IMG/VR virus record: IMGVR_UViG_3300042502_000159
Location: 1 to 33,018 of that record
DNA from: a virus
Length of the DNA: 33,018 nucleotides
Reading direction: 5' to 3' (one strand)
The notes beneath the pieces are model-generated. The model had not been told where the DNA came from and ran no database searches. It saw only the letters and a list, made by a program, of their open reading frames with translations. A program made the translations under genes and the position numbers. Below are positions 1 through 33,018 of the stretch, one piece after another. Position 1 is the stretch's first letter. Every line of letters starts with the position of its first letter.

Positions 1-1882
1 CAATAATCTGATAGCGAGTAACATTCGTAGTTGGGATCTCTGATGGCTGGACAACATTGACTTCTTTATTGAACTTGGGAAACTTGGTGGCGTGGGACTT
101 AACTGGAACCCCGTACGCGCGAATTAGGATCTCCTCCCGAGGCCTTCCAACTAGGGTCTCCTTGATTCGCTCGTAGCCACCGAAAGGGTTGTCCTTGCTG
201 TGGAAGTAGTGTACGCTGGCATTTCGCTTCTTACTCCGTTGGACATAGGGTACAAGCTCGCCGTTGAGCAGCTCAGCCTCGACGCTCTGGACGCTTGTAG
301 CACCATCTAAGTATTCCTTAATAACTTCCGTCCACCCATCAATCGGGGTGAATGTTACCAGCATCTTGGAGTTGCGGGTAGCAAGACGGAAACGCAGGGT
401 GTCAATAAGCTCGTTACCAAGTAAGTACTCGTCGAGCCATACTCCGATGTTGTGCCACTGGGGGTCACGGCTACCAAGCTCCGCACCTTCTAGGATAGTT
501 GGGTTATTCTGATACTGAGAGTAGGTCTTAAAGATGATCTGCGAAGCATTAGGCAAGATTAACGAGTTATCCGTGAACCCGTTCTTCTTCGTGTACGAGA
601 TGTAAGCGTTAGCCGAGGTTTGCTTTGTCCTCATCTCATGCGGCAACCAGTTCCACACCGCGCTTTGTTGCTGGCGAATGCTGACCTCCGAGGTCTGAGC
701 GAAACAGAAGATCTCCGATTTTGGGTTTTCGATGGCAGCCTTGACTACGCAGTAAGAACCCCACGCAGTTTTTCCCGAGTTGTGATGGGGGACTCCAGCT
801 ACAATGTAGTTGTTGTAGATTGGAACATGGAAATCCCAGACATAATCCTCTCGGAGGTAATTGATCTTGACAACTCGGCGGGAATAGATAGGGTGTCGGT
901 ATGCCGAAGCACAACTCAATAACTTACCCAATAGATCAAATACGCTTTTGGATTGCTGAAGGATGGACTCAAGCGAATATCTCGGAAAAGCTGGCAAAGG
1001 AGCTAGATCCACGTGTGACCCCGAAGCTGATTTACAAGGTTTGCAAAAAGCACGGTATACAATGCCAGCGGACAGGTCCACGAAGCGGCGAAGGACATCC
1101 CGAATGGAAAGGTGGCAGGATCGTGAACAAGGACGGGTACATTGAGCTTTATTGCCCGAACCACCCAAACGCTCGCAAGCACACGCGCTATATCCTTGAG
1201 CATCGTCTAGTGATGGAGAAGCATCTTGGTCGGCATTTAACCCGCTCGGAAGTTGTTCACCACAAGAACGGAGTGAAAGACGATAATCGCATTGAGAATC
1301 TTGAACTGTTTGAAAGCAATGCTCGCCATCTTGAGGTGACTCTAAAGGGTTGCGTTCCGAACTGGACTGAGGATGGCAAGCGCAGAATGGGCTTGAAAGC
1401 TCGTCGTTCAGCTTGATGTCTCCGACTGGCATCCACCCCAACTTGTGAAGGACAAGGTGAGACTTCGAACAACGAAATGATTCGCCATTATCTAAAATAA
1501 CTTCGTAAATTCCCTGCTTGTCTTTTCTAAAGGATGGCTGTGCTTTGGCTATAACTACCTTCTCACCATCCCAGGCGTGTACATGGAAGTCGCTATTTAG
1601 GCTCATCACGCACTTGCTGCGCTTTAGGACTGGGTCATAAATCTCTTGCTCTGGGGCAAGACACCTGTTTCCCCCAAGTGCTAGAACCTCAGAGACTTGC
1701 GATAATTGCTCTTCAGCCTTCTCCCAATGCGGAAGCCTAAATCCATAGCGAAATGGGTCTTTCTCAGCATTCTCGATGGCCTCATGGTACACCCGATGAA
1801 GCTCAATGAGATCATCTGGCTCCATCAAGGCTACCTCGTCATCGCTAGGAGGCTGGAGAATTGGATGTTTGCGCCACTGCAT
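1..1882 (-). CDS. terL: Terminase large subunit, intein-containing, C-terminus cut by window edge
   Basis: This is the ATP-driven DNA packaging motor and nuclease that fills the procapsid. The frame starts at the ATG at 1882-1880, overlapping the preceding stop as TAATG, and stays open to the window edge. Before splicing it covers 73 N-extein residues, a 295-residue intein and about 259 C-extein residues. The N-extein ends LALGGNR and the C-extein begins SGKTAWGSY, so ligation rebuilds a Walker A motif GGNRSGKT. A Walker B-like stretch IGVWLDEYL lies about 120 residues after the junction. The C-terminal nuclease domain lies beyond position 1. The gene follows terS and a zinc-ribbon gene, the usual packaging order. 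Identification as terminase rests on these motifs and the context. Confidence 0.93.
   Translation of the reverse strand, partial: MQWRKHPILQPPSDDEVALMEPDDLIELHRVYHEAIENAEKDPFRYGFRLPHWEKAEEQLSQVSEVLALGGNRCLAPEQEIYDPVLKRSKCVMSLNSDFHVHAWDGEKVVIAKAQPSFRKDKQGIYEVILDNGESFRCSKSHLVLHKLGWMPVGDIKLNDELSSPFCACHPQSSSERNPLESPQDGEHCFQTVQDSQCDYRLSLRSCGEQLPSGLNADQDASPSLDDAQGYSACACERLGGSGNKAQCTRPCSRSCHLSIRDVLRRFVDLSAGIVYRAFCKPCKSASGSHVDLAPLPAFPRYSLESILQQSKSVFDLLGKLLSCASAYRHPIYSRRVVKINYLREDYVWDFHVPIYNNYIVAGVPHHNSGKTAWGSYCVVKAAIENPKSEIFCFAQTSEVSIRQQQSAVWNWLPHEMRTKQTSANAYISYTKKNGFTDNSLILPNASQIIFKTYSQYQNNPTILEGAELGSRDPQWHNIGVWLDEYLLGNELIDTLRFRLATRNSKMLVTFTPIDGWTEVIKEYLDGATSVQSVEAELLNGELVPYVQRSKKRNASVHYFHSKDNPFGGYERIKETLVGRPREEILIRAYGVPVKSHATKFPKFNKEVNVVQPSEIPTTNVTRYQII
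779..1663 (-). other. Intein in the TerL Walker A loop, with an antisense gene in its middle
   Basis: This is a protein-splicing element of 295 residues. Block A starts at Cys1 (CLAPEQEIYDP). Block B is NGESFRCSKSHLVL with His69. An N4-like segment GWMPVGDIKLNDEL spans residues 76-89. Block F is VWDFHVPIYNNYIV, and block G ends VPHHN followed by Ser+1 of the C-extein. The splicing halves are about 82 and 41 residues, typical of a mini-intein. The ~172 residues between them (about 83-254) are rich in Ser, Cys, Leu and Arg and show no LAGLIDADG or HNH motif in this frame, because they are the antisense reading of the HNH gene at 901-1416. I checked every codon from 1882 to 721 and found no stop. 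Splicing activity is inferred from the conserved termini and the P-loop insertion site. Confidence 0.92.
901..1416 (+). CDS. HNH homing endonuclease encoded antisense inside the intein
   Basis: This 171-residue protein has a helical, probably DNA-binding N-terminus (ITYPIDQIRFWIAEGW, residues 6-21), a basic linker with GEGHPEWKGG, and an HNH_3-type core with LEHRLVMEKHLGRHL, EVVHHKNGVKDDNRIENLEL and ARHLEV. The length and domain order suit a complete phage HNH enzyme. The gene lies wholly within the intein but on the other strand. Its 3' end overlaps the codons of the N4-like splicing segment by about seven codons. AGGG at 890-893 is a partial ribosome site. A weak promoter-like TTGGAA-15 nt-CATAAT lies at 820-846. 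By family knowledge such enzymes cut intein-less alleles to drive homing. That this one serves the surrounding intein is inference. Confidence 0.92.
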   Translation: MPKHNSITYPIDQIRFWIAEGWTQANISEKLAKELDPRVTPKLIYKVCKKHGIQCQRTGPRSGEGHPEWKGGRIVNKDGYIELYCPNHPNARKHTRYILEHRLVMEKHLGRHLTRSEVVHHKNGVKDDNRIENLELFESNARHLEVTLKGCVPNWTEDGKRRMGLKARRSA

Positions 1883-2235
1883 TAGTTCGTTTTATACGCA
1901 CCAGTCTCCATTAGGATGTCTTTGATGTGATACACGCTATCACACTCCTCGCAACAAAACGCATCCTCTTCGGCTGGGAACGACCCTCTATTCCCGTCAA
2001 CAAAGTGAAGCTCTCGACGCTTCTTGCAATGTTTGCACACGCCAATGAATGGCTTAACGAACTTCTCCAGCACCACATTCCAAATCTTAGCGTTGAACTT
2101 CTCCGCCAGATATGAGGCGTAGCAAAGCGTATGGCACTTATGCTTAATGCCGTCATGCTCAACCATGTAGTGGCGAACTAGATCCCCACCATCTTTGAGG
2201 TGGTCAGCGTATCTTGATTCTGGTTCTGGTATCAT
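1882..2235 (-). CDS. Zinc-ribbon-like protein between the terminase genes
   Basis: This 117-residue protein has two CxxC pairs, CKHC at residues 67-70 and CEEC at 95-98, separated by 24 residues. That spacing suggests one zinc site or ribbon. His31, His33 and Cys34 add further possible ligands upstream. The N-terminal half is acidic and histidine-rich. The ATG overlaps the terS stop as ATGA, and the stop overlaps the terL start as TAATG, so it is translationally coupled on both sides. The position suggests a packaging accessory or a small DNA-binding protein. I do not recognise the family. Confidence 0.8.
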   Translation of the reverse strand: MIPEPESRYADHLKDGGDLVRHYMVEHDGIKHKCHTLCYASYLAEKFNAKIWNVVLEKFVKPFIGVCKHCKKRRELHFVDGNRGSFPAEEDAFCCEECDSVYHIKDILMETGAYKTN

Positions 2236-2783
2236 TCTACGATTTCGGCTTCAACTGCTTGCGTTTTGACTTTATTGGCAATCCTGGACTTGGCTTCTGC
2301 GATCATCTTGGCAGCATCGTCAATAGACGGCCCCTTGCGATGCTCGACAATGGTACTCGCCATACCCGAGAGCTGTCCAGCTTTATCGGTCATAATGCCA
2401 ATAGTCAACGCCAATCGGTCTGGGGAGATTGCCTTGAGCTGGTCTGGGTCACGGCTCAGTTGTTCGGCTTTCTCGAACAACAGGTCTGTGTACTCAGCCG
2501 CAGCAATGGCGTAGCGTTTGGAGAACTCTTTACGCTTTGACTCCAGCGTATCGTTATGCCTCCACTCCAGCGCACGAACAGTCTCATGCGTCACCCTGCA
2601 TTTCTTAGCAATAGCATTGATACGCCCACCCTGTGCCAGCATCCAGAGAATCTGTGCCGCCACATTCGGGTTGTAGTTCTCGATAGTGTTCCGAGGGAAT
2701 TGCTTAGCCCTTTCCTTGACTTCAAGGAAAAACTCTTTCATTGCCTCTTTACTATCAATTGCTGATAGGTCTTCGTCGCTCAT
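2232..2783 (-). CDS. terS: Terminase small subunit (probable)
   Basis: This 183-residue protein would recognise phage DNA and load TerL. Residues about 45-75 (AQILWMLAQGG, then AIAKKCRVTHETVRALEWR) form a helix-turn-helix. The following region is long, charged and helical, suited to ring oligomerisation, and the tail is acidic (VEAEIVE). The length is typical of small terminases. It starts at the ATG at 2783-2781, overlapping the stop of the 45-residue gene upstream by ATGA, and ends in an ATGA overlap with the zinc-ribbon gene. The call rests on the HTH, the size and the position two genes before terL. No family-specific signature was identified. Confidence 0.75.
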   Translation of the reverse strand: MSDEDLSAIDSKEAMKEFFLEVKERAKQFPRNTIENYNPNVAAQILWMLAQGGRINAIAKKCRVTHETVRALEWRHNDTLESKRKEFSKRYAIAAAEYTDLLFEKAEQLSRDPDQLKAISPDRLALTIGIMTDKAGQLSGMASTIVEHRKGPSIDDAAKMIAEAKSRIANKVKTQAVEAEIVE

Positions 2784-2917
2784 TTGGTCTTCTTGCCGTT
2801 TTTAACCTTAACGGCCCCAGAGTGCAACTCTTTTTTGAGCTTATTCTGTTGCGTCGAGGAAAGCGGAGAGTTCTTACTAAGCAGGTAGCCTGCTTGCTTT
2901 TTACTTTTTGATTTCAT
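2780..2917 (-). CDS. Small basic protein upstream of terS
   Basis: A 45-residue lysine-rich protein begins MKSKSKKQAGYLLSKNSP and ends VKVKNGKKTK. The start at 2917 overlaps the last 17 bases of the 1380-residue virion protein gene, and its stop overlaps the terS start as ATGA. This tight coupling, with a sensible lysine-rich composition and no alternative use of the gap, supports a real gene. The charge suggests nucleic-acid binding. The function is unknown. Confidence 0.65.
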   Translation of the reverse strand: MKSKSKKQAGYLLSKNSPLSSTQQNKLKKELHSGAVKVKNGKKTK

Positions 2918-5900
2918 TTGCTTCAGTTATTTTTATTTTCTTGGGGTCTTTGACGAGATAGGTTGGGCTTCCCATTTCCATTTGAGAAAGCGTATCATAT
3001 CCAAGATTAAATAACTCTTGGACTAAATCATTTCTGCTTGTGAAATTAGCTGTATTCAGATCGTATTTTTCAGAAAAAGATGAGGATATCGCTTCTCCAT
3101 CTTTGCCCCATCCATCGTACAACCCACTAAGACGCTTTCTTTCCTCTAGTGTTGTTTTTTTAAAATTACTCCAATTTCTATTTTCTTTTCTCCACTTATT
3201 CCTTAAGATTTCCTTTTCTTTGCTCACCTTCGGGAAAAGTGTTCCCTTTTCCCAAACTGATGGAGGTTCTCCAAACATTTCGTCAGGGATTGTTTCAATA
3301 ATTAAATTCTTCAACTTGTTGTTATTAGGTGCTCTTTTATCAACAAGATCAACCCAGTCCTTGAACTGCCATAATTTAAGCACCTTTCCTTGAGCTGCGC
3401 TAACTGAATAAACCCTCCCTTTGTGTCCACTTTTATAGTCTCCTGCAATAGCGTAATCTTCAGCGAGTTTTTTTGATTTAGCTATCCATGTAGGTTTATC
3501 AAATTTTGTTATATTTTTCTCCTGAGACCCGTGAAAACCTTCAAGTTTGTATTGTGGGACAAGCTCTCCATTACGATTAAACCTTGGCGACTGGGGCATC
3601 AAATTGTCACGAAGGCTGTAGTAGGATGTAGGGCCAAATGGGATAACAACATCGCCTGAAGTCTTGATTGCGCTTTGAAGTCGGTCAAATGCAAATGTGC
3701 GGTAAATTCCAGTCACAAGGTCTGGTGAAACCTTTTGCATCATTGGGTTAATACCAAGCTGGCGAGTTGTTTGTTGACCTTGAACGGAGTTAATAAAGTT
3801 CTTCCGTCTCTGCCAGTTTTTAGGGTCTACGCTTTGATAGTAAGCATCAGTCGATTGGCCTCTGTTTTGAATCTCAACGGACTTCTCAATATCCTCATAG
3901 ATTTTTTTACGAGTAAGGTTTAGTTCCTTAGCGATCTTGTTTTTAACTGCTCGGTCAACATTTTTCTCAAGTTGGCGCAAGTCCATTGCTTCAAGATACA
4001 AGCGACCTTTTTTCAACACCCATTTCGTAGGAACCACATAGTTCTCCGTAAGACCGCCAAATTGTTCTGAACGCCCTTGTTCAATTGGTTTGTTAACAAG
4101 AAGAGTGCCATGCTTTGTCGGGACTTCAATTTCAGATTGAAGGAGCAAAGCCTTACCAAACTCGCCATCATCAATAACACCAGCTTCCTCTAGTGCCTTC
4201 AAGTGATCATCAGTAAGGGTTCCTTCTCCGTTGCCGTTTTTGTCGGGGATAAGAACACCGTTTGGCAGCTTCTCGCCACGCTCTACGATTTGCTTATTAA
4301 CTTGATCTAAAACGCTTGTTGCTTGATAGTGCTTAGGGTTATCGGATTTAACATCGACAACCTTCTGGACTCTCGCTGCTTTTGGCTTGCCAGCGGTTTC
4401 TCGGTACATTTGGCGCACCATCGCCTTTACTTCTGGCAGCTCCCTAAACCCGTCAGCAAGCAATCCTGTACCCATCACCATGCGTCCACCAGCATCAGTC
4501 GCTCCACCCATCTTAAAATGCAGGTTTTTAACAATAGGCGTAGCATTAAACAATGTTCTGAAACTACCCTCAACGGCACGACGAAGTGGAGTTTTACGGG
4601 ATTCTTTGTAAAGGTTGCCTTTAAGAGTATCCTCCAGTAGCGTCCGTACACCTTGATCGGTATAATACTCAACAGCAAGCTCATCTAAAGCCGCTGGAGT
4701 CATATCATTCTGCTCACGAAGGTTATTGTATTCGTTCGCCCACGCCTTGAACTCTGGATCTAACGTTCCGTCTGGATTGCGGACAAGCCCTGGCTGTGTG
4801 TCATCTCCCAACATCCGAGCTACGATTGCGCTATCCTTTTGCCACACATGCTGAATCATATGTCCAGCTTCGTGCATGGCTACTTCCTTTAAGAAGCCAA
4901 CCTTGTCGTTAATGTTTACAACGGCTTTGTTGCTAACTGGGTCAAACTTATTATTGCCAGTGGTGTTGATTTCCCACTTGAACGACCCAGGGTATGCCGC
5001 ATCAATGTTGGAAAGCGCATACCTAAAATCACGATCCTTTAGCCCATCAAACATGGCTATTTGGTCAGCATCTAGCTTGTTCCGATAGTTGGTCATCTGG
5101 TCAATGTTGACCTGCTCCATATCCTTCTTGCCACCAATAACTCGGCCCAGAGAACCAAATACCAGAGCATCACGGGCGGCATATTTAAGCGTGTTTTCAT
5201 CAACGCCTTGGGAGTTGATTGCGTTGTATGCAAATGTTGCTGGAGCGGCTTGAGCAGTACCCTTGGCCATGCTCGCGAAACCTCGCACAAGTGGTGTGGA
5301 GTAGTCACCAAGTGTGGCCACAGCGCGACCAATACCGCCAACACTTTCGTTTGCGGCTAAACGGCGAAAGAACGGTGTTGAACTACTTCTTTCAAGCAGT
5401 TCTTCGCTAACCGCATTGCCGAATTTGGACATTCTGCGTAGTGTTGGTACTGCCGCTATAAGCCCAACTCTAGCCCCCATATATACACCAATAGCTTGAT
5501 GGAATGGAATGGCGAGTCCAGTAGCGATTAGGGACGGTATCCTGTACCTAAGAACGCTTCTTTCAACTTTCTTTAGAAACCCATTAACAGCAGCAACCCC
5601 ATTCCCAAGTTTTTCAGCACCATTTGACAAACCTTTGGTTGCACCAGATGCTACGGCTCGAACAGCGTCTCCAGCCGTCTTGGCTGTATCCAAACCAATC
5701 TCAAGATGATTCGCAGTCTTACTTACATTCTGGATGCCGTCATCAATAATACCAAGGCGTGTTTGTACGGCTTGCGATTGAGCCGTTAAATCATCCAGCC
5801 GCCTAGTGAGTTCCGTTGCCTTTTCTGTAGCCCCAATGCGAAGAGCATCATCAAGCTGACCAGATACAGCCGCAGTCTCATCGGATAGTCTGGCGGCGTT

Positions 5901-7043
5901 GGCTAAAACGCTAGTCCTAGCGGTATTGAGTTCACGACCGTAATTGACAATCTCAATTCCCCTTTTTGCTTGGTTTGCTTTACGGACGGTTCTGATGATA
6001 TTAACACCAGCTCCAAGTCCAGCCGTGGCTAAACCAACAGCAAGGCCTGGAACATCTGCGGGAATGCTCGCGGCAGCGCGGACATTGTTAATGTCTTCCT
6101 CGTATTTTTTAAGACCTTGCTCTTCTCCAAATTCAGCTACATATTGAGATTTTGCTGATTCCTGAGCCTGAAGCACCTGCTCTCCAGCACCAATTATACT
6201 TGCGGTTTCAACCGCATCCATATCTTTTTGTGATCTTTCAATGAGGGCAAGTTTGTAGTCCCTTTTCTTATTCAACTCGTCAGCTTGTTCTTGCGGGACA
6301 TTTCCCATAGACACAGCCGCATCGAGTCTTTGCTTGTCAATAAATCTAGTTAATTTTGCACCGCTGGTTACTGCGGTTTCTAATATAGAATCAACTATCT
6401 CCGCGCTTTTAGCAGTCTGTTTGTCGTATGCCTCCCTAAGCGTTGCTGATTCTGAAATCTCCCCAATTGGATTAGCAATATCCCCAACACCTTTAGCTAT
6501 AGACGCAACACCAGCACCAAATTCCTCGAACGCTTCTGTCCATGTTCGTGTCGGTTCTGCGTCAATTCCGCTTTTTTTGCGTATTGCGTACAACTCAGCT
6601 TTTTTAGGATCAATGGCATCATCGCTCATTCCACCATCCAGATAAGCGGTAGGATCGGTAAGCTCGTCTAGACTTGTGGTAAAAGCCTCGCCTTTGGTGG
6701 TTAATACACCATTCTCCACAAGTCCACGATCTTCCAGAAGAAGGTAATCCTCACCAAGCTGTGTGGCGTTTCCTTCTTGATCCAAGATTCCACGGGCTTT
6801 CATGCCCTCTTCGGTCGTAAACTCTGGAATCTGGTACTCTTGTGGAGCGTGCAACTCTGTAAAAGCAGGACTAGTAAAACGAATGTCGTTAGGGTCTGGC
6901 TGAGTTACAACCTCACCAATTGACTCGTAAGACTGCCTCTGAGCCTCTAGGTTAGCCTTCTCTTGGTCAAGGTACTCAAAAATAGCGTCCCTTTCGAGCT
7001 TGCTGATTTCTGGATCTGCCTTCTCTTCTTCTGGAGTTGCCAT
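2901..7043 (-). CDS. Giant virion-associated protein with zinc-peptidase motif and C-terminal ART-like domain
   Basis: This 1380-residue protein is the largest gene here and probably an internal virion or ejection protein. Residues 1-300 are charged and helical. Two hydrophobic glycine/alanine-rich stretches follow (VPGLAVGLATAGLGAGVNII near 330-350, and IPSLIATGLAIPFHQAIGVY near 500-520). A thermolysin-type HEAGH motif lies at 724-728. Near the C-terminus FHGSQEKNITKFD (His1171), LAEDYAIAGDY, and GYDTLSQMEMGSPTYLVKDP resemble the H-Y-E/Q pattern and closing strand of ADP-ribosyltransferase-like domains of phage polyvalent proteins. The DNA of the last ~230 codons is visibly AT-richer than its surroundings. 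By family knowledge such domains enter the cell with the genome. Enzymatic activity is inferred only. Confidence 0.8.
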   Translation of the reverse strand: MATPEEEKADPEISKLERDAIFEYLDQEKANLEAQRQSYESIGEVVTQPDPNDIRFTSPAFTELHAPQEYQIPEFTTEEGMKARGILDQEGNATQLGEDYLLLEDRGLVENGVLTTKGEAFTTSLDELTDPTAYLDGGMSDDAIDPKKAELYAIRKKSGIDAEPTRTWTEAFEEFGAGVASIAKGVGDIANPIGEISESATLREAYDKQTAKSAEIVDSILETAVTSGAKLTRFIDKQRLDAAVSMGNVPQEQADELNKKRDYKLALIERSQKDMDAVETASIIGAGEQVLQAQESAKSQYVAEFGEEQGLKKYEEDINNVRAAASIPADVPGLAVGLATAGLGAGVNIIRTVRKANQAKRGIEIVNYGRELNTARTSVLANAARLSDETAAVSGQLDDALRIGATEKATELTRRLDDLTAQSQAVQTRLGIIDDGIQNVSKTANHLEIGLDTAKTAGDAVRAVASGATKGLSNGAEKLGNGVAAVNGFLKKVERSVLRYRIPSLIATGLAIPFHQAIGVYMGARVGLIAAVPTLRRMSKFGNAVSEELLERSSSTPFFRRLAANESVGGIGRAVATLGDYSTPLVRGFASMAKGTAQAAPATFAYNAINSQGVDENTLKYAARDALVFGSLGRVIGGKKDMEQVNIDQMTNYRNKLDADQIAMFDGLKDRDFRYALSNIDAAYPGSFKWEINTTGNNKFDPVSNKAVVNINDKVGFLKEVAMHEAGHMIQHVWQKDSAIVARMLGDDTQPGLVRNPDGTLDPEFKAWANEYNNLREQNDMTPAALDELAVEYYTDQGVRTLLEDTLKGNLYKESRKTPLRRAVEGSFRTLFNATPIVKNLHFKMGGATDAGGRMVMGTGLLADGFRELPEVKAMVRQMYRETAGKPKAARVQKVVDVKSDNPKHYQATSVLDQVNKQIVERGEKLPNGVLIPDKNGNGEGTLTDDHLKALEEAGVIDDGEFGKALLLQSEIEVPTKHGTLLVNKPIEQGRSEQFGGLTENYVVPTKWVLKKGRLYLEAMDLRQLEKNVDRAVKNKIAKELNLTRKKIYEDIEKSVEIQNRGQSTDAYYQSVDPKNWQRRKNFINSVQGQQTTRQLGINPMMQKVSPDLVTGIYRTFAFDRLQSAIKTSGDVVIPFGPTSYYSLRDNLMPQSPRFNRNGELVPQYKLEGFHGSQEKNITKFDKPTWIAKSKKLAEDYAIAGDYKSGHKGRVYSVSAAQGKVLKLWQFKDWVDLVDKRAPNNNKLKNLIIETIPDEMFGEPPSVWEKGTLFPKVSKEKEILRNKWRKENRNWSNFKKTTLEERKRLSGLYDGWGKDGEAISSSFSEKYDLNTANFTSRNDLVQELFNLGYDTLSQMEMGSPTYLVKDPKKIKITEANEIKK

Positions 7044-7051
7044 TTAATTAT

Positions 7052-7918
7052 TTATTGAAGTCGTCCTCTAAGTTTTTGAGTGGCCGTCTGCGGTTTATTT
7101 GGCTTAATATTCGGTTCGCCAGTCGCAGGAATCCCCGATATGTTGTATTTCTTATCTAGGTTTCGTTCTGCTCGGGAGAGTACTTCATCTTTTTCGGTAA
7201 GGTAATCCTTCCAAATTTTAGCGTTATCAGTTTCAACTGGAACGGTCATTTTGGATATGAATTTTCTGTCTTGTTCAGTTACTGGGGCAAGAGCGCGAAC
7301 GCTTTTTAGAACATCGCTAGTGGTGACCATAAGGGCATCTTTAATTAACGATTGGTTTTCTTGCGCCCACTCAGCACCAAATTCTGATGCTACGGCTCGA
7401 CCAAATCTAGCAATAGGTTCAGTTGGGCCTACAACATCACTCAAATCGGAAGCTAATAACTTTTTGATTTTTTCTCTTTCTGACTGAATGGAGTAGTAAG
7501 TATTCTCAGCTTCCGCGTTTTTCAGCACTTTTTCTTCCTCTTTTGCTGCGAGTTCCATTCTATCAACCTGCTCGGAAGTTGAAATAGGTTGTTCAAATAA
7601 AGCCGATGAAATCTTATCCGCTTGCTCAATTTGCCCAGCTCCAATAAGTTTGAATGCGGATTCAACCAATCTTGGGTTTAGTGTTCTGCCTTGTTGCTGA
7701 GCTTCTTCAACCTTTGCCCCAAACAATGCTGACGCACCTTCAATACGAGCGGCATTTGCTTGCTCTTGTTGTTGCCTTTCCGCGGCCTTTTGAGCCTCCT
7801 CTTGTTGAGACTTTAAGTACCTGTTATATTTTTCCTTAAACCCCGCAACCTTGTTTGGGGGTATCACTTGTCCAGGTTGAAATCCAAGCTCTTGTTTTAA
7901 GTATGTGTTAAAGTCCAT
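7052..7918 (-). CDS. Coiled-coil structural/ejection protein
   Basis: This 288-residue protein begins MDFNTYLKQELGFQPGQVIP. Residues about 30-150 are rich in Gln, Glu, Ala and Lys (QQEEAQKAAERQQQEQANAA), predicting a long coiled coil. The C-terminal half is more globular, with a basic end (TQKLRGRLQ). No signal peptide, membrane segment or enzymatic motif is visible. It sits between the giant virion protein and a small glycine-rich protein, in the same leftward series as the alanine-rich membrane-anchored protein, an arrangement seen in internal core or ejection proteins of podoviruses. The role is inferred from context and composition. Confidence 0.7.
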   Translation of the reverse strand: MDFNTYLKQELGFQPGQVIPPNKVAGFKEKYNRYLKSQQEEAQKAAERQQQEQANAARIEGASALFGAKVEEAQQQGRTLNPRLVESAFKLIGAGQIEQADKISSALFEQPISTSEQVDRMELAAKEEEKVLKNAEAENTYYSIQSEREKIKKLLASDLSDVVGPTEPIARFGRAVASEFGAEWAQENQSLIKDALMVTTSDVLKSVRALAPVTEQDRKFISKMTVPVETDNAKIWKDYLTEKDEVLSRAERNLDKKYNISGIPATGEPNIKPNKPQTATQKLRGRLQ

Positions 7919-7942
7919 TGTGAATTTATTTAGGCTTAATGA

Positions 7943-8404
7943 TTACTGAACGACGAATCCACCTTGGGCTGGCGCACCACCTCCAGAAGAACTGCCTCCG
8001 CCAGATCCACCACCTTGGGATGCAGCGAACTTCTGTTGGCGAAGGTTCATCATTTGCTGGCTCATAAGTCCGCTCATGCTGTTCTTGATAAGATCTCCAA
8101 CAATAGATGCGTCTGCGTACCTGTCGCTTAACGAGACATCCTCGTCCTTGAGTCTATTGCCAACATCTCCAAGGATCGGGGCGAGTTCTGGCATGAGTTT
8201 AAGAGCAGCGTCAATTTGAGTTGATGCAGCTTTAACCTGCTTCTTCTTTTCCCCCTGCTGCTTGAAGTAGTCCTTAACCTGCCCGGTTAGATCGGCAATT
8301 GATTGCTGCTGCTGCGCGTTTGCCAGCGCATTAGCTTGGATTACTTGATTGTAATCTGGGGCTTGATACCCAGTTGTTTGTACTTGTCCTGCGAATAGTG
8401 CCAT
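7943..8404 (-). CDS. Small virion protein with glycine/serine-rich tail
   Basis: This 153-residue protein begins MALFAGQVQTTGY at 8404, four bases after the upstream stop. An in-frame start at 8500 would lie deep inside the upstream gene and is not chosen. The N-terminal 60 residues are Gln/Ala-rich (NALANAQQQQSIADL) and helical, the middle is a compact helical domain, and the tail GGGSGGGSSSGGGAPAQGG is flexible. The composition matches small ejection or tail-associated proteins. I do not recognise the family. The gene belongs to the run of internal virion candidates from 9713 to 2901. Confidence 0.7.
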   Translation of the reverse strand: MALFAGQVQTTGYQAPDYNQVIQANALANAQQQQSIADLTGQVKDYFKQQGEKKKQVKAASTQIDAALKLMPELAPILGDVGNRLKDEDVSLSDRYADASIVGDLIKNSMSGLMSQQMMNLRQQKFAASQGGGSGGGSSSGGGAPAQGGFVVQ

Positions 8405-8408
8405 AATC

Positions 8409-9713
8409 TTAAATGTAGCTATAATTAACATTACCCCAAGGGCTTGAGGCCGACATGTTTCCGGGATTAAATCCACCGCCGCCACCAAAGTTAAATCCAC
8501 CTCCTGCCATGTTCATTCCAGCACCCATAAGCGTAGAACCAAACTGCCCAAGTGCATTCGCAGAGTTCATCTTATTTTGAATATTCATTGTGTGTCCTGC
8601 CATATTTGCTTGGTTTTGCGCTCCGCCTAATTGATTTGCGAAATTTAATGGCATATTGTAATCGAACCCACCAGATGTCGCAGCAGACCCACTCATACCC
8701 GATGATAGCAAACCAGTTCCAGCCCCAAATGCTGCTGGGGTTTGAGATAACAAGTTCAATCCGGGCGTGGTATAAAATTGACCTGCCCTAGTAAACAACT
8801 CACCAGTTGCTGCGCTTGCCTCGCCACGAAGTGCTTGTCTACGCGTACCAACATCAGCAATGTTTCCGTATGCTGTTTGTGCTGCTTGTTGCGCCTCCGC
8901 CCTACGAGCAGCCTGTGCGGCCTCACGATTCATAATCTCAGATGAAATAGCGGCATTACCTCCAATCCGTCCAGCCGCAGCCGCAGCCTCTCTGGCTTGT
9001 TGTTGAGTTGCCCGTTGTTCTTCTGGGGAAAGCGTTCCACGACGAGCATAAGCCTCTTCTGCCATTGTGCCAAACATGCCTGTGTAGGGTGCTGCTTGAC
9101 CTTGAAACTCAGACTCAAGCCTTTGCGCTCGTTCTGCGTATGCTTGTTGCAAGTCGATTGCCCTAGCTTGCTCTGGAGAAAGTTTGTCCATCAAGTTGCG
9201 GACACGACCAGTTTGTCCGCTCATTGTGGCAAGTTCCCTAGCACGAAGATCGGCAATTTGTTTCTGGGCTTCTCTACTCGCTCTTTGAGTTAATCCAAAC
9301 AAGCCCTCCTGCCCCTTAAACCCAGTAAGATATTGCTGCGATTCACGAAGCGATTGCTTCATTAAATCTGGGCCAAGTTTTTTCTGTAGAGCAAGGAATC
9401 CGGGAACATTTTGTTTGTAGTATCCAAGCATGCCCTCAGCTTGCTGCTGGGCCAAACTCTTACCATAAACTTTTTTTCCCTTAACCGTATTGTATGGCCT
9501 AGCGAAAATATCAATTGGTTCTGGCATGTCTCTAGCCGCAGACTCGGCTGCTTTAGCAGACTTTCTGCTTCCAAGAAAGGAAAGACCACCACCAACTACA
9601 GCGGCTGCAAGTGGAAGCCAGCATTGATTAATTCCAGTATCTGATGCAAAATAATTTATGGAAAGTCCAACTATAACAACTGAAGCTACTTTAAGTAAAT
9701 CTTTTAGGTTCAT
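8409..9713 (-). CDS. Alanine/glutamine-rich internal virion protein with N-terminal membrane segments
   Basis: This 434-residue protein has two N-terminal hydrophobic segments (VASVVIVGLSINYFA, residues 9-23, and WLPLAAAVVGGGLSFLG, about 32-48). A long helical Ala/Arg/Gln region follows (for example AAQAARRAEAQQAAQTAYG). The C-terminus is Gly/Asn/Met-rich with FNFGGGGGFNPG. Membrane-active helices followed by a long helical body fit DNA-ejection proteins that form a channel across the host envelope. The start at 9713 is preceded by a purine-rich AGAAAG rather than a full ribosome site. It is tightly packed with its neighbours. The exact role is inferred. Confidence 0.72.
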   Translation of the reverse strand: MNLKDLLKVASVVIVGLSINYFASDTGINQCWLPLAAAVVGGGLSFLGSRKSAKAAESAARDMPEPIDIFARPYNTVKGKKVYGKSLAQQQAEGMLGYYKQNVPGFLALQKKLGPDLMKQSLRESQQYLTGFKGQEGLFGLTQRASREAQKQIADLRARELATMSGQTGRVRNLMDKLSPEQARAIDLQQAYAERAQRLESEFQGQAAPYTGMFGTMAEEAYARRGTLSPEEQRATQQQAREAAAAAGRIGGNAAISSEIMNREAAQAARRAEAQQAAQTAYGNIADVGTRRQALRGEASAATGELFTRAGQFYTTPGLNLLSQTPAAFGAGTGLLSSGMSGSAATSGGFDYNMPLNFANQLGGAQNQANMAGHTMNIQNKMNSANALGQFGSTLMGAGMNMAGGGFNFGGGGGFNPGNMSASSPWGNVNYSYI

Positions 9714-9728
9714 AAATTTATCTTTCTA

Positions 9729-10358
9729 TTAAGCTGATCTAACAAGGTAGCCTTGAAACACAGTACCATTAGCAAGGATTGTGCGATTTGATCCAGTTAA
9801 ATGTCGCACATACAATTCAGCATAGTCAGTCGAGCCATTCATGTAAATTAAACCAGATACAGATGCGCTATAAGATTGACCGTTGATCCTAGCCCCATCC
9901 GCGACAGGAGATCCATTTTTGTATATTAACGCCCAAAGGTCTTCAGCGTCACCTACAGTCATTCCAATCACACCATGAAAAAAATAGTATCCAGCTACGC
10001 TTGGCGTAAATCTGCTGCTTGCAAAATTACTGTTTGTATCGAAACTCTCAGAACCTAAAACAACCCTAATGCCTGAAGCAGTTGCAACGGCTTGGTCGGT
10101 GCTTGGGTATGCGCTAAAGGCCGGCCCGTTTCCAACCACATTCGTTCCCAGCTTCGCTTGGGTGACCGCGCTAGAAGCAAGCTCATTAGATGTAATTCCA
10201 CCAGCAGACACGGCAAGTTTACCCGGAGATACGACCTGCAAGGTTGTTCCTTGGATTGCATCGCTGGTAAATGTCGTATCATCAATGATGTTATTCATCT
10301 TAGCACTGGTAATTGTGTCAGTGCTTGTAAATGTGTAGGTTGTATTTACAACGCCCAT
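9729..10358 (-). CDS. Tail/appendage protein with C1q-like jelly-roll domain
   Basis: This 209-residue protein has an N-terminal region with NNIIDDTTFTSDAIQG and SSAVTQAKLGTNVVGN, of the kind seen as trimerisation or attachment repeats in phage fibres. The C-terminal ~120 residues (FTPSVAGYYFFHGVIGM, ALIYKNGSPVADGAR, SGLIYMNGSTDYAELYVRH, TVFQGYLV) follow the C1q/TNF-like jelly-roll pattern common in phage receptor-binding and head-decoration proteins. The start context is ATAATATG, with no Shine-Dalgarno. Being next to the nozzle-like protein supports tail attachment. It could alternatively decorate the capsid. Confidence 0.72.
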   Translation of the reverse strand: MGVVNTTYTFTSTDTITSAKMNNIIDDTTFTSDAIQGTTLQVVSPGKLAVSAGGITSNELASSAVTQAKLGTNVVGNGPAFSAYPSTDQAVATASGIRVVLGSESFDTNSNFASSRFTPSVAGYYFFHGVIGMTVGDAEDLWALIYKNGSPVADGARINGQSYSASVSGLIYMNGSTDYAELYVRHLTGSNRTILANGTVFQGYLVRSA

Positions 10359-10359
10359 A

Positions 10360-12834
10360 TTATTTTTGTGATAGAATTTGTCTGTTAGTGATGGAACCCG
10401 CCACTTGAATAGAATGGATCTTAGGTGAACCGATAGTCCTTGTCAATGTGATAGTCCCAGTATAGCCGCGCTGACCACCAAGTCTGCATCGGATGCTTGC
10501 GGTTTCAGCCTCGTTAGGGCTGCTGGGTGATAGGATCTGACCACCAAGGAATGTGGTAGTAGTGCCAATACTCTCTGCAGAGTCTGGGTCTTCGGTGGCA
10601 AACGCAATGTCGTATTCACCAGTCTCTCCCGCCAAGTTCTGCATTTGCACTTGGGCATCAGTAAACCTCTTGCGCTCAAGGGTCTTAAAGTCGTACCCAC
10701 GGCTAGTCACATACGAGTTGATCGTGGGAGTAACCACATCTGTGCTTTCATTCGTAACGCTCAAGCGGTCTGTGGACGAGTCGGAAGCGTCAACTTGGTG
10801 CAAGCCACCATTGGAACTAACGGCATACAGGTTATTCCGCACCCCAGCACTTGCTGTGATGAAGTTCTTAATTAGAAACCTAGAATCCCCATAGGTATCC
10901 AGCGATTCCCAGCCCTTGTTCAAGAAGTTGTAGATCAGAACCGCGTTATTTCCACGGGCATCGTTTCCTCCAGCTACAGAATCCAGCGGAACTGCGATGT
11001 AATAGCGGTTGTTGAAGTAAACCGCCACCGAATTACCCGCAAGATTTTTGTTAATGCGGTCAATGTACGGCTGAATGTTCTTGGAAAGTGGCTCCTCCGT
11101 GCCGCGAAGGTTGTAATCGTTAAGGAAGGTAAGCCCGTAAATGCCCTCGTCGGCCAAGAATAGCATGTTGTTAGCCTGCATGACCACGGACTTGCGAGCT
11201 AAACACCCAACCTCGCCAGTAAGCTCCTTGACCACGGTGTCAGACAGGCTTCCTTGGGTCTGTGCCACAAGGTGGATGCTATTGCGGTTCAAGACCACCA
11301 AGGAATCGTCGTAGAAACCATGCATCGCCACCACATAGTCGGCAGTGCCACCAGTAATACGGAACTGATTCTCGATCTGGTCAAAGGTCGTAGTGTCTAG
11401 TAGGTCGGAAACCGCGATCTCGTCAGAAATCTTTCTGCTAGTGTAGACTGGTGCGCTAAAAGTGCCAGATTGGGAGTAGTAGAACGGAACGAACAACCTG
11501 CGCTGGAAGTAGGTAGCCCAAGGCGCGCCGGGTTGGTGCATAAATCCACCGCCAGCGCTGAACCTTCCACCGAACTCGAATATATCAGATGCAGAGGTAT
11601 TGTAGTTCCCGATAGGGGCATACCATTCGATAAGCGTAGTGGTAGCATTTACCACTTGGTAGGAATTACCAAGCATGGCTTGAAAATCAGCAGTAGCTGT
11701 TGAGTAAACGATAATTACATCACCAGCAAAAATTGTCGTATTCCCAACAACTTTGGCAGAAACAAGTCCACTAACTACATCGACATCCTTGGCTTGGATG
11801 TTGAAAACCTGTGGCTGGGTGTAAGCACCACCGGGGGACAGGGTAAACCCATCAGTCATGGTTGCTGCCGTGGTTACAAATGTGGTGCTAGTAGAAATCC
11901 CAGATGCCACAAAGGTAAATGAGTCTTGGTCGACGATTGTTGCCACCGTGAATGTCCCATTTGGAGGAGTACCACTGGTAAGCCCAGCGATAACCACAGA
12001 CGAACCAACGGTTAGCCCGTGTTCACGGACTCTCATTGTCACCACGGTATTTGGACTAGCGGTCGCGTTGGAGGACGCAGAAAGAATAGCCCTTCCATTA
12101 GGATACCACTCAAGAGCTTGTTGCCCATCCCGCATGATCATCACCTTGTCGAAGCACTGCAACATATCGCAGTTACTCCCAACGGTGGCTCCCACGGGAT
12201 ACGGAATGGTCGTTGCCGTGTAGGGTGTCGTAGAAAGGTCGATCTTCTTCGCCAGAGTCTCCAGCGCAACAATGATGTACTCCTTGTTGGACTCGTTAGG
12301 GTCAGAGAACATGCAGGATGCCAACACATCGCTGGAGGCGGCATCGTTAATGTTGATCTGTGTAATCCTTGGGGTTGCCTCTAGTGCCACAGCAGTCACG
12401 CCAGTAACAGGAAAGGTCAATGTGTCCACGGTAGCCGCGGTCACAGCCTTGACCCCATTGTTATCCGTGCCAGTAAAGGTAATGCCGCTAACCGTAAGGT
12501 TGCCAGCCTCCCCAATAGTCAACCCATGTCCAGCCACGGTAATCGTTACCACATTCGCGGAATACGACACAGCGGTGATAGCCAAGTAGAATGGGCTTGG
12601 GAGAATGTGGAACGGAAGGTTCAACGGAGTGCCTCCAGTAGTCAGTACAGGGCTAACAGACACCACACTCTTGCGCGGCCTCCAGAAGCCCTCCATGCGT
12701 CCGTTAAGGCTTTCCCTTACCTCACCTGCCTCCAACTGGTTAAGCTGCAATCTCTGGTTTACACCAAAGAATCCACGGTCGTTATCGCTGCCGATAGCGT
12801 CATCCAACCCACCAGTAGACCGAAACTGGGACAT
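10360..12834 (-). CDS. Large tail nozzle-like structural protein
   Basis: This 824-residue protein has an N-terminus (GFFGVNQRLQLNQLEAGEVR, then SLNGRMEGFWRPRKS) matching the pattern of podovirus tail tubular B/stabilisation-type proteins. Two related beta modules follow, each with an HGL.VG core and ending in a TFxV-like strand (residues 87-145 and 250-312). The large middle domain has propeller-like repeats such as DSLVVLNRNSIHLVAQTQG and MLFLADEGIYGL. There is no transmembrane segment. The start at 12834 overlaps the preceding stop as TAATG. Family placement is by pattern, so nozzle-like is a strong inference rather than proof. Confidence 0.75.
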   Translation of the reverse strand: MSQFRSTGGLDDAIGSDNDRGFFGVNQRLQLNQLEAGEVRESLNGRMEGFWRPRKSVVSVSPVLTTGGTPLNLPFHILPSPFYLAITAVSYSANVVTITVAGHGLTIGEAGNLTVSGITFTGTDNNGVKAVTAATVDTLTFPVTGVTAVALEATPRITQININDAASSDVLASCMFSDPNESNKEYIIVALETLAKKIDLSTTPYTATTIPYPVGATVGSNCDMLQCFDKVMIMRDGQQALEWYPNGRAILSASSNATASPNTVVTMRVREHGLTVGSSVVIAGLTSGTPPNGTFTVATIVDQDSFTFVASGISTSTTFVTTAATMTDGFTLSPGGAYTQPQVFNIQAKDVDVVSGLVSAKVVGNTTIFAGDVIIVYSTATADFQAMLGNSYQVVNATTTLIEWYAPIGNYNTSASDIFEFGGRFSAGGGFMHQPGAPWATYFQRRLFVPFYYSQSGTFSAPVYTSRKISDEIAVSDLLDTTTFDQIENQFRITGGTADYVVAMHGFYDDSLVVLNRNSIHLVAQTQGSLSDTVVKELTGEVGCLARKSVVMQANNMLFLADEGIYGLTFLNDYNLRGTEEPLSKNIQPYIDRINKNLAGNSVAVYFNNRYYIAVPLDSVAGGNDARGNNAVLIYNFLNKGWESLDTYGDSRFLIKNFITASAGVRNNLYAVSSNGGLHQVDASDSSTDRLSVTNESTDVVTPTINSYVTSRGYDFKTLERKRFTDAQVQMQNLAGETGEYDIAFATEDPDSAESIGTTTTFLGGQILSPSSPNEAETASIRCRLGGQRGYTGTITLTRTIGSPKIHSIQVAGSITNRQILSQK

Positions 12835-13088
12835 TACGCACGATACGCAATAACCGCTCCAGATGTAAGCGTGAAGCTCGTAATATTACCACCAATGCCA
12901 ACCCCAGCAGGAATCGTAATGGTGATCAGCTTCGTGCTAGCATTCGTAAGGTTAGGCGCAACAAACACACTAAACACAGTGTCGTTCACAGTCTGAACCC
13001 AACGGAATGGCCCAGTAGCCGCATCCGTACCAGAGTACACCTGTCCGCCGCCTTGACCTTGAAGATCGTATGAATCGCCTCTTGGCAT
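12834..13088 (-). CDS. Small beta-rich structural protein, first gene of the leftward series
   Basis: This 84-residue protein begins MPRGDSYDLQGQGGGQVYSG. It contains FRWVQTVNDTVFSVFVAPNL and ends in beta-type strands (LITITIPAGVGIGGNITSFT). It is probably a small virion protein. It is the first leftward gene next to the divergent intergenic region, so the late promoter should lie just to its right. The ATG lies in TACATTATG with no Shine-Dalgarno, and its stop is coupled to the nozzle-like gene by TAATG. The family was not recognised. Confidence 0.7.
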   Translation of the reverse strand: MPRGDSYDLQGQGGGQVYSGTDAATGPFRWVQTVNDTVFSVFVAPNLTNASTKLITITIPAGVGIGGNITSFTLTSGAVIAYRA

Positions 13089-13159
13089 AATGTAAATAAG
13101 TTTCTAAGCACAAGTCCATCTCGCGCTCACACAACCAATTACCACAATCCCACACATTA

Positions 13160-13165
13160 TGTCAA
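13160..13165 (-). promoter_or_regulatory. Possible -35 element for the leftward genes
   Basis: TTGACA on the minus strand lies about 70 bases before the first leftward gene. At 17-18 bases downstream only GTAATT or TAATTG is present, a poor -10. It may need an activator or be chance. Confidence 0.25.
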
Positions 13166-13467
13166 CCATAAACACAAATGTTACCTATCTAGCACATTTA
13201 AGCACAATACACTAGACCTATCCACAAATAACCCCGAACGGGAACTACCCCATTGTAACAATTTTTGTGGGGCTGGTTTATGGATGGCAATAATAAAAAT
13301 AATTTCTTGGTCGACCCCCTCCCCCCGTCATACCTTAGTGGATTGGTAATGATTAGCCTGGTGTTCAAGCGTGCAGTGTTCATGTGATCAGTGCCGGCAA
13401 TGCAAGCGGTCGTTTGAATGTGTCGCTTGAATCACGCGCTTGGCTGGAGAGTGTGCCTTGCCTTGCT

Positions 13468-13546
13468 CCGTGGAACATTTCCGTGGAACATATACAGCTG
13501 TGCCATGGTGCGTCGACTTGTGTTCCACGCCAACCTTGTGGAACAT
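13468..13546. repeat. GTGGAACA repeat cluster (three direct, one inverted)
   Basis: The octamer GTGGAACA occurs at 13470-13477, 13483-13490 and 13538-13545, and inverted at 13521-13528. The first two copies share the longer CCGTGGAACAT, 13 bases apart. Four copies within 76 bases, just before the promoter and DnaA-box match, look like iterons or operators for a DNA-binding protein. Which protein binds is unknown. Confidence 0.6.
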
Positions 13547-13588
13547 GCTTATTTGCTGAGATTCATCGCCAACAATAATTGTTCACAC

Positions 13589-13597
13589 TTATTCACA
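13589..13597 (+). promoter_or_regulatory. DnaA-box match TTATTCACA
   Basis: TTATTCACA fits the TTATNCACA consensus exactly. It lies between the GTGGAACA cluster and the -35 box, so it could serve origin function or control the promoter. The phage DnaA domain-IV-like protein (16467-16823) is a possible reader. Confidence 0.5.
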
Positions 13598-13608
13598 GCT
13601 TTTAATCG

Positions 13609-13636
13609 TTGACAACTTTTGCGACATGACTATAAT
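13609..13636 (+). promoter_or_regulatory. Sigma70-type promoter for the rightward early block
   Basis: TTGACA at 13609-13614 and TATAAT at 13631-13636 are both consensus, 16 bases apart. Transcription would begin near 13643 and run rightward with a ~440-base leader before the first convincing gene at 14087. Placed just after the repeats and DnaA-box match, it could be regulated by proteins bound there. Host housekeeping polymerase would suffice. Confidence 0.8.
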
Positions 13637-13747
13637 ACGCTCCAAGCGTAACCCCCTTACGTAAGCCATCGCGCCATAGCGTGATGTGCGCACGACATCA
13701 AACAAGGTTATTCATTCATCAAGCGCGGTGATTGATTCTTTCAAGTG

Positions 13748-13773
13748 ATGGAATGGATTCCATAGCGTGCTAT
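13748..13773. repeat. Paired palindromes in the early leader
   Basis: ATGGAAT-GG-ATTCCAT (13748-13763) is a perfect inverted repeat followed, with a two-base overlap, by ATAGC-GT-GCTAT (13762-13773). They could be protein-binding dyads or alternative RNA hairpins in the long early leader. Nearby ATTCCCT and AGGGAAT segments could pair at longer range. Confidence 0.5.
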
Positions 13774-14086
13774 CCTATTCCCTTTGCTTCTTATTCTCTC
13801 CGCTTTACTTCATCACCCTACCTTATAGGGAATGACTAGACGCTTGAATGCTTGGTTCCTTGGCGGTTTGGTTGTTCCATGGGTTGGAAGTTGACGCTGG
13901 CCGCAAGATTTTTTCATGGTTTGGAATTGAGGGAAACGCTTTGATTTAAGGGGTTTGGTGAGTTGGCAAGCATAAAGTTGAAATTTATTTTTGAGATATT
14001 GGCAAATATTGTTGGCAATCTCTCCGCGTCATGCGATTGTCTCACCAGTTGCGAGCGCAACGCTTAACACCAAACACTACGACAAT

Positions 14087-14332
14087 ATGACAACGACACA
14101 AATCGAATCCGTGAGCCTCGTGCTCAATCACAAAAATTGGACGGGTCTCTCACTCCGTGAGCTGGTAGACGCAGGACGCATCCAAGCAGACAGCTTGAAT
14201 ATCATTCGCGACTTCACAAAAGCGGCACTAGGTGAACCGAAGGACATGGACGAATGGCACAAGCAAAGGGAAATCCCCGCAATGGTCGTTCTCGCATTGC
14301 AAGGTTTAGCCATTGGAAAGGAGGTAGCATGA
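14087..14332 (+). CDS. Early protein of unknown function
   Basis: This 81-residue protein begins MTTTQIESVSLVLNHKNWTG. It contains LSLRELVDAGRIQADSLNII, a plausible helical bundle, and ends LQGLAIGKEVA. An in-frame start at 13991 would add low-quality residues across the leader, so the ATG at 14087 is preferred, although it has no Shine-Dalgarno. The final codons overlap the next gene by ATGA. It is the first gene after the early promoter, a position usually held by host-takeover or regulatory proteins. The family was not recognised. Confidence 0.65.
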   Translation: MTTTQIESVSLVLNHKNWTGLSLRELVDAGRIQADSLNIIRDFTKAALGEPKDMDEWHKQREIPAMVVLALQGLAIGKEVA

Positions 14333-14466
14333 TCCGCGACCTTTTCCTTGCCCTTGCCCTTGTGGCATTGCTTGGCATTGCCATTGCCATTTGCGGCGGG
14401 GCGTGGGGGCCGTCTGACCTTGAAATGCGCGTGCGTGCAAGTGAACCTTTGAACCTCCAAAAATAA
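14329..14466 (+). CDS. Small single-pass membrane protein
   Basis: This 45-residue protein begins MIRDLF, followed by a strongly hydrophobic segment (LALALVALLGIAIAICGG, about residues 7-24) and a short polar tail. AAGGAGGT, seven to eight bases before the ATG, is a good ribosome site, and the start overlaps the preceding stop (ATGA). It could be an early membrane peptide. The function is unknown. Confidence 0.65.
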   Translation: MIRDLFLALALVALLGIAIAICGGAWGPSDLEMRVRASEPLNLQK

Positions 14467-14478
14467 ATCAAAAACCCG

Positions 14479-14583
14479 CTTGCATTGCTAGCAAGTGTGC
14501 ATAGCCTACAAGTCGAAACGGCGCGAGCCGTCCATGGGTCAAGCCCATGCTGAAGAGACTACAACAACAACAACAACAACAAC
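14479..14583 (+). promoter_or_regulatory. Structured leader followed by a CAA-repeat spacer
   Basis: Three hairpins occur in the 132-base gap before the next gene. They are CTTGC/GCAAG (14479-14495), ACGGC-GCGA-GCCGT with a GNRA tetraloop (14518-14531), and CATGGG-TCAAG-CCCATG (14533-14549). A 23-base unstructured ACA/CAA repeat (14561-14583) and then GAAAGGA lead to the ATG at 14599. The pattern suggests a cis-acting RNA, an mRNA processing or stabilising element, or a small RNA. No known riboswitch class was recognised. Confidence 0.5.
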
Positions 14584-14598
14584 GAAAGGAAAACAACG

Positions 14599-14961
14599 AT
14601 GAAAAAGACACTGACCACAAGCGAAATCGCTCATGAATTGATCGACGATGGAAACGCAAATTGGAGCCGTGCGGGTGCATTTGCCCTTGCTCAATACCTC
14701 GAAGAACTCGAAGAAGGCACGGGGGAGGAGATGGAGTTTGACCATGTGGCAATCCGTTGCGAGTGGAGCGAATACGCCGACCTTGAAACCTGGCTCTCCG
14801 AATACTACGGCCGCCCGATTCCCGCCGCCTACGAATCCGCCGGCATTGATTTGGACGGTGAGGAAGACGAGGAGGAGAAGGGAGAATTGATCCGCTCGCA
14901 CATTCAAGACCACGGGACTCTAATTGAGTTCAACGGCGGCATCATTGTTTCCTCATTCTAA
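14599..14961 (+). CDS. Acidic early phage protein
   Basis: This 120-residue, highly acidic protein contains WSRAGAFALAQYLEELEEG, EMEFDHVAIRCEWSEYADLE, DLDGEEDEEEKGEL and a final GTLIEFNGGIIVSSF. This combination recalls a widespread family of uncharacterised phage early proteins. The charge could reflect DNA mimicry, as in antirestriction proteins, but no ArdA motif is evident. It is preceded by the CAA-repeat leader and AAAGGA at 14585-14590. The function is unknown. Confidence 0.75.
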   Translation: MKKTLTTSEIAHELIDDGNANWSRAGAFALAQYLEELEEGTGEEMEFDHVAIRCEWSEYADLETWLSEYYGRPIPAAYESAGIDLDGEEDEEEKGELIRSHIQDHGTLIEFNGGIIVSSF

Positions 14962-14980
14962 ACCATAACCCACCGAAACT

Positions 14981-15277
14981 ATGAACATACACACACACAC
15001 ACAAGGCCCTTGGCATATGGGGGCAGGAAACGGAGAAGGAAGCATTTTCTCCGACAACGGGCGGACACGCTTGGAAATAGGCGGAACCACGCTCTGTTCC
15101 ATAGCTCAAATCACGCGCGGATGGAATGAGGGGGAGGATGAAGCAAACGACCGATTGATCGCCGCCGCGCCGGAAATGTTGGAAGCATTGCAAAGCCTTA
15201 CCCATCCAATGGCAAGCGATCAAGACTTGCAAAATGCCCTTGCCGTCATTGCCAAGGTGAAAGGGGGTGACGCGTGA
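14981..15277 (+). CDS. Conserved phage protein with ANDRLIAAAPEML-type motif
   Basis: This 98-residue protein begins MNIHTHTQGPWHMGAGNGEG. EDEANDRLIAAAPEMLEALQ at about residues 51-70 is a motif shared by many small uncharacterised phage proteins. The gene ends in an overlap with the next gene, whose GTG lies in its final codons. There is no Shine-Dalgarno; the start context is ACCGAAACTATG. The biochemical role is unknown. Confidence 0.75.
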   Translation: MNIHTHTQGPWHMGAGNGEGSIFSDNGRTRLEIGGTTLCSIAQITRGWNEGEDEANDRLIAAAPEMLEALQSLTHPMASDQDLQNALAVIAKVKGGDA

Positions 15278-15522
15278 GCGCGGACTTGATTTACTGCAAG
15301 CAAGGGCTTTTCACCGCTTTTATTTCACAAAGCAAAGCGGGTGATGATGCATGGCGCGAACTAGCAAGCCAAACGGCAGGGACGGGCAAAGTTTTCACCG
15401 CACAGCTGCCGGTGGTCTTGTCCGCTCTACGGGCGGCAGGGTATGCCGTAAGCAAGGCGAAAAAGCCAAGCAAAAGGGAAGTTGACAATCTCATGGCTGA
15501 GCTGGAAAGGGGGGTGGCATGA
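15274..15522 (+). CDS. Small early protein, GTG start
   Basis: This 82-residue protein starts at the GTG at 15274 (GTGAGCGCG), with GGGGGTGA just upstream as a possible ribosome site. It contains GKVFTAQLPVVLSALRAAGY and the basic stretch SKAKKPSKREVDNLMAELER. The GTG overlaps the previous stop and the end overlaps the next ATG as ATGA. The function is unknown. Confidence 0.65.
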   Translation: MSADLIYCKQGLFTAFISQSKAGDDAWRELASQTAGTGKVFTAQLPVVLSALRAAGYAVSKAKKPSKREVDNLMAELERGVA

Positions 15523-15824
15523 CCCCACAATGGGAAACGCAAGCCCTTGCCCTCATTACGGGGGCGGGGGTGTCCACGGATGATGCGCCGTGGGTGTTGG
15601 AATGCATCCAGAAAGCCGTGGAGGAAATCGACCACCACGAGGATCACGAAATGTTCCCTCTGCTTGTGGATTATCACGCAAACGATAAAGCCGCGCTTTG
15701 CAACATCGACGCTGAAGCGTTCTCGGATGTCCTAGCCTGCCTTGGCATCGACTTGCACCGATTGGAAACCCTATGGGAGCGAAAACATATCGACCCGCCG
15801 ATTGACGATTGGAGCATGGAATGA
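15519..15824 (+). CDS. Small acidic early protein
   Basis: This 101-residue protein begins MTPQWETQALALITGAGVST. It contains the histidine-rich acidic segment VEEIDHHEDHEMFPLLVDYH (about residues 34-53), which could bind metal, and LACLGIDLHRLETLWERKH. A strong purine-rich GGAAAGGGGGG precedes the ATG. It is coupled to the preceding gene by ATGA. The family was not recognised. Confidence 0.65.
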   Translation: MTPQWETQALALITGAGVSTDDAPWVLECIQKAVEEIDHHEDHEMFPLLVDYHANDKAALCNIDAEAFSDVLACLGIDLHRLETLWERKHIDPPIDDWSME

Positions 15825-15849
15825 ACCACAAACGAAACGAAACGAAACG

Positions 15850-16080
15850 ATGATAACGAAACGAAAGAAAAAAGAAAACGGGTGGAGCTATCTTATCGAA
15901 AATAGCATCCACATGCACGGGATAGAACGAGTAAACATGACCACGACAAGCAAAGGCCCGTATGGGAGATATGCTGGGGTTTTTGTTGGGCTGTCATTTT
16001 GCGAGATACCGCGAAAAAAGGCGGCAAGTATCCTCCGAGAGGTGCGGAAATATCAACGAGCTGGAAAGGCGGCGGCATGA
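15850..16080 (+). CDS. Small basic protein after an ACGAA-repeat leader
   Basis: This 76-residue protein begins MITKRKKKENGWSYLIENSI. It contains MTTTSKGPYGRYAGVFVGLS and ends with REVRKYQRAGKAAA. Its leader is a tandem ACGAA-type repeat (about 15832-15850) with no Shine-Dalgarno. An in-frame ATG at 15742 would overlap the upstream gene heavily and is not chosen. The charge suggests nucleic-acid or ribosome association, unproven. Confidence 0.6.
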   Translation: MITKRKKKENGWSYLIENSIHMHGIERVNMTTTSKGPYGRYAGVFVGLSFCEIPRKKAASILREVRKYQRAGKAAA

Positions 16081-16265
16081 AAAAGCAAATGATCCTGGCG
16101 GCGGCTATTTTCGGCCACCTATTCCTGTTCCTTTTTGTGGACTCGCTATTCGAAGCCCCGACAAAGTGGAAAATGTGGGCTTTTTACGGCTCAAGCCTGC
16201 TATCCGTGGCAGTCTGGGCGGCCTATGTAGTCAATGACGACTTGGATGGAGGAGGTGCGGCATGA
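16077..16265 (+). CDS. Small two-pass membrane protein
   Basis: This 62-residue protein begins MKKQ, followed by hydrophobic MILAAAIFGHLFLFLFV and, after FEAPTKWKMW, a second hydrophobic segment (AFYGSSLLSVAVWAAYVV). It ends DDLDGGGAA. It overlaps the preceding stop by ATGA. As an early-block membrane protein it may alter the envelope or exclude other phages. No family was recognised. Confidence 0.6.
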   Translation: MKKQMILAAAIFGHLFLFLFVDSLFEAPTKWKMWAFYGSSLLSVAVWAAYVVNDDLDGGGAA

Positions 16266-16477
16266 GCAAAAAACTAAAGAAACTTGAGTCAAGGTTCGAA
16301 AATGAGTACGACCTCGAAATGCAGGCATGGGGCGCATTATACGATGCGATGTGTGACGCTGGCCTCAACGACGAATGGGTGTGCGATGCCTTGCGGTACT
16401 TTGAGTTATGTGTCATCGACACAAACGAAACGCGCCGAAAAATCATAAAACTTGGAGGGATAATTGATGAAAGTTAA
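16262..16477 (+). CDS. Small early protein
   Basis: This 71-residue protein begins MSKKLKKLESRFENEYDLEM and ends RKIIKLGGIIDES. It is probably helical. GGAGGAGGT before the ATG at 16262 is an excellent ribosome site, and the start overlaps the previous stop by ATGA. The 3' end overlaps the DnaA-like gene by 11 bases. The function is unknown. Confidence 0.65.
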   Translation: MSKKLKKLESRFENEYDLEMQAWGALYDAMCDAGLNDEWVCDALRYFELCVIDTNETRRKIIKLGGIIDES

Positions 16478-16823
16478 TTGGAAACTCTACGACGATTTGG
16501 AGGCGGACAAATTCGCGTTCCTCGTTCGCATTGTGGCGGAGGTTTTTTCGGTCACTCCCGAACAGATCCTTTGCCGCTCACGCTTTGCGCGATGGGTGGA
16601 GCCAAGGCAACTTGTGGCGACGATATGGAGCGAAAACCACTCGCTCCAAGAGACAGGCTACCGGCTCGACCGGCATCACGGGGCGATCATCCACGCACGG
16701 GAGCGTGTGAGGTTCCTTGTGGAGCATAGCAACGGGTTTGCCGACAAGGTGCGCGAGTGCCTCCAACGCCTGGTCAATGAAGCCTCTATGGAAACGGAAA
16801 CCCCAAAAGAAAAAACAGCGTGA
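16467..16823 (+). CDS. DnaA domain IV-like DNA-binding protein
   Basis: This 118-residue protein matches only the C-terminal DNA-binding domain of DnaA. Residues 17-35 (AFLVRIVAEVFSVTPEQIL) correspond to its first helices, SRFARWVEPRQLVATIW (38-54) to the SR..EPRQ region, and RLDRHHGAIIHARERV (66-81) to the GGRDHTTVIHA signature. It has no AAA+ ATPase. It starts at the ATG at 16467, seven bases after GGAGGG, rather than the TTG at 16464. By family knowledge it should bind DnaA boxes, and one box match lies at 13589-13597. It could direct host initiation to the phage origin, or block the host origin. Both roles are inferred. Confidence 0.8.
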   Translation: MKVNWKLYDDLEADKFAFLVRIVAEVFSVTPEQILCRSRFARWVEPRQLVATIWSENHSLQETGYRLDRHHGAIIHARERVRFLVEHSNGFADKVRECLQRLVNEASMETETPKEKTA

Positions 16824-17035
16824 TTAAATTATTTAGCTTGCAAGAGATGGCAGACGACTTGAAACTGCCGCCAGCCGTAGTCGCCCTATGGGCTGCAGAT
16901 GGCTACATACCACACATAATGAGGGACGGATTGCCCTTATTCGACCCCGTTGCGGTGGGGAAGCACATCGCAAAACAACTAAACAACCTAAATAAAATCG
17001 ACGATGGAAACACAACAGACACAACCACAAACTGA
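16820..17035 (+). CDS. MerR/excisionase-like small helix-turn-helix protein
   Basis: This 71-residue protein starts at a GTG overlapping the preceding stop (GTGA). FSLQEMADDLKLPPAVVALW and AADGYIPHIMRDG, then LPLFDPVAVGKHIAKQL, follow the pattern of small winged-helix MerR/excisionase-type domains. The Asn/Thr-rich tail overlaps the RecT gene by 32 bases. It may regulate the early or recombination genes. With no integrase visible, an excisionase role is unlikely. Confidence 0.6.
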   Translation: MIKLFSLQEMADDLKLPPAVVALWAADGYIPHIMRDGLPLFDPVAVGKHIAKQLNNLNKIDDGNTTDTTTN

Positions 17036-17774
17036 AGCGATTGCGGCGCACGAACCGCAAAACACGGGCATTCTAGCGCAAGTCGCGGCTGAAACACAAG
17101 CATTCGAGCTTGTGCAACGGCAAGCGATGATGTTGAGCAAGTCAACCCTAGTCCCCAAGGACTTTGCGGGGAATGTAGCAAACTGCGCGATTGCCCTCAA
17201 TGTTGCAAAACGCACACGCCTTGACCCTCTAATGGTTACGCAAAACCTTGCTATCATCCACGGGCGGCCTTCGTGGTCTGCTACTGCTCTGATCGGCATG
17301 ATCAACGCAAGCGGGAAGTTCTCGCCCCTGCGCTTCGTGATGGACAACGACGAAACTCCAACATCATGCTATGCCGTGGCCCGTGATATGGCGACAGGCG
17401 AGGAACTCAAAGGTGAGCGCATCACCTTGGAGATGGCCAAAAAAGAGGGGTGGAGTACCAAAAATGGTTCGAAGTGGCTGACCATGCCTGGTCAAATGCT
17501 CCGCTACCGCGCCGCTTCATTCTGGAGTCGTGCTTACGCCTCGGACATGTCGCTGGGCATGTACACGCAGGACGAGGTGCGAGACTTTGCAGAACCCCCA
17601 CGCAATGTGACACCCAAGGCAAACCCATTCGTGGCTGAACCAGAACCCGAGCCAGAACCCGTTGAGGTTGTCGAGGCACAGGTTGTCGAGGACAAGCCCA
17701 AGGGGAACACGAAACCCCACGCTGACAAGATCGCGGAAGCATTCGAGAAAATGACCAAGGAGGTAGAACCATGA
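17004..17774 (+). CDS. recT: RecT-family single-strand annealing protein
   Basis: This 256-residue protein would pair complementary single strands during phage recombination and replication. The central region NCAIALNVAKRTRLDPLMVT, LAIIHGRPSWSATALIGMIN, KKEGWSTKNGSKW and LRYRAASFWSRAYA is characteristic of RecT. The C-terminal tail is rich in Glu-Pro repeats. It starts at the ATG at 17004 inside the previous gene, without a Shine-Dalgarno, and couples by ATGA to the exonuclease gene that follows. The annealer-plus-exonuclease pair is a standard two-component recombination system. Confidence 0.93.
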   Translation: METQQTQPQTEAIAAHEPQNTGILAQVAAETQAFELVQRQAMMLSKSTLVPKDFAGNVANCAIALNVAKRTRLDPLMVTQNLAIIHGRPSWSATALIGMINASGKFSPLRFVMDNDETPTSCYAVARDMATGEELKGERITLEMAKKEGWSTKNGSKWLTMPGQMLRYRAASFWSRAYASDMSLGMYTQDEVRDFAEPPRNVTPKANPFVAEPEPEPEPVEVVEAQVVEDKPKGNTKPHADKIAEAFEKMTKEVEP

Positions 17775-18580
17775 GCAATCTAGTCTACAATCTAGGGCGC
17801 AAGTATTACGAGGGGGGCGCAAGCCCCTCCAACTTGGGCGGGTATGTCTCTAAATCCATGCTCTGGGAGTTCGATCAAAGCCCATGGAAATGGTTCCACA
17901 GCGGCCCGAAAGAGACGACACCAGCAATGGAGTTTGGAAGCCTTGTGCATTGCCTTGCACTCACGCCTACCGAGTACGCCGAAACCTATGCCGTAGGCGA
18001 ATACGACTCATTCCGTACCAAAGCGGCGCAGGAATGGCGGGATTCGATGGTAGCACAGGGGAAGGTCTGCATCACTCAAGCCCAACTCAACGCCGCCAAC
18101 GAATGCGCGGAGTCGATCCTCAATGACCTTGACATCCAGCCGCTATTTGTCACCGGGTACAAGACCGAGGTTGCCGTCTACTCGCAGATCGGGGAAACCA
18201 AGGTGCGCGGGATGATTGACCTAGTGCCACAGGCAGGGGACGACTTGGTGGACATCAAGACAACCTCCAGCATTGGCAAAGCTGACGACCTAGCGTCCAT
18301 TGTGGTGCGCCGAGGCTACCATTGGCAAGCCGCCCTCTACCTCGACCTGTTCAACGCCGCCACGGGGCTGGAGCGCACGAATTTCGTGCTTGCCTTTGTC
18401 GAAACATCTGCGCCTTATGAAACCGCAATCGTCAACCTGTCCGGTGATTTCATCGAACAAGGGCGGATCGGATACATGAACGCCATAGCCAAATACCAGA
18501 AATGCGTCTCGGAGAAGATGTTCCCCAAGGCCGTTGAAGGAATCCAAGAACTCTCATTCCCCAAGTGGGCAATCAAATAA
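17771..18580 (+). CDS. RecE-like PD-(D/E)XK exonuclease
   Basis: This 269-residue protein would resect double-stranded ends to give strands for RecT. Motifs fit the PD-(D/E)XK superfamily of RecE/Cas4-like nucleases: FGSLVH with His60, GMIDLV with Asp150, DIKTT with Asp161 and Lys163, and HWQAALYLD with Gln186 and Tyr190. The length matches the stand-alone nuclease domain, without the long N-terminus of full RecE. AAGGAGGT before the ATG and the ATGA overlap ensure co-expression with RecT. Confidence 0.9.
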   Translation: MSNLVYNLGRKYYEGGASPSNLGGYVSKSMLWEFDQSPWKWFHSGPKETTPAMEFGSLVHCLALTPTEYAETYAVGEYDSFRTKAAQEWRDSMVAQGKVCITQAQLNAANECAESILNDLDIQPLFVTGYKTEVAVYSQIGETKVRGMIDLVPQAGDDLVDIKTTSSIGKADDLASIVVRRGYHWQAALYLDLFNAATGLERTNFVLAFVETSAPYETAIVNLSGDFIEQGRIGYMNAIAKYQKCVSEKMFPKAVEGIQELSFPKWAIK

Positions 18581-18584
18581 CAAT

Positions 18585-18890
18585 ATGAAGCAAACAATAG
18601 ACATTAGCCTGGACACAACGAAGATCGACAAGACCGCTCTTTACGAGTCGCCAAAGAACGGAAAGAAATACCTCTCCGTCACGGTTCTGATTCGTGAAGA
18701 AAAGGATAAGTACGGATACGATGGATTCGTAGTCCAGAAGATCAGCAAGGAGCGCAAAGCGGCAGGGGAGAAAGGCCCGATCCTTGGCAACTGCAAGATT
18801 GTTGACTGGGAGGCACAGAAGCCAAGCGTGATTAAGGCGACTCTCCATCCCGACAAGTGGGATGATCCACTCGACGATGTCCCCTTTTAG
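18585..18890 (+). CDS. Putative ssDNA-binding protein with SSB-like acidic tip
   Basis: This 101-residue protein begins MKQTIDISLDTTKIDKTALY. A beta-rich body (KYLSVTVLIREEKDKYGYDG) is followed by a C-terminus WDDPLDDVPF that closely resembles the acidic DDDIPF tip by which SSB recruits partners. It is flanked by the RecT/RecE genes and a RuvC-like gene, which fits a recombination role. It lacks a recognisable classical SSB OB-fold signature, so it may be a divergent SSB or a mimic of the SSB tail. The start has no Shine-Dalgarno. Confidence 0.6.
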   Translation: MKQTIDISLDTTKIDKTALYESPKNGKKYLSVTVLIREEKDKYGYDGFVVQKISKERKAAGEKGPILGNCKIVDWEAQKPSVIKATLHPDKWDDPLDDVPF

Positions 18891-18979
18891 CATGTGGGAA
18901 TCTTGAGTGATGACAAGATGGGTATCCATCCCTTGGCCCGAGGGTTCATCGCAGGGCAAACCACTTTCCGATAACACTT

Positions 18980-19186
18980 ATGATTGAAATGTTGACACCG
19001 ATGGAGGCGCAGAAACTGGGTCATGTCCCGCTTACTCGCCCATACAGAGAAGACTACGAGCACGAAATGAGATGGCTTCGCACCGTCCTGCGTGACATGA
19101 GGGGATGCAACTTCTCCCTCGTGGATACTGGCAGGGGTCTTGAAGTCTGGAGACACAAAAAAGAACTAAACACGATCAAAGAATAA
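18980..19186 (+). CDS. Small protein of unknown function
   Basis: This 68-residue protein begins MIEMLTPMEAQKLGHVPLTR. It contains HEMRWLRTVLRDMRGCNFSL and ends DTGRGLEVWRHKKELNTIKE. A second ATG at 18989 is an alternative start. The 89-base gap upstream has a possible 25-codon reading frame (18910-18987) of doubtful reality. No family was recognised. Confidence 0.6.
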   Translation: MIEMLTPMEAQKLGHVPLTRPYREDYEHEMRWLRTVLRDMRGCNFSLVDTGRGLEVWRHKKELNTIKE

Positions 19187-19190
19187 CACT

Positions 19191-19349
19191 ATGAAACTAA
19201 AACAAATCTACAAACCCGTTCGCGCCATTGGCAGCGACCCGCATTTAACCGTGTCCCTCATGTCTGCCTTGGCATCGCCCAAGCATCGCAAGAGCGGACT
19301 AATGGAAGCACTCAAACGCCTAGCCAACAAGTATGGAGTTGCTATTTAA
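19191..19349 (+). CDS. Small basic protein
   Basis: This 52-residue protein begins MKLKQIYKPVRAIGSDPHLT and ends LMEALKRLANKYGVAI. It starts four bases after the preceding stop and overlaps the next gene by 17 bases. The tight packing and sensible composition support a gene. The function is unknown. Confidence 0.55.
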   Translation: MKLKQIYKPVRAIGSDPHLTVSLMSALASPKHRKSGLMEALKRLANKYGVAI

Positions 19350-19539
19350 CGACCTACCAGAAGAGCTTTCACCTCGCCTCAAGTGGCAGGAGAAGAAGGG
19401 AATCAAGACAATGCGCCGCGATGATGGAAAATGGGTGGCGTACAAGACCGAAACCCGATTCAACAACTCCGACGAGACAGAGGTGGATGCCGTGATAGGA
19501 CTGGCGAAGAAGCTGAAACTTAAACTTTGGAATGAGTAG
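19333..19539 (+). CDS. Small protein preceding the resolvase
   Basis: This 68-residue protein begins MELLFNDLPEELSPRLKWQE. It contains RDDGKWVAYKTETRFNNS and the helical end VDAVIGLAKKLKLKLWNE. It overlaps neighbours at both ends (17 bases upstream, 8 bases with the RuvC-like gene). It may assist the resolvase, but only position suggests this. Confidence 0.6.
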   Translation: MELLFNDLPEELSPRLKWQEKKGIKTMRRDDGKWVAYKTETRFNNSDETEVDAVIGLAKKLKLKLWNE

Positions 19540-19981
19540 AATCACCATAGGAATAGATCCTGGAGCCAACGGCGCAATCGCATGGATTGACGAGCGAGGG
19601 AAGTCTTGCGTCGAGAAGATGCCAGATACCTTGCAGGACTTGTGGGAGCTTATTCGCGACATCACCAACTTCCCAAGGTCAGCGATTGACGGGCGCAAGT
19701 ACAAGGCGTACATCGAGCAAGTGTCCTCCAGTCCGCAGATGGGCGTGGTATCATCGTTCAGCTTTGGACGAGGCTACGGCAACCTGGAGATGGCACTTAC
19801 CGCCGCAGGGATACCCTTCGAGCGTGTGCGCCCACAAGTCTGGCAGAAGGCTATGGGTTGCATGACGAAGGGCAACAAGAACATTACCAAGCAGAAGGCT
19901 CAAGAACTATTCCCAGACAAGAAGGCTACGCATTGGAGTTCTGACGCATTACTCATAGCACTATACGGAACAAAACAATGA
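19532..19981 (+). CDS. RuvC-like Holliday junction resolvase
   Basis: This 149-residue protein has an RNase H-like nuclease fold. GIDPGANGAIAWID carries Asp9, AYIEQV carries Glu62, and the C-terminal HWSSDALLIALYG carries His134 and Asp138, matching the metal-binding acidic residues of RuvC. The length is near that of RuvC. It would resolve branched DNA before packaging, complementing RecE/RecT. The start overlaps the preceding gene, and its last codons overlap the next start (AATGA). Confidence 0.88.
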   Translation: MSRITIGIDPGANGAIAWIDERGKSCVEKMPDTLQDLWELIRDITNFPRSAIDGRKYKAYIEQVSSSPQMGVVSSFSFGRGYGNLEMALTAAGIPFERVRPQVWQKAMGCMTKGNKNITKQKAQELFPDKKATHWSSDALLIALYGTKQ

Positions 19982-20265
19982 AAGAGAAATATATACCCGG
20001 CGAAGGATGCCAATGTTCAGCCCGATGCAGTTGCGAATGCGGATGCGATGTGGACTGGACACCAAGGGAGGTCTACGAACTACGTGAGCAGCGCGACAGG
20101 CTGGCGTATGCTTTATTCATGTGTCGAAAAGAACTAGTCGATGTGTTGGATGACATCAACAAAGAGCGCGTTCCGCATGATGGAGATGACTTCCATGAAG
20201 CATTAAGGATTTCCAAAGAAGCACTTGCAGCATGGAAGGGGGGCAGTTGTGGGCAGGACACATGA
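19978..20265 (+). CDS. Cysteine-rich small protein
   Basis: This 95-residue protein has an N-terminal cysteine cluster (GCQCSARCSCECGCD, about residues 10-24) with seven Cys within 14 positions, likely metal binding. A helical region follows (PREVYELREQRDRLAYALFM, about 29-48). The next gene product contains a similar EQRDRLA stretch, so the two may share a coiled-coil partner type. Coupled to the RuvC-like gene by overlap. The family was not recognised. Confidence 0.65.
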   Translation: MKEKYIPGEGCQCSARCSCECGCDVDWTPREVYELREQRDRLAYALFMCRKELVDVLDDINKERVPHDGDDFHEALRISKEALAAWKGGSCGQDT

Positions 20266-20497
20266 TGTAACAATCAGCGCATTTGATCTGGATCGGCTTG
20301 AGTCTGAACTCGACGCCGTGACAGAGCAACGCGACAGGTTGGCGGAGGCTGGAAAAATACTGGCTGAGGAATACGAAGATCGTCGTTCACAATTTGGTAG
20401 TGAGTATCTTTGGCAAAAGCATGAGGATGCGGAGCGCGTAGATGCTGCTATTGCCGTTTTTACAGCCGCCGTGAAAGGATGGAGCCATGATCATTGA
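20249..20497 (+). CDS. Small coiled-coil protein, GTG start
   Basis: The most likely start is the GTG at 20249, because AAGGGGGG lies five bases before it; an ATG at 20225 is also in frame. The 82-residue product contains DLDRLESELDAVTEQRDRLA, a coiled coil resembling the preceding protein, and ends FTAAVKGWSHDH. Its first codons overlap the preceding gene by 17 bases. The function is unknown. Confidence 0.6.
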   Translation: MGRTHDVTISAFDLDRLESELDAVTEQRDRLAEAGKILAEEYEDRRSQFGSEYLWQKHEDAERVDAAIAVFTAAVKGWSHDH

Positions 20498-20789
20498 CGG
20501 AATGACGATGGGCCACAGGAATAAGTATCTAGAAAACATGAAGAAGTACCAAGAGATCGAGAACCTCATCGCGGACATCTGGTATCAGAATCCAAGGTGG
20601 CCATCAACATTCTCCGCTTGCTGTAATGGATGCGGCAATCAAGCACGGGGCGGCAGGGAATGTATCTATTGCCTTGAAAGTGAACTTTCCAAGTTGACAT
20701 CGCAGGAGGACGCTAGATCCTTCGTGAGCGCAGTCAGACAAGTCTTAACGGCAGAGGAATCCTTGAGAGAGCATTCCAAGCCGTTCTGA
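20487..20789 (+). CDS. Zinc-finger-like small protein
   Basis: This 100-residue protein has CCNGCGNQARGGRECIYCLE (about residues 45-64), a CxxC...CxxC arrangement that should hold one zinc ion. Helices flank it (MKKYQEIENLIADIWYQ and LTSQEDARSFVSAVRQVL). It overlaps the previous gene by 11 bases. A nucleic-acid binding role is plausible. No family was recognised. Confidence 0.65.
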   Translation: MIIDGMTMGHRNKYLENMKKYQEIENLIADIWYQNPRWPSTFSACCNGCGNQARGGRECIYCLESELSKLTSQEDARSFVSAVRQVLTAEESLREHSKPF

Positions 20790-20810
20790 AACAACAAACA
20801 ACAACAAAAA

Positions 20811-20993
20811 ATGAAACCTAGGGTATATGTAATAATCCGAAACTGCGTAGAGGACGGCATCCGTTATGGACTCCGCCGCGCCTACAAACACACAGATGAA
20901 CCATCCGAGGACTTGCTGGAAAGCGAGATTCACTCAGCAATTATGATGGAACTCGATGAGAAATTCGAGTTTGAAATTCCAAGACTAGACTAA
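20811..20993 (+). CDS. Small protein after an A/C-rich leader
   Basis: This 60-residue protein begins MKPRVYVIIRNCVEDGIRYG and ends MMELDEKFEFEIPRLD. The 21-base gap before it is almost purely A and C (AACAACAAACAACAACAAAA), like the leader at 14561-14583, with no Shine-Dalgarno. The function is unknown. Confidence 0.6.
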   Translation: MKPRVYVIIRNCVEDGIRYGLRRAYKHTDEPSEDLLESEIHSAIMMELDEKFEFEIPRLD

Positions 20994-20997
20994 TACT

Positions 20998-21192
20998 ATG
21001 AGCGTATCACACAAACTAGAATCATGGCTCCTCAAGGGGAAGACCATCACCGCCCTGCAAGCCCTTAATAAATGGGGGTGCATGAGGCTATCGGCACGGA
21101 TCAACGAGCTTCGCAATGCGGGGTTCCCGATCCTTACGGACAGCGTAAAGCAGAATGGCAAGATCTTTGCTCGCTATCGTCTTGCCGCTTAA
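20998..21192 (+). CDS. Helix-turn-helix protein of the small phage type
   Basis: This 64-residue protein has KGKTITALQALNKWGCMRLS, ARINELRNAGFPILTD and a final KIFARYRLAA, following a winged-helix pattern common among small phage proteins. The C-terminal strands after LRNAGFPI would form the wing. It starts four bases after the preceding stop, in the context TAATACTATG. It may regulate transcription, with no target evident. Confidence 0.75.
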   Translation: MSVSHKLESWLLKGKTITALQALNKWGCMRLSARINELRNAGFPILTDSVKQNGKIFARYRLAA

Positions 21193-21270
21193 TACAATCG
21201 GGCATGTCGGTAGCCTAGTTCATTGTCGCTGCACCACCCAGCGTCCGGCAAGGTGGAACCTTTAACAACT

Positions 21271-21507
21271 ATGAATGCGATAACATCAAGAATAACTGTA
21301 CTGCCAAAAGGCGAGCCTATCTTCAGCTATCAAGCCACTGAAATTAGCATCGTGGATGAAGCTGCTGGGCCATTTATTGAAATAAAGCAATTTCCTCAAG
21401 AGGGTGATGAGCAAACCATTAAGTTCAATGTTGAGGAATGGCCCTACATCGCGAAGGCTGTGGGCAAAATACTCCAAGAAATCGAGAAACTAGAAGCGAA
21501 GCAATGA
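21271..21507 (+). CDS. Small beta-rich protein
   Basis: This 78-residue protein begins MNAITSRITVLPKGEPIFSY at the ATG at 21271 and ends VGKILQEIEKLEAKQ. An upstream in-frame ATG at 21223 falls in a 78-base gap that looks noncoding, so it is not used. Its stop overlaps the next start by ATGA. The function is unknown. Confidence 0.6.
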   Translation: MNAITSRITVLPKGEPIFSYQATEISIVDEAAGPFIEIKQFPQEGDEQTIKFNVEEWPYIAKAVGKILQEIEKLEAKQ

Positions 21508-22043
21508 AAACTGAAAAAGCAATCCAAGTCCTGCGTGATTATAACCTGTGGCGCAAGGGCAATGACAAAATGGAACAGCCAGATCCTTGGCACATTGGAG
21601 AAGCTATCGACGATGTGCTGATGGCCATTGGCGACATGGAGGAGGAAGCCAGACTCCATCGTGGAGCTATCACAGGCTGGCAAAACAAATGGGAATGCGC
21701 GGTTGACATGGCAGCCAAGGCTAAAGCTGAGCGCGACGAGGCTCGTGCGGATCTAGAATTTCGGCGTGACCTTTTCAAGCTTCAAGAGCAACAATTAAAT
21801 AGTGTAAGAGATGAACTTTACGAGGAGCGCCAGGAGGGCGAGGAACAAGCTAGACTTCTCGGCATGGGGTCAGAGCGTGAGGCCAAGCTAATTGCAGAGC
21901 GTGATCTGTGGCGAGCAGAATCTCAACGATGGAGGCAGCAAGCCCTAGACCTAGAAGCCCAGATCGAGACGGCAATCAAACGCCTACAATGGAGGCAAGA
22001 TAACCTAGATCGCGGCATCAAAGAGCTAAAGGGTGACTATTGA
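21504..22043 (+). CDS. Coiled-coil protein of the early block
   Basis: This 179-residue protein begins MKTEKAIQVLRDYNLWRKGN. From about residue 60 it is almost entirely charged helix (for example KAKAERDEARADLEFRRDLF and ALDLEAQIETAIKRLQWRQD), predicting an extended coiled coil. It may scaffold a complex or bind DNA. It starts by ATGA overlap. The TTGAAT of the promoter-like element that follows overlaps its final codons. Confidence 0.65.
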   Translation: MKTEKAIQVLRDYNLWRKGNDKMEQPDPWHIGEAIDDVLMAIGDMEEEARLHRGAITGWQNKWECAVDMAAKAKAERDEARADLEFRRDLFKLQEQQLNSVRDELYEERQEGEEQARLLGMGSEREAKLIAERDLWRAESQRWRQQALDLEAQIETAIKRLQWRQDNLDRGIKELKGDY

Positions 22044-22067
22044 ATTTCCCGTAGAATCTGATACAAT
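22040..22067 (+). promoter_or_regulatory. Promoter-like element before the DUF6321-type gene
   Basis: TTGAAT (22040-22045) and TACAAT (22062-22067) are 16 bases apart. Transcription would begin near 22074, one or two bases before the ATG at 22076, so the mRNA could be leaderless. No ribosome site exists here. This is pattern evidence only. Confidence 0.45.
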
Positions 22068-22075
22068 TTATATAT

Positions 22076-22318
22076 ATGGAAAAGAGATTTGAGAAAAAAG
22101 TAAAGAACCCAAAGACGGGTAGAACTAGGACTGTGAAGTATGGACAGGCGGGTAAAGCAGCAGATGGTGGTGATAGGATTCGGCCAGGGACTGCCAAAGG
22201 AGATGCGTATTGCGCCCGTTCCGCGAAGATCAAGGGGGACTGGAAGGACGACCCGAACAGCCCTAATAACCTTTCTCGCAAGAAATGGCGTTGCCGTGGC
22301 TCAAAATCCATGAAATAA
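22076..22318 (+). CDS. DUF6321-type small basic phage protein
   Basis: This 80-residue protein is strongly basic: KKVKNPKTGRTRTVKYGQAG, then GDRIRPGTAKGDAYCARSA, IKGDWKDDPNSPNNLSRKKW and RCRGS. This combination matches a widespread small phage/environmental family I know as DUF6321-type, of unknown function. The two cysteines (in AYCARSA and WRCRG) could help bind metal. It has no Shine-Dalgarno and follows a promoter-like element. Confidence 0.8.
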   Translation: MEKRFEKKVKNPKTGRTRTVKYGQAGKAADGGDRIRPGTAKGDAYCARSAKIKGDWKDDPNSPNNLSRKKWRCRGSKSMK

Positions 22319-22323
22319 CCACC

Positions 22324-22494
22324 ATGAGTGCAGGAAAGGGCGACTCACCCAGACGAGTAGATACGAAACGATACAACGAAAACTATGAACGAATCTTTAG
22401 AAAAACAACCATCGAACAGGAAGCTCAACCAGAAGCGGAAATTCAGCTTCGGGTCGGGGCGGAGGAGGAACCAGCTCCAAGACAAGAAGATTAA
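22324..22494 (+). CDS. Small phage protein with NYERIF motif
   Basis: This 56-residue protein begins MSAGKGDSPRRVDTKRYNEN, then YERIFRK, a motif seen in many small uncharacterised phage proteins. The second half (EAQPEAEIQLRVGAEEEPAP) is acidic and is encoded by DNA shared for 111 bases with the next gene in another frame. The conserved part lies before or at the very start of that overlap. The function is unknown. Confidence 0.65.
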   Translation: MSAGKGDSPRRVDTKRYNENYERIFRKTTIEQEAQPEAEIQLRVGAEEEPAPRQED

Positions 22495-22723
22495 CATCCG
22501 AGTCTCCCTCTCGGTGGAGACATTCAAACGGGTGGATAGCTTATCCAAGAGGCTGGATTGTTCGCTCTCAAGTGCGGTCGAGAGGCTAATCCGTACCCAA
22601 GAATCGGAGTCTATCGAGCCGACACGGGAGGTCAACTGGGACGAGTTCAAGGCCAAGCGTCAGTTCTACCAGCTCACCGATGTTCTGGATGCCTCATTCC
22701 GTAGAAGGGGGCGCAGGGCATGA
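22385..22723 (+). CDS. Ribbon-helix-helix-like protein upstream of the ATPase
   Basis: This 112-residue protein has a basic N-terminus (SNRKLNQKRKFSFGSGRRRN), then INIRVSLSVETFKRVDSLSK with RLDCSLSSAVERLI (about residues 37-69), a ribbon-helix-helix pattern. Its C-terminus is basic (FRRRGRRA). It overlaps the preceding gene by 111 bases and couples to the DnaC-like gene by ATGA. It may be a DNA-binding partner of the ATPase or an autoregulator. Confidence 0.7.
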   Translation: MNESLEKQPSNRKLNQKRKFSFGSGRRRNQLQDKKINIRVSLSVETFKRVDSLSKRLDCSLSSAVERLIRTQESESIEPTREVNWDEFKAKRQFYQLTDVLDASFRRRGRRA

Positions 22724-23307
22724 ATACCCTAAAAGGGTTTCCTCATCGTTATCAGAATGCCCCAGAATGCGTTGGAGACGACTGGTGGGGTCATTACCGC
22801 CTAGCCCTCGCTACAATCGATTCTGGGGGTATTGTGGTGATGTACGGGACGAATGGCACGGGCAAGACCCGCATGGCCTACGAGTTAGCCAAGAAATGCG
22901 TACCAAAGGACTCGCATTATTCCATTGGGGGCATGGGCTGGAACGCCAGTAAGAAGGAAAGACCCGCTATTTACACTACGGCGGTCAACCTTTTCATGGA
23001 GATCAAGGACACATTCCGTCCAGACTCGGAGCAATCGGAGCTTTCCTTAGTCAAGAAGTACACTGACGCAGGCCTGCTGGTGCTGGATGAGTTCCAGGAG
23101 CGGGGCGAGACTCCCTTCGAGGACAGGAAGATCACCAGTATTATCGACGCTCGTTATCAGAATGAACGGCCCACTATCCTCATTTCCAACCATTCGAGGG
23201 AAGAATTTGCCTCCAAGCTATCAGCGGCGGTGCTGGATAGAATCCGTGAGAACGGGGTTGGACTGCACTTCAACTGGACAAGCTACAGGAAACAGGGTAG
23301 CATCTAG
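22720..23307 (+). CDS. DnaC/IstB-like AAA+ ATPase, probable helicase loader
   Basis: This 195-residue protein has Walker A GTNGTGKT (residues 43-50), Walker B LLVLDEFQ (119-126), sensor-type PTILISN (151-157) and VLDRIRENG with possible arginine-finger residues (171-179). The length and order match DnaC-type helicase loaders. No replicative helicase or polymerase is visible in the window, so it probably loads the host helicase. It is the last rightward gene and is followed by terminator-like hairpins. Confidence 0.85.
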   Translation: MNTLKGFPHRYQNAPECVGDDWWGHYRLALATIDSGGIVVMYGTNGTGKTRMAYELAKKCVPKDSHYSIGGMGWNASKKERPAIYTTAVNLFMEIKDTFRPDSEQSELSLVKKYTDAGLLVLDEFQERGETPFEDRKITSIIDARYQNERPTILISNHSREEFASKLSAAVLDRIRENGVGLHFNWTSYRKQGSI

Positions 23308-23315
23308 ACAACAAC

Positions 23316-23360
23316 ACCTCCCACGCCTCTCCACGATGCGCACCAAGGGAGGTTTCTTTT
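23316..23360 (+). terminator. Terminator-like stem for the rightward block
   Basis: ACCTCCC (23316-23322) pairs with GGGAGGT (23347-23353), and the T-rich TTCTTTT follows directly. The 24-base loop is long for an intrinsic terminator, but the position just after the last rightward gene fits. Confidence 0.55.
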
Positions 23361-23368
23361 ATGCAGGA

Positions 23369-23411
23369 ATGGACGCATTCCGTCCATAATTGTGTACGCT
23401 TGCACACAATT
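23369..23411. repeat. Two adjacent perfect hairpins between the convergent blocks
   Basis: ATGGACG-CATTC-CGTCCAT (23369-23387) is immediately followed by AATTGTGT-(8)-ACACAATT (23388-23411). They lie between the convergent gene ends and may terminate leftward transcription, although no U-run follows on that strand. TGTGTAC recurs in 23391-23397 and near 23454, so protein binding is also possible. Confidence 0.5.
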
Positions 23412-23475
23412 CGATGTAATGTGTGACATTTCAGCCAATAAGTTGCCAAAATGTGTACTTAATCGGACATCCCTG

Positions 23476-23691
23476 TCACGCGAGGGAATAGTAATACCCC
23501 TTGGGTGTTTTACGCATGACGAACTTGCCATCTCTTACTGCGCGGTGAAGCAGCCTCCTCGCGCTCTCAGGGTGCATGTCCGCCTTGTCGGCAAACTCAG
23601 ACGTGGTGAACTCATCGTCGCGTTTTGGACACTCAAGTGCCGTTAATTTCAACGCTTGTTCTAATGCGGTCAGTGCTTGTTTTGTTTTCAT
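23476..23691 (-). CDS. Small winged-helix protein, last leftward gene
   Basis: This 71-residue protein begins MKTKQALTALEQALKLTALE. DDEFTTSEFADKADMHPESA, RRLLHRAVRDGKFVMRK and GYYYSLA match a winged-helix fold with a C-terminal wing. It lies at the end of the leftward series, about 40 bases after the phosphoesterase. It may be a transcription regulator. Its target is unknown, although the palindromes at 23369-23411 lie nearby. Confidence 0.7.
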   Translation of the reverse strand: MKTKQALTALEQALKLTALECPKRDDEFTTSEFADKADMHPESARRLLHRAVRDGKFVMRKTPKGYYYSLA

Positions 23692-23731
23692 TGTTGTCGT
23701 TCGGATACATTGGTTTGATGTTGGCTAGCGG

Positions 23732-24463
23732 CTACAGGATGCCGTGTGGACTTACCCAGACGCCATCTTCGTTTGTCGCGTGCCATGCCTGCCACGAACC
23801 AGTCTTGGTGTTTATGAGTCCAAATAGGAATCCCTGCCTCCACCCGTGCTTCGCTTGGTAGCGGTCTGCATAGGTCATCTGGTCGATGTCTGCGAGACAT
23901 CCAACGCTGAATGCCATACCGCCATCGATGTGCCTCGCATGGTAGGTTGCCGGGGCATGCACATGCCCGTGGATTACGCTTCCCCAGCCGTCATAATGGG
24001 CCTTGGCAGCGTGTACGGAGGACTTGAACCCGTGAATGAGTTTAGGCCCACCCTCTGGCATCTTGAGGTAGCGGGATACATGGTACGGACAGGTCTTGAT
24101 TTTTAGCTTTTTAAACTCGTCCTCCAGAGTCTGCCAGTATTCTGTGCAACGCTCCCTCAACATGCCGTCAGCGCATCCAGTGGAGTGTAGGGCTAGGCGA
24201 TCATCGTGGTTTCCAATTGTAAGATAATGGGGCTGGAATTCCCGAAGAAACTCCATGCCCATCATCACATCGTCGGCAATGCCGTCTGCTTTCTCCTCAC
24301 TGGACGCTCCGCGCCTAAGGGGACTCAAATCTATGAAATCCCCCAAATGTATGCGATAGTCGGGCTTCCAAGTCTTAACGAAAGCAAGTGCTTTCTTCCT
24401 AGCCTTTTCACATATGAGGTTGCCGTGATTATCAGCGACCACCATGAACTTTTTATAGGTCAT
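23732..24463 (-). CDS. Calcineurin-like metallophosphoesterase
   Basis: This 243-residue protein has the full metal-site pattern: VVADNHGN (Asp11, His13), HLGDFID, IGNHDDR and IHGHVHAP. This is the layout of phage calcineurin-like phosphoesterases that act on nucleic acids or nucleotides; the substrate cannot be told. The start at 24463 overlaps the previous stop by ATGA, and an upstream in-frame start at 24499 is rejected. It sits after a small peptidase gene. Confidence 0.88.
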   Translation of the reverse strand: MTYKKFMVVADNHGNLICEKARKKALAFVKTWKPDYRIHLGDFIDLSPLRRGASSEEKADGIADDVMMGMEFLREFQPHYLTIGNHDDRLALHSTGCADGMLRERCTEYWQTLEDEFKKLKIKTCPYHVSRYLKMPEGGPKLIHGFKSSVHAAKAHYDGWGSVIHGHVHAPATYHARHIDGGMAFSVGCLADIDQMTYADRYQAKHGWRQGFLFGLINTKTGSWQAWHATNEDGVWVSPHGIL

Positions 24464-24759
24464 TGTTTTGTTGGTTTGGTTTGCTGGAGCCTTCCCCAAG
24501 CTGGGAAAAACAGGTGATCAAGGCAACGCACAACACCCTCCTCCACTTCCTCGAAAGGTTTGCAATGCGCGATGCCTCCGATGGCGAAGGCGGCATGCAT
24601 CATCTCATGGCGTAGGGTGTCTGTCATCTCCTTGATGTGACCTTTCCTAAGGCTTATCGTAAGATCGTCAAGCGAAAAACTACCGAAATCCTCAAGATTC
24701 TCGACAATCGCAATCTTTACCCGCAACCCACCGATATGGATATGCTTGGGGATGTTCAT
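24460..24759 (-). CDS. Small HExxH zinc metallopeptidase-like protein
   Basis: This 99-residue protein has TDTLRHEMMHAAFAIGGI with HEMMH at residues 51-55. EEVEEGVVRCLDHLFFP downstream supplies a likely third-ligand Glu region. The pattern recalls small SprT/ImmA-like zinc peptidase domains. The start at 24759 overlaps the endonuclease stop as ATGA and is preferred over the ATG at 24774. Its role may be proteolysis or simply zinc-dependent binding. Confidence 0.75.
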   Translation of the reverse strand: MNIPKHIHIGGLRVKIAIVENLEDFGSFSLDDLTISLRKGHIKEMTDTLRHEMMHAAFAIGGIAHCKPFEEVEEGVVRCLDHLFFPAWGRLQQTKPTKQ

Positions 24760-25337
24760 CGCGTGGCTTGGCATCGGTTGAGGATTCCAGCGTATTCGCC
24801 ATGCAATTCGATTGCTTTTTGTCTGCGTATTTTCACGGCATCCTCAATGTTTTTGTATCGGCCAAGGAACAGCGTGACACCCTTGTGTCCAATTTGAGCC
24901 ATCCATAGCTGTGTTCTTTTACACCATGTTATCCCTGTATGTCCAGACTTGTTGTTGGATTGGAGGCTTTTGTTGCAAGCGTTTTGCCTTCTGCTTGCTA
25001 TCCTTAGATTGGATGGGTGATTGTTTGTTCCGTCACCATCAATATGATCTACCTCTTTGTCTGCTGGGTCAAAGCCATTTGCCATAGCAAATATAACTCT
25101 ATGAACTGGGTATTTAATCTGGTTCACCTTCACTAGATAGAACTTACAACCATCTCCGCTGCGCGTTAAATGCCCCGCCATTGTTCCATTGTCGCGGGTA
25201 TTAAACATCTTCCACCCCCTGCTTGTTCTGAAATGACATCTTGGTCTTTTGTTCCAAAGTATTCCAGATGGAGATTCATCTGATATGGTGAAGCATTCAT
25301 TTAAGTAATGCACATCTGGCAGCTTGTTTGCTTTCAT
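24756..25337 (-). CDS. Free-standing HNH homing endonuclease with AP2-like domain
   Basis: This 193-residue protein carries an HNH_3-type core: YPVHRVIFAMANGFDPADK, then VDHIDGDGTNNHPSNLRIAS. Its C-terminal AP2-like DNA-binding region is SGHTGITWCKRTQLWMAQIG with FLGRYKNIEDAVKIRRQKAI. The start at 25337 is chosen over 25346 as the first codon giving MKANKLPDVHYL. It lies between the endolysin and peptidase genes, coupled to the latter. Such enzymes spread themselves into nearby sites. It is unlike the intein-nested HNH in architecture. Confidence 0.9.
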   Translation of the reverse strand: MKANKLPDVHYLNECFTISDESPSGILWNKRPRCHFRTSRGWKMFNTRDNGTMAGHLTRSGDGCKFYLVKVNQIKYPVHRVIFAMANGFDPADKEVDHIDGDGTNNHPSNLRIASRRQNACNKSLQSNNKSGHTGITWCKRTQLWMAQIGHKGVTLFLGRYKNIEDAVKIRRQKAIELHGEYAGILNRCQATR

Positions 25338-25379
25338 TGAAAGCACTATAAATCAAGCGCATCTATTGTCAAGTGGGTA

Positions 25380-25943
25380 TTATCTCGTGCTTTGGAAATG
25401 CATCGCATCCCTCCCAATTGCCCATCCAAGCCCCAACCAAGCCTCTTTGGCAAAAATCTCCATTATTTCAATAGGCATGTTGGATCTGCTTGGCCAATGC
25501 TCGCGGTTGCCGTTCGTGCTTGGAGCAAGGTCAATGGCCGCTCCCCTAGCGTGTAAGGAGGGCAAAGATCCACCCCTCATTGGTCTGTTGTTATAGACCC
25601 CACCATACTCTTTCAGCACCCAAGCGTGAGGTGTCTTAGCGATGTTCTCCAGAATCCTACGAAGGCTGGGAGCAACCTTGTGGTGACATCGGATGGTCTT
25701 AACATTCTTGCCATCGTAGCGGATGTCGAGGTCGTTGACGGCGAGGTTGACCAGCATGGACTCATCGCCCGGTCGTCCGTAGAACTTGGTGAGGCTAGCT
25801 TGATCCTGCGTAGGCCACGGGTGGTCTTTGGGCATGAGACTGCGCAGGTAGGCCTTGCACCTCTCTGTGGACTTCTCCCCCCAGAACCCGTCTGGAGTGG
25901 CTCCTACACGCTTCTGAAGCTCGATGATCTGGTGGTATTGCAT
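25380..25943 (-). CDS. Endolysin: M15-type D-Ala-D-Ala peptidase with N-terminal binding motif
   Basis: This 187-residue protein cleaves peptidoglycan peptides to release progeny. The N-terminus (IIELQKRVGATPDGFWGEKS) resembles a peptidoglycan-binding domain. The catalytic domain has SLHARGAAIDL with His131 and Asp138, and DAMHFQ with His182, the zinc ligands of the M15 family. The ATG at 25943 is preferred over the in-frame GTG at 25976. It follows two holin-like genes, completing a lysis cassette. It has no signal peptide, so it needs a holin. Confidence 0.9.
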   Translation of the reverse strand: MQYHQIIELQKRVGATPDGFWGEKSTERCKAYLRSLMPKDHPWPTQDQASLTKFYGRPGDESMLVNLAVNDLDIRYDGKNVKTIRCHHKVAPSLRRILENIAKTPHAWVLKEYGGVYNNRPMRGGSLPSLHARGAAIDLAPSTNGNREHWPSRSNMPIEIMEIFAKEAWLGLGWAIGRDAMHFQSTR

Positions 25944-25986
25944 ATGGTTGAATTTTACACCATAGGTCAAGACCACCTTGACCTAC

Positions 25987-26163
25987 TCACCGCTTTTTAA
26001 GCAGATTCCAAAGGGAAAGCAAGCCAACCACCAAACCAATGGTTAGCGAGGTCATTCTCAGACCCCACTCCAGTTGCTCTTGGAACGAGGTCACAAGACC
26101 CAGTGCGGGGGCTACAGTCCCTGCGATGCCGTGCAAGGCATCTCTGCCAGTCTCTGAGGTCAT
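25987..26163 (-). CDS. Holin-like or spanin-like single-pass membrane protein
   Basis: This 58-residue protein begins MTSETGRDALHGIAGTVAPA and has one C-terminal transmembrane segment (LTIGLVVGLLSLWNLL, about 40-55) followed by a basic end KKR. It overlaps the preceding gene by ATGA. The location directly before the endolysin supports a lysis role. Which of the two small membrane proteins is the pore former cannot be told. Confidence 0.7.
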   Translation of the reverse strand: MTSETGRDALHGIAGTVAPALGLVTSFQEQLEWGLRMTSLTIGLVVGLLSLWNLLKKR

Positions 26164-26312
26164 TTGTCGTCCCGTGCTTTGATTAGGCCAAACCCTGCAG
26201 TTACTGCTGCGAATGCGCCAACAAAGTCGGGGGCAGAACCGTTAATAAGTTGAATGCCGACATTAGACAATGTGGCGACGATTGTTAAGATGCCTAGTGC
26301 GGTAGTTTTCAT
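26160..26312 (-). CDS. Small holin-like membrane protein
   Basis: This 50-residue protein has two hydrophobic stretches (LGILTIVATLSNVGIQLI and FVGAFAAVTAGFGLI) and a charged C-terminus (KARDDK), a class II holin-like layout. It overlaps the following membrane protein gene by ATGA, two genes before the endolysin. The start context is AAATATATG with no Shine-Dalgarno. The role is inferred from topology and position. Confidence 0.7.
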   Translation of the reverse strand: MKTTALGILTIVATLSNVGIQLINGSAPDFVGAFAAVTAGFGLIKARDDK

Positions 26313-26329
26313 ATATTTGTTATGTTAAG

Positions 26330-26653
26330 TTATGCCCACCAGATGTTGGGGACATCTTCGGAGATTGGTCTTGGGACTAGGACAGGGTTGCCATCCTCGT
26401 CGTCCACGGTGAAGTCGCTAGCCCAGTAGATAAACTGCTCGCCGCCATCTGGAATCGGGATGCCGATGAGGTCACGGAACAGCACCCACCAGTCCGAGCC
26501 TTGATGCTCGCCGATGATGTGGAGCGCGTACTCATGCGACGCGAGGGTGATTTGCTCGTTGCCTTCGTCGTCGATGGTCGCAAAGCCATTCGCCAGCCCG
26601 AACATGACTGCGGTGGTGCGGTCGGGGAATTTAAGCAGATAGTCAGCGATCAT
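26330..26653 (-). CDS. Small acidic protein after a fibre gene, possible fibre chaperone
   Basis: This 107-residue protein begins MIADYLLKFPDRTTAVMFGL. It contains GSDWWVLFRDLIGIPIPDGG and ends SEDVPNIWWA. It is acidic and aromatic-rich. It overlaps the fibre-like gene by ATGA, a position often held by fibre assembly or tail-end proteins. No signature supports a definite role. Confidence 0.65.
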   Translation of the reverse strand: MIADYLLKFPDRTTAVMFGLANGFATIDDEGNEQITLASHEYALHIIGEHQGSDWWVLFRDLIGIPIPDGGEQFIYWASDFTVDDEDGNPVLVPRPISEDVPNIWWA

Positions 26654-27939
26654 GTGGTTAATGTGACGAGCTTTGCGTTGGGGAGGCGTTTCTTGTAAAA
26701 GCGAATGGCAGCAACATGACCACTTAGGTAGAATGAACCATCAGTAAGGTTCCCAATTCTCATCGCGTTCAACCCCGTTGGCATAGTTCGTGTTGCTGTA
26801 GCAACTGCACCTCCATTTGTTACGGATGCAAAACTTGTTCCTTCGTAGGCTATGATCCTTTTTTGAATCGTGGACGCTGTACCTAAAATAGTTGAAAGTA
26901 CTGTTGGGGTGTCACCACCTGCTCTAATAAGACTTCTGAATCCACCATCACCAAACGAGTACAAATGGCGTAGAATAGATTCATTCGTACCATTGTCTAC
27001 TTGAACAATCCCTCGGTTATTACCAATCAAGTTGGCAATTGATGCCTCGCTCAACAATGTTCCAGATGTGGAATTGTAAAAGCTCGTAAAGTTAGCCCCC
27101 GTAATACTACACACATCCGCGCTACGCACCACGCTGCCAGTCGTCGTCGGGATGTAGGAGGTGGGGAAGGAGCCTGCTTCTAGTTGTGCGCCCCATGCCC
27201 AAAATGAATCAACGGAGTTGCCAGCGTAGGTTCTTGATGTACCAGAGACAGGGGAGATTCTGAGTGTTGTGCTTGATGTAGCTCCTGCCGTCCCTGTAAT
27301 TATGCAGCGATACCATCCATTTGGATATTGTTGAATTGAAGCTGTGCCGAATGCGTTAGCAACCACTGAACCAGATCCAGTTAGGTCAAACATCGCATCA
27401 GCAGGAAGTGTCACGGCATTCCCCGCCCAAATACTAACTCTCGTTACTTGATTGGGTTTAAAGAAACAACTCACCGTGTAAGCAGTTCCGCTCGTTAAGT
27501 TACCAGAAGCAGGTAAATTCTGAATCACCTGATAAACCGTAGTAGTAGCACCAACCGTCAATCTGTCGGCATCGGTAGCACCAGATGGGGATGTTGTGTC
27601 GTTTGCTGTTACTGTTAAGTTTCTTTGTGAGGAAGCGTTCCACTCTGAAGCACCAAAATCGTCACTTCGTACTGTTAAGTTCGTCCTGCTCTCCTCGATC
27701 AGCAAGCCACGGCTCGCAAGAGTCACTGGGTCGTGGTCGAAGCGTGCAGCATTAACAGCGGCAGTTTGGATCAGTCCATTGCTCCCGATGAATGTGCCAG
27801 TGCTCGCACGGGTGAAAACAGGATTCGGACCCTTCCTCGCGGTCATAGTCTTGTCAGCCGCGAACTGGAGGTCTAGGGAAAGGCCATCAGCGTTAAGACC
27901 ACCACCTCCATTGAGCATGTTTCCTAGGACATATTGCAT
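26650..27939 (-). CDS. Tail fibre/appendage protein with carbohydrate-binding-like domain
   Basis: This 429-residue protein begins MQYVLGNMLNGGGGLNADGL. TRASTGTFIGSNGLIQTAAV, ARFDHDPVTLASRGLLIEES and RTNLTVRS form a pattern widely seen in phage tail appendage proteins. The middle (YTVSCFFKPNQVTRVSIW, FDLTGSGSVVANAF, QYPNGWYRCIITGTAG) resembles a carbohydrate-binding jelly roll. The C-terminal ~150 residues (IRFYKKRLPNAKLVTLT at the end) resemble a laminin/LamG-like fold. It probably contributes to receptor recognition. Confidence 0.82.
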   Translation of the reverse strand: MQYVLGNMLNGGGGLNADGLSLDLQFAADKTMTARKGPNPVFTRASTGTFIGSNGLIQTAAVNAARFDHDPVTLASRGLLIEESRTNLTVRSDDFGASEWNASSQRNLTVTANDTTSPSGATDADRLTVGATTTVYQVIQNLPASGNLTSGTAYTVSCFFKPNQVTRVSIWAGNAVTLPADAMFDLTGSGSVVANAFGTASIQQYPNGWYRCIITGTAGATSSTTLRISPVSGTSRTYAGNSVDSFWAWGAQLEAGSFPTSYIPTTTGSVVRSADVCSITGANFTSFYNSTSGTLLSEASIANLIGNNRGIVQVDNGTNESILRHLYSFGDGGFRSLIRAGGDTPTVLSTILGTASTIQKRIIAYEGTSFASVTNGGAVATATRTMPTGLNAMRIGNLTDGSFYLSGHVAAIRFYKKRLPNAKLVTLTT

Positions 27940-27965
27940 ATTACCAGCGAAGTTGCATGTTTGCG

Positions 27966-28163
27966 TTAGGCATCCTCACCGAGCCAAGAGAGCCAACCTT
28001 GGTATTCAGCCTCTGACATTGCCTCGTGGCCGAATGGTTGCTCTGGGGCTGGTTCCTCGCCTTCCCGTGGCTGGGGCTTGTTGTACTCGACAACGCGAAT
28101 GGCATCACCAGAGGTAAACTCATAGGTTGCAGAGTCTTCTGTGCTTGAGATAAGTGTCTTCAT
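27966..28163 (-). CDS. Small acidic protein between fibre genes
   Basis: This 65-residue protein begins MKTLISSTEDSATYEFTSGD. It contains VVEYNKPQPREGEEPAPEQP and ends EAEYQGWLSWLGEDA. It lies between two fibre-like genes, with the start TAATATG directly on the preceding stop codon. It may be an assembly factor or accessory for the fibres. The family was not recognised. Confidence 0.65.
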   Translation of the reverse strand: MKTLISSTEDSATYEFTSGDAIRVVEYNKPQPREGEEPAPEQPFGHEAMSEAEYQGWLSWLGEDA

Positions 28164-28164
28164 A

Positions 28165-29220
28165 TTATGCGTAGTATGGAATCTTGCGAGCGGTTCCGTT
28201 GATGTTTACGACTAGGTAGCCTTCCACTTGTGCTGGGACATCACCGTTGGTTCCTGCCGTTGCGCTAGTGGCTACGGTAGCAGAGGACATGGTGAGGTCT
28301 CCTGCGACATGGAGCTTGGAGCTTGGCGTACCAGTCCCGATGCCGACATTGCCAGAGGCGTCGATACGCATGCGTTCAACTGCGTTTGTAAAAACAATAA
28401 ACGGGCGAGCGCCAAGACTGTCTATAAATGTCTGAGTAGCAGATGCTCCAATCTGCGAAATTGTAGAGGCGTTGGCGCGTAGATTGATCCGCACATCGTT
28501 GTCGCCATTATTATCTGCTACCTCAAGTTCAGCACCGGGCGTAGCCGTCCCGATGCCGACATTGCCTGCGCTGGTGATACGCATGCGCTCCACGATACCC
28601 GTGGTTCCATCTGCGCTTGTAGAAAAGGTAAGGCGTGAAGGCATGTCGTCAGAACCGGGCGTTCCGTCAACGAAAGATGATATTTGGCTTCCAAGTACAT
28701 AATCACTTCCGTCACTTCCAGTGAATGCTATCGATCCAAGCGAATCTCCATTTTGAACGATAGTATGCGGGGAGCTAGGAGTCCCTCGGCTTTTAACGAA
28801 TGTTAGCCCTTCTCCAAATTGGTTGTTTCCTGCAGCAGTCAATTGTGCGCCAACATTGGTTATTTGAAGACCTCGCGGAAATCCGTATGGGCCTGTTCGA
28901 CTCATCACATCGCCAACAACAACTCGACCGTTAGGGTCAACTACAAACGGGGTGCTATCTGGATTCGCGCTATCCTCGACAACTAGTGCGTTTCCAGATC
29001 CAGTCTGCGTGATTCGCACTGCATCTCCAGAGCTAGATCCAGAGATAACAATCCCCGGCTCAAGCGGTTGCTTTGCAAGCTCTTTAGCAAGCAGGCTGGC
29101 TGTGATCTTCTTATTAGTGCCGCTAGGGGCCATTACGCCATCCTCGACATCAACGATTTGAATCAAATCAGATGCAGTAACATCCGCAGCCGAGGTAAGT
29201 TGTGAAATTTTAGTAGACAT
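28165..29220 (-). CDS. Tail fibre with repeated GNVGIGTxTP modules
   Basis: This 351-residue protein begins MSTKISQLTSAADVTASDLI, a common virion-attachment pattern. It has two modules: RMRITSAGNVGIGTATPGAE, and RMRIDASGNVGIGTGTPSSK. The modules are typical of the trimeric beta-helix shafts of fibres. An S74 intramolecular chaperone is absent, as the protein ends at GTARKIPYYA. AAGGA before the ATG is a fair ribosome site. It probably forms a host-recognition shaft. Confidence 0.85.
   Translation of the reverse strand: MSTKISQLTSAADVTASDLIQIVDVEDGVMAPSGTNKKITASLLAKELAKQPLEPGIVISGSSSGDAVRITQTGSGNALVVEDSANPDSTPFVVDPNGRVVVGDVMSRTGPYGFPRGLQITNVGAQLTAAGNNQFGEGLTFVKSRGTPSSPHTIVQNGDSLGSIAFTGSDGSDYVLGSQISSFVDGTPGSDDMPSRLTFSTSADGTTGIVERMRITSAGNVGIGTATPGAELEVADNNGDNDVRINLRANASTISQIGASATQTFIDSLGARPFIVFTNAVERMRIDASGNVGIGTGTPSSKLHVAGDLTMSSATVATSATAGTNGDVPAQVEGYLVVNINGTARKIPYYA
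28334..28565. repeat. Direct repeat of the fibre module
   Basis: The 20-base GTCCCGATGCCGACATTGCC occurs at 28334-28353 and 28546-28565, 212 bases apart. GATACGCATGCG follows each copy. They encode the GNVGIGT segments of the two modules, so the region arose by internal duplication and could recombine. Confidence 0.85.
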
Positions 29221-29224
29221 TATA

Positions 29225-29953
29225 TTATCCTTCTGTTGTAAGAATTACGCTGTTTTCTGTTGTGATTGTATCGCCTTGTTCGTCAATAACTGGAGACGCA
29301 TCCGTGGGTGAGATAGCACCACCGATGATCCCACCACCACCATAACGATTTGTGCGATTGGTATAGGTGAAGATTCGCGGAGAGATGACGGTCTGCGTAT
29401 GTTGCTCATCTAGGCGCATCAGTTCATCCGTGAGTATCTCGTTAGCCTCCTGCTCTGCAATAGCTGCTCGGTCTTGTTGCCCCTCTGCGCGGAGGTAATC
29501 AGCATACACACCATGTGCGATATACTGGAACCACTCGTAAGGGATGTTGGGTTCCTCACCAATGTTGTCGCCGTAGTAGGCTGGGAGGATTGACTTGTAG
29601 GTAGCCCACACCTCGCCAGACTCCATAGAATCAGCGATAAGCGTAGCACCTACGGATGTCACGGTGAACTCAAATTCCTGCCCACCAGTGCGCCCATACG
29701 GAGGCTGAAGGTAGATCCTCAAGAAGGTGTCAACCGTATCGTACCCGAAGGCAGAGTACGGAAGAACACCATCAATGACATCACGCTTTTCGCCAACCTT
29801 TAGGAACCTAGTCCAGTAGTTACTTGCGCGGTACGCCCGTTGCGCCCTGCGGTTGACCAACGCCTTTACCCTAATCGCCTCCACTACGGAGAATGACATT
29901 CCAAGCATTGCTTGGATAAGTCCAAAAAGGTCAGAGTAAAGGCGGGTTTGCAT
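29225..29953 (-). CDS. Head-tail adaptor/tail tubular A-like protein, paralogue 1
   Basis: This 242-residue protein and its upstream neighbour share a common layout: VNRRAQRAYRASNYWTRFLK, EWFQYIAHGVYADYLRAEGQ, QDRAAIAEQEANEILTDELM. The extra C-terminal segment has a glycine-rich GGGGIIGG. The helical pattern with central DYLRAEGQ recalls podovirus tail tubular A/adaptor proteins. It starts at TAATG overlapping the paralogue's stop. Being encoded between capsid and fibre genes supports a neck role. Confidence 0.72.
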   Translation of the reverse strand: MQTRLYSDLFGLIQAMLGMSFSVVEAIRVKALVNRRAQRAYRASNYWTRFLKVGEKRDVIDGVLPYSAFGYDTVDTFLRIYLQPPYGRTGGQEFEFTVTSVGATLIADSMESGEVWATYKSILPAYYGDNIGEEPNIPYEWFQYIAHGVYADYLRAEGQQDRAAIAEQEANEILTDELMRLDEQHTQTVISPRIFTYTNRTNRYGGGGIIGGAISPTDASPVIDEQGDTITTENSVILTTEG

Positions 29954-30591
29954 TAACCTTGTGAAGTTCTTGGAGCGGCATTAGCTGTCACATTACCACC
30001 GGTGTTGGCAAGGAAGCGAGTTCCAAATGTCATTCCTGCACCTTGTTGTTCGATTTGGACAAGTTCATCATTAAGGATCATTGCTGCTTCTTGGTCAGCT
30101 AGTTGCGATTTCTCTTGCTGTCCTTCAGCACGAAGATAGTCGGAGTAAACGCCGTGAGCAATGTAGTCAAACCACTCGGATGGAACCGATGCTTGCATGC
30201 CAGCGGTCTCACCATAAACATCAGACAAAACCTTTTTGTAAGTAACAAACACTGCAGCTGGATTGGCACTTGTAATCAATTTTGCTCCAGCGGAATCCAC
30301 ATAGAAATTAAAATCTTGTGGACTCGAAGCGGTGTAAGGGGCGACAGCTTGAATTTTCAGAAATGTTCCGATTGTGTCAAGCGCACCCTCTGTGTATGGC
30401 ACATTTTTACTGGTGACTGCGCGGGATTGACCAACAGTAATAAAGCGGGGCCAGTTGTTGGATGAACGATACGCCCGTTTTGCGCGGCGATTTACCAATG
30501 CGTTAATGCGTCCAAGTTCGATTGTGGCGAACTCAACACCGCAGAGTGACTTGATCATGTCAAGCAGTTCGGTATATGTTTTAGTGGTCAT
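29953..30591 (-). CDS. Head-tail adaptor/tail tubular A-like protein, paralogue 2
   Basis: This 212-residue paralogue of the next gene shares VNRRAKRAYRSSNNWPRFIT, EWFDYIAHGVYSDYLRAEGQ and a similar start (YTELLDMIKSLCGVEFATIE). The C-terminal ends differ. It has an ATAATATG start with no Shine-Dalgarno. The two may form separate rings of the neck or a mixed ring. No family signature confirms the role. Confidence 0.72.
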   Translation of the reverse strand: MTTKTYTELLDMIKSLCGVEFATIELGRINALVNRRAKRAYRSSNNWPRFITVGQSRAVTSKNVPYTEGALDTIGTFLKIQAVAPYTASSPQDFNFYVDSAGAKLITSANPAAVFVTYKKVLSDVYGETAGMQASVPSEWFDYIAHGVYSDYLRAEGQQEKSQLADQEAAMILNDELVQIEQQGAGMTFGTRFLANTGGNVTANAAPRTSQG

Positions 30592-30597
30592 ATTATT

Positions 30598-30879
30598 TTA
30601 AACAGCGTTAGGGGAAAGCTCTGGGTGAAACTTCTGGAAGTCGCGGATAAACTCGCGGTCATGCCATGCGTCTTCACCGTATTTATTGCGGATTAGGAAG
30701 TACTCATGCGTGGGGACAACCGCAACGGCTCGGCCCAACGCTCCAGTTTTTACTCCACGGAGAGTGTCAGCCTCTTGGGCTGCGGAAATCTCGCGGAATT
30801 TTTGTTTTGTTTCCATGAGCTGGCGACCAGAGCAAAGCTCTTTTACCAACGCATCGGTCATTGCCTCCTCGGAGATCAT
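30598..30879 (-). CDS. Small conserved-looking virion-block protein
   Basis: This 93-residue protein begins MISEEAMTDALVKELCSGRQ. It contains GALGRAVAVVPTHEYFLIRN and KYGEDAWHDREFIRDFQKFH. A GTG at 30921 is also in frame but lies inside a 12-bp hairpin, so the ATG at 30879 is preferred; the ATG at 30861 is another possibility. It lies between the decoration-like and adaptor-like genes. The function is unknown. Confidence 0.65.
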   Translation of the reverse strand: MISEEAMTDALVKELCSGRQLMETKQKFREISAAQEADTLRGVKTGALGRAVAVVPTHEYFLIRNKYGEDAWHDREFIRDFQKFHPELSPNAV

Positions 30880-30897
30880 CGTTTGGTTTAGAAGAGA

Positions 30898-30928
30898 GCG
30901 GAGGGCGGGGATAGAACCCACCCCCCGC
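30898..30928 (-). terminator. 12-bp GC-rich hairpin after the decoration-like gene
   Basis: On the minus strand GCGGGGGGTGGG pairs with CCCGCCCTCCGC across the loop TTCTATC (two G-U pairs). The sequence after it is pyrimidine-rich (TCTCTTCT) but not a U-run. It may partly terminate transcription or protect the 3' end of the capsid mRNA, keeping capsid transcripts more abundant than those of the genes that follow. Confidence 0.6.
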
Positions 30929-30937
30929 TGTCAGGGA

Positions 30938-31417
30938 TTAGGCAAACTTAGCCGTGTCGATGATGCGGAAACCAAGAACGATCTTACCAGTGGTAAGAGC
31001 GGAGTACGCACCAGTCGATGTGCCAGCAGCAACCGTCAGAATGACATCCGTATCAGCGGTGGCCATGTCGATAGGTTGCACCAGTCCGCTTGCGCTTGTG
31101 CCGGTTCCAGCGGTGAAACCACTGCCCGTGTTGAAACGGGGAGCGGTAGCAGTCGTGGCGGGCGGGACAGCCGAAGCAATGTGCTTAGCGGCAGTACCAG
31201 AGATACCAACGGACACTGCGCCAGTGGCTGCGATAGCACCAGCGGAAGTACCAAAGGTCTCGACGGTAGAGATACCAGCGAGTTCGATAGCACCACCGCG
31301 CGGGATGCGAGCGACAACCTTAGTGCCACCGCCAGCCGCGATAGCAGCAAGGTCGGCGACAGTAAGGGTGATGACATCAGTAAACGGGCTACGCTCGTTA
31401 TTTACAAGTTGTGGCAT
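30938..31417 (-). CDS. Probable capsid decoration/head protein
   Basis: This 159-residue protein is rich in Ala, Thr, Gly and Val: DVITLTVADLAAIAAGGGTK, VVARIPRGGAIELAGISTVE, TADTDVILTVAAGTSTGAYS and KIVLGFRIIDTAKFA. The composition and beta pattern fit a capsid decoration or small head protein. It directly follows the major capsid gene, the usual location. AAAGAAAG before the ATG is a weak ribosome site. No family-specific motif was recognised. Confidence 0.72.
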   Translation of the reverse strand: MPQLVNNERSPFTDVITLTVADLAAIAAGGGTKVVARIPRGGAIELAGISTVETFGTSAGAIAATGAVSVGISGTAAKHIASAVPPATTATAPRFNTGSGFTAGTGTSASGLVQPIDMATADTDVILTVAAGTSTGAYSALTTGKIVLGFRIIDTAKFA

Positions 31418-31450
31418 AATATTTTCTTTCTTTTAGTGTTTAGTTGCGGA

Positions 31451-32443
31451 TTAGTAAGCAATCTTACCGTGTGCGCCAGGGTGCTTACAAACAAGCGTAC
31501 CAACCATGTCCACGAAACCACGCTCGCCACCACCTTGGTTCTCAAGGCGTGTCGAACCCATTGGGATGAGGGTGTTGAAACCGAGATACTTCGGATTCAC
31601 CACATAACCACGGGTAGCGGCAGGCATACAGGAAGGGTTAGCATTGATGACATTAACGATGCCAAAGTCGGACTCATACAGGGTAACTGCATGGGTGATC
31701 TTCTTGCTCGAAGCGTCTTGATTGATGCGATAAACAGCTTCAGCAGGGCTGGTAGCTTGACCAGACGAGCGTTGGAAGTTCGAGATCACCTTGCGGAGAG
31801 CAACACCAGCGATGAGGGTAAGGTTATTAGCCTCGCCATTGACAGTGTAAATCGACGCAATGATGTTATTGAAGGTCGTGTCGCTAGGAGATGCCGTAAG
31901 GATCGAATCCGAAGGCGTACGATAAGCGGCAGGAACATCCGAAGGCCCAGCTGAGTCGAGCCAGTCACCAAGTCCACGGAGGGCGTAGGGAGTGCCAGCA
32001 CCGTTCTCAACGGAGCGATCGTTGTCCGAGCAGATAGCGGCCTCCACGTCCCTTTTCAACTCTCTCATGCTTTTTGCCTCCGCCTGTGCAACGTTTGCGG
32101 GGCCAACGGAGCTAACGGCTTGTTGCAGGTTCGACACGATGTAGTCGCGGCGGAAGATTTGGGTGTAGTTGCCAAGACGAGCGCGGCTAGCGAACTTGTC
32201 ATCAAAGGCAGTAACATCCGTACCTTCAGAGATACCAGCAGTCGAAGGAGCCGAAAGAACATCGGCAGTCCACTCGCTGAAAGTACCACTTGCTTTACCC
32301 TTGGAGCAAAGGCTGAGGAGCGGGGTTTCTTCTGGAGCAAGGAGGGTCAACTCGTTAGAGAGATCCTCGCGGTTGGAGATAGCGGAACCCGTGCCAGTCT
32401 TGGCCTGGGGCGCATTTGGTTGATAGGTATTTGAGATACTCAT
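31451..32443 (-). CDS. Major capsid protein, DUF5309/SU10 type
   Basis: This 330-residue HK97-fold subunit would form the head shell. The N-terminal arm contains REDLSNELTLLAPEETPLLS. The core has ASRARLGNYTQIFRRDYIVS, AQAEAKSMRELKRDVEAAIC and ALRGLGDWLDSAG. The C-terminal part has NYESDFG-like VTLYESDFGIVNVI and RGYVVNPKYLGFNTLIPMG. These are hallmarks of the DUF5309/SU10 capsid family. It lies after the scaffold-like gene and before the decoration-like gene, as expected. The start is in ATCATTATG, with no Shine-Dalgarno. Confidence 0.88.
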   Translation of the reverse strand: MSISNTYQPNAPQAKTGTGSAISNREDLSNELTLLAPEETPLLSLCSKGKASGTFSEWTADVLSAPSTAGISEGTDVTAFDDKFASRARLGNYTQIFRRDYIVSNLQQAVSSVGPANVAQAEAKSMRELKRDVEAAICSDNDRSVENGAGTPYALRGLGDWLDSAGPSDVPAAYRTPSDSILTASPSDTTFNNIIASIYTVNGEANNLTLIAGVALRKVISNFQRSSGQATSPAEAVYRINQDASSKKITHAVTLYESDFGIVNVINANPSCMPAATRGYVVNPKYLGFNTLIPMGSTRLENQGGGERGFVDMVGTLVCKHPGAHGKIAY

Positions 32444-32463
32444 AATGATTATTTAAATAAAGG

Positions 32464-33018
32464 TTATTTTAACTTAGCGATTCGTGAGGCAACCCAATCA
32501 TCGACCGAACCAGTCGTTTCAAACCTGCTGTATGCGTCTTTGACCTTTGCTTTGGCATTTGAACCAGACTTAGCCGAACCAGATCCAACCGGGGAAGCGG
32601 GTGGTGACACCTTCAACTTATTCCCAGCTCCAGCTTGGATAGCCTTAGCTTTCTTTCCAAAGATAGACCTTGCCGCATGAGCAAGAATGTATTCAATTTG
32701 CATCCCAATCTCGGGGATTTCGCGTTTCACTCTGGAAACTAGGGGATCTTCGACTAGCACCTTATAGTTCTTTCCGATCTCAGACTCTTCGTCTTGGATC
32801 TCTGGAACTTCTTTCCGTGCTGCCTCGGAGTACTGCTTGGACATCTCACCGAACTGGGCAACTTTGATCAACTGCTGCTGTTGGGCTGGGATGTACTTGG
32901 TTAGTGCTTCCTTGGCGTTCCTGTTGGCTTTGCGGATTTGACGCTTGGTGAACTCTTTATCGCCAACGGTGATGATGTCATCGGGGCCGTAGTCTTCGTG
33001 TTCATCCAAGATCTCGTC
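32464..33018 (-). CDS. Scaffold-like protein, N-terminus cut by window edge
   Basis: The frame is open at the right edge; at least 184 residues are visible, so the true start lies outside. The visible part is charged and helical: FTKRQIRKANRNAKEALTKY, EVPEIQDEESEIGKNYKVLV, then a Lys/Ser/Gly-rich linker (GSGSAKSGSNAKAKVKDAYS), and a small conserved-looking C-terminal helix (SRFETTGSVDDWVASRIAKL). The position immediately before the capsid gene and the helical charged composition fit a capsid scaffold. Identification is by context. Confidence 0.7.
   Translation of the reverse strand, partial: DEILDEHEDYGPDDIITVGDKEFTKRQIRKANRNAKEALTKYIPAQQQQLIKVAQFGEMSKQYSEAARKEVPEIQDEESEIGKNYKVLVEDPLVSRVKREIPEIGMQIEYILAHAARSIFGKKAKAIQAGAGNKLKVSPPASPVGSGSAKSGSNAKAKVKDAYSRFETTGSVDDWVASRIAKLK

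Follow-up and report, generated by a model that had tools for sequence, protein, structure and literature searches.

A probable type II hammerhead ribozyme in the leader of an early phage gene

Features of the Locus

The window, i.e., the whole stretch of 33,018 nucleotides analysed here (IMG/VR record IMGVR_UViG_3300042502_000159), carries on its plus strand the gene of an acidic protein of 120 amino acids (14599–14961, phrog_9974). The gene lies on the same arm as the RecT-like and exonuclease genes. A RecT-like annealing protein, a PD-(D/E)XK exonuclease and a Holliday junction resolvase are encoded on the plus strand of this right arm (17004–19981), and an SU10-type major capsid protein is encoded on the minus strand (31451–32443). 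Ahead of the 120-residue protein, a promoter-like block (14476–14507, plus strand) sits between the upstream stop codon (14464–14466) and a folded element, the ribozyme described below. Seven perfect CAA units (14562–14582, plus strand) precede the start codon, and a Shine-Dalgarno-like GAAAGGA (14584–14590, plus strand) is placed 8 bases before the ATG. The (CAA)7 tract, which is the only run of at least four units on either strand of the window, lies outside the ribozyme. The tract together with GAAAGGA is consistent with an unstructured translation leader.

A sequence-only reading had described this region as a leader of three hairpins, one with a GNRA loop, followed by a CAA repeat. All three inverted repeats were present (14479–14483/14491–14495, 14518–14531 and 14533–14549), and the GNRA-type loop was GCGA in ACGGC-GCGA-GCCGT (14518–14531). 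The CAA tract was also confirmed, and the proposed division into a folded RNA and an open stretch for ribosome landing was upheld. Hairpins 2 and 3 of that description correspond to stems III and I of the ribozyme, whereas hairpin 1 belongs to the promoter-like block and is broken in some relatives.

The 120-residue protein was evaluated via homology searches and structure prediction. Pfam, searched at E 5, had no match for the window's member; for the relatives it gave three unrelated families, all weak, with one relative each. Among PDB sequences, a profile search had no match with an E value below 0.1. The AlphaFold model had a pLDDT of 88.0, and its best Foldseek match was ArdA (E 0.37). 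In VIA-align, ArdA reached a Z value of 3.8, below those of three AAA+ chains (4.2–4.7); given this ranking and the E value, no fold is claimed. The named homologues (10 records) are hypothetical proteins of Microcystis phages with 32.5–37.2% identity. At the nucleotide level, 14400–15000 had no match in the phage collection.

Identity of the Folded Element

Hammerhead ribozymes are generally recognized by CUGANGA, GAA, an A15.1–U16.1 pair and H17. The letters of 14511–14560 read AGTC-GAA-(ACGGC GCGA GCCGT)-C-(CATGGGT CAA GCCCATG)-CTGAAGA-GACT, in which CUGAAGA (14550–14556), GAA (14515–14517), the pair A14518–U14531 and C14532 were found, all on the plus strand. In the standard hammerhead numbering, C3, U4, G5, A6, N7, G8 and A9 are 14550–14556, as placed by sequence and alignment; G12, A13 and A14 are 14515–14517, the A15.1–U16.1 pair is 14518/14531 and H17 is C14532. 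Three helices with covariation support surround this core. Stem II pairs its 5′-proximal strand AGTC (14511–14514) with its 3′-proximal strand GACT (14557–14560), in agreement with the fold, the covariation and the covariance model. Stem III (14518–14531) has five pairs, ACGGC/GCCGT, and the GCGA loop. Stem I (14533–14549), which is supported by covariation, has seven pairs when U14539–G14543 is counted and the loop CAA. The three-way junction was the minimum-energy fold of the core folded alone. The parts are ordered II-GAA-III-C-I-CUGANGA-II, with loops on stems I and III and an open stem II, which is the type II permutation as defined in Perreault 2011 (PMC3088659).

The stretch 14511–14560 is very probably a hammerhead ribozyme of type II, the form in which stem II is open, and we infer from this identity that it cuts itself. 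It is therefore of a known kind already described from phages, and its unusual aspect is its placement, very close 3′ of promoter-like sequence. The whole reading, in which the 5′ leader of an early gene of the phage contains a self-cleaving type II hammerhead, is given a probability of about 0.85. Cleavage is predicted 3′ of C17, between C14532 and C14533, a site placed by likeness to the hammerhead core. The sequence-only reading had put no name to the RNA; it noted two of the stems, III and I, as independent hairpins and overlooked the AGTC/GACT stem, and a permuted hammerhead takes the place of that description. Its remark that no known riboswitch fits was borne out, with no Rfam riboswitch match, nor one to another relevant family, at gathering or at E 10. 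This result, which concerns the known aptamer families, also bears on a ligand-controlled leader, either a riboswitch or an aptazyme, for which the position ahead of one gene would be suitable. Such control is very improbable. With the 50-base core explained and the remainder being promoter-like block or CAA tract, little room is left for an aptamer.

The possibility of chance hairpins beside a CAA microsatellite was weighed against several controls. The folding energy alone was unremarkable: the 132-base stretch had a z value of −1.47, with 17 of 200 shuffles folding as well, and the 73-base core had a z value of −2.08, with 7 of 200 shuffles as good. However, the hammerhead descriptor, which combines the core letters with three helices, matched once in the window and only three times on both strands of 3000 Markov-1 windows of like composition. 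The covariance model R1 was built from 25 other phage hammerheads of the short form only, none of which lies 3′ of the promoter-like block, and it matched the window with 70.4 bits (E 1.4e-16). With the covariation reported below added to these values, chance is scarcely credible.

The curated Rfam model RF02276 (Hammerhead_II, cut-off 37 bits) left the window unmatched at gathering and at E 10. In 13 other loci, Rfam gave nine matches, which covered 8 of the 36 hammerheads found by the descriptor; one Rfam match in these loci was missed by the descriptor. Only 1 of the 15 hammerheads with a 17-base stem-loop I in these loci was covered, and the curated cut-off is therefore insensitive to this form. 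According to this proportion among the short-loop forms examined, phage ribozymes may be under-annotated. The 13 relatives found through the protein had no Rfam match at gathering. The window resembles the type II hammerheads of RF02276 and PMC3088659 in its core, its three helices, its open stem II and its phage setting, and those ribozymes often occur several per phage and between genes. It differs from them in the 17-base stem-loop I, the missing pseudoknot, the lack of Rfam detection, the location directly behind the promoter-like block and the CAA leader that follows.

Covariation and Tertiary Contact

The core pattern was found in at least 119 stretches of viral contigs. When the pattern was used with no demand for stem I pairing, 112 distinct sequences were obtained among the matches listed. 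At least four stem I pairs and at least two further stem III pairs were formed in 107 of these 112, compared with 0.6% of letter shuffles.

The sequence-only reading had staked its structure on compensatory changes in homologues. Double compensatory changes were found in 12 of 16 pairs in 36 sequences and in 6 of 16 pairs in the 11 nearest; the structure therefore survives. The 36 rows form the ungapped alignment A2, which comprised 37 fixed-length matches minus the chance match L106, and 98.4% of its cells pair. The covariation score of A2 was 0.686, whereas that of shuffles was 0.160 and that with slid partners was at most 0.095. In stem III, 100% of the cells were paired and three of the five pairs had double changes; in stem I, double changes occurred in six of the seven pairs in the 36 rows and in five of the seven in the 11 nearest. 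The 11 rows sharing the promoter-like block contained 19 cells with double changes, and their score was 0.343, compared with 0.144 for shuffles. The measures that count pairs or types were only modestly above shuffles in the 36 rows, the observed values being reached by 14 and 13 of 500 shuffles; in the 11 rows, they were reached by 16 and 450 of 500. Most rows of A2, and of the alignment A4, came from loci retrieved with a pattern in which AGTC/GACT, GAAAC, GTC and CTGANGA are fixed. The conservation of those letters is therefore imposed, and the invariance of GAA in 36 of 36 rows concerns letters fixed by the search. That pattern did not select for the changes seen in stem I, in stem III and at the flanking base, although the descriptor requires at least three pairs per stem.

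A pseudoknot of loop I speeds many type II ribozymes. In the window, no such pairing over at least four bases was found between loop I and the tail that follows stem II: UCAAG, which is loop I with its closing U–G, lacks such a complement in the tail ACAACAACAACA. The pseudoknot is optional and not defining for type II, and the window lies outside the pseudoknotted subclass. Pseudoknotted type II ribozymes from the same contig set (for example, L108, L122 and L130) share the core and the intercistronic placing with the window. In these, a long loop I can pair with the corresponding tail, whereas the window has at most one loop-to-flank contact. This contact is predicted between U14539, the first base in the loop of stem I, and the base 5′ of stem II, A14510 (plus strand). 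All 85 hammerheads with a stem-loop I of 17 bases have complementary bases at these two positions, U–A in 63 and A–U in 22; among 27 representatives less than 80% alike, the counts were 21 and 6. Neither base is fixed by the pattern or the descriptor. For the 79 distinct rows, a rough tree based on about 50 columns needed 5 switches of the contact, compared with a shuffled mean of 17.9, and the 85 cases therefore represent a handful of events. Novelty is not claimed for this predicted tertiary contact, as non-pseudoknot contacts are treated in a supplementary figure of Perreault 2011 (PMC3088659).

These results also bear on whether the element is an inactive ribozyme relic, of which the two hairpins would merely protect the messenger end. 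The absence of the pseudoknot would be in line with a relic, as would the relative L145, in which one stem II pair is broken. However, the stem letters vary yet the pairing is kept, and the tertiary contact base is also kept, which makes a relic unlikely.

Relatives and Genomic Setting

With the downstream protein as query, 13 contigs were obtained. The ribozyme lies ahead of the gene in L002–L006 and L008, all of which were matched by R1, and four distinct ribozymes are represented, the window's own included. The relatives L004, L006 and L008 were found via the protein and not via the RNA, and they carry the ribozyme. R1 also matched L013, although this locus helped build R1; its hammerhead lies directly 3′ of the gene's stop. 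L007 has another leader at the same place ahead of the same gene. R1 left L007, L009–L012 and L014 unmatched, the one match within the gene region of L007 being at chance level (E 0.95). Relatives of the protein are also encoded at four loci in bacterial genomes (one each from Cloacimonadota, Alistipes, Clostridia and an uncultured bacterium). With R1, which covers the short form only, no match at E 1 was obtained at these loci, and none was obtained at E 1 in the stretches from two Microcystis phage homologues (L156 and L157). In L028, L035, L105 and L129, a hammerhead directly follows the stop codon of what appears to be the same protein family, as judged by eye from the C-terminal letters.

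The setting of the fetched hammerheads was then counted after exact duplicate contexts had been merged, which reduced 194 matches to 166. Among hammerheads without the promoter-like block, 142 of 157 had the stop of an open frame at most 15 bases upstream, compared with 352 of 3320 random positions (10.6%). An open frame denotes at least 40 codons, or at least 25 if the contig end cuts the frame. A start codon was present within 120 bases downstream in 161 of 166, a count that has no random control and concerns codons that are common. At least two hammerheads were held by 39 of 125 loci, some of which are copies of one contig. The stop-codon setting of most hammerheads in the fetched contigs agrees with Perreault 2011 (PMC3088659), where type II hammerheads, of which examples cleave in vitro, and clustered hammerheads flanking genes in prophages are reported.

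CAA runs of at least five units were found in 12 distinct contexts among the loci examined. Nine of them lie directly behind a hammerhead, eight being identified by pattern and that of L145, whose run overlaps the pattern, by eye. The other three (L008, L146 and L090) lie shortly before an ATG.

The Promoter-like Block and Its Interchangeable Leaders

The promoter-like block (14476–14507) contains a −35-like TTGCAT (14480–14485), a 16-base spacer and a −10-like TAGCCT (14502–14507), all on the plus strand. Its recurring sequence suggests a promoter with 16-base spacing. The list from a consensus promoter scan of the window did not include the 14476–14507 block. In viral contigs, the block was found in 24 distinct cassettes, 23 of which are covered by the column tallies. 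The −10-like box reads TA...T in 23 of 23 tallied cassettes, and of these letters only the last T was free in all searches; the listing pattern required CGCTTG.ATTGC, and the fetching pattern also required ATA.

Hairpin 1 (14479–14495, CTTGC/GCAAG) lies inside the block. It was not formed as described in the minimum-energy fold of the whole stretch. Its inverted repeat is kept in, e.g., L004 and L007 and broken in, e.g., L006 and L008, while the surrounding promoter-like letters persist; hairpin 1 as a conserved RNA stem was therefore rejected. On the minus strand, hairpin 1 has a terminator-like score, and such sites were no commoner than in shuffles (2 found, 2.0 expected). Further upstream, a perfect consensus TTGACA-16-TATAAT promoter-like site is directed towards the rightward genes (13609–13636, plus strand). 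A similar CGYTTRCATTGCC block is directed towards the leftward genes (about 13370–13410, minus strand) and recurs in L006, L008, L103 and L118; it is perhaps a shared operator.

The 24 distinct cassettes comprise 11 with the hammerhead, 11 with a leader B (around ACGCGGCCAGCGGAGCATGGCAAACC) and 2 with a leader C, and several different genes lie downstream. The B cassette of L147 missed the leader filter and was counted by eye; the second B copy of L035, with a weaker block, is outside the 24. Leader B consists of about 30 conserved bases at the hammerhead's place (L007 2924–2948, L035 in two copies, L134–L137, L139–L141, L143, L147 and L149). Leader C reads CGACGGCGGG...CTGCCAG...AGTGCCAACC and was seen in two contigs, L144 (about 9810–9850) and L146 (minus strand). 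Every B-type stretch shown from the search by leader B alone also bears the promoter-like block. Like the window's leader, leaders B and C (for example, in L139 and L144) stand at this position and continue to the start codon in a run rich in A and C; unlike it, they have about 25–40 conserved bases and no hammerhead core.

Leader B is a candidate for a new structured or regulatory RNA. The leader B of L007 was rejected as a known ribozyme, Rfam at E 10 giving only three weak, unrelated matches. When six B leaders and two C leaders were folded as single sequences, the results disagreed with one another, and no structure is therefore claimed. In bacteria, self-cleaving ribozymes are reported to be enriched close to each other (PMC10085705); on this ground, leaders B and C may be additional RNAs that cut themselves or process RNA ends. 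The aspect that merits further work is the exchange of leaders behind a shared promoter-like block. L008 and L007 have the same block and the same gene, with and without the ribozyme, respectively, and offer a clean natural comparison.

Transcription Start and Proposed Mechanism

The motif, topology, conservation, covariation and genomic position of the ribozyme have computed support. An RNA containing 14511–14560 would fold into the three-way junction and cut itself at C14532/C14533. The upstream product would end in hairpin III with a 2′,3′-cyclic phosphate. The gene's messenger would have a 5′-hydroxyl, with hairpin I at its extreme end, followed by the open CAA leader with the ribosome site. 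The likeliest substrates would be read-through RNAs of upstream early promoters; in relatives with a longer gap past the −10 box, the RNA begun at the adjacent promoter would also be a substrate. The purpose would be the separation and re-capping of messenger RNAs. The purpose of prokaryotic hammerheads is named among the field's open questions in PMC6155905.

The transcription start was predicted to fall inside stem II or just before it. By eye, the gap from the −10-like box to AGTC was 2–3 bases in 5 of the 11 hammerhead cassettes and 7 bases in the other 6. With +1 placed 7 bases past the −10 box, the latter (L004, L037, L059, L060, L103 and L145) would begin with the A that immediately precedes stem II, and their transcript would be the whole ribozyme with nothing ahead of it. 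In the window, L006, L008, L092 and L151, +1 would be at the last AGTC base or just after, and stem II would be lost. The −10-like box of the window ends at 14507, which with the usual 7-base gap would give a start near 14514, inside AGTC. The predicted probability of stem II was 0.79, 0.73 and 0.63 for RNAs starting at 14508, 14511 and 14480, respectively, and 0.17 and 0.013 in longer read-through RNA from 14460 and 14400. The start-site placing and the folding predictions are in conflict with each other.

Since the adjacent promoter would start inside stem II, only read-through RNA may be cut in this lineage, and the promoter's own messenger would remain intact. The start near 14514, the division of the cassettes into short and long gaps and the perfect consensus site upstream at 13609–13636 favor this refinement. 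However, the −10 box and the start site are themselves predictions, and the ribozyme is predicted to misfold when more upstream RNA is present; we rate the refinement at somewhat below even odds. A broader proposal is that a phage group uses a movable promoter-plus-leader cassette with an interchangeable leader, either the hammerhead or one of the two short RNAs B and C. In the hammerhead form, +1 would be at or just inside the ribozyme, and either 5′ ends would be replaced by a 5′-hydroxyl hairpin or read-through RNA would be cut and the promoter's own RNA spared. This proposal is tentative and, taken as a whole, rather doubtful.

The literature already covers self-cleaving ribozymes of prokaryotes and phages, including how they cluster and that their purpose is unsettled (PMC3088659, PMC6155905 and PMC10085705). 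A search by title and abstract opening of the open literature, with subscription journals mostly outside it, found no paper on a hammerhead at a phage promoter.

Elsewhere in the window, no AbiF-type Pfam match was found among the 10 ORFs scanned around 23317–23353, where Rfam identified an abiF RNA on the plus strand with 47.2 bits. As a guess, this RNA could be a lone antitoxin-like RNA that is useful in counter-defence.
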